A stretch of DNA of 39,815 nt from Hyphomicrobiales bacterium. GTDB taxonomy: Bacteria; Pseudomonadota; Alphaproteobacteria; Rhizobiales; Rhizobiaceae. Location of the stretch: positions 1-39,815 of the forward strand of contig UCNG01000031.1 in assembly GCA_900473915.1 (NCBI GenBank), read 5' to 3'. A model generated the notes under the pieces. The model did no database searches. It was not told the origin of the DNA and worked only from the letters and a program-made list of their open reading frames with translations. This document shows, piece after piece, positions 1 through 39,815 of this stretch (positions are counted from its first letter, which is position 1; each line of letters opens with the position of its first letter). Position numbers and translations under genes: made by a program.

Positions 1-82
1 GGCAAACCCGGTGCGGTTCAAGAAGATCCATAATCCGGGTCGATGCTGGCATTTCTTGCAGAAAGGTAGGCCGCATTCTCAT
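1..82 (-). CDS. Partial ORF running off the left edge, third gene of a small SOS-type operon, unknown function
   Basis: An open reading frame starts with ATG at 82-80 and stays open for 27 codons to base 1. Its ATG overlaps the TGA of the upstream gene by four bases (ATGA), the same coupling that joins the two genes before it. A second in-frame ATG at 76-74 is an alternative start. The visible N-terminus reads MRMRPTFLQEMPASTR and then continues as a short amphipathic stretch. I do not recognise the protein, and 27 residues are too few to assign a family. Position and overlap suggest it belongs to the operon driven by the LexA-type promoter at 644-678. It could also be a chance short frame. 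Confidence 0.45.
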   Translation of the reverse strand, partial: MRMRPTFLQEMPASTRIMDLLEPHRVC

Positions 83-378
83 CGATCAAAATACGTTGCC
101 CACGGCTTGGATTTCTTGTCCGTCGGGTCGTAAGGCAATCCGCCATAAAGCCGAATGAACTCTTGCTGGCCTTCCTGCGTCGCGAATTTCACGATCGAGA
201 AATGATACCCTTCATAATATTGGTAGCCATGCAGGTGATAGGCTCCGAGCCGGTGCTCATCCGCGATAACTTCCAAAAGCCGTTGGCGTAATTCGTCTGT
301 CAGATACAAAACGACCTGAAACGGAAAATGCTTATTGATGAGCGTTTTTGGCGGCTCGCCACGTGATCTGCCGCTCAT
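79..378 (-). CDS. Small hypothetical protein (99 aa), second gene of cassette 1
   Basis: This 99-residue protein has no family that I recognise. Its ATG overlaps the stop of the upstream small gene by four bases (ATGA), so the two are very probably translated together. The central and C-terminal part has alternating hydrophobic residues (YHFSIVKFAT) and then a QEFIRLYGGLPYDP segment, suggesting a small alpha/beta fold. The 78-residue product at 745-981 has the same order of features: an N-terminal FQV.L, an RLGA, an F..F.T strand and a GG.P turn. The two are probably distant paralogues, although identity is low. No signal peptide, membrane helix or metal-binding motif is visible. Operon position suggests SOS induction. 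Confidence 0.7.
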   Translation of the reverse strand: MSGRSRGEPPKTLINKHFPFQVVLYLTDELRQRLLEVIADEHRLGAYHLHGYQYYEGYHFSIVKFATQEGQQEFIRLYGGLPYDPTDKKSKPWATYFDR

Positions 379-572
379 TTCACAAACACCGTCGGTTTCC
401 AGCCACGTGCAAAGCCCATCGACATAGCCAGACTGGCGTATTCGATTTCTTTGACGAGAAAATCCCGATCTTTCAGAAGCGCCTCGATCGCAGCCCGTAC
501 GTCGCCCTTGTGGTAGGCGAGAACCAGTTCGATTTCATCGTTGTATTCATTTTCCTGCGCAATCGCACTCAT
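375..572 (-). CDS. Small UBA-like helical protein (65 aa), first gene of cassette 1
   Basis: The start chosen is ATG at 572, because GGAG lies seven bases upstream; a longer frame from 599 has no such site. The protein is rich in acidic residues and Ala/Leu. Its core, YHKGDVRAAIEALLKDRDFL, resembles the last helices of UBA/EF-Ts-type domains, in which a G-D motif precedes an A-I-x-x-L-L helix. That resemblance is by eye only. The same core recurs in the product at 981-1166 with most residues identical, so the genes are clear paralogues. It is the first gene after a promoter with a perfect GTTC-N7-GTTC box (644-658). Function is unknown; a small partner or adaptor of a DNA-damage protein is one possibility. 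Confidence 0.75.
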   Translation of the reverse strand: MSAIAQENEYNDEIELVLAYHKGDVRAAIEALLKDRDFLVKEIEYASLAMSMGFARGWKPTVFVK

Positions 573-643
573 TGTTCTGCTCCATTGAAGCAGACACACA
601 CGCCACCAAGCATGTCTGTGAGGTTGTCGGGCCGCCTCCCGAT

Positions 644-678
644 GTTCTTAAAATGTTCTCATCTACAACGAGAGTCAA
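644..678 (-). promoter_or_regulatory. SOS-type promoter with LexA box, cassette 1
   Basis: Bases 644-658 read GTTC-TTAAAAT-GTTC, a perfect match to the GTTC-N7-GTTC LexA operator of alphaproteobacteria. On the minus strand a TTGACT -35 (678-673) is followed, after 17 bases, by a weak CATTTT -10 inside the box, so bound LexA would block the polymerase. Box, spacing and -35 are the same as in the promoter at 1189-1223. The untranslated leader to the ATG at 572 is about 70 bases. Confidence 0.8.
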
Positions 679-744
679 TCGCGGACTCACGGCTGTGGAA
701 ACTTGTGGGATTGCCTGTGGATTTTCTGTGTGCATTCGCTGGGT

Positions 745-981
745 TTATCGAACCAGAACCCTTTCCCATTTCCCATCGCCAAACGGCTTGCCGCCGTGCC
801 TACGCATAAATGCGCTCATGCACCTTTCAGTAGGAAAACTGAAAACGCAGAAACCAACTCCAGACTTGCGGGCCATGCGATGAGGCAGGCGAGCGCCGAG
901 CCGATCAGCATCGCGATGCACCTCGCGACGCGCGAACTTCAATGCGTAAGATTCTGGAAGGGCGACCTGGAAAGTTTTCAT
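745..981 (-). CDS. Small hypothetical protein (78 aa), second gene of cassette 2
   Basis: The start chosen is ATG at 981-979, which overlaps the TGA of the upstream gene by one base (TGATG); a GTG one codon earlier is possible. The protein is strongly basic, rich in Arg, His and Lys, and could bind nucleic acid. It shares a sparse pattern with the 99-residue product at 79-378: FQV near the N-terminus, ADRLGA, an F.VFSF.TE strand and an F.R..GG.P turn. It lacks the N-terminal extension of that protein. I recognise no family. It is the last gene of cassette 2; beyond its stop lies only the promoter and leader of cassette 1. Confidence 0.65.
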   Translation of the reverse strand: MKTFQVALPESYALKFARREVHRDADRLGARLPHRMARKSGVGFCVFSFPTERCMSAFMRRHGGKPFGDGKWERVLVR

Positions 982-1166
982 CACGCTGCCCTTTTAAAGA
1001 GCTCGACCGGCTGACCATGGGTGACAGCGAGACGCGATAGCTCTACTTCGCGAATGAGGAAGTCGCGGTCTTTCAAAAGCGCTTCAATGGCCGCGTGCGC
1101 GTCTCCGCCGTGATAAGCGAGAACTTCCTCGATCTCGGCGTCATAGCTTTGGACAAGAGCGTTCAT
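981..1166 (-). CDS. Small UBA-like helical protein (61 aa), first gene of cassette 2
   Basis: The start chosen is ATG at 1166, preceded at seven bases by AGGAG; a longer frame from 1241 would run through the promoter. Residues from about 9 to 40 (acidic EIEEVLAYHGGDAHAAIEAL and the following KDRDFL) match the product at 375-572 nearly residue for residue, so the two are recent paralogues. The GD..AAIEALL pattern resembles a UBA/EF-Ts N-terminal helical hairpin. That is an inference from pattern, not a search result. The C-terminus differs from its paralogue and is basic. It is the first gene after a LexA-type promoter, with a leader of about 25 bases, and overlaps the next gene. Confidence 0.75.
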   Translation of the reverse strand: MNALVQSYDAEIEEVLAYHGGDAHAAIEALLKDRDFLIREVELSRLAVTHGQPVELFKRAA

Positions 1167-1188
1167 AGGTTTCTCCTGCTTTTTTGAT

Positions 1189-1223
1189 GTTCTTATTTTG
1201 TTCTCATTTTTGATCGCAGTCAA
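1189..1223 (-). promoter_or_regulatory. SOS-type promoter with LexA box, cassette 2
   Basis: Bases 1189-1203 read GTTC-TTATTTT-GTTC, a perfect alphaproteobacterial LexA operator. On the minus strand TTGACT (1223-1218) and CAAAAT are separated by 17 bases, with the -10 inside the operator. The 14 bases between box and -35 have the same length as in the promoter at 644-678. The site lies between divergent genes, about 100 bases from the integrase start at 1304. Confidence 0.85.
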
Positions 1224-1303
1224 GAGGTGTTGATTCTGCATCGCTAGCTTGTCCGCTCATGTGCCGTTGTATATTATGTGCCAAAATTATCAGGAGTTCA
1301 TTT

Positions 1304-2449
1304 TTGGCCAAGATTAAGAAGCGGTCATGGAAGAATGCCAGCGGGCAGCACGAGGCTTGGCAGCTCGATTTTACGGATCGACTTGGCAAACGGCACCGTG
1401 AGCAGTTCACAAAGAAGCGCGAAGCAGAAGCAAGGCTGGCTGAACTCATCGCCACGACAGGTTCAGCCACTTACAAAGAAGATGCGAAGAAAACTACTGT
1501 CGCAGACGTTTGCGACGATTTCTATAAAGCCATGGATCTGCGCCACAAACGTGGTGAGAAGGTCGTTCAGTCATATCTTCGAACGACGAAGCAGCATTTC
1601 GACAATTGGATCAACCCCACCGACGAAAGCAGCATCAGCTTCGAAAACGGCATTGGCGAGAAAACGCTGGCAGAACTAACGACAGCTGATGTCATCAAGT
1701 TTCGTGACGACATGCGCAATGCAGGAGCGGGGATTGTCACCACGCGCCGCGTTCTAGGCACGTTAAGCCGCACCCTCAAGCACGGTATTGAAACGAACAA
1801 GGTCGGCGTAAACGTTGCGAAGGGTGTCCGCGTCATTGGAAAGCGGGACGAAGGATCGGAGCGAGTAACGCCGCCGTCCAAGATGGCTTTAGCGGCAATC
1901 CTCAATCTTGCTCAGTCGCCTATCGACCTGCGCATCCGATTTGCCGCTGCCACCGGCCTGCGTGCTTCGGAACAGTGGGCGCTGCGATGGGCGCACATAG
2001 ATCTGGAAAATGGTCACGTCAGTGTCGAGACGCGCGTTGATGCCTATGGCGAGTTTGACACGACAAAGTCGGGGGCGGGCCGCCGAACCGTTCCAATCGG
2101 AAAGGCGATGATTGATCAGCTGAAGGCGTGGAAAGCGTCGTCCAAGCATAACGGATTTGACGACTTCGTATTCACCGACAGCAGGGGCGGCTTCATTAGG
2201 CATACGAATTTTATGAAACGGGATTGGAGGCCCCTTATCGCAAAGACGAACGCCCCGGATATCGGATGGCACGCGTTGAGGCATTATGCGATTTCGACGT
2301 GGATCGAAGCCGGACTTTCCCCCAAGGCCGTGCAGACATTGGCGGGCCACGCCAGTTACGCAATAACCATGAATCGATACGGCCATCTGTTCCCATCCGA
2401 CGATCATAAGGCAGCATTCGACAGGATTGCCGAAACGCTCGCCTCATGA
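1304..2449 (+). CDS. int: Tyrosine-type site-specific integrase of an integrative element
   Basis: This is a 381-residue phage/ICE-type tyrosine recombinase. The start chosen is TTG at 1304, because AGGAG lies at 1292-1296 with seven-base spacing; an in-frame ATG at 1259 has no such site. Residues 1-60 form a basic arm-type DNA-binding region, about 62-175 the helical core-binding domain, and about 190-375 the catalytic domain. The catalytic set is complete: R220 (TGLRASE), K255, H323 and R326 (HALRH), H349 (GHAS) and the nucleophile Y359 (MNRYGH). It therefore looks active. The gene ends 60 bases before a displaced tRNA-Lys 3' half, the expected attachment site, and diverges from the SOS-type cassettes. 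Part of its promoter region is shared with them. Confidence 0.93.
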   Translation: MAKIKKRSWKNASGQHEAWQLDFTDRLGKRHREQFTKKREAEARLAELIATTGSATYKEDAKKTTVADVCDDFYKAMDLRHKRGEKVVQSYLRTTKQHFDNWINPTDESSISFENGIGEKTLAELTTADVIKFRDDMRNAGAGIVTTRRVLGTLSRTLKHGIETNKVGVNVAKGVRVIGKRDEGSERVTPPSKMALAAILNLAQSPIDLRIRFAAATGLRASEQWALRWAHIDLENGHVSVETRVDAYGEFDTTKSGAGRRTVPIGKAMIDQLKAWKASSKHNGFDDFVFTDSRGGFIRHTNFMKRDWRPLIAKTNAPDIGWHALRHYAISTWIEAGLSPKAVQTLAGHASYAITMNRYGHLFPSDDHKAAFDRIAETLAS

Positions 2450-2509
2450 TAGATTGGCACACAAATGGCACATGAAGCTTATAACATATTGAAAATAAAC
2501 ATTTTATTC

Positions 2510-2559
2510 ACTGACTTTTAATCAGTAGGTCCAGGGTTCGAATCCCTGCGCGCTCACCA
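2510..2559 (+). other. Displaced 3' half of tRNA-Lys(TTT): attachment-site scar
   Basis: The stretch folds as the 3' part of a tRNA. The anticodon arm has a 5-bp stem (2510-2514 with 2522-2526) and loop CTTTTAA with anticodon TTT. A five-base variable loop follows, then a T arm with stem CAGGG/CCCTG and loop TTCGAAT (2532-2548), the acceptor strand CGCGCTC, discriminator A and CCA (2557-2559). No D arm or 5' acceptor strand (expected GAGCGCG) precedes it; upstream is AT-rich. Tyrosine integrases commonly recombine in the anticodon loop to 3' end segment, so this is most likely the duplicated end of the element, with the intact tRNA at its other end. Confidence 0.85.
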
Positions 2560-2588
2560 AAATCAATAACTTAGTACCGTTTATTTAA

Positions 2589-2623
2589 GTCTGCTTTTAC
2601 AGCAGCTTGCGGCTTTTGCAGAC
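2589..2623. repeat. Inverted repeat downstream of acvB, at the chromosome side of the element
   Basis: GTCTGC at 2589-2594 and GCAGAC at 2618-2623 flank a 23-base centre that is rich in GC and T. In the leftward direction the repeat follows the acvB stop and is followed by an AT-rich stretch, so it could act as a weak terminator. No clean T run follows, and the role is uncertain. Confidence 0.3.
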
Positions 2624-2653
2624 ATGCGTAGTGATGTCCTTTTTGACCGTCTA

Positions 2654-4066
2654 TCAACTGGCCGGTCGTGGCGGCAATCCGGCACGGGTGCGCATCTTTT
2701 CCAGTAGGCTTGCGGCAATTGGCTCATAATTTTCATCGAAATGATGACCCCCCGCCAGTTTCATGACTTCCATGCCCTTCAGTTCGGGAGCAGTGCAGGC
2801 AGTATCCTCTTCTTCCTGGCCATAGACACAAACCACCCGGTCAAGGGGGATCGTCGATATGGCCGGAATGACCTCCTTGTCACCATCCATTCCAAGCCAT
2901 CCTTCAATGGAAACCTGAAATGTGGTTGTGGTTTCAACACCGAGTAGGCCGATCATTTTCGTCCGGTCCTGTATGGCGGCAGGCAGATATTTCCAGGCAA
3001 ACGGAAATGTATCCGCGCCAAATGAATAGCCTAGAACAGCTACCGGCAATTTATTCGTCGGGTCAGCTTTTTTGATCATCGCCGTCGTATCATTGGCGAT
3101 TTCCTCTGGTGTGCGTTCTGACCAGAAATAACGCAGAGAATCCACACCGATCACGTGGACGCCGTGCACCTGCAGCCACTCGCCAATGGATTTGTCGAGG
3201 TCGCGCCAGCCGCCGTCTCCCGAATAGAAGACAGCAATCATATCGGCTTTTCCGTTCTTGGCGGGGAGGTCGACTATAGGGAGGGCTTCGTTTTTGGCAT
3301 CCTGATCCGCCATGGCCACGACATTGTCGACGGCCATTTTCAGGCGTGCCGGAAACGCAGGAGCGGATTGAAGTACGGCGAAATTTTCCTGTCGGGCTGC
3401 AACGGGATCGTTGACCGGCGATCCGGTTGGTCCAATTACAAGGGCAGGGGCCGGAATTGAAACATTGAAACCATAGGTGAAACCTCCACCGGGGGCCTTG
3501 GTTGCTGCGGCTTTTTCCGTGCATGAAGGCAGGTGGGTCTTGGCCGGAACCGGATCAAGCGCAACAGCGCCTGCAATCGTTGCATCCGGCGAATCCGAGG
3601 CGGCCGCATAAGCAATGGTCGCGCCTTGTCCAACGCCTGTCAGGACGGGGTGAAAATAGACGCCGAGATCCAGCCCGCGCAAGGCTTCCTTGGCGATGGC
3701 TTCGAAATCGGAGTCCAGATAGTTGCATTCGCCGTCCTCCTTATCGAGAGCGGCGCGCCATGGGCCTAGCTCGACCGGCAGAACGATCATGTTTCGGGCA
3801 AGCATGGCATCCATGAATTGTTTTTCGCGGTCGCCTATGCCGCCCTCATCGCTCAGCAGGATAGCAAGACCCATTGGGTCGTTCTCGGGCATGTAAACGG
3901 GGATATTGGACAGCCTCTCGGCGCTGGCATGAATAACCGGTTCGTCGGAATCGATTATTTTTGTCCAGAGCCGGGCGATTTTACCCGTGTGCAATGCGCC
4001 GTATACACCCGCCGCTGCCACCAAAGCCAGCCCGAGCACAATAGAGAGAACGCGTCTTTTCGTCAT
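2654..4066 (-). CDS. acvB: AcvB/VirJ-family periplasmic hydrolase, likely lysyl-phosphatidylglycerol hydrolase
   Basis: The 470-residue protein starts with a hydrophobic segment (about 6-24) that acts as a signal peptide or anchor. Two alpha/beta-hydrolase-like parts follow. The first has GVGQGA where a nucleophile Ser would be expected and looks degenerate. The second has GYSFGAD (GxSxG type) and a late GGHHFDE, giving a plausible Ser and His. This two-part build is that of Agrobacterium AcvB, whose C-terminal half equals VirJ and which hydrolyses lysyl-phosphatidylglycerol in the periplasm. The ATG overlaps the lpiA stop by four bases, so synthase and hydrolase are made together. Related operons respond to acid and matter in host contact. 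No terminator with a clear T run follows. Confidence 0.87.
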
Positions 4067-6771
4067 TTGCGGATGAACTCCAGGGGGCTGCCATTGATGA
4101 GGGTTGTGGCATCGAGGAGCGCGCGTGGCGTCTCAAGTCCGCCCGGGCAAACCATATAATGCGGGGTCCAGACAGGGTCGAATTTTTCCTTGAAGGCTTT
4201 CAGTCCGCCGAAGTGATAGAGATCGGCGCCGCGCTTGTAGATGAAGGAGCCAAAGCGGTTCCAGCGGGAGGCCAGCCGACTGCCGCTCAGGCCGGAAAGG
4301 GGGGCAGCGCCAAGGTTGAACCACTTGTACCCTTGTTCCTTGCCAGCCATCATCAGTTTTGCGAACAGTGCGTCCATCAGAAGTTTGTGCACATCGGGCA
4401 TATAGCGCATGAGGTCGACGGTGATTTCATACTTGTCCGCGCCGCGCCATATATTGGCGAAAGCCACGATTTTGCCTTCGCTTTTCAACACCGCGACGTC
4501 GAAACGTTTCATATATTCGTCATCGAAATACCCCAGCGAAAACCCCTTTTCGCTGCCTGATTTGAAGTCGAGCCACGCGTCGGAAATCTCCCGCAAGCGT
4601 GGAATGAGCGGCGGCACGTCAGCTGCAGGGATGATTTCAAATGTCAGCCCGTCCTTGTCGACCTTGCGGTCGGCATAGCGAAACGGCTGGCGGCGTGGAC
4701 CATCGAGCGAGAAATTGGCGAGATCGACACGCGCGACTTCGCCCAGTTTCAGCGCGACCAGGCCCATGTCCAGAAACAGAGGCAGGCTTTGCGGGCCAAC
4801 GCCATAAAACACGGTTCGCAAGGCAAGCTTGTCGGCCAGTCCGTGGAATGACCACGCGAGCTCCTTGCCGGTCTGTTCATTGCCGATGGGATCGCCGAGC
4901 GCGATCAGGCTACCGCCAGACTGCGCATACATGATGAAGGAACTCTCGTCGGGAGCGAGCAGAAACTGCTTGTCGCCGAGCAGCGCCAGAGCAGCGTCGG
5001 TATGTGGGCATTGGGCGACGAGAGCAGGCACGGCATCAGGTATCGAATAATCCACCTTCCGCCAGCGGTGCCCATTCCTGTTGATGATCGAATAAAGGCC
5101 GGCTGCGGCAACCACGGCGAAGACAAGGACCGTTGCCCGCAGAAACCGAGGTGCATTGCCATTCCAGGCGAAATCCCACCAGAGAGTGTTGGAATATTCC
5201 ACGTGGCGATAGACGAAGAAGCCGAGCCATGTGGAAACGAGCACAGTCGTGCCGACTGTCGCGATCCAGTTCCAGCTCAGGTCAAACGGTCCCAAAATGG
5301 GGCGGCGATAGAACGAATCCCGGAACCCCCACAGCGTGAAAGCGAAGAGGCACAGGGTGATAGCTTCTTCCCAATCAAGGCCCTTGGTCAGCGAAAAGGC
5401 TGCGCCGCTGAGAAGAAGAATTTGCGCGGCTATCCAGGCACGGGCAAGCCTCTTCGAGAGGCCGCGAGCAACGATGAGCAGTGCGACGCCAACGAGACTG
5501 GCGGCGAGGTGCGACATTTCCATGAAAGATTCCGGAACGATATCGGAGAGCACTTCGACGCGGTAACGGAGGTCTGGCGTGGCTCCGGAAACGAGAAGCA
5601 TGATCCCGCCCAGAAAGATGATACTGGCAGACAGGGCTGGGATGAGTGGCTCGACCAGCCGCTTGGCAAAGCGCGCCTGCTTGCCGAGCATATGGCGGCG
5701 GCGCATGATCTCCCATATGAGAATGCCTGCTGTGGCCACGACAAGCGGCATGACGGTATAGACGAGCCGGTACGCAAGAAGACCCGCGATGGCATCCGGC
5801 TTGCCGCCGAGACCAAGTCCCGCAATGATGGTCGCTTCAAATGCACCCAGGCCACCTGGAGCATGGCTGGCGATACCAAGCACGATGGCGATCACATAGA
5901 CCAGTGCGAAAACCGCAAAGCTTGGCACAGCGTCGGCAGGCATGAGGACATAGAGCGTGGCGGCCGCAGCCCCCACATCGACAAGCCCGGCAAAGATCTG
6001 GGTTAGTGCGCCTTTGGAGTTCGGCAGGCGCAGGCTGAACGAGCCTATCGTGAAACTGCGTTGTCCATGCGACAGCCAGAAGATCAGCCAGCCAACACTT
6101 CCCAGAATGGCGATGCCCGCAACGATATCGATGCGGGGATCAATGGTGGAAAGCCATGGAACGTCCTTTGGGTCGATCAACAAGGCTGCACCAACCATGA
6201 TGATCAGGGCAAACCAGATCGCAAACCAAGAGGTCCCGACAATCTTGCCGATGTCGGCAAGGCTCACACCTTCTGCCGCATAGATGCGATAACGCAGGGC
6301 ACCACCGGTCAGCAGCGAAAAGCCGAGTGCGTTGGATATCGCATAGCCAGCAGCACCCGCCACAGCAGCAATTCGGCGCGGTATCTGGTTGGGCGCGATC
6401 GTATCCACGGCCACGACATCGTAGAGCGCAACTGCCGCATAGCTGAGAGCCGTGAAGAGCACGGCCAGGCCGAGCGTCGTCCATGAGATGCTGTGGAAGG
6501 CAGCTAGCGTTTCCGTGCGAGACGTATGCTGGAGCAGATTTTCCAGCACATAAATTGCAAGCAACGCAATGGCGATACCGGCTATCGGAAACAGAAAATG
6601 TTGGTAGCGGGTGAACCAGCCATGATGTCTTGCTGACGTTTCGGATGGCATGGGAGGCACTTCGTCATCATCAATAAGGCTCATAGGAACATCGTCCGGT
6701 TGGAGCAACATATATAAATCGCGCAATGATCTCGATTTAGGGCGAACTTGTGGTCGAGCGAGATGCCGCAT
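4063..6771 (-). CDS. lpiA: Bifunctional lysylphosphatidylglycerol flippase/synthetase (MprF/LpiA)
   Basis: This 902-residue inner-membrane protein transfers lysine from Lys-tRNA to phosphatidylglycerol and flips the product, lowering the negative charge of the membrane. After a soluble N-terminus, a long run of membrane helices (about 50-580) forms the flippase. The C-terminal 300 residues are the soluble DUF2156 synthase domain, with GDPIGNE, a basic [20 protein letters not shown] region and FDPVW near the end. The start is uncertain: ATG at 6771 gives the longest form, while ATG at 6711 or 6684 would shorten it by 20 or 29 residues, and none has a strong ribosome site. acvB follows with a four-base overlap. 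The 91 bases to ccdA must hold divergent promoters. Confidence 0.93.
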
Positions 6772-6862
6772 TGAAAATATTCAAAGTAGAGCCGAAATTG
6801 GTCTATATAGGCCCGCGGTTGAGAGGGGCCACAAGTGATTTGACGAATTGAAAGAGGTATTG

Positions 6863-7636
6863 GTGCTCAATATTTCATACATGACTGCGGTCGGAGCAGG
6901 CGCATTGTCGTTTCTTTCGCCCTGCGTCCTTCCGCTGGTGCCGCCCTATCTGTGCTATATGGCGGGTGTGAGCGTCGAGGATTTCCGTGCAGAGAAGGGG
7001 GCAACCGTTGCGGTAGCACCTTCGGCGCGTCGTTCGCTGGCATTTGCCGCCATCTGTTTTGTTCTCGGCTTCACGACTGTTTTTGTGGCGCTTGGCGCTG
7101 GTGCTTCTTCAATCGGCGCCTTCCTTCGCACCTGGCAGCAGGAAATTGCAATCGTCGCGGGCGCCGTTATCATATTGATGGGATTGAATTTCCTTGGCGT
7201 TCTGCGTCTGTCGTTCTTGTCCCGCGAAGCGCGTTTTCAGGCACGTAACGCTCCGGCATCGCCACTTGGTGCCTACATTATGGGACTGGCATTTGCCTTC
7301 GGCTGGACACCGTGCATCGGGCCTGTTCTCGGGCCGATTCTGACGCTTGCAGGCGGTAGCAGCACGGTTGGCGAGGGGGCGCTATTGCTGGCGATCTATT
7401 CGCTCGGCCTCGGCATTCCATTTATGATAGCTGCCCTTTTTTCCGGCGCATTCATGCGTTTTCTTTCGCGTTTCCGGGTGCATCTCGGCAAGGTGGAGAA
7501 AGCGATGGGCGCGCTTCTGGTGGTTGCCGGCGTTTTGTTCCTGACCGGCGGCATGCAGTCCTTCTCGTACTGGATGCTTGAAACCTTTCCTGCACTCGGG
7601 CAAATCGAAGGTCTTTTCCTGAAGACTGGTGTGTAA
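6863..7636 (+). CDS. ccdA: Cytochrome c biogenesis protein CcdA (thiol electron transporter)
   Basis: A 257-residue polytopic membrane protein of the DsbD/CcdA family, which passes electrons from cytoplasmic thioredoxin to periplasmic thiol proteins for cytochrome c maturation. About six helices are visible. The two family cysteines are in conserved contexts: [15 protein letters not shown] near the N-terminus and [14 protein letters not shown] in the fourth helix region. I chose GTG at 6863, because AGAGG sits five bases upstream; TTG at 6848 would lengthen the protein by five residues but has no such site. It is divergent from lpiA and is followed by glmU after 59 bases. No other cytochrome c maturation gene is in the window. 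Confidence 0.92.
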
Positions 7637-7695
7637 GTTTTCATAGACGCTTTGATGTTATGAGCGAAGATCATCTCAATTTTTTGGACGATACC

Positions 7696-9060
7696 ATGAC
7701 AGACCGTACCTGCCTTTCCATCGTGCTTGCTGCTGGAGAAGGCACACGCATGAAATCCAGCCTGCCCAAAGTGTTGCATCAGGTGGCGGGATTGCCGCTG
7801 GTTTCGCATGTGGTCAAGGCAGTTCAGGGCACTGGCAAAAGCGATGTTGCGCTGGTCGTGGGGCGTGGCGCTGACGAAGTGCGTGCGGCGGTGGAAAAGA
7901 ATGCCGGGCCGGTGTCGGCCTTCGAGCAGAAGGAACGTCTCGGTACAGCGCACGCTGTCCTGGCAGCGCGTGCAGCAATTGAGCGCGGTTATGACGATCT
8001 GCTCATCGTTTTTGGTGACACGCCGCTGATCGAGGCGCAATCTCTGCAAAAGGCTCGGGAGCGGCTGGCCGCAGGCGCCGATGTTGTCGTTATCGGTTTC
8101 CGTCCGGATAATCCGCACGGCTATGGACGTCTGATTGAAGAAGGCGACAAACTGGTTGCCATCGTTGAGGAAAAAGAAGCAAGCGAAGCGCAGAAGCAGA
8201 TCGGTTTCTGCAATGGCGGGCTGATGGCTGTTCGCGGCCAACACGCGCTGGCGCTTCTGGATGCTGTCGATAACAACAACGCCAAGGGCGAATATTACCT
8301 CACCGACATTGTTGCCATCGCCCATGGCAGGGGCATGAATGTGACGGCCATCGAAGTCCCGGTCGACAATGTGATCGGCATCAACAACCGCGTCGAACTG
8401 GCTGAAGCAGAAACCATCTGGCAGCAGCGCAAGCGCCGCGAGATGATGCTGGCAGGTGTGACGCTTATTGCGCCTGAAACAGTGTTTTTCTCCCACGACA
8501 CGCTGATTGAGGCCGATGTTGTTGTTGAGCCGAACGTCTTCTTCGGTCCCCACGTGCATGTTGCGTCGGGAGCCCTGATCCATTCCTTCTCGCATCTTGA
8601 GGGGGCTGAAGTTGGTCCGAAGGCGGAGATCGGGCCGTTTGCACGCCTACGTCCGGGCGCAAATCTGGGCGAAAAGACCAAGGTAGGCAATTTCTGCGAA
8701 GTGAAGAACGCCACCGTGCACAAGGGCGCGAAGATCAATCACCTGACCTATATTGGCGATGCAACCGTCGGCGCAGGGAGCAACATCGGCGCTGGCACGA
8801 TCACCTGCAACTACGATGGCTACAACAAGTATAAGACGGTGATCGGCGAAAACGCGTTCATCGGGTCGAACAGTTCGCTGGTGGCCCCGGTGGAAATCGG
8901 CGACAATGCCTATATCGCATCGGGCAGCACGATCACGGACAATGTCCCTGCCGATGCGCTGGCTTTTGGCCGCGCGCGGCAAGAAACCAAGGAAGGTCGG
9001 GGGAAAATCCTGCGGGAGAAGTATGCCGCCATCAAAGCGGCTAAAACCCCGGCGAAATAA
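7696..9060 (+). CDS. glmU: Bifunctional GlmU: GlcN-1-P acetyltransferase / GlcNAc-1-P uridyltransferase
   Basis: This cytoplasmic enzyme makes UDP-GlcNAc for peptidoglycan and lipopolysaccharide. The N-terminal pyrophosphorylase domain opens with the nucleotide loop [18 protein letters not shown] and has FGDTPLI and GFCNGGLMA further on. From about residue 250 a left-handed beta-helix of hexapeptide repeats forms the acetyltransferase domain, with [17 protein letters not shown] and the [12 protein letters not shown] signature. ATG at 7696 gives 454 residues, the length I recall for Brucella GlmU, with GGACG five bases upstream; an in-frame ATG at 7660 would add 12 residues. The gene is followed by a double palindrome and then glmS, which acts two steps earlier in the same pathway. 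Confidence 0.97.
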
Positions 9061-9078
9061 ATCATCCAATAGCTTGGA

Positions 9079-9181
9079 GCATTTCCAGCAAAAGTGCGAA
9101 GCGGTTTTGCGTTCGGAAATGCGGCAGAAACAGACAGTTAGAGCGGTTCCAACGATTCCGTAAAAGCAAGAACCGCTCTAA
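9079..9181. repeat. Pair of intergenic palindromes between glmU and glmS (RIME/Bru-RS-like)
   Basis: Two adjacent inverted repeats fill about half of the 209-base gap. The first pairs GCATTTCC (9079-9086) with GGAAATGC (9115-9122) around a centre holding AAGTGCGAAGCGGTTTTGCG. The second pairs TTAGAGCGGTT (9138-9148) with AACCGCTCTAA (9171-9181), an 11-bp perfect stem. They resemble the dispersed palindromic elements of Rhizobiales (RIME, Bru-RS). Copy number cannot be judged here. Neither has a T run, so neither is a standard terminator, but they may stabilise or end the glmU message. Confidence 0.65.
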
Positions 9182-9269
9182 ACGAGCGTCAATCCATTGG
9201 GTTGCCGTTCTGTGTTAGAATCTTTAAACCGCGAAGCACACGTCTCAAACGTCGGATCTGGAGCAACCC

Positions 9270-11093
9270 ATGTGTGGAATTATCGGCATTATCGGAAATA
9301 ACGAAGTCGCTCCGCTTCTCGTGGATGCACTGAAGCGGCTTGAATATCGCGGCTACGATTCTGCCGGTATCGCCACATTGCAGAACGGCAAGCTCGATCG
9401 CCGCCGTGCCGAAGGCAAGTTGGTCAATCTGGAAAAGCGACTGGCAGGAGAGCCGCTACCCGGTGTCATCGGTATCGGCCACACACGCTGGGCGACGCAT
9501 GGCAAGCCTGTGGAGCGCAATGCGCATCCGCACATTACCGAGCGCCTTGCGGTCGTTCATAACGGCATCATCGAGAATTTCGCCGAGCTTCGTGCCATGC
9601 TCGAAGCGGAAGGCTACAAGTTCCAGACGGAAACCGATACCGAAGCCGTCGCCCATCTGGTGACCCGCGAACTGGCAAAGGGCAAGTCCCCGGTCGAGGC
9701 TGTCCGCGACAGCCTGCCGATGCTGCACGGCGCTTTCGCGCTCGCCTTCGTGTTCGAAGGAGACGAAGAACTCCTGATCGGAGCGCGTCAGGGACCGCCG
9801 CTTGCTGTCGGTTATGGCGAAGGTGAAATGTTCCTCGGTTCCGACGCTATTGCGCTGTCGCCTTTCACCGATACCATCGCCTATCTCGAAGATGGCGATT
9901 GGGCTGTGCTGACGCGGAAGGGCGTGACCGTTTACGACGAGAACAACAACGAAGTTGAGCGCCCGATCCAGAAGACGCAGACGGCAAATATGCTTGTCTC
10001 CAAGGGCAATCACCGTCACTTTATGCAAAAAGAGATGTTCGAGCAGCCGGAAGTCATTTCTCATACGCTCGCCAATTATCTCGATTTCACCACGGGCAAA
10101 GTGCGTCAGGAAGCGATTGGCATAGATTTCAGCAAGATCGACCGCCTGACGATTTCTGCCTGCGGCACGGCCTATTATGCGGCATCTGTCGGCAAATACT
10201 GGTTTGAGCAGATTGCGCGCCTGCCGGTGGATAGCGATATCGCTTCCGAATTCCGCTATCGCGAAATGCCGCTGTCGAAGGATTCGCTGGCAATGTTCGT
10301 GTCGCAGTCCGGTGAAACGGCTGATACGCTGGCATCGCTGCGCTACTGCAAATCGCAAGGGCTGAAAATAGCTGCCGTCGTCAACGTGACGGGCTCGACC
10401 ATTGCGCGTGAATCCGATGCTATTTTCCCGACGCTCGCAGGGCCGGAGATCGGTGTCGCCTCGACCAAGGCTTTCACCTGTCAGCTCTCGGCCATGGCCT
10501 CATTGGCGATTGCCGCAGCCAAGGCGCGCGGCGCAATCGATGACAAGCGGGAACAGGAACTGGTGCGTCAGCTTTCCGAAGCACCGCGTTTCATCAATCA
10601 GGTGCTGAAGCTGGAAGACCAGATTGCGGCAGTCTGTCATGAACTCGCCAAAGTCAGTCATGTGCTTTATCTCGGTCGCGGCACATCCTTCCCGCTTGCC
10701 ATGGAAGGCGCGCTGAAGCTCAAGGAAATTTCCTATATCCACGCCGAAGGCTACGCCGCTGGCGAGTTGAAGCACGGCCCGATTGCGCTGATCGATGAAA
10801 CGATGCCGGTAATCGTCATCGCGCCGTCTGATCGTCTCTATGAAAAGACCGTTTCCAACATGCAGGAAGTTGCTGCGCGTGGCGGTCGGATCATTCTCAT
10901 CACCGACAAAAAAGGTGCAGAAGCTGCCAGCATCGACACGATGGCAACCATCGTTCTGCCGGATGTACCGGAATTCATCACGCCGCTCGTTTATGCGTTG
11001 CCGATCCAGATGCTGGCCTATCATACTGCTGTTCTGATGGGCACCGATGTTGACCAGCCGCGCAATCTCGCGAAGTCGGTCACCGTCGAATAA
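9270..11093 (+). CDS. glmS: Glutamine-fructose-6-phosphate aminotransferase (isomerising)
   Basis: GlmS makes glucosamine-6-phosphate from fructose-6-phosphate and glutamine, the entry to the amino-sugar pathway. The 607-residue length is normal. The N-terminal glutaminase has the nucleophile Cys directly after Met (MCGIIGIIG), with GHTRWATHG and HNGIIEN further on. Two SIS sugar-isomerase domains follow, with SACGTAYYA, SQSGETADT and GRGTSFPLAMEGALKLKEIS, and the C-terminus ends in the family's DQPRNLAKSVTVE. No glmS ribozyme is seen in the leader, as expected outside Gram-positives. A strong terminator follows at 11132-11157. Confidence 0.98.
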   Translation: MCGIIGIIGNNEVAPLLVDALKRLEYRGYDSAGIATLQNGKLDRRRAEGKLVNLEKRLAGEPLPGVIGIGHTRWATHGKPVERNAHPHITERLAVVHNGIIENFAELRAMLEAEGYKFQTETDTEAVAHLVTRELAKGKSPVEAVRDSLPMLHGAFALAFVFEGDEELLIGARQGPPLAVGYGEGEMFLGSDAIALSPFTDTIAYLEDGDWAVLTRKGVTVYDENNNEVERPIQKTQTANMLVSKGNHRHFMQKEMFEQPEVISHTLANYLDFTTGKVRQEAIGIDFSKIDRLTISACGTAYYAASVGKYWFEQIARLPVDSDIASEFRYREMPLSKDSLAMFVSQSGETADTLASLRYCKSQGLKIAAVVNVTGSTIARESDAIFPTLAGPEIGVASTKAFTCQLSAMASLAIAAAKARGAIDDKREQELVRQLSEAPRFINQVLKLEDQIAAVCHELAKVSHVLYLGRGTSFPLAMEGALKLKEISYIHAEGYAAGELKHGPIALIDETMPVIVIAPSDRLYEKTVSNMQEVAARGGRIILITDKKGAEAASIDTMATIVLPDVPEFITPLVYALPIQMLAYHTAVLMGTDVDQPRNLAKSVTVE

Positions 11094-11131
11094 ATTCAAT
11101 TCACTAAAGGGAAGACTTTATAAGTTGATAG

Positions 11132-11157
11132 AAATGGCGGCGGAGGGCCGCCATTTT
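11132..11157. terminator. Bidirectional intrinsic terminator between glmS and recG
   Basis: AAATGGCGGC (11132-11141) pairs perfectly with GCCGCCATTT (11147-11156) around a five-base loop, with a T run on the right and A-rich sequence on the left. It sits between convergent glmS and recG and ends two bases before the recG stop codon. Confidence 0.85.
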
Positions 11158-11158
11158 G

Positions 11159-13267
11159 CTAACCAGCCCGCAAGAGCCTGATCGCTTCGTCTCGCCCAAA
11201 GAGATAGAGCAATATCCGCAGCGCCTGTCCGCGTTCGGATTCTAGGTCTGGATCGCTCGTCAGAATATAGCGTGCGTCCTTGCGGGCGATTTCCAGAAGA
11301 TCGCCATGCGCTTCGATGGAAGCCAGACGGAAACCCGGCGTTCCCGATTGCCGTGTACCGAGCAATTCGCCTTCGCCACGCAGTTTCAGATCTTCCTCGG
11401 CGATGCGAAAACCGTCTTCCGTCTCGCGCATGACTTTTAACCGGGCTTGCGCGACTTCACCGAGCGGCCCCTTGTAAAGCAGCAGGCAGGTTGATGGTTT
11501 ATCGCCGCGGCCTACACGCCCGCGCAGCTGGTGCAATTGCGACAAGCCGAACCGTTCGGCATGCTCGATGACGATGATCGTCGCATCGGGCACATCTACG
11601 CCGACTTCGATCACTGTAGTGGCGACCAGAACCCGGGTTTCGCCCTGCTTGAACGCCCGCATGGCCTCATCTTTTTCCGCTCCGTTCATGCGGCCATGGA
11701 TAAGGCCAATGCGATCTCCAAAGACGGGTTTGAGGCTCTCAAAGCGCTCTTCGGCGGATGTCAGTTCCACGACTTCGGATTCTTCGACCAAAGGACAAAT
11801 CCAGTAGATTTTCTGTCCTTCTCCGACGGCCTTACGGATGCGCTCGACAAGTTCGCCCATGCGCTCCATCGGTACTATGGCAGTCGTGATGGACTGGCGT
11901 CCGGCGGGTTTCTCTGTCAGTTTCGACACATCCATGTCGCCAAAGGCGGTGAGGACTAAGGTGCGCGGAATGGGCGTCGCCGTCATGACCAGCATATCCG
12001 GCGCCGAACCTTTGGCTGTCAGCATCAAGCGTTGATGCACACCGAAGCGGTGTTGTTCATCGATGATGACCAGAACGAGGTCGTGATATTCGACCTTTTC
12101 CTGAAACAGCGCATGCGTGCCGATCACGATGTCGATGTCACCGCTTTTCAATCCTTCAAGTACAGTATTCCGGTCACGACCCTTTTCGCGGCCAATCAGG
12201 AGCGCTGCCTTCAGTCCTGCCTTTTCGGCAAGCGGTGCAATCGTCGCAAAATGCTGGCGTGCGAGCACCTCGGTCGGAGCCATAAGAGCGGATTGACCGC
12301 CGGATTCGGCAGCGTGCGCCATGGAAAGCAACCCCACCACCGTCTTGCCGGAGCCGACATCGCCTTGCAAAAGCCGCAACATGCGCTCCGGCGATTTGAG
12401 GTCTGTGATGATTTCGCGAACGGCCTGATCCTGCCCCTTGGTCAAGCGATAGGGCAGGTGCCGCATGATTTCGGCGACGATGCGTCCTGTGCCCTCTAGA
12501 GGGCGACCGGAAAGTCGCCGCGTCTTGGCGCGCACGAGAGCCAGCGCCAATTGTCCGGCCAGAAATTCGTCATAGGCGAGCCTGCGTCGCGAAATGCTTT
12601 CCAGCGCGATATCGGAAGGGTCTTCCGGCAGGTGAAGCGTGTTGAGCGACTGCTGGAAACTGGTGAAGCGCTCCCGCGCGAGCAGAGGCGGGTTGATCCA
12701 TTCCGGCAGCGGGGGCACGCGAGTCAATGCTTCCTTGACGGCACGCGCCAGCGTCTTGGACGACAGGCCAGCAGTTAGCGGATAGACCGGCTCGACCATT
12801 GGCAGATTGGCCGCATCTTCCAGGCTCGCAATATAGTCCGGATGAACCAAGGAGGCGCGGCCGTTGAACCATTCCACCTTGCCCGACACGATGACGGTCT
12901 CACCTTCGGGCAGCATTTTTTGCAGCCACGGCAATTGCGCGTGGAAGAAGGTCAGCGCAATTTCGCCTGTCTCGTCATGCGCGAAGACGCGATGCGGAAC
13001 ATTGCCGCGTCCGGGCGGCGCCGGCTGGTGCTGGTCGACAGTGACTTCCAGCGTGACGATTGCACCCTCCGGCGCGTTGACAATGCCGGGGCGATTTCGC
13101 CGGTCTATTACGCTATGCGGGGCCAGAAATAGAAGCTGGCCAACCTTCGGCTCAGCACCCGGCATGTCAGTGCCAAGCAGTTTGCCGAGCAGAGCCGCAA
13201 CCTTCGGGCCAATGCCGGAAAGCGAACGAATGGAAGCGAAAAATGGATCGAGAACGGATGGACGCAT
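11159..13267 (-). CDS. recG: ATP-dependent DNA helicase RecG
   Basis: RecG remodels stalled replication forks and branch-migrates Holliday junctions. The protein has 702 residues from ATG at 13267 (MRPSVLDPFF); a longer frame from 13315 is unlikely. The N-terminal half holds the wedge/OB region that binds the junction, beginning with a helix-hairpin type segment (LSGIGPKVAALLGKLLG). The helicase core has Walker A GDVGSGKT, the DEQH box (IIDEQHRFGVHQR), TATPIPRTL, HGRMNGAEKD, and the LHQLRGRVGRG motif VI with the RecG/Mfd-type TRG region after it. It is divergent from sdhE-mfd, so two repair translocases flank one promoter region. Confidence 0.97.
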   Translation of the reverse strand: MRPSVLDPFFASIRSLSGIGPKVAALLGKLLGTDMPGAEPKVGQLLFLAPHSVIDRRNRPGIVNAPEGAIVTLEVTVDQHQPAPPGRGNVPHRVFAHDETGEIALTFFHAQLPWLQKMLPEGETVIVSGKVEWFNGRASLVHPDYIASLEDAANLPMVEPVYPLTAGLSSKTLARAVKEALTRVPPLPEWINPPLLARERFTSFQQSLNTLHLPEDPSDIALESISRRRLAYDEFLAGQLALALVRAKTRRLSGRPLEGTGRIVAEIMRHLPYRLTKGQDQAVREIITDLKSPERMLRLLQGDVGSGKTVVGLLSMAHAAESGGQSALMAPTEVLARQHFATIAPLAEKAGLKAALLIGREKGRDRNTVLEGLKSGDIDIVIGTHALFQEKVEYHDLVLVIIDEQHRFGVHQRLMLTAKGSAPDMLVMTATPIPRTLVLTAFGDMDVSKLTEKPAGRQSITTAIVPMERMGELVERIRKAVGEGQKIYWICPLVEESEVVELTSAEERFESLKPVFGDRIGLIHGRMNGAEKDEAMRAFKQGETRVLVATTVIEVGVDVPDATIIVIEHAERFGLSQLHQLRGRVGRGDKPSTCLLLYKGPLGEVAQARLKVMRETEDGFRIAEEDLKLRGEGELLGTRQSGTPGFRLASIEAHGDLLEIARKDARYILTSDPDLESERGQALRILLYLFGRDEAIRLLRAG

Positions 13268-13346
13268 GGCGGGAGCATTAACTGCTTCGTCTCGCCGTGC
13301 AAGGGCGAGACGCAATCTTTCTGTGCTCTTTTTGTTCTTGTTGGAT

Positions 13347-13362
13347 AAACGGGTTCCCGTTT
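13347..13362. promoter_or_regulatory. Perfect palindrome in the recG / sdhE divergent region, possible operator
   Basis: AAACGGG-TT-CCCGTTT is a perfect 7+7 inverted repeat at 13347-13362. It lies about 55 bases upstream of sdhE and 80 bases upstream of recG, where promoters of both are expected; a TATATA at 13376-13381 could be the sdhE -10. The regulator is unknown, and the site does not match a LexA box. Confidence 0.4.
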
Positions 13363-13416
13363 GCGGCGCAGATGCTATATACCAGCACCAATTTGAATGA
13401 CTGGAGCTTACCGAGG

Positions 13417-13704
13417 ATGACTGGCAGCATATTGGCGACGGAAAATCTGGATGTACGGCGCCGCAAACTTCTGTTCCGCGCGTGGCACCGCGGTATGCGC
13501 GAGATGGATCTGATCCTCGGGCAATATGCGGATGAGTATATCGTCGGCTTCACCGACCCGCAGCTTGATGAGTTCGAGCATATTCTCGAAGTGCTCGACC
13601 GCGATCTTCTCAAATGGGTAACGGGCGAAAGCCCGATCCCGGCAGATTTCGACACGCCCCTGTTCCGCGATATTGTCGCCTTCCGCGACCGTATAGAATT
13701 CTGA
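13417..13704 (+). CDS. sdhE: FAD assembly factor SdhE
   Basis: A 95-residue SdhE/Sdh5-family (DUF339) protein that helps attach FAD covalently to the SdhA subunit of succinate dehydrogenase. The key motif is visible: RRRKLLFRAWHRGMREMD contains the RGxxE site needed for flavinylation. It is followed by the acidic helical D..EF..LLE-type region (QLDEFEHILEVLDRDLLKW). ATG at 13417 is chosen; the frame is open further upstream from 13297 but without homology. mfd follows after 13 bases and is probably co-transcribed, an arrangement of unknown meaning. Confidence 0.92.
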   Translation: MTGSILATENLDVRRRKLLFRAWHRGMREMDLILGQYADEYIVGFTDPQLDEFEHILEVLDRDLLKWVTGESPIPADFDTPLFRDIVAFRDRIEF

Positions 13705-13717
13705 GTTCAAGGTTCCC

Positions 13718-16700
13718 ATGCCCGTTTTCAGCAAACTAGGTCTCAAGTCCTCTAGCGTGCCCGGGGCAAAACGTCATATCGTGATCGACGGTGTTGCCGA
13801 CGGTTACGAGGCGTTCTGTCTCGCTCGGCTGGTGGAAGAGATCGGCGAACGCGGACCGATTATGTATATCGTGCGCGACGGGCAGCGCATTGCCGATCTT
13901 GAACAGGTGCTGGGTTTCGTGGCCCCGGATATGCCGGTTCTGCATCTGCCCGCATGGGACTGTCTGCCTTATGATCGCGTGTCGCCGGGAGCGGATGCTG
14001 CTGCGCGCAGGCTCACAGCGCTCGGTGCATTGGCCGCACTCAAGAAGACGCCGCATCCAGCCGTCGTCCTGACCACAGCCAATGCGGTCTTGCAAAAGCT
14101 ACCGCCTCAGGCGGCAATCGCCGAACAGGTGATTTCTGCACGTCCCGGCAACCAGCTGGATATGAACGATCTGGCATCCCGGCTGGAGCGCAACGGTTTC
14201 GAACGTGTGTCGACGGTGCGTGATATTGGCGAATTTGCCGTGCGCGGCGGCATTCTCGATCTTTATGCGCCGGGCTCGGAAGAACCGCTCAGGCTCGATT
14301 TCTTCGGCGACACGCTGGAGACGATTCGCGCCTTCGATCCTGCTTCGCAGCGCACGACCGGAACGCGCAAGGAATTCGTGCTCCAGCCGATGAGCGAAAT
14401 AACGCTCTCAGCCGAAATGATTAGCCGGTTCCGCAAGAATTATGTCGCCATGTTCGGCGCACCACAGCGTGACGATGCGCTCTATCAGGCGATCAGTGAA
14501 GGTCGCCGTTTTGCCGGCATGGAACACTGGCTGCCGCTGTTCTATGACACACTCGATACCGTATTCGATCATGCGGGCAATATGCCGGTGGTCTTTGACC
14601 ACCTCGTCCACGAGGCGCTGACCGAACGCCACACCATGGTCGTCGATCATTACGAGGCGCGGCTGCGGCAGGCGGAAGGCAAGGAACCGGGCAGCGATGC
14701 CGTGCCTTACAAGCCGGTTAAGCCGGAAACGCTTTATCTTACTCCCGCGGAAGTTGAGAAACACGCTGAAGCCGGTGGGATGCGTATTGATCTGACGCCG
14801 TTCGGCGCGCCGGAGGTTACAGGGCGGACGATTATTCATGCCGATGTGCAAAAGGGCCGCAGCTTCGCCGAGGAACGCGCCGCCACCGACGTGAACCTGT
14901 TTGAAGCGGTGGTGAAGCATATTGCCGAGCTGCGTGCTACGGGCAAAAAGGTGCTGGTTGCTGCCTGGACGGAAGGTTCGCTGGATCGTCTTTTGCAGGT
15001 GCTTGACGAACACGGGCTGGAAAAGATCGAATCGGTCGATCGGCTTTCCACGGTCAAGGCGCTTTCACGCGATAAGGTGACGGCGGCTGTACTGGCCGTT
15101 GAAAGCGGATTCGACGCTGGCGATCTCGTCATCGTGGCCGAGCAGGATATTCTCGGCGACCGTCTTGTTCGCCGTTCCAAGCGCCGCAAGCGCGATCAGG
15201 ATTTCATCTCGGAAGTCGCCTCGCTGACGGCTGGAGATATTGTCGTCCACGTTGATCACGGTATCGGTCGTTTTATTGGACTCAAGACAATCACGGCGGC
15301 GGGTGCGCCGCATGATTGCCTTGAAATCCATTATGCAGGCGATGACCGGCTGTTCCTGCCTGTTGAAAATATCGAGCTTCTGTCGCGCTATGGTTCGGAA
15401 GGGTCCGATGCGGTTCTCGACAAGTTGGGTGGCGGCGCATGGCAGATGCGCAAGGCCAAGCTCAAGAAGCGGCTCCTTGAGATTGCGGGGCATCTGATCC
15501 AGATCGCCGCCGAACGCCAGATGCGCGGCGCGCCGGTCATGACGCCACCGGATGGTCTCTATGCCGAGTTCGCCGCTCGCTTCCCGTACGATGAAACCGA
15601 CGATCAGCTAACGGCAATCGAGTCTGTCGCAGACGACCTGGCTGCTGGTAAGCCGATGGATCGCCTGATCTGCGGCGATGTCGGCTTTGGCAAGACGGAA
15701 GTGGCGTTGCGTGCTGCTTTCATTGCGGCGATGAGCGGCGTTCAGGTCGCGGTTGTCGTGCCGACGACGCTTTTGTCGCGCCAGCATTTCAAAACCTTCT
15801 CAAAGCGTTTCCATGGCCTGCCCATCAATGTTGCCCATGCATCGCGCCTCGTTGGGACGAAGGAGCTTGCAGCGGCCAAGAAGGGGCTGGAGGAAGGAAC
15901 CGTCGATATTGTCGTCGGCACCCATGCGCTTCTGGGCTCGTCCATCAAGTTCAAGAATCTCGGACTGCTTATCATCGATGAGGAGCAGCATTTCGGCGTC
16001 AAGCACAAGGAACGGCTGAAAGAACTGAAGTCGGACGTGCATGTGTTGACATTGTCAGCCACACCAATCCCGCGCACCTTGCAGCTTGCGCTGACCGGTG
16101 TGCGCGAACTGTCGCTCATTACTACGCCTCCCGTCGATCGCATGGCGGTGCGGACCTTCGTTTCGCCTTTCGATCCGCTCGTCATTCGCGAAACCCTTCT
16201 GCGTGAGCGTTATCGCGGTGGTCAAAGCTTCTACGTTTGCCCGCGTATTTCCGATCTTGGCGAGATCGAGGAATTCCTGAAAACCCATGTGCCTGAACTG
16301 AAAGTGGCCGTGGCTCATGGCCAGATGGCGCCGGGCGTTCTCGATGACATCATGAACGCCTTCTATGACGGCCAGTATGATGTGCTTCTGTCCACGACCA
16401 TCGTGGAATCGGGCCTCGATATTCCAACGGCCAACACGATGATCGTGCACCGTGCTGATATGTTCGGCTTGGCGCAGCTCTACCAGTTGCGTGGTCGCGT
16501 CGGGCGCTCCAAGCAGCGCGCCTTCGCGTTGTTTACGCTTCCAGCTGGCAAGATGCTGACGCAGATGGCGGAACGCCGCCTCAAGGTTCTGCAATCGCTA
16601 GACACGCTGGGGGCGGGCTTTCAGCTTGCCAGCCACGACATGGATATTCGTGGCGCGGGTAATCTGCTCGGCGAGGAACAATCGGGCCATATCAAGGAAG

Positions 16701-17230
16701 TCGGTTTCGAGCTTTATCAGCAAATGCTGGAAGAAGCCGTGGCCACGCTCAAGGGAACGATCGAGGTTGAAGACAGCCAGTGGTCGCCGCAGATCGCTAT
16801 TGGCACGGCGGTGATGATACCGGAAGCCTATGTTCCCGATCTTCAGTTGCGCCTCGGCCTCTATCGCCGTCTCGCCGATCTGGAAGAGCCGCAGGATATC
16901 GATGCCTTCGGCGCGGAACTTATCGACCGTTTTGGCCCGATGCCGGACGAAGTGCAGCATCTGCTCAAGATCGTTTACATCAAGGCGCTCTGCCGCCGTG
17001 CGAATGTCGAGAAGCTCGACGCCGGTCCGAAGGGCGTGGTGATCCAGTTCCGCAATGCGACCTTCAACAATCCAGTCGGTCTGGTGAAGATGATCGGCGA
17101 ACAGGGCTCCATGGCCAAGATCAGGCCGGACCAGAGCATCGTCTTCATCCGCGACTGGCCGACGCCGGAAAAGCGTCTCAACGGTTCCGCCGTCATCATG
17201 ACGCAACTGGCGAAGATCGCGGCGGGTTAA
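13718..17230 (+). CDS. mfd: Transcription-repair coupling factor Mfd
   Basis: Mfd removes RNA polymerase stalled at lesions and recruits UvrA for nucleotide excision repair. All parts of the 1170-residue protein are present in order. The UvrB-like N-terminal region has DCLPYDRVSP and GGILDLYAPG. The RNA-polymerase interaction domain reads GDIVVHVDHGIGRFIG at about residue 505. The translocase core has Walker A GDVGFGKTE, the box IIDEEQHFGV and TLSATPIPRTL. The TRG region (LAQLYQLRGRVGRS, then GAGNLLGEEQSGH) and the C-terminal regulatory domain (LRLGLYRRLADL) complete it. Length and motifs are normal. It follows sdhE closely and converges with the DsbA-like gene. Confidence 0.98.
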   Translation: MPVFSKLGLKSSSVPGAKRHIVIDGVADGYEAFCLARLVEEIGERGPIMYIVRDGQRIADLEQVLGFVAPDMPVLHLPAWDCLPYDRVSPGADAAARRLTALGALAALKKTPHPAVVLTTANAVLQKLPPQAAIAEQVISARPGNQLDMNDLASRLERNGFERVSTVRDIGEFAVRGGILDLYAPGSEEPLRLDFFGDTLETIRAFDPASQRTTGTRKEFVLQPMSEITLSAEMISRFRKNYVAMFGAPQRDDALYQAISEGRRFAGMEHWLPLFYDTLDTVFDHAGNMPVVFDHLVHEALTERHTMVVDHYEARLRQAEGKEPGSDAVPYKPVKPETLYLTPAEVEKHAEAGGMRIDLTPFGAPEVTGRTIIHADVQKGRSFAEERAATDVNLFEAVVKHIAELRATGKKVLVAAWTEGSLDRLLQVLDEHGLEKIESVDRLSTVKALSRDKVTAAVLAVESGFDAGDLVIVAEQDILGDRLVRRSKRRKRDQDFISEVASLTAGDIVVHVDHGIGRFIGLKTITAAGAPHDCLEIHYAGDDRLFLPVENIELLSRYGSEGSDAVLDKLGGGAWQMRKAKLKKRLLEIAGHLIQIAAERQMRGAPVMTPPDGLYAEFAARFPYDETDDQLTAIESVADDLAAGKPMDRLICGDVGFGKTEVALRAAFIAAMSGVQVAVVVPTTLLSRQHFKTFSKRFHGLPINVAHASRLVGTKELAAAKKGLEEGTVDIVVGTHALLGSSIKFKNLGLLIIDEEQHFGVKHKERLKELKSDVHVLTLSATPIPRTLQLALTGVRELSLITTPPVDRMAVRTFVSPFDPLVIRETLLRERYRGGQSFYVCPRISDLGEIEEFLKTHVPELKVAVAHGQMAPGVLDDIMNAFYDGQYDVLLSTTIVESGLDIPTANTMIVHRADMFGLAQLYQLRGRVGRSKQRAFALFTLPAGKMLTQMAERRLKVLQSLDTLGAGFQLASHDMDIRGAGNLLGEEQSGHIKEVGFELYQQMLEEAVATLKGTIEVEDSQWSPQIAIGTAVMIPEAYVPDLQLRLGLYRRLADLEEPQDIDAFGAELIDRFGPMPDEVQHLLKIVYIKALCRRANVEKLDAGPKGVVIQFRNATFNNPVGLVKMIGEQGSMAKIRPDQSIVFIRDWPTPEKRLNGSAVIMTQLAKIAAG

Positions 17231-17251
17231 TCCCCCGCCGTTATTTTCGGC

Positions 17252-17926
17252 CTATCGGTCCTCGGCAATTCCCGGCTCAAAACCTTCGGCCGTCTGGCGG
17301 ATGGCGTCGGCAAGGACATCGGCCGTCTGTGCGCCCATGACAGCGTATTTCTGGTCGATGATGAAACAGGGTACGCCGCGCACGCCAATGCGGCTGGCCG
17401 TGTCGATTTCCTCGCGAATTGTCGCCTTGTCGGCATCGCTTTGCAGAAGCCGGGCGACGACTGCTGCGTCCATGCCGACGCTTGCCGCCGCATCAACCAG
17501 CACTTCACGGTCGCCAATATCCTGTCCCTGCTCGAAATAGAGCGAGAACAACAGGCCAACCATCCGATCCTGCGTATCGGGTGCAGCCTGCGCCGCCCAA
17601 TGGATGACGCGATGTGCATCGAGCGTATTCGGCGCGCGGGCGATGGCGTCGAAATCGAACACGATGCCGTTTTCCTCACCAAGCTCGGTCAGTTGTTTAT
17701 GAATGTCATCGATCTTGCCGCCGTTGCCGAATTTCTCCCGCATATAGGCTTGGCGATCCTTGCCTTGCGGAGGCAGGGTAGGGTCTAGTTGGAAGGGGCG
17801 CCAGCGCACCTCAGCCTCCACGTCCGGCACCATGGCAAGAGCCGCTTCGAGGCGCTTGCGCCCTAGAAAACACCATGGGCAGACGACATCCGACACGACA
17901 TCGATAGTTATCTTTCTGGCGGCCAT
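17252..17926 (-). CDS. DsbA-family oxidoreductase, FrnE-like
   Basis: A 224-residue thioredoxin-fold protein of the DsbA/FrnE group. The CxxC active site is near the N-terminus (SDVVCPWCFLGRKRLE), an all-helical insert follows, and the cis-proline loop is GVRGVPCFIIDQKY. No signal peptide is present, so it should act in the cytoplasm, unlike DsbA itself. FrnE-like proteins are oxidoreductases or isomerases linked in some bacteria to oxidative-stress defence; the substrate is unknown. It converges with mfd, from which only 21 bases separate it, and lies 103 bases downstream of the binding-protein gene on the same strand. Confidence 0.9.
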   Translation of the reverse strand: MAARKITIDVVSDVVCPWCFLGRKRLEAALAMVPDVEAEVRWRPFQLDPTLPPQGKDRQAYMREKFGNGGKIDDIHKQLTELGEENGIVFDFDAIARAPNTLDAHRVIHWAAQAAPDTQDRMVGLLFSLYFEQGQDIGDREVLVDAAASVGMDAAVVARLLQSDADKATIREEIDTASRIGVRGVPCFIIDQKYAVMGAQTADVLADAIRQTAEGFEPGIAEDR

Positions 17927-18029
17927 GGTTCAATCTCCGTGCAGGAACCGGAGGTTTAGCCTCCGGTCGAGTATCCATATTATATTGGGTGCATGTAGGG
18001 CGAATTACGCTGGCGTTAAAGCCCGCTCA

Positions 18030-19943
18030 TTATTTTGCGCGCCACCATGTCGGCAGTTGATAACCGTAGAGCGAAGTCTTCTGCGGATGCTCGATGCGGT
18101 CCCACCGCGCAACCCATTGATAGGGTAGATAGTAAAGCGGAACGTAATAGTCGCCGGAGATAAGCACCCGATCTAGCGCGCGGACCGCACTGACGAAATC
18201 TGCGCGGGTTCTTGCGGCCAGCAGCGCTTCGATCATCGCATCGACCGCCGGATCGGCAACACCGGGATAGTTGAAGCTTCCTTGCACATCCCGCGAGGCC
18301 GCACCCCAGCGCATCCATTGTTCATTGCCGGGCGAAAGCGAGCCGGTCAGCGCGCCGAGTATCATGTCATAGTCGAATGTCTGCAGGCGTTGCTGATACT
18401 GGGCATCATCTGCGGTGCGGATTTCTGCAGTAATGCCTAGCCGCGCGAGATTGCGCTTATATGCGAGCGCGACCTTTTCCTCGTCGGGAGAGCGCGTCAT
18501 GATTTCGAACGCGAGCGGTTTGCCCGAAGGATCGACCGCAAGACCGTGTTCAAACCGGAAGCCGGCCTCTGTCAGCAGATCAAAGGCCTTCTTTGCTGGC
18601 GTGCGGTCATGGCCGCTGCCGTCCGTTACTGGCGGGTGCCAGGTGCCATTCATGACATCTTCGCGGACAGCGTCGGGAAAAGGCGCAAGCAATTGCTTCT
18701 CGTGGTCGTCTGCCGGCTTGCCGACGGAAGAAAGCTCCGATCCTTCCCAGTAACTCTGCGTGCGCCGATATTGATCGGCAAAGAGATTGCGGTTGGCCCA
18801 TTCAAAGTCGAACAGCAGCCCCAGCGCCTGCCGGACCCGGCGGTCGGCAAAAATCGGGCGGCGCGTGTTGAATACGAATCCCAGCAGATTTGCTGGCGTG
18901 CCTTTTTCAAAGCTGTTCTTGATAACCCGTCCCTGTTTTACAGCCGGGAAATCATAGAGCTTTTCCCAGCGTGTCGGGTTAGCTTCGATGAAAACATCGA
19001 GCAGGCCCTTCTTGAACGACTCGAACAGGGAAGTCTCATTGCGATAATATTCAATCGTCAACGTATCGAAATTATTGAGCCCGCGTTGTGAGGGCAAGTC
19101 CTTGCCCCAATAGTCAGGGCTGCGCTTGTACACAATACGTTGGCCGGGTTGCACGCCGGAAACAACGTACGGGCCGCTACCGACAGGTGGCTTCAGTGAC
19201 GAGTTGCCGAAGGTTTCGCGATCAATGGCGTGCTTAGGCAGCACAGGCATCGACGACGCAACGAGCATTGGAAACTCGCGGTCCGACTTGTCATTGAAGG
19301 TGAAGCGAACGGAACGTTCGCCCGTCTTCTCGATCTTTTCGACACGGCTCATCCGGTTGTTGTAGGGGGGGCGCCCTTTTTCCGTCAGGATGTCGTAAGT
19401 GAAGAGCACGTCGTCCACCGTAACCGGCTGGCCGTCAGACCATTTCGCCCTCGGGTTCAGGGTGAATTCGACCCATTTGCGTTCCGGATCGACTGCAACC
19501 CTTTCAGCCAGCAGGCCGTAAAGGGTGAATGGCTCGTCTCGCGAACGCTGCATGAGGGTTTCGTAAACCAGATTGCCGAGATCAACATCACCGAACAGGC
19601 CCCGCGCGGTCGTGCGCATGCTTTTCAGAACAAATGGATTGAGGCTGTCGAACGTGCCGACAACGCCCATTGTGAGGGCGCCGCCCTTCGGCGCGTCGGC
19701 GTTAGCATAGGGGAAATGGGTGAAGTCGGCTGGCAGAGCTACGTCTCCGTGCATGGAGAGCGCATAGTCGGGCTGTGCTTCTGCCATCGCCTGTGCGGGC
19801 ATCGTACCGACGGCGGCTCCGGTCAGGCTCGCAAGAACCAATTTGCGGAGAAAGGCAATCAATCCGTTCAACTTCAATCGTCCATTGTAAATAAGTTTGA
19901 AGATCGCATCCGAAGACGCCGATTCGGAACCGAAAACTAGCAT
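18030..19943 (-). CDS. Family 5 extracellular solute-binding protein, YejA-like oligopeptide type
   Basis: This is a periplasmic substrate-binding protein of the peptide/nickel (SBP_bac_5) family. Early residues (ALPADFTHFPYANADAPKGG, then GTFDSLNPF) are those of the YejA-like branch that binds oligopeptides or microcin C-like compounds. Later motifs are typical (VEFTLNPRAKWSDGQPVT, WRAK at the end). ATG at 19943 gives 637 residues but puts 22 residues before the basic start of the signal peptide. TTG at 19877 would give MKLNGLIAFLRKLVLASL, a textbook signal sequence ending near AQAMAEA, and may be the true start. No permease or ATPase gene is adjacent, so its transporter must lie elsewhere. 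Confidence 0.88.
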   Translation of the reverse strand: MLVFGSESASSDAIFKLIYNGRLKLNGLIAFLRKLVLASLTGAAVGTMPAQAMAEAQPDYALSMHGDVALPADFTHFPYANADAPKGGALTMGVVGTFDSLNPFVLKSMRTTARGLFGDVDLGNLVYETLMQRSRDEPFTLYGLLAERVAVDPERKWVEFTLNPRAKWSDGQPVTVDDVLFTYDILTEKGRPPYNNRMSRVEKIEKTGERSVRFTFNDKSDREFPMLVASSMPVLPKHAIDRETFGNSSLKPPVGSGPYVVSGVQPGQRIVYKRSPDYWGKDLPSQRGLNNFDTLTIEYYRNETSLFESFKKGLLDVFIEANPTRWEKLYDFPAVKQGRVIKNSFEKGTPANLLGFVFNTRRPIFADRRVRQALGLLFDFEWANRNLFADQYRRTQSYWEGSELSSVGKPADDHEKQLLAPFPDAVREDVMNGTWHPPVTDGSGHDRTPAKKAFDLLTEAGFRFEHGLAVDPSGKPLAFEIMTRSPDEEKVALAYKRNLARLGITAEIRTADDAQYQQRLQTFDYDMILGALTGSLSPGNEQWMRWGAASRDVQGSFNYPGVADPAVDAMIEALLAARTRADFVSAVRALDRVLISGDYYVPLYYLPYQWVARWDRIEHPQKTSLYGYQLPTWWRAK

Positions 19944-20225
19944 GATCGTACATTAAGTGCGGAATTAGGGCGTGTCCGTCGCGTGACAGTTGGAGCTAAA
20001 ACAAAGATTTTGGCGGATTCCGAGCATGGAATGTCGAAACCCATCTGGATTCATACCCCTAGTCGTTGTAACACGGCTCCGGATTGGGCCCGCATAGGGC
20101 CTGAATGAGGGCTAAAACCCTCAAGGTCACGCTGTTGCCGCATTTTCAAACCAGTGACGGTCTATCGCTGACTTAAATACAGAACGGGAACTATAGATCA
20201 GAGCGTTGAAAGGAACCTGTTGATC

Positions 20226-20843
20226 ATGTCCAGCACGAAGACAATCGCTGCCGCATCTGCCATTGCTGGCGCGTTCGCCCTGCTTGCCTCCGCGACGATG
20301 CCTGCATCGGCGCAGCAGCCGCCACAGGGCTGGTTCAAGGTCTGCTCGAAGCAGGAAGACAATGACATTTGCAATACGCAGAACATCGTCACCGCGGATT
20401 CCGGCCAGCTCCTGACTGCCGTCAACCTCATCGAGATCAAGGGCAAGATCAACCGCAAGATCTTTCAGGTGACCGTTCCTATCGGTCGTCTGATTCCTGC
20501 CGGTGTCGGCCTTCAGATCGACAACAACAAGCCGGTCAAGCTCGAATACGGCATCTGCTTCCCGGATCGTTGCATCGCCGAAGCTCCGCTGACCGACGAT
20601 CTCATCAATGCGCTCAAGAAGGGCGGCAAGCTGACCCTGACTTCGGTCAACTATCAGAACAAGCCGAACCCGATTCCGGTAGCGCTCACCGGTTTCTCTG
20701 GCGCTCTGACCGGCCCGGCCCTCAAGCAGTCGGAACTGGAAGAACGCCAGAAGGAGCTTCAGGACGCCGTCCAGAAGAAGCAGAAAGACTTTGAAGCCAA
20801 GATGAAGGCTGAACAGGACAAGGCAAAGGGCGCAGCGAACTAA
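20226..20843 (+). CDS. IalB-family (invasion-associated locus B) periplasmic protein
   Basis: A 205-residue exported protein of the invasion-associated locus B family, common in Bartonella, Brucella and Rhizobiales; the molecular role is not settled. A signal peptide ends near ASA-QQ. The mature part holds a beta-rich domain with paired cysteines (VCSKQEDNDICNTQ and YGICFPDRCIAE) likely to form disulfides. The last 40 residues are a Lys/Glu/Gln-rich helix (ELEERQKELQDAVQKKQKDF) that should form a coiled coil. ATG at 20226 is used; TTG at 20220 sits at better distance from AGGA (20211-20214) and would add two residues. A terminator follows. Confidence 0.88.
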   Translation: MSSTKTIAAASAIAGAFALLASATMPASAQQPPQGWFKVCSKQEDNDICNTQNIVTADSGQLLTAVNLIEIKGKINRKIFQVTVPIGRLIPAGVGLQIDNNKPVKLEYGICFPDRCIAEAPLTDDLINALKKGGKLTLTSVNYQNKPNPIPVALTGFSGALTGPALKQSELEERQKELQDAVQKKQKDFEAKMKAEQDKAKGAAN

Positions 20844-20868
20844 GTTGCATCCAGTCTGTTACGAGAAA

Positions 20869-20897
20869 GGGGCGCCCGGAGCGCCCCTTTTCTTTTA
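20869..20897 (+). terminator. Intrinsic terminator of the ialB-like gene
   Basis: GGGGCGC (20869-20875) pairs with GCGCCCC (20881-20887) around a five-base loop and is followed by TTTTCTTTT. It lies 25 bases after the stop codon and could also serve the convergent hspQ. Confidence 0.88.
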
Positions 20898-20925
20898 AGC
20901 TATGACTTTAAGAGAAAGCTCTATC

Positions 20926-21264
20926 TTAGTTAGAATGCTGTGATTTCACGCGATAGGAACCGTTGTCCAGCCGATCGAACATTTCGTCGATCTGTGGATG
21001 ACGCAGAGGCTCGCCGCTTAAATCTGGAACAAGGTTCTGTTCCGATACATAAGCAACATATTCGGATTCCGCGTTTTCAGCCAACAGATGGTAAAAGGGT
21101 TGATCACGATGCGGACGTGCTTCCTCGGGAATGGACGCATACCATTCTTCCGTATTCGCGAACTCGGGGTCCACGTCGAAGATCACCCCGCGGAAGGGGA
21201 ACAGCCGGTGCTTGACGACCTGGCCGATCTGAAATTTTGCGTGCTTTATCTGTGTCATACCCAT
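20926..21264 (-). CDS. hspQ: Heat shock protein HspQ
   Basis: A 112-residue protein of the HspQ/YccV family (hemimethylated-DNA-binding domain fold). In enterobacteria it influences DnaA stability and acts as a specificity factor for Lon. Family landmarks are KFQIGQVVKHRLFPFRGVIFDVDPEF, then WYASIPEEARPHRDQPFYHLLAE and YVAYVSEQNL. The length is normal. ATG at 21264 is used, with ATG at 21258 as the alternative. No heat-shock promoter could be confirmed by eye. It is followed on the same strand by the terminator region shared with the ialB-like gene. Confidence 0.93.
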   Translation of the reverse strand: MGMTQIKHAKFQIGQVVKHRLFPFRGVIFDVDPEFANTEEWYASIPEEARPHRDQPFYHLLAENAESEYVAYVSEQNLVPDLSGEPLRHPQIDEMFDRLDNGSYRVKSQHSN

Positions 21265-21356
21265 GCAACATTATGTAGTTCACCGCGCGACAAATTAAAG
21301 TCGGCGGGAACCCGCAATTCTGTCAGTCTGATGTTTCGGATTGGCTCAAAACCGAA

Positions 21357-22601
21357 TTAGCTGGAGCGCTTTCCGTCGCTTCGGTGCGGGAGGCTCGGCA
21401 GCTTCGGAAGCAAATGCAAGAAACCGCTGCCGGGGCGAAGTCCCTCCCGCATGAAAAACGCTCGCAGTGGAGCAAACGAGCGAAGCATTTCGAGGCCCAC
21501 TCCACGCACGATCTGCGCCGGGAGCATATCAGAGAGAAGCGAACGATTAAGTGCGTCGACCGAACCGGTGCGTGCCAGAATGTCCGGGCGTCGCGCACGG
21601 TCATAGGCGCGAATGACCCGATCCGAACCGGGATCGACCGGGTCGCTCTCTATAGCCTTGACCAGCGTTTCGACATCACGCGAACCCAGATTGAGCCCTT
21701 GCGCGCCGATTGGCGGAAAGACGTGAGCGGCTTCGCCGATGAGAATCGTGCGCCTGGCCGCAAAAACGTGAGGCACCAGGCCGGAAAGAGGCCAGGCCTG
21801 CGGCTCAATATCGAGCGTGATCTTGCCCAGCATGGACTGCATCATATTCTCGATGCGTTGAGCGAGCGTGGTTTCATCAAGCGCAAGCAGCGCTTCGGCG
21901 CGACCGGGATTGACCACCCAGACGAGGCTTGAGCGTTTCCCCTTCAATGGGACCTGCGTGAAGGGACCTTCTTCTGTGTGAAACTCCGTCGAAATGTTCT
22001 CGTGGTCGACGACATGCGAGAAAGAAAGAACGACAGCTGTCTGCGGATAGCTCCAGCGGCGTGTGCTGATGCCCGCCGCTTCGCGAGCCATGGATTTGCG
22101 CCCGTCTGCGGCAACGACAAGTCGTGCATGCAGTGTTTCGCCGCCGGAAAGTGTGACCGTTACATGGTCGCCATTGTGGCGATATTCAATGACGGGTGCA
22201 TTGATGCGCTGGATGTTCGGATTGCGTGCGACTGCTTCGGCAAGTTTTTCGTTCAATACCGCATTGGGGATGTTGTAGCCAAATGCGGCCTCATCGATTT
22301 CACCGGCGCGGAAAGTTACGACCGGGCTTCGTACAAGACGCCGTGTCGCGTCGATAATGCGCATGGAAGCAAGAGCAGCCGCTTCCGGCTCGATATCCGG
22401 CCAGACGCCCAATCCTTCCAGCAACCTGATGGCGGGCATCATGAGTGCGGTCGTACGGCGGTCTCCCTTGTCGGTCTCCGGTCCGAGCAGGATGGTGCGA
22501 TAGCCTTTCGCGCCAAGGGCCAGCGCGGCCATCATTCCGGCAGGCCCGCTGCCGCTGATGATAATGTCGGTGAGTGGCTTGTTCGCAACAAGATCGTTCA
22601 T
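21357..22601 (-). CDS. UbiH/UbiF-family FAD-dependent hydroxylase (ubiquinone biosynthesis)
   Basis: This 414-residue flavoprotein monooxygenase probably hydroxylates the ring of a ubiquinone precursor. The N-terminal FAD Rossmann motif is DIIISGSGPAGMMAALAL; the DG motif (VVAADGRKSMAREAAGI) lies mid-protein; the second FAD motif GEAAHVFPPIGAQGLNLGSRD lies near residue 290. These are the marks of the UbiH/UbiF/Coq6 family. Which ring carbon is used cannot be told, since alphaproteobacteria vary in which member does which step, so no exact symbol is given. The gene stands alone, with hspQ 92 bases downstream and pcs divergent. Confidence 0.9.
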   Translation of the reverse strand: MNDLVANKPLTDIIISGSGPAGMMAALALGAKGYRTILLGPETDKGDRRTTALMMPAIRLLEGLGVWPDIEPEAAALASMRIIDATRRLVRSPVVTFRAGEIDEAAFGYNIPNAVLNEKLAEAVARNPNIQRINAPVIEYRHNGDHVTVTLSGGETLHARLVVAADGRKSMAREAAGISTRRWSYPQTAVVLSFSHVVDHENISTEFHTEEGPFTQVPLKGKRSSLVWVVNPGRAEALLALDETTLAQRIENMMQSMLGKITLDIEPQAWPLSGLVPHVFAARRTILIGEAAHVFPPIGAQGLNLGSRDVETLVKAIESDPVDPGSDRVIRAYDRARRPDILARTGSVDALNRSLLSDMLPAQIVRGVGLEMLRSFAPLRAFFMREGLRPGSGFLHLLPKLPSLPHRSDGKRSS

Positions 22602-22916
22602 CGTGTCTCATCCCTGGTCCGACAGGTGCGAACCTGGTGCACCGTCTGATGATTCCAGCCGCACTTAAACCGAATTGCAGCCAAAAGGCCATTCTTCCGT
22701 GGGATTATGGCGGATTTGCCTCATGCCTTACTTGCTCTTTTGCGCTTATTCAGGGAAAGCTGCTGCAGGATCACCGCTCTCCTCAGGGAAAGTGTTTAGA
22801 TGATCCTGAGGTTTGGGGATGCCGGTTTTGTTTGGTGTATGCGTTCCCCGTTTGATGAAATGTACTCGTCGCCTTGGGGAATGTCTTGGGCGGGATAAGC
22901 GCGGCGACAAACTGAA
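22602..22916. other. 315-base intergenic region between divergent ubiH-type gene and pcs
   Basis: No gene, RNA or strong terminator is seen. It must hold two divergent promoters, but no clear -35/-10 pair stands out. TTCCCC near 22847 and GGGGAA near 22876 form a widely spaced inverted repeat just upstream of pcs, possibly by chance. No ribosome site of note precedes the pcs ATG. Confidence 0.5.
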
Positions 22917-23723
22917 ATGGCGGACGGCGTGAAAACCAAACTGACCGGAAAACTCAAAGCCAAGAAAGTCACCGCGCCGCAAGCCAAGGCGTTTTCGGTA
23001 CATCTTCTGACGGCATCGGGTTCGTTTCTGGCATTTCTTTCCATCGTGGCGGCCAGTGACGGTCGCTACACGGCGATGTGGTGGTGGCTGGGGCTGGCGC
23101 TTTTCGTCGACGGCATCGACGGTCCCATCGCGCGCAAGCTCGAGGTCAAATATGTCCTGCCAAACTGGTCGGGCGAGCTTCTCGACAACATCATCGATTA
23201 CGTCACCTATGTTCTGATACCGGCCTTCGCGCTCTATCAAAGCGGGTTCATGGGAACCTATTTGTCGTTCATTTCCGGCGCAATCATCGTGGTTTCGAGC
23301 GCGATCTATTATGCCGATACCGGCATGAAGACGAAGGAAAATTTCTTCAAGGGCTTCCCGGTCGTCTGGAATATGGTGGTCTTTACGCTTTTCATCGTCA
23401 GGCCGGGAGAGTGGGTGGCGTTTGCAACGGTTGTCGCATCGGCAATCCTGTCGTTTCTGCCGATCAACTTCCTGCATCCCGTGCGTGTCGTGCGTCTGCG
23501 GCCGCTTAATCTGACCGTTTTCCTGCTCTGGTGTGCCTTTGGCGCAGCTGCGCTCTATTATACTCTGGATGCGCCGCTATGGGTCCGCATCGGCATATCC
23601 GTGACGGGGCTCTACATCTATTTCATCGGCGCTGTTATGCAGTTTTTCCCGGGATTGGGACGGACTGCCACTGTCATCGCAGCTGAAAAAACCGCCGCCG
23701 CAAGGAAGAGTGGAGAAGCATGA
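22917..23723 (+). CDS. pcs: Phosphatidylcholine synthase
   Basis: Pcs condenses choline with CDP-diacylglycerol to give phosphatidylcholine, a membrane lipid important for Brucella-host interaction. The 268-residue membrane protein belongs to the CDP-alcohol phosphotransferases. The active-site motif is complete: DG-x2-AR (DGPIAR) at about residue 64, then G-x3-D-x3-D (GELLDNIID). The spacing after AR is 12 rather than the usual 8 residues, which is the Pcs version. About eight helices follow. The stop overlaps the start of the next gene by four bases. External choline is required, so transport genes must lie elsewhere. Confidence 0.96.
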   Translation: MADGVKTKLTGKLKAKKVTAPQAKAFSVHLLTASGSFLAFLSIVAASDGRYTAMWWWLGLALFVDGIDGPIARKLEVKYVLPNWSGELLDNIIDYVTYVLIPAFALYQSGFMGTYLSFISGAIIVVSSAIYYADTGMKTKENFFKGFPVVWNMVVFTLFIVRPGEWVAFATVVASAILSFLPINFLHPVRVVRLRPLNLTVFLLWCAFGAAALYYTLDAPLWVRIGISVTGLYIYFIGAVMQFFPGLGRTATVIAAEKTAAARKSGEA

Positions 23724-24697
23724 TGATCAACGCCATTCGGGTTCATCAGACTGGTGGGCCGGAAGTCATGAAGTATGAACAGATCGCGATCGGCGAACCC
23801 GGTCCGGGCGAGGCGAAAGTGCGCCACGAAGCCGTCGGTCTCAACTTCATTGACGTCTATTTCCGTACTGGCCTTTACAAAGCGGCGCAGATGCCCTTCA
23901 CGCCCGGAAACGAAGGCGCGGGCATGGTCGTAGCGGTTGGTCCGGGCGTGGCCGATGTTCGCGTCGGCGACCGCGTTGCCTATGTGGCGACACCGGGATC
24001 CTATGCAGATGAACGCATTCTGCCAGTCGACCGGCTGGTGAAGGTTCCGGACAATGTCGACCTGAAAACCGCTGCCTCGATGATGCTGAAAGGCATGACC
24101 GCGCAATATCTTCTGCGGCGCACATTCAGGGTCGAGCCGGGACAGACGATCCTTTTCCATGCTGCTGCCGGCGGTGTGGGCCTGATTGCCGGGCAATGGG
24201 CGAAGCATCTTGGCGCCACCGTTATCGGAACGGCAGGATCGGAAGAAAAGATCGCGCTGGCCAAAAAACACGGCTACGATCACGTCATCAATTACCGTAC
24301 CGAAAACTTCGCCGAAAAGGTGAAGGAGCTGACGTACGGAGCGGGCGTCGATGTGGTGTATGATTCCGTTGGCCGCGATACCTATATGGGCTCGCTGGAT
24401 GTGCTGAAGCCGCTCGGCATGTTTGCCTGCTTCGGTCAGTCGTCCGGTGTCATTCCGCCTTTCGATCTCGGCATTCTTGCGCAGAAGGGCTCGCTCTTCG
24501 CCACGCGGCCGACGCTGTTCAATTACATTGCCAAGCGAACCGACCTCGAAAAGACCGCAGCCGAGCTTTTCGAGGTAGTGGGAAGCGGAGCGGTGAAGAT
24601 CGAGATCAACCAGAGCTATGCTCTCAAGGATGCGGGCAAGGCGCATGAGGATCTGGAAGCCCGCAGGACGACTGGTACGACCATTCTGTTGCCCTGA
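23720..24697 (+). CDS. NADPH:quinone oxidoreductase, zeta-crystallin type
   Basis: A 325-residue member of the medium-chain dehydrogenase/reductase family, quinone oxidoreductase branch. It has a GroES-like N-terminal half (PFTPGNEGAGMVVAVGPGV) and a nucleotide-binding half with AAAGGVGLIAGQWAKHLGA. The catalytic and structural zinc cysteines of alcohol dehydrogenases are absent, as in zeta-crystallins. The final region (EARRTTGTTILLP) is typical. The start is ATG at 23720, overlapping the pcs stop (ATGA), with ATG at 23723 as alternative and GGAG upstream. Co-translation with pcs suggests co-expression, but no functional link with choline lipid synthesis is known to me. Confidence 0.93.
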   Translation: MMINAIRVHQTGGPEVMKYEQIAIGEPGPGEAKVRHEAVGLNFIDVYFRTGLYKAAQMPFTPGNEGAGMVVAVGPGVADVRVGDRVAYVATPGSYADERILPVDRLVKVPDNVDLKTAASMMLKGMTAQYLLRRTFRVEPGQTILFHAAAGGVGLIAGQWAKHLGATVIGTAGSEEKIALAKKHGYDHVINYRTENFAEKVKELTYGAGVDVVYDSVGRDTYMGSLDVLKPLGMFACFGQSSGVIPPFDLGILAQKGSLFATRPTLFNYIAKRTDLEKTAAELFEVVGSGAVKIEINQSYALKDAGKAHEDLEARRTTGTTILLP

Positions 24698-24805
24698 GCT
24701 GACTGATGATTGCAGCGATGTGCATATGTCCACCGCTGCTTGCTTTTGTGCTTTTCAAGAGCAGACTTGCTGGCTAAGGTCGCTCAAAAATACAAATGGG
24801 GAACG

Positions 24806-26359
24806 ATGACAGCGCCTTTATCCGACCGGCCTCTTCTTGATGTCCGCCGGCTCACGAAAGTATTTGGTCAGCTGCGGGCCTGTGATGGTGTAGACCTCAC
24901 CATCGGAGAAGGTGAGATTCACGCGCTTCTGGGCGAAAATGGCGCCGGAAAATCCACCTTCGTGAAAATGCTGTTCGGCGCACTCCAACCCCTCGAGGGC
25001 GAAATCGTCTGGAAGGGGCAGCCTGTCGCGATAGAGGAACCTGCCACTGCAAGAAAACTCGGCATTGGTATGGTTTTTCAGCATTTTTCGCTGTTCGACT
25101 CGCTTACCGCCGCTGAAAATATCGCCCTATCGCTTGACCGTTCCTTGCCGCTTTCAGACGTTGCAAAACGTGCGTACGAGGTGGGCAAGACATACGTTCT
25201 TCCAGTCGATCCGCAGGCTCATGTCGGTGATCTGTCCGTTGGCGAACGCCAGCGTATCGAAATAGTGCGCTGCCTTCTTCAGGAACCCGACCTCATCATC
25301 CTCGATGAGCCGACTTCCGTGTTGACGCCGCAGGAAGCCGACAAGCTGTTTGAAACGCTGGAACGTCTGAAAGCCGAAGGCAAGTCCATTCTTTATATCA
25401 GCCACCGTCTGGAGGAAGTGAAGCGCCTTTGTGACCGCGCAACCGTGCTGCGGCATGGGAAGGTCGTCGCGCATTGCGATCCGCGCAAGGAAACCACCGC
25501 GTCGCTCGCCCGCATGATGATTGGAAACGACATCAATGTTGTGGCGCGCACCCCCATTGCGGCGGCAAATGCGGGTGAAGATGCGCTTTTTGAAATCAGG
25601 TCCCTGTCACAGCCGCCGCGTGGACCGTTCTCGACCGCCCTGAAAGATATTTCACTTTCGGTTGCTGCTGGCGAAGTGGTTGGCATAGCGGGCGTTGCAG
25701 GCAACGGGCAGGGCGAATTTTTCGAAGCTGTTTCCGGTGAAGTATTGCAGTCCAACGCCTCGAATGTGCGTATCCGAGGTAGGGATGCAGGTAAGTCCGG
25801 TATTAGCGAAAGACGCATGATGGGAGCGGCCTTCGTTCCGGAAGAACGGCTTGGACATGGCGCCGTTCCGACGATGACGCTGACCGACAATCTTTTCTTG
25901 TCCCGGTACAAAACCGATTCAAAAATGTTCCTGCGCGGTGGCAAACTGAAATTGATCGCGGAGAGCGCGCTACGATCGGCTGCAAAACGCATCATCGAAC
26001 GGATGGATGTGCGCAAGAGCGCTGAAAATCCGCCTGCGTCGGCACTTTCCGGCGGCAATCTGCAAAAATTCATCATCGGGCGCGAGCTTGACCGTTCACC
26101 GTCGGTCATGGTCGTGAACCAGCCGACATGGGGCGTTGATGCTGGTGCTGCGGCGCATATTCGTCAGGCGCTCGTTGATCTTGCGCGTTCCGGTTCAGCA
26201 GTTCTCGTTATCAGCCAAGACCTCGATGAGCTTCTTGAAATCAGCGACCGGATCGCAGTCATGAATCACGGCCAGCTTTCCCATCCTATGCCGATTGCCG
26301 AAGTCACGCTGGAAAAGATCGGCCTCTTGATGGGCGGCGTTTCAGGAGAGGCTGCATGA
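24806..26359 (+). CDS. ABC importer ATPase (double domain), BMP/nucleoside-type
   Basis: A 517-residue ATPase with two ABC domains, the type that serves BMP-family importers of nucleosides and related compounds. Domain 1 is complete: GENGAGKST (Walker A), LSVGERQRIEI (signature), LIILDEPTSVLTP (Walker B). Domain 2 has LSGGNLQKFIIGRE but no Walker A lysine (GVAGNGQGEFFE), and its Walker B reads VMVVNQPTWGVD, lacking Asp-Glu, so it probably does not hydrolyse ATP. That asymmetry is normal for this branch. The start is ATG at 24806 with GGGGA just before it; a longer frame from 24710 is non-coding leader. The next gene overlaps by four bases, opening a four-gene operon. Confidence 0.94.
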   Translation: MTAPLSDRPLLDVRRLTKVFGQLRACDGVDLTIGEGEIHALLGENGAGKSTFVKMLFGALQPLEGEIVWKGQPVAIEEPATARKLGIGMVFQHFSLFDSLTAAENIALSLDRSLPLSDVAKRAYEVGKTYVLPVDPQAHVGDLSVGERQRIEIVRCLLQEPDLIILDEPTSVLTPQEADKLFETLERLKAEGKSILYISHRLEEVKRLCDRATVLRHGKVVAHCDPRKETTASLARMMIGNDINVVARTPIAAANAGEDALFEIRSLSQPPRGPFSTALKDISLSVAAGEVVGIAGVAGNGQGEFFEAVSGEVLQSNASNVRIRGRDAGKSGISERRMMGAAFVPEERLGHGAVPTMTLTDNLFLSRYKTDSKMFLRGGKLKLIAESALRSAAKRIIERMDVRKSAENPPASALSGGNLQKFIIGRELDRSPSVMVVNQPTWGVDAGAAAHIRQALVDLARSGSAVLVISQDLDELLEISDRIAVMNHGQLSHPMPIAEVTLEKIGLLMGGVSGEAA

Positions 26360-27441
26360 TGCGGATCGAACTCGTTAAACGCCCGCAGCCGTCGAAACTT
26401 TTCAGCGCCCTGTCACCGTTGCTTGCGCTGTCGCTGACGCTGGTTTTCGGTGGTCTCGCTTTCGCAATGATGGGCAAGGAACCGCTGCATGCGCTCTACG
26501 TCTTCTTTGTCGAGCCTTTGCTCGATATCTGGTCGTGGCATGAGCTTTTGGTAAAGGCCGCACCGCTGATCCTGATTGCGGTCGGTCTTTGCGTCTGTTT
26601 TCTGTCCAACAACTGGAATATTGGTGCCGAGGGACAGTTTATCGCCGGTGCCATAGCGGGATCGGCCCTGCCGGTCATGTTCCCGGATTTGCAGTCATGG
26701 GTGGTTCTGCCCGCGATGATGCTTATGGGGATGGCAGGCGGGGCGGCATATGCATCCATACCCGCCTTGCTGAAAGTACGCTTCAACACGAACGAAATCC
26801 TGACCAGCCTTATGCTTGTCTATGTTGCGCAGCTCTTCCTTGACTGGCTGGTGCGCGGCGCTTGGCGCAACCCCGAAGGCTATAATTTCCCGGAAACCCG
26901 CCAGTTCAATGATAGCGCCATTCTGCCGGAAATCTGGAGCGCATCCGGCCGTGCTCATTGGGGTTTCATCTTTGCGCTCGTTGCGGCGGCGGTCGTCTGG
27001 TTTCTGCTCAAGCACACGCTGAAAGGCTTCGAGATCAAGGTAATCGGCCAAAGCCCGCGGGCAGGGCGCTTTGCGGGTTTCGGTGCGGGCAAGATGGTGT
27101 TCTTCGTCTTTGCGGTTTCGGGTGCTCTTGCCGGTCTTGCGGGGATTGCGGAAACTTCGGGCGCTATCGGCCAGCTTCGCCCCGTCATTTCTCCGGGCTA
27201 TGGTTTTACGGCAATTATCGTTGCGTTCCTCGGACGCCTCAATCCATTGGGGGCGATTGCAGCCGGTTTGGTGCTGGCGCTTTCCTATCTTGGCGGTGAG
27301 GCCGCACAGGTGTCCATCGGCATCTCGGAAAAATCCGCGCGCGTGTTTCAGGGCATGATCCTGTTCTTCGTGCTCGCCTGCGATACGCTCATCCTCTATC
27401 GTATTCGGTTAATATCCGCAGCCCGAGCGGGAAAGGCCTGA
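26356..27441 (+). CDS. ABC importer permease 1, BMP/nucleoside-type
   Basis: A 361-residue inner-membrane permease of the branched-chain/ribose type (BPD_transp_2). Eight to ten helices are visible. The NWNIGAEGQFIAGAIAG segment in the third helix region is the mark of nucleoside-type permeases, and the cytoplasmic loop ending in ...IGQSPRAGRFAG is where the ATPase docks. It overlaps the ATPase gene by four bases and is followed by the second permease after four bases; the two form the heterodimeric channel. The N-terminal tail is basic, as expected for the cytoplasmic side. Confidence 0.93.
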   Translation: MMRIELVKRPQPSKLFSALSPLLALSLTLVFGGLAFAMMGKEPLHALYVFFVEPLLDIWSWHELLVKAAPLILIAVGLCVCFLSNNWNIGAEGQFIAGAIAGSALPVMFPDLQSWVVLPAMMLMGMAGGAAYASIPALLKVRFNTNEILTSLMLVYVAQLFLDWLVRGAWRNPEGYNFPETRQFNDSAILPEIWSASGRAHWGFIFALVAAAVVWFLLKHTLKGFEIKVIGQSPRAGRFAGFGAGKMVFFVFAVSGALAGLAGIAETSGAIGQLRPVISPGYGFTAIIVAFLGRLNPLGAIAAGLVLALSYLGGEAAQVSIGISEKSARVFQGMILFFVLACDTLILYRIRLISAARAGKA

Positions 27442-27445
27442 TCTC

Positions 27446-28366
27446 ATGGATTTGACACAGGCTATTCTCCTTACGATTGCAACTGCTGCAACGCCGCTCC
27501 TGATCGCTGCCATCGGCGAGCTGGTGGTCGAACGCTCCGGCGTGCTCAATCTCGGCGTCGAAGGCATGATGCTTATGGGGGCTGTGTCCGGTTTCGCCAT
27601 CGCGCAGATGACCGGTTCGGCTTGGCTGGGTCTGGTCGCCGCTGTGCTGGTCGGCGTGCTGTTCGCGGCAATCTTCGGCTTTCTCACGCTCACTCTTGTC
27701 ACCAATCAGGTGGCGACCGGGCTGGCGCTCACAATCCTTGGCGTTGGGGCATCGGCCTTGCTCGGCGAAAGTTTTGTCGGGCTTCCCGGCGTCCGGCTTG
27801 AAGCGGTTCATATTCCCTATTTGACCGATATCCCGCTTGTCGGGCGGTTCATCTTCGGTCAGGACCCCATCTTCTATATGTCCATTCTGCTGGTTGTCGG
27901 CGTTGCATGGTTTCTGTTCCGCGCACGGGCAGGGCTTACATTGCGTGCCATCGGCGACAGCCATGGCTCGGCACATGCGCTCGGCGTGCATGTGGTGCGC
28001 ACGCGTTATCTGGCGGTGCTGTTCGGCGGGGCCTGTGCCGGTCTTGCAGGTGCGCAATTATCGCTCGTCTATGTGCCGCAGTGGGTGGAAAACATGACTG
28101 CAGGGCGCGGGTGGATCGCGCTTGCTCTTGTGGTTTTCGCTTCGTGGCGGCCGTGGCGGGTGTTGATCGGTGCATATTTGTTCGGCGCGGTGACTATCGG
28201 CCAGCTCCACGCGCAGGCGCTCGGCTTTGGTCTGCCTTCGCAGTTTCTGTCTGCGCTGCCTTATCTTGCGACAATTGTGGTGCTGGTCATCATTTCGCGC
28301 AACAAGCGCCTGACGATGATGAATACGCCGGCTTCGCTTGGCAAGCCGTTTGTGCCGGACAGGTAA
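27446..28366 (+). CDS. ABC importer permease 2, BMP/nucleoside-type
   Basis: A 306-residue membrane permease, partner of the preceding gene. Family marks are ERSGVLNLGVEGMMLMGAV in the second helix region and the loop LTLRAIGDSHGSAHALGVHV that couples to the ATPase. About eight to nine helices are present. It starts four bases after permease 1. An 82-base gap follows before the binding-protein gene, with AAGGAG shortly before that ATG, so the binding protein may be made in larger amount from the same message. Confidence 0.93.
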   Translation: MDLTQAILLTIATAATPLLIAAIGELVVERSGVLNLGVEGMMLMGAVSGFAIAQMTGSAWLGLVAAVLVGVLFAAIFGFLTLTLVTNQVATGLALTILGVGASALLGESFVGLPGVRLEAVHIPYLTDIPLVGRFIFGQDPIFYMSILLVVGVAWFLFRARAGLTLRAIGDSHGSAHALGVHVVRTRYLAVLFGGACAGLAGAQLSLVYVPQWVENMTAGRGWIALALVVFASWRPWRVLIGAYLFGAVTIGQLHAQALGFGLPSQFLSALPYLATIVVLVIISRNKRLTMMNTPASLGKPFVPDR

Positions 28367-28448
28367 GACGAGCGGTTAAGGGGTAACGAAAATCACTCCC
28401 AAGGATTTTTGTTTTGGTTAGTGGGTAAAAACAAGGAGTGCAGGGAAC

Positions 28449-29516
28449 ATGAAAAAGACGTTTATGGCAATTGCCACTGCAACGAGCTTTATGCTCGGCG
28501 GCGCGGCGCATGCAGAAGAAAAACTGAAAATAGGCTTCATCTATATCGGACCTCCGGGTGACTTCGGCTGGACCTATCAGCATGACCAGGCCCGCAAGGA
28601 ACTGGTCGAAGCGCTCGGCGACAAGATCGAAACCACCTTTCTGGAAAACGTGCCGGAAGGTGCCGACGCCGAACGTTCCATCGAACGTCTGGCGCGCGCA
28701 GGCAACAAGCTGATCTTTACGACGTCGTTTGGCTATATGGACCCGACCCTCAAGGTCGCCAAGAAATTTCCGGATGTGAAGTTCGAGCACGCGACCGGCT
28801 ACAAGACCGCCGACAACATGTCGGCCTATAATGCGCGCTTTTATGAGGGCCGTTATGTTCAGGGCGTGATTGCCGCCAAGATGTCGACCAAGGGTGTCGC
28901 CGGTTACATCGCATCCGTGCCGGTGCCGGAAGTCGTGCAGGGCATCAATGCATTCATGCTCGGCGCGCAGTCCGTCAACCCTGACTTCAAGGTCAAGGTG
29001 ATCTGGGCCAACTCCTGGTTCGATCCGGGCAAGGAAGCCGATGCGGCCAAGGCTCTGATCGATCAGGGCGTCGACATCATCACCCAGCATACAGATTCCA
29101 CTGCTGCTATTCAGGTGGCGCATGACCGCGGCATCAAGGCGTTTGGTCAGGCTTCGGACATGATCAAGTTCGCGCCCGACACGCAGCTTACCGCTGTTGT
29201 GGACGAATGGGGTCCTTACTATATCGACCGTACCAAGGCTGTTCTCGATGGCAGCTGGAAGAGCCAGAATGTCTGGTGGGGCATGAAGGAAGGTCTCGTG
29301 AAGATGGCGCCTTACACCAACATGCCGGACGACGTGAAGAAGCTGGCGGAAGAAACCGAAGCCAAGATCAAGTCGGGCGAATTGAAGCCTTTCACCGGCC
29401 CGATCAAGAAGCAGGACGGTTCCGTCTGGCTCAAGGAAGGTGAACAGGCTGATGACAAGACCCTGCTGGGCCTCAATTTCTACGTCGCAGGTGTGGACGA
29501 CAAACTGCCACAGTAA
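28449..29516 (+). CDS. BMP-family (BmpA/PnrA-like) periplasmic binding protein
   Basis: A 355-residue periplasmic substrate-binding protein. Residues 1-22 are a cleavable signal peptide ending AHA-EE; there is no lipobox cysteine, so it is soluble. The mature part begins KIGFIYIGPPGDFGWTYQHD, typical of this family in Proteobacteria, and has a hinge region around TTSFGYMDPT. BMP-family proteins bind purine nucleosides or related ligands; the ligand here is inferred only. It closes the operon of ATPase and two permeases. A strong terminator follows at 29539-29565. Confidence 0.94.
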   Translation: MKKTFMAIATATSFMLGGAAHAEEKLKIGFIYIGPPGDFGWTYQHDQARKELVEALGDKIETTFLENVPEGADAERSIERLARAGNKLIFTTSFGYMDPTLKVAKKFPDVKFEHATGYKTADNMSAYNARFYEGRYVQGVIAAKMSTKGVAGYIASVPVPEVVQGINAFMLGAQSVNPDFKVKVIWANSWFDPGKEADAAKALIDQGVDIITQHTDSTAAIQVAHDRGIKAFGQASDMIKFAPDTQLTAVVDEWGPYYIDRTKAVLDGSWKSQNVWWGMKEGLVKMAPYTNMPDDVKKLAEETEAKIKSGELKPFTGPIKKQDGSVWLKEGEQADDKTLLGLNFYVAGVDDKLPQ

Positions 29517-29538
29517 GCGCTTCCATATTGAGACAGAG

Positions 29539-29565
29539 AAGGGCGCTTAAGGCGCCCTTTTTCTT
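29539..29565 (+). terminator. Intrinsic terminator of the BMP-type ABC operon
   Basis: AAGGGCGC (29539-29546) pairs with GCGCCCTT (29552-29559) around a short loop, followed by TTTTCTTTTC. It lies 23 bases after the stop and may also serve the convergent GNAT gene. Confidence 0.9.
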
Positions 29566-29591
29566 TTCTCACAATGCATTGGGATTACCTG

Positions 29592-30059
29592 TTAAAGCGA
29601 TAGCTTAAGCCCTTCGTGGCTATCAACGAAGCCAAGCGACTGATAGAAACGCAGCGCATCCGAGCGCGCTTTGTCCGTTGTCAGTTGCACCAGGCCACAG
29701 CCGCGTTCGCGGCACTGATCGATTGCCCATTCTATCATCCGGCGGCCAATTCCGCCGCCGCGAATGTGGCTTGCAATCCGAACGCTTTCGATCTGGCCGC
29801 GCCACATGCCCAACCGGGACAGGCCGGGTATGAAGCTGATCTGCATGCAGCCAATAATCTCGCCATCCTGTTCCACGACAGCCAGAAGCTGATTGGGATC
29901 GGCGTCGATGGCTGCAAAGGCGCTGCGATAGGAATCCCGCAAGGGAAGGCTCGCATCTTCGCGCTTGGCGCCCAGCGCATCATCGGCCAGCATGGCGACG
30001 ATCGCAGCCACGTCAGCCGAGGCGGCTTTTCTGATCGCTATGGCTGTGTCCGCCGCCAT
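29592..30059 (-). CDS. GNAT-family N-acetyltransferase
   Basis: A 155-residue acetyltransferase of the GNAT fold. The acetyl-CoA site is clear: VRIASHIRGGGIGRRMIEWAI carries the R-G-x-G-I-G loop, and the C-terminus has the QLTTDKARSDALRFYQSLGF motif. Short, single-domain members of this type acetylate small molecules or protein N-termini; the substrate cannot be read from sequence. Its ATG overlaps the rimO stop by one base (TGATG), so the two are translated in tandem. RimO and a GNAT partner both modify proteins, but a shared target is only a guess. Confidence 0.9.
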   Translation of the reverse strand: MAADTAIAIRKAASADVAAIVAMLADDALGAKREDASLPLRDSYRSAFAAIDADPNQLLAVVEQDGEIIGCMQISFIPGLSRLGMWRGQIESVRIASHIRGGGIGRRMIEWAIDQCRERGCGLVQLTTDKARSDALRFYQSLGFVDSHEGLKLSL

Positions 30060-31372
30060 CAGACCGCGATGCCGTGCAGATCGTAAGCGTCACTTGCCTC
30101 GATCTTCACCGTCACGATGTCGCCAACGCGAAGCGGGCGGCGCGACTGGATGTGGACGCTGCCGTCGATTTCCGGCGCATCGTAACGCGTGCGGCCTTTG
30201 CCGACCGTGCCATTTGCTTCATCGATGATAACAGGCAGGCGCTTGCCGACCTTTTTCTTGAGGAGATTGGTCGAAATCTGCTGTTGCTTGGCCATGAAAC
30301 GATGCCAGCGCGCTTCCTTGATTTCCTCCGGAACCTGCTCAAGGCCGAGGTCATTGGCCTTCGCGCCCTTGACCGGCTCATATTTGAAGCAGCCGGCGCG
30401 TTCGATCTTGGCTTCATCGAGCCAGTCGAGAAGCAGCTGGAAATCTTCTTCCGTTTCACCGGGATAGCCGACGATGAAGGTGGAACGCACGGCCAGGTCC
30501 GGGCAGGTTTCGCGCCAGGACTGAATGCGGCGCGAGGTCTTCTCCTGATGGGCGGGACGGCGCATGTTCTTCAGCACCGCAGGCGAGGCGTGCTGGAAGG
30601 GAATATCCAGATAAGGCAGAATCTTGCCTTCCGCCATCAATGGAATGACTTCATCGACATGCGGATAGGGATAGACATAGTGCATACGCACCCACACGCC
30701 CATCTCGCCCAGTTCCCGCGAGAGATCAAGGAACTTGGTGCGAACGGTGCGGTCCTGCCACATGGCTTCCTGATACTTGATGTCGAGGCCGTAGGCGCTC
30801 GTATCCTGCGAGATGACGAGGATCTCCTTGACGCCAGCCTTGACCAGCTTTTCCGCTTCGCGCAGCACCTGATCAATCGGGCGCGACACGAGATCGCCGC
30901 GCAGCGCCGGAATGATGCAGAAGGAGCAGCGGTTCGAGCAGCCTTCGGAGATTTTCAAGTAAGCGTAATGGCGAGGAGTCAGCTTTACACCCTGTGGCGG
31001 CACTAGATCGACAAACGGGTCGTGTGCTGGAGGAGCCGCCTCATGCACAGCGCTCATCACGCTTTCATAGGCCTGCGGGCCGGTGATCGCGAGCACGTTC
31101 GGGTGGCGCTGGCGGATAACCTCGGGCTCCGCGCCAAGGCAGCCGGTAACGATCACCTTACCGTTTTCGTTGAGAGCAAGGCCGATGGCATCCAGCGATT
31201 CATCGCGCGCTGAATCGAGAAAGCCGCAGGTATTGACGATCACCAGATCGGCGCCGTCATGCTTGCGGGAGATTTCATAGCCCTCGGAACGAAGGCTGGT
31301 GATGATGCGTTCGGAATCGACAAGCGCCTTCGGGCAGCCGAGTGAAACGAAACTGACGCGCGGTGCGCTCAT
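30059..31372 (-). CDS. rimO: Ribosomal protein S12 methylthiotransferase RimO
   Basis: RimO adds a methylthio group to the conserved aspartate of ribosomal protein S12. The 437-residue protein has all three parts: an N-terminal methylthiotransferase domain with three cluster cysteines (SLGCPKA, NTCGFLD, VTGCLG), the radical-SAM core with CSNRCSFC near residue 145, and a C-terminal TRAM domain. The family word [16 protein letters not shown] separates it from MiaB. Length is normal. It is the first gene of a pair with the GNAT gene. Upstream lie about 70 bases to the bfr terminator. Confidence 0.97.
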
Positions 31373-31445
31373 GGTGATACCTTGCGAATTTCGGAAAATT
31401 GCGCGCGCAATATCATGATAAAGGGGCAGCGGTAAAGTTAAGATG

Positions 31446-31478
31446 ATAAAAAAAGCCGGAGCGCAGGGCTCCGGCTTT
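31446..31478 (-). terminator. Intrinsic terminator of bfd-bfr
   Basis: GCCGGAGC (31455-31462) pairs with GCTCCGGC (31468-31475), extended by AAA/TTT, around a five-base loop. On the minus strand a run of seven T follows, so it ends the bacterioferritin message 23 bases after its stop. Confidence 0.92.
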
Positions 31479-31500
31479 CAATCGCAAAACGGGAATCTGC

Positions 31501-31986
31501 TTACTCAGCCTGATCCGCAGGAGCCGCGTTGAGCTGGCCGTAACGTTCTTCGCCGATCTTGGCGAGAAGATCGAGCTGGGTTTCGAGGAAGTCGATATGG
31601 CCTTCCTCATCAGCCAGCAGCTCATCGAAAAGCTGCTTGGAAACGTAATCGCCGAGTTCGTCGCAGATTTCGCGGGACTTCTTGTAGGAAGCGCGGGCGT
31701 CGTATTCGCCTGCAAGGTCGGCTTCCAGAACTTCCTTGACGTTCTGGCCGATGCGCAGCGGAGCTACGGTCTGCAGGTTTGGAAAGCCTTCCAGGAAGAT
31801 AATGCGGTCAATCAGCTTGTCGGCGTGATGCATTTCTTCAATCGATTCTTCACGTTCCTTCTTGGCAAGACGCGTGAAGCCCCAGTCGTTGAGGAGGCGG
31901 TAGTGAAGCCAGTACTGGTTTACAGCGCCAAGCTCGAGGAACAGAGCCTCGTTAAGCCGCTCGATGACCTTTGGTTCGCCTTTCAT
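31501..31986 (-). CDS. bfr: Bacterioferritin
   Basis: Bacterioferritin forms a 24-subunit cytoplasmic shell that oxidises Fe(II) and stores iron, with heme between subunit pairs. ATG at 31986 gives 161 residues, normal length; GGGAG lies eight bases upstream, and an in-frame ATG at 32025 is less likely. Counting from that start, the heme ligand M52 and the ferroxidase residues E18, E51, H54, E94, E127 and H130 all fall at their classical positions, so the protein looks fully active. It is preceded, with a 35-base overlap, by bfd, whose product reduces the heme to release iron. Regulation is discussed at the Irr boxes (32547-32589). Confidence 0.97.
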
Positions 31987-32263
31987 TCCATGAACTCCCG
32001 AATTTGTCGCGTAGAGAACGTACACGATCCATGAACTGGACCACGTTTTCGTCCATTTGGTTATGACGAAGATGATACTCTTCAGTCACCCTTATGATCG
32101 TTTCCACGACGTTTGGGAAGCAGCCACAGCAACGGCCGCGCTTGGACATGACATTATAGACGGTGCCGGGAACGATAAGTTGCCAGCAATCCTGATCGAG
32201 AAGCTCGATAACGACGGCTTCAATGTCTTTATCGGTAATAACGTTGCAGCTGCACACTAGCAT
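31952..32263 (-). CDS. bfd: Bacterioferritin-associated ferredoxin Bfd
   Basis: Bfd is a small [2Fe-2S] protein that passes electrons to bacterioferritin so that stored iron is released. The cluster ligands are visible: C4 and C6 (LVCSCN) and the CCGC group near residue 45 ([11 protein letters not shown]). The ATG at 32263 has GGAGG upstream. At 103 residues it is longer than the usual 60-70: the part after about residue 65 ([16 protein letters not shown] and on) is basic and unlike the family, and it runs 35 bases into bfr in another frame. This may be a real tail or the result of stop-codon loss. The overlap would couple the two translations. Confidence 0.9.
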
Positions 32264-32421
32264 GAGGAGACGTCCTCCATGCCTGCAAAGCAGAAATCAG
32301 ACGCGAAAAGCATCGTGTGGAGAGACTTTACCGGCTCTAACTGTACTTCAACTGTTTGGCTACGCAGAAAAACTGGCAGCTTTATTTTGCTTGTGGCGCA
32401 AAGCCGAACTGAACCGGTCAA
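32257..32421 (-). CDS. Possible short leader ORF upstream of bfd (54 codons, TTG start)
   Basis: In the leader between the inferred promoter and bfd, GGAGG lies five bases before a TTG at 32421 that opens a 54-codon frame ending with TAG at 32259-32257. The end overlaps the bfd ATG. The predicted peptide is not recognised, its codons are less GC-rich than those of neighbours, and it has no obvious domain. It may be a real translationally coupled leader peptide or a chance frame. Confidence 0.25.
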   Translation of the reverse strand: MTGSVRLCATSKIKLPVFLRSQTVEVQLEPVKSLHTMLFASDFCFAGMEDVSSC

Positions 32422-32473
32422 AGGTTCCTCCAATTGCAAGGGTTAAAGGCCCGAACATTAAAGGCAGTACTTG

Positions 32474-32495
32474 GGTGGGACTTTTAAAACCCACC
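32474..32495 (-). other. Hairpin near the 5' end of the inferred bfd leader
   Basis: GGTGGG (32474-32479) pairs with CCCACC (32490-32495) around a ten-base AT-rich loop. It begins about six bases after the transcription start expected from the promoter at 32508-32537, a place where a hairpin would protect the 5' end of the message. No T run follows, so it is not a terminator. Confidence 0.45.
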
Positions 32496-32507
32496 AAATT
32501 AAGTCAG

Positions 32508-32537
32508 GTTATGGCCGGTGAAGCTTTGTTCTGTCAA
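32508..32537 (-). promoter_or_regulatory. Inferred promoter of bfd-bfr
   Basis: On the minus strand a perfect TTGACA (32537-32532) and CATAAC (32513-32508) are separated by 18 bases. Transcription would begin near 32501, giving bfd a leader of about 240 bases. Two Irr-type boxes lie immediately upstream. The rest of the 441-base gap 32264-32704 holds the leader with its hairpin and short ORF on one side and, next to the bhuQ stop, about 115 bases with nothing recognisable. Confidence 0.5.
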
Positions 32538-32546
32538 TTTTTATGT

Positions 32547-32563
32547 TTTTGAAAGGTTCTAAA
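32547..32563. promoter_or_regulatory. Irr-type ICE box 1
   Basis: On the minus strand the site reads TTTAGAA-CCT-TTCAAAA, matching 13 of 14 defined bases of the ICE consensus TTTAGAA-N3-TTCTAAA bound by Irr in Rhizobiales. Its centre lies about 54 bases upstream of the inferred bfd start of transcription, just upstream of the -35. Confidence 0.72.
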
Positions 32564-32572
32564 AATCAATAA

Positions 32573-32589
32573 CTTGGAATCGTTCTAAA
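32573..32589. promoter_or_regulatory. Irr-type ICE box 2
   Basis: On the minus strand it reads TTTAGAA-CGA-TTCCAAG, matching 12 of 14 defined bases of the ICE consensus. Its centre is 26 bases from that of box 1, about two and a half helix turns, so two Irr molecules could bind on opposite faces. Confidence 0.65.
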
Positions 32590-32704
32590 TATGAGTTAAC
32601 TACCCATCTTTAAAAGACAATTGAGTTTAATTACCCTCACGGCGACGTTTGAATCGCGCCGCCATGATGTTGTGCGCCATTTCGCCGCAGCTTGTGGATA
32701 GGTG

Positions 32705-33019
32705 TCAGGCGCCGAGGACGGAGCTGAAACCTTCAAACTGCGGAGGCCCCATATAGAGCGGCTTGTTATCGCCAGCATTGCGATGCGCATCGCGGAACTG
32801 CTCTGACTTGGTCCAGGCGACGAAATCATCGCGATTGCGCCAGACTGTATGCGACGCATAAAGCGTGTAACCTTCCTCTTCGTTTGTCGCGCCGCGCAGG
32901 AGGTGAAAGCTTTCGAAACCCGGCAGTTCCGACAATTTGGAGTCACGGTTTTTCCAGACAGTCTCGAAGTCGGCCTCGCTGCCGATGCGAACCTTGAAGC
33001 GATTCATGGCTATGAACAT
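32705..33019 (-). CDS. bhuQ: IsdG-type heme oxygenase BhuQ
   Basis: A 104-residue protein of the antibiotic-biosynthesis-monooxygenase fold, IsdG branch. The catalytic triad of heme-degrading members is present with the right spacing: N6 (MNRFKV), W69 (FVAWTKS) and H79 (FRDAHRN). This fits BhuQ, the heme oxygenase of Brucella abortus, which releases iron from imported heme in the cytoplasm. The start is ATG at 33019, with AAGGA seven bases upstream. It lies 177 bases downstream of bhuA on the same strand and upstream of bfd-bfr, linking heme breakdown to iron storage. B. abortus bhuQ is reported to be Irr-controlled, but no ICE box is seen directly upstream of this copy. Confidence 0.9.
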   Translation of the reverse strand: MFIAMNRFKVRIGSEADFETVWKNRDSKLSELPGFESFHLLRGATNEEEGYTLYASHTVWRNRDDFVAWTKSEQFRDAHRNAGDNKPLYMGPPQFEGFSSVLGA

Positions 33020-33072
33020 TGCTGATCCTTTTCCATCAGACTGGGGATTGGCTCTTTTATACAGTTCCGGCT

Positions 33073-33094
33073 AGTGCAGCGGTAGGGCTGCACT
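33073..33094. other. Stem-loop between bhuA and bhuQ
   Basis: AGTGCAGC (33073-33080) pairs perfectly with GCTGCACT (33087-33094) around a six-base loop. No T run follows in either direction, so it is more likely an RNA-processing or stability hairpin in a bhuA-bhuQ message than a terminator. Confidence 0.5.
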
Positions 33095-33196
33095 CGCCGC
33101 GTCACATCTCGGGATCAAAAGGCCGCCGCGGTCAGGTTGGTCGACCTTGACAGATGTGACGATCTCGAAAGAGAGGCGAGAACGCCTTCCGAAGTT

Positions 33197-35206
33197 TTAG
33201 AACTGGAACTGGGTCGAGACGAGGAAGGTGCGTCCGCGGCCAGAGCCATAGGTGCTGAGAGCAGGAGTGTATTCCTTGTCAGCAATGTTGAGCACCTGAA
33301 GCGAAAGATCGACCGTATCGGTGAACTTGTACTTCGCGAAGACATCCACCAGCGTGTAAGGGTCGGTATCGCTTCCGCTGATGCTCCTGCCGCTCGAAAC
33401 GTGCTGAACCCGCAAGCCGCTTTCGAGCTTGCGCTCGAAGAAGCGCGCACCCGCCGTAACCGTTACGACATCTTCCGGTAAATACTGGTTCGCTCCAAGC
33501 CCTGCCGTCTGTTTGGGCAGTTCTGAGGTGGAATGCGTATAAGCAATGCCAGCGAAGGCGAAGCCAGCGTCATAACGAGCGTCGAGTTCGAAACCTTTCA
33601 CATCGGAAGTGCCGTCCACGTTGATGAACTGACTGTTCGTGCTGGAGGCTGTGATATAGTCTTCAACTCGCATCATGTAGTAGTTGGCCTTAACACGCAG
33701 GCCGTCTTCCGCTGTAAAGATGCCGTCGCGTGCGATATTGACGCCGAACTCCCAGCCGCGCTGCTTTTCAGGGCGCAGGTCTGGATTGCCCCGCAAACCT
33801 GTTGTACCCGCATGGGCAACGCCACCAAGGAAGGTTTCCTGCAAGGTTGGCGAGCGCATGGAATGCGCATAGGTGATGTAGGGCTGCAGCCAGTCGGTCA
33901 GGTTATAAGCAACTGTGACCTTGGGGCTGAGTTCGCCATCGCTGTTCGAAATGGAGCTGTCTTCGCTCTCGAGCTTGAAATAATCGTAGCGCAGGCCGGT
34001 GACGACTTGCAGGGCCTGATAATTCCAGGTCGCCTCCGAGAAGACTGCGCCGCGATTGGAGTTGGCATCCGTCGGGTTGACGCCAGTGATGTTGCCGCCT
34101 GCATTGTCGCGGTTGATTTCAAAGCCGTTCTTCCACGCAACAGCTACATCACCAAAGGTGAAGCGCGACGTGTTTGAGGCGGTCATCCCTGTGGTGTCCG
34201 TTGAAATCTGACGCCCTACATAGCTGCCATTGCCGCCCACCCAGTTTTGCAGCGTGCTGTTGTGGTACACGTTGACATCAAGGTCGATGAGATTGTTGTC
34301 GGACGGGTTATAGTTATACTGTGCGAAGAATGTGCGGTTCTGGAGGAACATATCGTAGATCGTATAGGTTCCCGGACGGTAGCCGGTCGCATACGTTCCG
34401 TAATGGTTGTTGTAGAGCACGCCACCAAGTGTCAGCTTCTGGTCCTCGCCAAGACCGAACTCGGTTTTGAACAGGCCGGAGGTCAGTTCCTCGCCGGACT
34501 TCTCGACAGTAACGCCGTCGCCGTTCTTGTAGTTGTTGGAATCGTGACGGCTGAATGCGGCAACTAGCCCGATGGAATTGACGCGGGCTGCTCCCGCCAG
34601 CATTTCGGAAAAGCCGGTGCCATTACGGCCCCAGGAGGCACGGCCGAGAACGCCCTTGTCCTTGCCGTCAAGAATGACATCGTCAACGCCGAGCGTGCGG
34701 AAGTTGACGCTTCCTGCGAGAGCGGTGCCGCCTTCGGTCGTGACCGCGCCGCGCGCCACATCGATTTCGGACAGCAGGTTGGGATCGATATAGGCATAGC
34801 CCTGTGCATCATGCGCGGTATTGCGATAGCTCTGCGGTACGCCATCAATCATCATGTTGACGCGACCGGAACCCTCGAAGCCGCGGATATTGACGGCGAC
34901 ACCCGGGTTGGAGCCGCTCTGGAGGGTGAAGACGCCTGCGGTTCCGCGCAGCACATCATCGAGTTTCGCGCCACCGAAGCGATTGATCTCTTCGCGGTTC
35001 ACCTTGCCCACGGGCGCCGTGACCGAGGTCGGCACCTGCGCGTCGTTCGCTCTGCGAATAGTGATTGTTTTCAGCGCGACGGCGGCTTCATCTTCAGCCG
35101 CTTTCTGCTCCTGCGCGAATGCCTGTGACGTCATCGCCACGAGAATGACGGCAAGCCCCGTGCTTGCCTGAAATGACCTTTTATAAACCCCACCAGTCGC
35201 CCGCAT
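33197..35206 (-). CDS. bhuA: TonB-dependent heme/hemoglobin receptor BhuA
   Basis: An outer-membrane receptor that imports heme with energy from TonB. From ATG at 35206 (AAGGAA nine bases upstream) it has 669 residues; ATG at 35224 or 35248 would lengthen the N-terminus. A signal peptide ends near AFAQEQ. A plug domain follows (VREDVLRG-like KLDDVLRGTAGV, NIRGFEGSGRVNMMIDG), then the barrel, ending in a terminal Phe (STQFQF). Heme-receptor marks are visible: SMRSPTLQE in place of the FRAP box, NPDL in place of the NPNL box, and a His between them (GGVAHAG), the expected heme ligand. A RirA-type operator covers its inferred -35. hmuPSTUV lies divergently. Confidence 0.92.
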   Translation of the reverse strand: MRATGGVYKRSFQASTGLAVILVAMTSQAFAQEQKAAEDEAAVALKTITIRRANDAQVPTSVTAPVGKVNREEINRFGGAKLDDVLRGTAGVFTLQSGSNPGVAVNIRGFEGSGRVNMMIDGVPQSYRNTAHDAQGYAYIDPNLLSEIDVARGAVTTEGGTALAGSVNFRTLGVDDVILDGKDKGVLGRASWGRNGTGFSEMLAGAARVNSIGLVAAFSRHDSNNYKNGDGVTVEKSGEELTSGLFKTEFGLGEDQKLTLGGVLYNNHYGTYATGYRPGTYTIYDMFLQNRTFFAQYNYNPSDNNLIDLDVNVYHNSTLQNWVGGNGSYVGRQISTDTTGMTASNTSRFTFGDVAVAWKNGFEINRDNAGGNITGVNPTDANSNRGAVFSEATWNYQALQVVTGLRYDYFKLESEDSSISNSDGELSPKVTVAYNLTDWLQPYITYAHSMRSPTLQETFLGGVAHAGTTGLRGNPDLRPEKQRGWEFGVNIARDGIFTAEDGLRVKANYYMMRVEDYITASSTNSQFINVDGTSDVKGFELDARYDAGFAFAGIAYTHSTSELPKQTAGLGANQYLPEDVVTVTAGARFFERKLESGLRVQHVSSGRSISGSDTDPYTLVDVFAKYKFTDTVDLSLQVLNIADKEYTPALSTYGSGRGRTFLVSTQFQF

Positions 35207-35393
35207 TTCCAATGTTTCCTTCATGACCAGACGCGCTTCGTCGGCCAATGGTCGACGAAGAAATCCAAAAAATTCAATTGTTTATGACTTCCCCCTCGGG
35301 AAAAGGCCGCGTGCTGGCTGGGAAGAAACTTCTCCCTGGCTGGCGCTGGAAAAAGCGAGATTTAAACTTGACTCGTTTATTCCAGTAATGCAG

Positions 35394-35422
35394 TGATTAA
35401 TAAACATGACTCTTGATGTCAA
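35394..35422 (-). promoter_or_regulatory. bhuA promoter with overlapping RirA-type iron operator
   Basis: On the minus strand a perfect TTGACA (35422-35417) and TAATCA (35399-35394) are separated by 17 bases. Bases 35407-35421 read TGA-CTCTTGATG-TCA, the TGA-N9-TCA form of the iron-responsive operator bound by RirA in rhizobia, and overlap the -35. That layout fits repression when iron is plentiful. The site is about 55 bases upstream of hmuP on the other strand and could control both directions. Confidence 0.6.
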
Positions 35423-35475
35423 CAAAACAAATTTGCTGTCATCACCGTGTGGAAAGTCGATGCTGAGGCAAGAGA

Positions 35476-35760
35476 ATGAACAGGCGTATCCATATCGACA
35501 TGCAGGTGCGGTTGCCGCGCGGACCCGTTTCCGAGCGGACAGCAAATTGCATTCCCGAAAGCCAGCTCCGCAGCGATTCGAACGAAACTGTTCCGGCTCA
35601 GATAAAACCTCGCCTCGGCGAGAGTGCGCTTGAGCCGCAACTGAAGACCTATGGCAGCCGCGAACTTTTCGACGGCTCCCGGGAAGTGTGCATAGAGCAC
35701 GGCGGCTCGCTCTATCGCCTCAGGATCACCCGCCAAGGCAAGCTCATCCTTAACAAATAG
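35476..35760 (+). CDS. hmuP: Hemin uptake protein HmuP/HemP
   Basis: The last 35 residues of this 94-residue frame (SRELFDGSREVCIEHGGSLY, then RLRITRQGKLILNK) are the HemP domain. In Bradyrhizobium the related HmuP works with Irr as a co-activator of the heme operon. The first 55 residues are not conserved in the family as far as I can tell; the start used is ATG at 35476 with GAGG upstream, and ATG at 35500 is an alternative. hmuS begins 10 bases after the stop, so it is the first gene of hmuPSTUV. The RirA-type site lies upstream. Confidence 0.88.
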   Translation: MNRRIHIDMQVRLPRGPVSERTANCIPESQLRSDSNETVPAQIKPRLGESALEPQLKTYGSRELFDGSREVCIEHGGSLYRLRITRQGKLILNK

Positions 35761-35770
35761 GCAACATCAG

Positions 35771-36847
35771 ATGACGACCCATACCAAGCCCTCCCCAGAG
35801 GCGATTCTCAAGGCACGGGCTGATAATCCAAAAATGCGTGAACGTGATTTTGCGCAGTTCCTCAGTGTATCAGAAGCTGATTTTGTTGCAGCACATTGCG
35901 GGCAGCCCGAGACAGCGCCGATTTCTGCGCGGCGCATTCGTGCCGATGTCGAAACGCTGTTGAACCGCATCGCATCTGTCGGTGAAATCATGGCTCTGAC
36001 GCGCAATGAAAGCGTTGTTCATGAAAAGATCGGACCTTTTGAAAAGACGATCTGGGGTCCGCATGCTTCGCTGGCGCTTGGCAAGGAAATCGACCTTCGC
36101 ATTTTCCCGAAGCACTGGGTTCACGGTTTTGCTGTCGCCAAACAGGATGGCGAAGCAACGCGCCGCAGCCTACAGTTCTTCGACGCCACGGGCGAGGCAG
36201 TCTTCAAGATTCACCTGCGTCCAGCTTCTAATATTGCAGCCTATGAAGCGCTCGTTGCTGATATGCTGCTGGACGATCAGTCACCTGTTATCGAAACCAG
36301 CATCCTCGCTCCCAAGGGACCGAAGGCGGATGTGTCTCTTCTCGATATTGACGCATTCCGCGAGCGTTGGGGTGCTCTCACCGATGTGCACCAGTTTGTC
36401 GGCTTGCTGAAGGATTTTGGCGTTGACCGGCATCAGGCCGTGCATCTCGCCGGTCATGATTTCGCTTGGCGGGTCGATACCTCGTCGGTCGAAGCCATGA
36501 TGAACCATGCGGTGCAGGAAAAGCTGCCAATCATGTGCTTTGTCGGAAGTCGCGGCTGCATCCAGATTCACACGGGGCTGATCCGCGAGATCAAGATGAT
36601 GGGGCCGTGGCTGAATGTGCTGGACCCAACTTTCCACATGCATCTGCGCACCGATCACATTGCCGATGTATGGGTCGTGCGCAAGCCAACGAAGGACGGT
36701 CATGTCACATCGCTAGAAGCCTATGATGCCAATGGCGAACTGATCGTTCAGTTTTTTGGTGAGCGTCATGAAGGTGAAGCGGAACTGGCGGACTGGCGCA
36801 TGATTGCGGAAAATCTTCCGCATCTGCCGCAGTCGTCTGCTGCGTAA
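35771..36847 (+). CDS. hmuS: Hemin-degrading/heme-trafficking factor HmuS
   Basis: HmuS is a cytoplasmic heme-binding protein that takes heme from the importer and passes it on or degrades it. The 358-residue protein has the two-repeat layout of the family (HemS/ChuX-like), with typical segments RADNPKMRERDFAQFL near the N-terminus, EKIGPFEKTIWGPHASLALG, FFDATGEAVFKIHLR and VGSRGCIQIHTG. The histidine-rich HQAVHLAGHDFAW stretch is a plausible heme-ligand region. It starts 10 bases after hmuP and is followed 10 bases later by hmuT. How it shares work with BhuQ, which also acts on heme, is not clear. Confidence 0.94.
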   Translation: MTTHTKPSPEAILKARADNPKMRERDFAQFLSVSEADFVAAHCGQPETAPISARRIRADVETLLNRIASVGEIMALTRNESVVHEKIGPFEKTIWGPHASLALGKEIDLRIFPKHWVHGFAVAKQDGEATRRSLQFFDATGEAVFKIHLRPASNIAAYEALVADMLLDDQSPVIETSILAPKGPKADVSLLDIDAFRERWGALTDVHQFVGLLKDFGVDRHQAVHLAGHDFAWRVDTSSVEAMMNHAVQEKLPIMCFVGSRGCIQIHTGLIREIKMMGPWLNVLDPTFHMHLRTDHIADVWVVRKPTKDGHVTSLEAYDANGELIVQFFGERHEGEAELADWRMIAENLPHLPQSSAA

Positions 36848-36857
36848 GGTGACGGCG

Positions 36858-37748
36858 ATGTCGTTCATCTTCACGCGTTTCAGGCGCGGCGCAGGCTTGG
36901 TTGCCATCGCCTTGTCGCTCGCTGCTGGTACGGCTCGCGCTGAAACGGTCGATCATTTCACCGACACGTCGCGCATTGTTTCCGTTGGCGGATCACTGAC
37001 GGAAATAGTCTACGCTCTCGGCGCGGAAAAAATGCTCGCCGGGCGTGACCAGACGAGCATTTATCCCGACGCAGCGAAGAAGCTGCTTGATGTAGGATAT
37101 ATGCGCCAGCTTGCGCCCGAAGGCGTTCTTTCGGTCAATCCGACCGGCATTCTGCTTCTGGAAGGCAGCGGCCCGCAGGATACGCTCGATGTTCTGAAAA
37201 AGGCGTCCGTGCCAATGATCGTCGTGCCGGAGGCCTTCACCGGCGAAAGCGTCGTCAGGAAAATCGAGATCGTGGGCAAGGCTCTCGATCAGGAAGACAA
37301 GGCCAAGGAACTCGCTGCCGAAGTTTCTCGTGATATCGAAGCGGCTGAAAAGGCTGCGGCGGGTCACAACCCTCGCAAACGTGTGCTTTTCGTACTGTCG
37401 GCTCCAGGCGGGCGCATGATGGCATCAGGCACTGGCACTGCGGCTGATGGCATGATCAGGCTTGCCGGCGGTGAAAACGTGATCAGCGAGTATCACGGAT
37501 ACAAGCAGCTGACTGACGAGGCCGTTGAGAAAAAAGCGCCTGATATGATCCTGATCATGAATACAGGTTCGGATGGGATGACGCCGGAATCGCTCATGAA
37601 AAACCCGGTTATCGCGGCAACACCAGCGGGGCGTAACGGGAATATCATTTCGATGGAGGCGTCCTATCTGTTGGGTTTCGGGCCGCGAACCGGCGCTGCC
37701 ATTCGTGACCTGTCGGCAAAACTCTACGGCGCTCCTACGGGGCAGTAA
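36858..37748 (+). CDS. hmuT: Periplasmic heme-binding protein HmuT
   Basis: The binding protein of the heme ABC importer, 296 residues from ATG at 36858 (AAGGTGA just upstream); an earlier in-frame ATG at 36804 lies inside hmuS. A signal peptide ends near ARAETV. The mature part shows the cobalamin/heme-binding pattern (RIVSVGGSLTEIVYALGAE, then VLSVNPTGILLLEGSGP) and a long linking helix (EDKAKELAAEVSRDIEAAEK). The conserved Tyr in VGYMRQLAPE is a likely heme ligand, by analogy with ShuT/HmuT. hmuU follows after 54 bases. Confidence 0.94.
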   Translation: MSFIFTRFRRGAGLVAIALSLAAGTARAETVDHFTDTSRIVSVGGSLTEIVYALGAEKMLAGRDQTSIYPDAAKKLLDVGYMRQLAPEGVLSVNPTGILLLEGSGPQDTLDVLKKASVPMIVVPEAFTGESVVRKIEIVGKALDQEDKAKELAAEVSRDIEAAEKAAAGHNPRKRVLFVLSAPGGRMMASGTGTAADGMIRLAGGENVISEYHGYKQLTDEAVEKKAPDMILIMNTGSDGMTPESLMKNPVIAATPAGRNGNIISMEASYLLGFGPRTGAAIRDLSAKLYGAPTGQ

Positions 37749-37802
37749 CATGGTCGGGCTTGCGCGGTTCAAGCGCGAGTCTGATTGCAAGGATTATTCG
37801 AA

Positions 37803-38915
37803 ATGACGATCCAAGGTCGCGTGGTGCGAGAACAGCGCATTGCAGCGCGTCTTTCAGAAAATGACACGGGCGATCGTGCGGCACGCGCGCGGCTCACCAT
37901 CATATTGCTCGCGATGGCCTTGTGCATCGCTGCTCTTTTCAGTCTTACGGCTGGCGCTTCGGATGCGTCCGTGCTTTCGGTTTTGCGCGCCCTGACCTCC
38001 GGCGGAGCCGAGGGCGCGGATGCATTTCGGCGCGATCATCTGATCATCGTAGAAATCCGCCTGCCGCGCATCGTCATGGGCATGCTGATAGGAGCGGGGC
38101 TCGCGGTTTCCGGGGCTGTCATGCAGGGTCTTTTCCGCAATCCGCTTGCCGATCCGGGTCTCGTCGGCGTTTCTGCCGGAGCAAGCCTTGGAGCGGTATC
38201 CATGATTGTTTTGGGAGGCACACTTCTTGCGCCTGTCATTGCCATGCTTGGCGTCTATGCGCTGCCGCTAGCCGCATTTCTGGGCGGGCTTTGCAGCACG
38301 TTTCTACTCTATCGAGTGGCGACACGGAGAGGCCGAACCTCTGTGGCAACCATGCTGCTTGCAGGTATCGCACTGGCGGCCTTAGCAGGGGCTGCCACCG
38401 GCGGGCTTATCTATCTGGCCGATGACCGTCAGCTCCGAGACCTGACATTCTGGAGCCTTGGCTCGCTTGCCGGCTCCACTTGGGCGAAGATCGGCGCCGC
38501 AGGTCCGATTATTGCCGCCGTCCTTGTCGTGTCGCCCTTGCTGGCGCGGGGCCTCAATGCGCTGGCTCTTGGAGAAGCTGCCGCTGGCCATCTCGGCATT
38601 CAGGTGCAGCGCATCAAAAACATCGCCATTGTCACGGTTGCTGCCGCCACCGGCGCGACGGTAGCCGTCGCAGGCGGGATTGGCTTTATCGGTATCGTGG
38701 TGCCGCATATGCTGCGCCTCGGGATCGGTCCGGATCATCGCTATCTGCTGCCAGCATCGGCCTTGCTGGGTGCGACGCTTCTGCTGCTCGCAGATGCGGT
38801 AAGCCGCACAATTGTGGCTCCCGCAGAATTGCCGATCGGCATCATCACCGCGCTTTTCGGTGCGCCGTTCTTCCTCTGGATATTGCTGCGCCAGCGCGGC
38901 CTGCTCGATCTGTGA
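37803..38915 (+). CDS. hmuU: Heme ABC importer permease HmuU
   Basis: A FecCD-family permease with ten helices expected, 370 residues from ATG at 37803; AAGGA lies upstream, and the TTG at 37785 is less likely. Family marks are RLPRIVMGMLIGAGLAVSGA, QGLFRNPLADPGLVGVSAGA and the late GFIGIVVPHMLR. The permease works as a homodimer with HmuV. The N-terminus is a basic 40-residue cytoplasmic tail. hmuV starts eight bases after the stop. Confidence 0.95.
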   Translation: MTIQGRVVREQRIAARLSENDTGDRAARARLTIILLAMALCIAALFSLTAGASDASVLSVLRALTSGGAEGADAFRRDHLIIVEIRLPRIVMGMLIGAGLAVSGAVMQGLFRNPLADPGLVGVSAGASLGAVSMIVLGGTLLAPVIAMLGVYALPLAAFLGGLCSTFLLYRVATRRGRTSVATMLLAGIALAALAGAATGGLIYLADDRQLRDLTFWSLGSLAGSTWAKIGAAGPIIAAVLVVSPLLARGLNALALGEAAAGHLGIQVQRIKNIAIVTVAAATGATVAVAGGIGFIGIVVPHMLRLGIGPDHRYLLPASALLGATLLLLADAVSRTIVAPAELPIGIITALFGAPFFLWILLRQRGLLDL

Positions 38916-38922
38916 GGCTGTC

Positions 38923-39726
38923 ATGATTGAAACAAACTCATTGAGCGTAAGCCTGTCGGGCAAAAACATCATCAGCGACATCGGCTTTTCCGCCAAACCG
39001 GGCGAGGTGACGGCAATCGTCGGGCCCAACGGCTCCGGTAAGACCACGCTGCTGCGTGCGCTTTCCGGTGACGTTGTATATACTGGAACGGCTTGCCTCG
39101 ATGGCCAATCCTTCGCGGAAATCAAGCCGTGGCAGATGGCGGCGCGCCGGGCCGTGTTGCCACAAGCAAGCGGCTTGTCATTTCCCTTCACGGTACGAGA
39201 GATCGTGAAGATCGGGCTTACGGGCGGCTATAGCGGCGTTTCTCGCGATGAAGAAAAGCGGCTGCCCGATCTCGCCTTGCAAAGGGTTGATCTTGCCGGT
39301 TTCAGCGGGCGGCTCTATCAGGAGCTCTCCGGGGGAGAGCAGCAGCGTGTGCAGCTTGCTCGTGTTCTGTGTCAGGTCTGGAAGCCGGTCGTGGACGGCA
39401 AGGCGCGGTATCTGTTTCTGGATGAGCCGATTTCAAGCCTCGATATACGGCATCAGATCGTCGTGATGGAGATTGCGAAGGATTTCGCGGCGGCAGGGGG
39501 CGGAGTGATCGCGATCCTGCACGACCTTAACCTGACTGCCATGTTCGCCGATCGTATCGCAGTGATGAGCAAGGGCAAGCTTGACGTGATGGGCGCGCCG
39601 CGCGAAGCGCTGACCGATGAGCGGCTCGAACGTGTCTATGAATGCACATTGCGGGTAGGCGTTCCGCCTGAAAAGGGTGTGCCTTTCGTATTGCCACAGT
39701 CTGCCTATCGCGCAGCCGCAGAATGA
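38923..39726 (+). CDS. hmuV: Heme ABC importer ATPase HmuV
   Basis: The ATPase that drives heme import through HmuU, 267 residues from ATG at 38923; the frame upstream overlaps hmuU and is not translated. All motifs are present: Walker A GPNGSGKTT, Q-loop region LPQASGLSF, signature LSGGEQQRVQLARVL, Walker B YLFLDEPISSLD and the switch His (ILHDLNLT). GTGAGG lies just upstream of the start. It ends the hmuPSTUV operon. The only terminator seen after it has its T run on the opposite strand, so how this message ends is not shown. Confidence 0.96.
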   Translation: MIETNSLSVSLSGKNIISDIGFSAKPGEVTAIVGPNGSGKTTLLRALSGDVVYTGTACLDGQSFAEIKPWQMAARRAVLPQASGLSFPFTVREIVKIGLTGGYSGVSRDEEKRLPDLALQRVDLAGFSGRLYQELSGGEQQRVQLARVLCQVWKPVVDGKARYLFLDEPISSLDIRHQIVVMEIAKDFAAAGGGVIAILHDLNLTAMFADRIAVMSKGKLDVMGAPREALTDERLERVYECTLRVGVPPEKGVPFVLPQSAYRAAAE

Positions 39727-39729
39727 AAA

Positions 39730-39752
39730 AGGTCCGGTAGCAAGCCGGACCT
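39730..39752 (-). terminator. Minus-strand intrinsic terminator next to hmuV
   Basis: AGGTCCGG (39730-39737) pairs with CCGGACCT (39745-39752) around a seven-base loop. On the minus strand it is followed by TTTTT, while on the plus strand no T run follows. It therefore ends a transcript coming from beyond the right edge. Confidence 0.85.
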
Positions 39753-39762
39753 CAGCCTGCTG

Positions 39763-39792
39763 ACAAACTCCTGCCTATGCCGGGGGGTTTGT
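39763..39792 (-). other. Hairpin just upstream (minus strand) of the terminal terminator
   Basis: ACAAACTCC (39763-39771) pairs with GGGGTTTGT (39784-39792) with one wobble pair, around a 12-base loop. With the terminator at 39730-39752 it resembles the 3' part of a small RNA, or the end of a convergent gene. No reading frame can be judged in so short a stretch. Confidence 0.35.
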
Positions 39793-39815
39793 GATTCTGT
39801 GGGTCATGTTGAAGA

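What the first reader, a model, noticed from the sequence alone, without database searches (positions are those of the whole stretch)
375..1223. Duplicated small-protein operons with identical SOS-type promoters at the edge of an integrative element
Seen: two leftward operons each start with a 61-65 residue protein sharing an almost identical GD..AAIEALLKDRDFL core and each is overlapped by a second small ORF. Each promoter has TTGACT, exactly 14 bases, then a perfect GTTC-N7-GTTC. Known: that box is the LexA operator of alphaproteobacteria. Inferred: the cassette is induced by DNA damage, perhaps together with element mobilisation. No known SOS gene (recA, imuAB, dnaE2, umuDC) is recognised here, so this may be an undescribed SOS module. 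The core resembles a UBA/EF-Ts-type helical hairpin, suggesting a protein-binding adaptor.
Basis: partly seen in the sequence, partly recalled or inferred. Interest (0 to 1): 0.78.

Follow-up and report, generated by a model that had tools for sequence, protein, structure and literature searches.

The report
Damage-switched repair genes in a prophage
Two related pairs of small genes at the edge of a virus-like insertion in a bacterial chromosome sit behind switches that the cell's DNA-damage alarm should open, and relatives in rhizobia and other viruses carry the same switch and often a known DNA-repair gene, which points to an unnamed family of damage-response proteins.

Summary
Two leftward gene pairs (65+99 aa and 61+78 aa) start behind TTGACT-N14-GAAC-N7-GAAC: 2 copies in the window, 0.00 expected. 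All four frames show purifying selection (dN/dS 0.05-0.15). The 61/65-aa proteins form one family, found in 61 of 247 sampled genomes of one bacterial family. The LexA-type box lies within 1.2 kb upstream of 79 of 83 and 56 of 63 copies in two sets, against 43 of 2294 random positions. The same composite promoter precedes ImuA-like, UvrD-like and SRAP genes. The window's operon runs on into a zinc-ribbon gene (start at 82); in relatives SRAP (YedK/HMCES type) follows, 20 of 20 for the 99-aa subtype. Best reading: the 5' end of a prophage-borne, LexA-repressed SRAP damage-tolerance operon whose first two families are unnamed. The leader is predicted as a two-helix hairpin with a conserved RGW tail, not a UBA domain. 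SOS control is well supported by comparison; the biochemical role is inferred. SRAP/zinc-ribbon operons were described in 2013; the two leader families appear new.

The parts
1218..1223 (-). -35-like TTGACT of operon B promoter
1189..1203 (-). LexA-type operator of operon B, GAACAAAATAAGAAC; a -10-like CAAAAT lies inside it, 17 nt after TTGACT (read from the sequence)
981..1166 (-). hairpin protein B (61 aa), lacks the RGW tail and ends -FKRAA
   Evidence: dN/dS 0.089
745..984 (-). second ORF B (78 aa from the ATG at 981), ferredoxin-like fold predicted
   Evidence: dN/dS 0.047 among relatives, window row dropped from that mean
673..678 (-). -35-like TTGACT of operon A promoter
644..658 (-). 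LexA-type operator of operon A, GAACATTTTAAGAAC; a -10-like CATTTT lies inside it
375..572 (-). hairpin protein A (65 aa), keeps the RGWKP tail
   Evidence: dN/dS 0.148
79..378 (-). second ORF A (99 aa), paralogue of second ORF B
   Evidence: dN/dS 0.099
1..82 (-). first 27 codons of a zinc-ribbon gene, cut by the window's end
   Evidence: 16 of 26 identical to L075 homologue; its last ~6 codons differ from relatives
1259..2449 (+). tyrosine integrase of the element
   Evidence: PF00589 E 3.2e-21; phrog_1 integrase E 7e-63
2510..2559 (+). attachment-site end of the element: last 50 nt of tRNA-Lys(TTT)

Best explanation
This is the 5' part of a LexA-repressed operon of a prophage-like element integrated in tRNA-Lys. 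In the undamaged cell LexA sits on GAAC-N7-GAAC, which covers the -10 element of a sigma70-type promoter; after DNA damage LexA is cleaved and the genes are expressed (shown: site, its spacing and its conservation; inferred: binding and induction). The operon then makes a small acidic helical-hairpin protein, a small ferredoxin-like partner, zinc-ribbon proteins and, in relatives, a SRAP protein of the YedK/HMCES type that caps abasic sites in single-stranded DNA. I think the hairpin protein is an adaptor that uses its conserved GxxRGWxP tail to dock on a repair or replication protein and helps damaged DNA, the element's own included, through replication. In this element the two-gene head is present twice, copy B without the tail.
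For: Box within 1.2 kb upstream of 79 of 83 copies (genome contigs set) and 56 of 63 (even draw of one bacterial family), against 43 of 2294 random positions in the same loci; composite promoter 69 of 83, 39 of 63, 6 of 2294. In one relative with a 4.4 Mb genome the only 3 composite sites are those before its 3 family copies. In three other genomes the same composite lies before ImuA-like, UvrD-like and SRAP genes. SRAP lies downstream on the same strand in 20 of 63 even-draw copies, in 37 of 53 viral-contig copies and 17 of 83 genome contigs copies, and is the commonest Pfam family among 132 downstream ORFs (15; next 3). Other neighbours: zinc-ribbon 23 of 63, ATP-dependent ligase 11 of 80, UmuC-type polymerase 3 of 80, Ku 2 of 132 ORFs. 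99-aa subtype: zinc-ribbon and SRAP follow in 20 of 20 hits; the window holds the zinc-ribbon start. Purifying selection on all four frames. Hairpin model pLDDT 87.4; RGW in 54 of 59 rows.
Against: SRAP is absent from most copies in the even draw (43 of 63 have none downstream within 3.5 kb), so the hairpin protein need not act with SRAP. SRAP itself cannot be seen in the window. Bound LexA, induction and any partner of the RGW tail are untested. The hairpin has no fold match and only coiled-coil sequence hits at E 0.04-0.6, so its role rests on neighbours alone. 11 of 63 even-draw copies lack a box within 320 nt (4 of these have one within 1.2 kb, 2 are cut by a contig end). Copy B lacks the tail on which the docking idea rests. 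7 of 19 background boxes also have a TTGACT-like hexamer at 13-15 nt.
Confidence: 0.6

Rival explanations
1. SOS-triggered prophage switch: the small proteins are antirepressors that inactivate the element's own repressor, as Tum of coliphage 186 and the LexA-controlled antirepressors of Salmonella prophages do (recalled; PMC3121763 seen in a search listing only).
For: LexA-type control, small size, place beside the integrase of the element (window; int cluster in 10 of 60 loci), family members in IMG/VR viral contigs and in phages phi2LM21 and Rivra.
Against: The family is also on large rhizobial plasmids and chromosomes, with SRAP, ligase and Ku genes rather than repressors as neighbours. 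In phi2LM21 the CI/Cro-like pair are genes p16/p17 and the family member is p63, far away (passage of PMC5537653); distance does not exclude it.
Confidence: 0.13
2. DNA-damage checkpoint protein: a small SOS-induced inhibitor of cell division, in the manner of Caulobacter SidA and DidA (recalled).
For: Small, LexA-type control, alphaproteobacterial hosts, no enzymatic motif.
Against: No transmembrane stretch: the highest 19-residue mean hydropathy in 59 rows is 1.16, none at 1.6 or more, whereas SidA and DidA are inner-membrane proteins (recalled). Neighbours are repair genes, not division genes.
Confidence: 0.1
3. LexA modulator or feedback regulator: the hairpin or the ferredoxin-like protein binds LexA or RecA and tunes the host's SOS response for the element, as gp7 of Bacillus phage GIL01 binds LexA (PMC4551915, search listing only) or as DinI acts on RecA (recalled; DinI has a similar beta-alpha-beta-beta-alpha order).
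For: LexA-type control at the head of the operon; second ORF of 78 aa with E-H-E-E-H order.
Against: DinI did not appear in the rows shown by either fold search, the second ORF's last helix is not acidic, and the second ORF is missing from many family loci (7 of 63 by profile; 12 of 63 by clustering).
Confidence: 0.1

Closest known systems
SRAP-SOS operons (Aravind, Anand and Iyer 2013, PMC3765255)
   Same: SRAP (DUF159) genes beside UmuC-type polymerase, Ku, ATP-dependent ligase and two zinc-ribbon proteins; SRAP in temperate phages was noted there too.
   Different: The parts I read (abstract, parts 1 and 2 of 5 of the main section, and passages) do not mention a hairpin leader protein, a ferredoxin-like second protein or a LexA box upstream; the figure and additional file were not seen.
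Sinorhizobium phage phi2LM21 (PMC5537653)
   Same: Its gene p63 is a family member (41% identity) behind the same promoter, five genes ahead of the SRAP gene p58; the authors name SRAP among extra genes (passage).
   Different: The authors' text has no occurrence of LexA; no ferredoxin-like second gene was found there.
Alphaproteobacterial LexA regulon (Caulobacter motif GTTCN7GTTC, PMC12700426)
   Same: Same operator; Caulobacter uses the box GTTCttgttatGTTC for two genes (passage), close to GTTCTTATTTTGTTC here.
   Different: The family was not found in 384 other sampled genomes of the class except one weak hit, so it is an accessory, not a core, member.
UBA domains (Pfam UBA_HOIP, UBA_HYPK)
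   Same: Weak local similarity of the helix-loop-helix core (E 0.0036-0.045).
   Different: All scores below the gathering cut-offs; the model has two helices and a disordered tail.

Membership tests
LexA (SOS) regulon of alphaproteobacteria | GTTC-N7-GTTC operator overlapping the promoter | tested here: met
LexA (SOS) regulon of alphaproteobacteria | operator conserved upstream of homologues | tested here: met
   79 of 83 and 56 of 63 within 1.2 kb, control 43 of 2294
LexA (SOS) regulon of alphaproteobacteria | LexA binds and DNA damage induces transcription | not testable with these tools
   needs binding and expression assays
SRAP-SOS operon | SRAP gene in the same transcription unit | tested here: inconclusive
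   not in the window, which ends at base 1 inside the third gene; in relatives of the 99-aa subtype 20 of 20 hits, in the even draw 20 of 63
SRAP-SOS operon | zinc-ribbon gene in the operon | tested here: met
   first 27 codons at 82-1(-); zinc-binding part lies outside the window
UBA domain | Pfam score above gathering cut-off | tested here: not met
   15.9 and 17.7 bits against 22.4
UBA domain | three-helix bundle | tested here: not met
   helices 2-19 and 24-48 only, pLDDT 87.4; a prediction
Tum-like LexA-controlled antirepressor | inactivates the prophage repressor | not testable with these tools
   needs a lysogen assay
SidA/DidA-type division inhibitor | inner-membrane protein | tested here: not met
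   no hydrophobic stretch in 59 rows
DinI | DinI fold | tested here: inconclusive
   E-H-E-E-H order in the model; not among the rows listed
Prophage / integrative element | integrase next to an attachment site in a tRNA gene | tested here: met
   other end and structural genes lie outside the window

The most novel reading that the evidence does not exclude
The hairpin-RGW family is a new class of SOS effector: a mobile, LexA-controlled adaptor that, with its ferredoxin-like partner, recruits SRAP or other damage-tolerance enzymes to stalled forks, spread by prophages and plasmids across Rhizobiaceae-type bacteria and duplicated in this element into a tailed and a tail-less copy, the latter ending in -KRAA and perhaps made to be short-lived or to compete with the first.
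Probability: 0.35. Interest if true: 0.72.

Novelty: new variant of a known kind. Interest (0 to 1): 0.52.

Why it matters
The SOS response of alphaproteobacteria differs from that of E. coli and is poorly mapped outside Caulobacter. A family of small proteins whose copies nearly all sit behind a LexA-type box, on prophages, plasmids and chromosomes, and often lead SRAP operons, is a direct, testable candidate for a missing SRAP partner and for how mobile elements prepare for the damage that mobilises them.

Tried and rejected

Dropped rows and limits: the scan found 155 relatives and kept the best 80; its pattern asks for the RGW tail, so that set favours tailed copies. Of 86 matches I fetched 60 regions holding 63 copies; not examined were three of the centre genome, two of G436, one each of G508 and G533, two of G545 and the fourteen weakest. 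The genome counts score at most 16 and 24 candidates per genome, so they are lower bounds, and each includes the centre genome, which was chosen because it has the family. A3 holds 57 of the 61 thinned relatives plus the two window proteins, and the window rows of A3 and A4 lack one or more residues at the start (wrong end coordinate). and 112 scanned 132 of the 138 ORFs listed (four repeats and two long ORFs left out). One of the 20 hits (L092) is a fragment, and many of the 20 contigs are near relatives. One search used coordinates off by three bases; one search replaces it. Cluster names such as 'terS?' were guesses and are not used. Of the 132 downstream ORFs few match phage families with a named function, so the phage link holds for the viral-contig set only.

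Full report
What is there. On the minus strand the window carries two gene pairs beside an integrase: 984-1166 (61 aa) with 745-981 (78 aa), and 378-572 (65 aa) with 79-378 (99 aa). The first proteins of the pairs are 60% identical over 53 columns, the second proteins 34% over 64 columns (alignment of 15), so a two-gene cassette is duplicated. The third gene of the operon begins at 82: its first 27 codons match the zinc-ribbon protein that follows in relatives (16 of 26 identical, E 5e-11), and the window then ends. To the right lie a tyrosine integrase (1259-2449) and the last 50 nt of tRNA-Lys(TTT) at 2510-2559: all 30 sampled genomes of one related genus have this stretch, in 6 of 30 the match runs on into the integrase side, and ARAGORN finds a whole tRNA-Lys in the two loci checked without that junction (L319, L320) and none in the six with it (L313-L318). 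So this is the integrase end of an integrated element. The chromosome (glmU, glmS, recG, mfd and others, names recalled from the reading frames) and the relatives suggest an Ochrobactrum-type Brucellaceae; that is an inference, as no genome of the window is held.

Are the frames genes? Mean dN/dS among viral-contig relatives is 0.148 (hairpin A, 10 sequences, 45 pairs), 0.089 (hairpin B, 6 sequences, 12 pairs), 0.099 (second ORF A, 5 sequences, 10 pairs) and 0.047 (second ORF B, 6 sequences, 8 pairs; the window row was dropped there for length and saturated pairs were left out).

The promoter. The bare GTTC-N7-GTTC box would not be notable here (3 hits against 1.37 expected), but TTGACT-N14-GAAC-N7-GAAC occurs twice and never in 100 shuffles. 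Read on the minus strand, a -10-like hexamer (CAAAAT, CATTTT) lies inside the box 17 nt after TTGACT, so a bound repressor would cover the promoter (sequence). In the first viral-contig set 33 of the 35 loci that have upstream DNA carry the box with a TTGAC hexamer; L023 and L029 do not. In genome contigs 33 of 80 loci have the box within 200 nt (1.35 expected) and 79 of 83 copies within 1.2 kb; in an even draw of 63 copies 52 have it within 320 nt and 56 within 1.2 kb; random positions in the same loci have it in 14 of 2294 and 43 of 2294. In several Rhizobium loci the box stands before one more gene of about 130-147 aa that precedes the family gene. In the even draw 36 of 52 box-bearing copies have a TTGACT-like hexamer 13-16 nt ahead; 7 of 19 background boxes have one at 13-15 too, possibly other SOS promoters nearby. 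Genome-wide, the composite pattern has 26 sites in four genomes (reversed control 1); in the genome most like the window's (G507) the only 3 sites are those before its 3 family members. Elsewhere it precedes three ImuA-like genes (NF033429, E 1e-9 to 8e-13 on 150-aa fragments, under that model's cut-off), a UvrD-type helicase (PF00580, E 1e-29) and a SRAP gene (PF02586, E 2e-35). The GTTCN7GTTC motif is the published Caulobacter LexA motif (passages of PMC12700426), and the imuABC operon responds to LexA level in Brucella abortus (passages of PMC6813329). LexA control is therefore well supported, though no binding was measured.

The company it keeps. In the viral contigs the gene order is integrase (opposite strand), hairpin, second ORF, zinc-ribbon, zinc-finger, SRAP. 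By profile, of 53 viral-contig copies 33 have the second ORF, 41 a zinc-ribbon and 37 SRAP downstream; of 83 genome contigs copies 17 have SRAP. These sets hold near relatives. In the even draw SRAP lies downstream on the same strand within 3.5 kb of 20 of 63 copies, a zinc-ribbon gene in 23 of 63 and a relative of the second ORF in 12 of 63. Among 132 downstream ORFs SRAP is the commonest Pfam family (15), the next having 3 and Ku 2. In the genome contigs set ATP-dependent ligase genes stand upstream on the other strand in 11 of 80 loci and UmuC-type polymerases in 3 of 80. On a Bartonella plasmid the family gene neighbours DUF2786 and DUF5131 genes. For the 99-aa second-ORF subtype that the window carries, zinc-ribbon and SRAP follow in 20 of 20 hits (one is a fragment). 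The window's operon most likely continues the same way, but this cannot be seen.

The duplication. Two hairpin genes in a row were seen in three contigs, the window included. Ten more viral contigs begin inside a B-type second ORF that is followed by an A-type cassette, so the B-A order may be common and cut by contig trimming. Copy A keeps GFARGWKP; copy B has lost it and ends -FKRAA. RGW is kept in 54 of 59 aligned relatives. A -KRAA end may be a protease tag of the ssrA kind; that is a guess.

Structure. The hairpin protein is predicted with pLDDT 87.4 as helices 2-19 and 24-48 joined by the conserved H-x-G-D turn, then a less certain tail that holds the RGW motif; there is no transmembrane stretch, net charge is 0 to -7 in 59 rows, and no solved or viral fold matches. 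The second ORF is predicted with pLDDT 85.1 as E-H-H-E-E-H-E, a ferredoxin-like order, without a specific relative; copy B is basic (+8 to +10 in most rows), copy A near neutral.

Distribution. 61 of 247 sampled genomes of the centre genome's family have the gene, 27 of 35 of the genus of G507, and 2 of 385 of the class, one being the centre genome itself. It also occurs on 109 plasmid records, mostly Rhizobium, and in phages phi2LM21 and Rivra. This patchy, mobile pattern suits an accessory SOS gene.

Mechanism. Shown: a conserved LexA-type operator over the promoter, translated genes, a recurrent SRAP/zinc-ribbon operon. Known from others: SRAP proteins act on abasic sites (abstract of PMC9436759 in a search listing; their SOS operons in PMC3765255). 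Inferred: the hairpin docks by its tail on a replication or repair protein. I put SOS control at about 0.93, a damage-tolerance role at about 0.6, and the tail-docking adaptor with SRAP at about 0.35. Rivals are an antirepressor, a division inhibitor and a LexA/RecA modulator.

Novelty. The kind is known: LexA-controlled SRAP operons with zinc-ribbon proteins. The two leader families have no model above cut-off in Pfam, NCBIfam or PHROGs, and nine literature searches gave no description, with the limits stated under Tried and rejected. I file it as a new variant of a known kind.

Noticed in passing
L307; cluster 3, 12 of 80 loci: Another small gene behind the SOS promoter in rhizobia, about 60 aa, ends in QLTLDL, which resembles a beta-clamp-binding motif (motif recalled).
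   Followed up: no
L293, L298, L312; cluster 2, 13 of 80 loci: A 120-147 aa gene without a Pfam match (one of them scanned) stands between the SOS box and the family gene in several Rhizobium loci.
   Followed up: partly
window 1-20: The zinc-ribbon frame departs from its relatives over the last six or so codons before the window's end; a hybrid gene, an insertion or a contig edge would explain it.
   Followed up: partly
window 2654-6771: Two overlapping genes, a VirJ/AcvB-like protein and a large membrane protein of the lysyl-phosphatidylglycerol synthase type (names recalled).
   Followed up: no
L306, L301: A DUF2161 (putative PD-(D/E)XK nuclease) gene is the longest frame some 270 nt downstream of the same composite promoter in two genomes, possibly behind a shorter gene (L306 scanned).
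   Followed up: partly
window 33197-39726: Haem-uptake type genes: outer-membrane receptor, periplasmic binding protein, permease and ATPase (names recalled from the frames).
   Followed up: no
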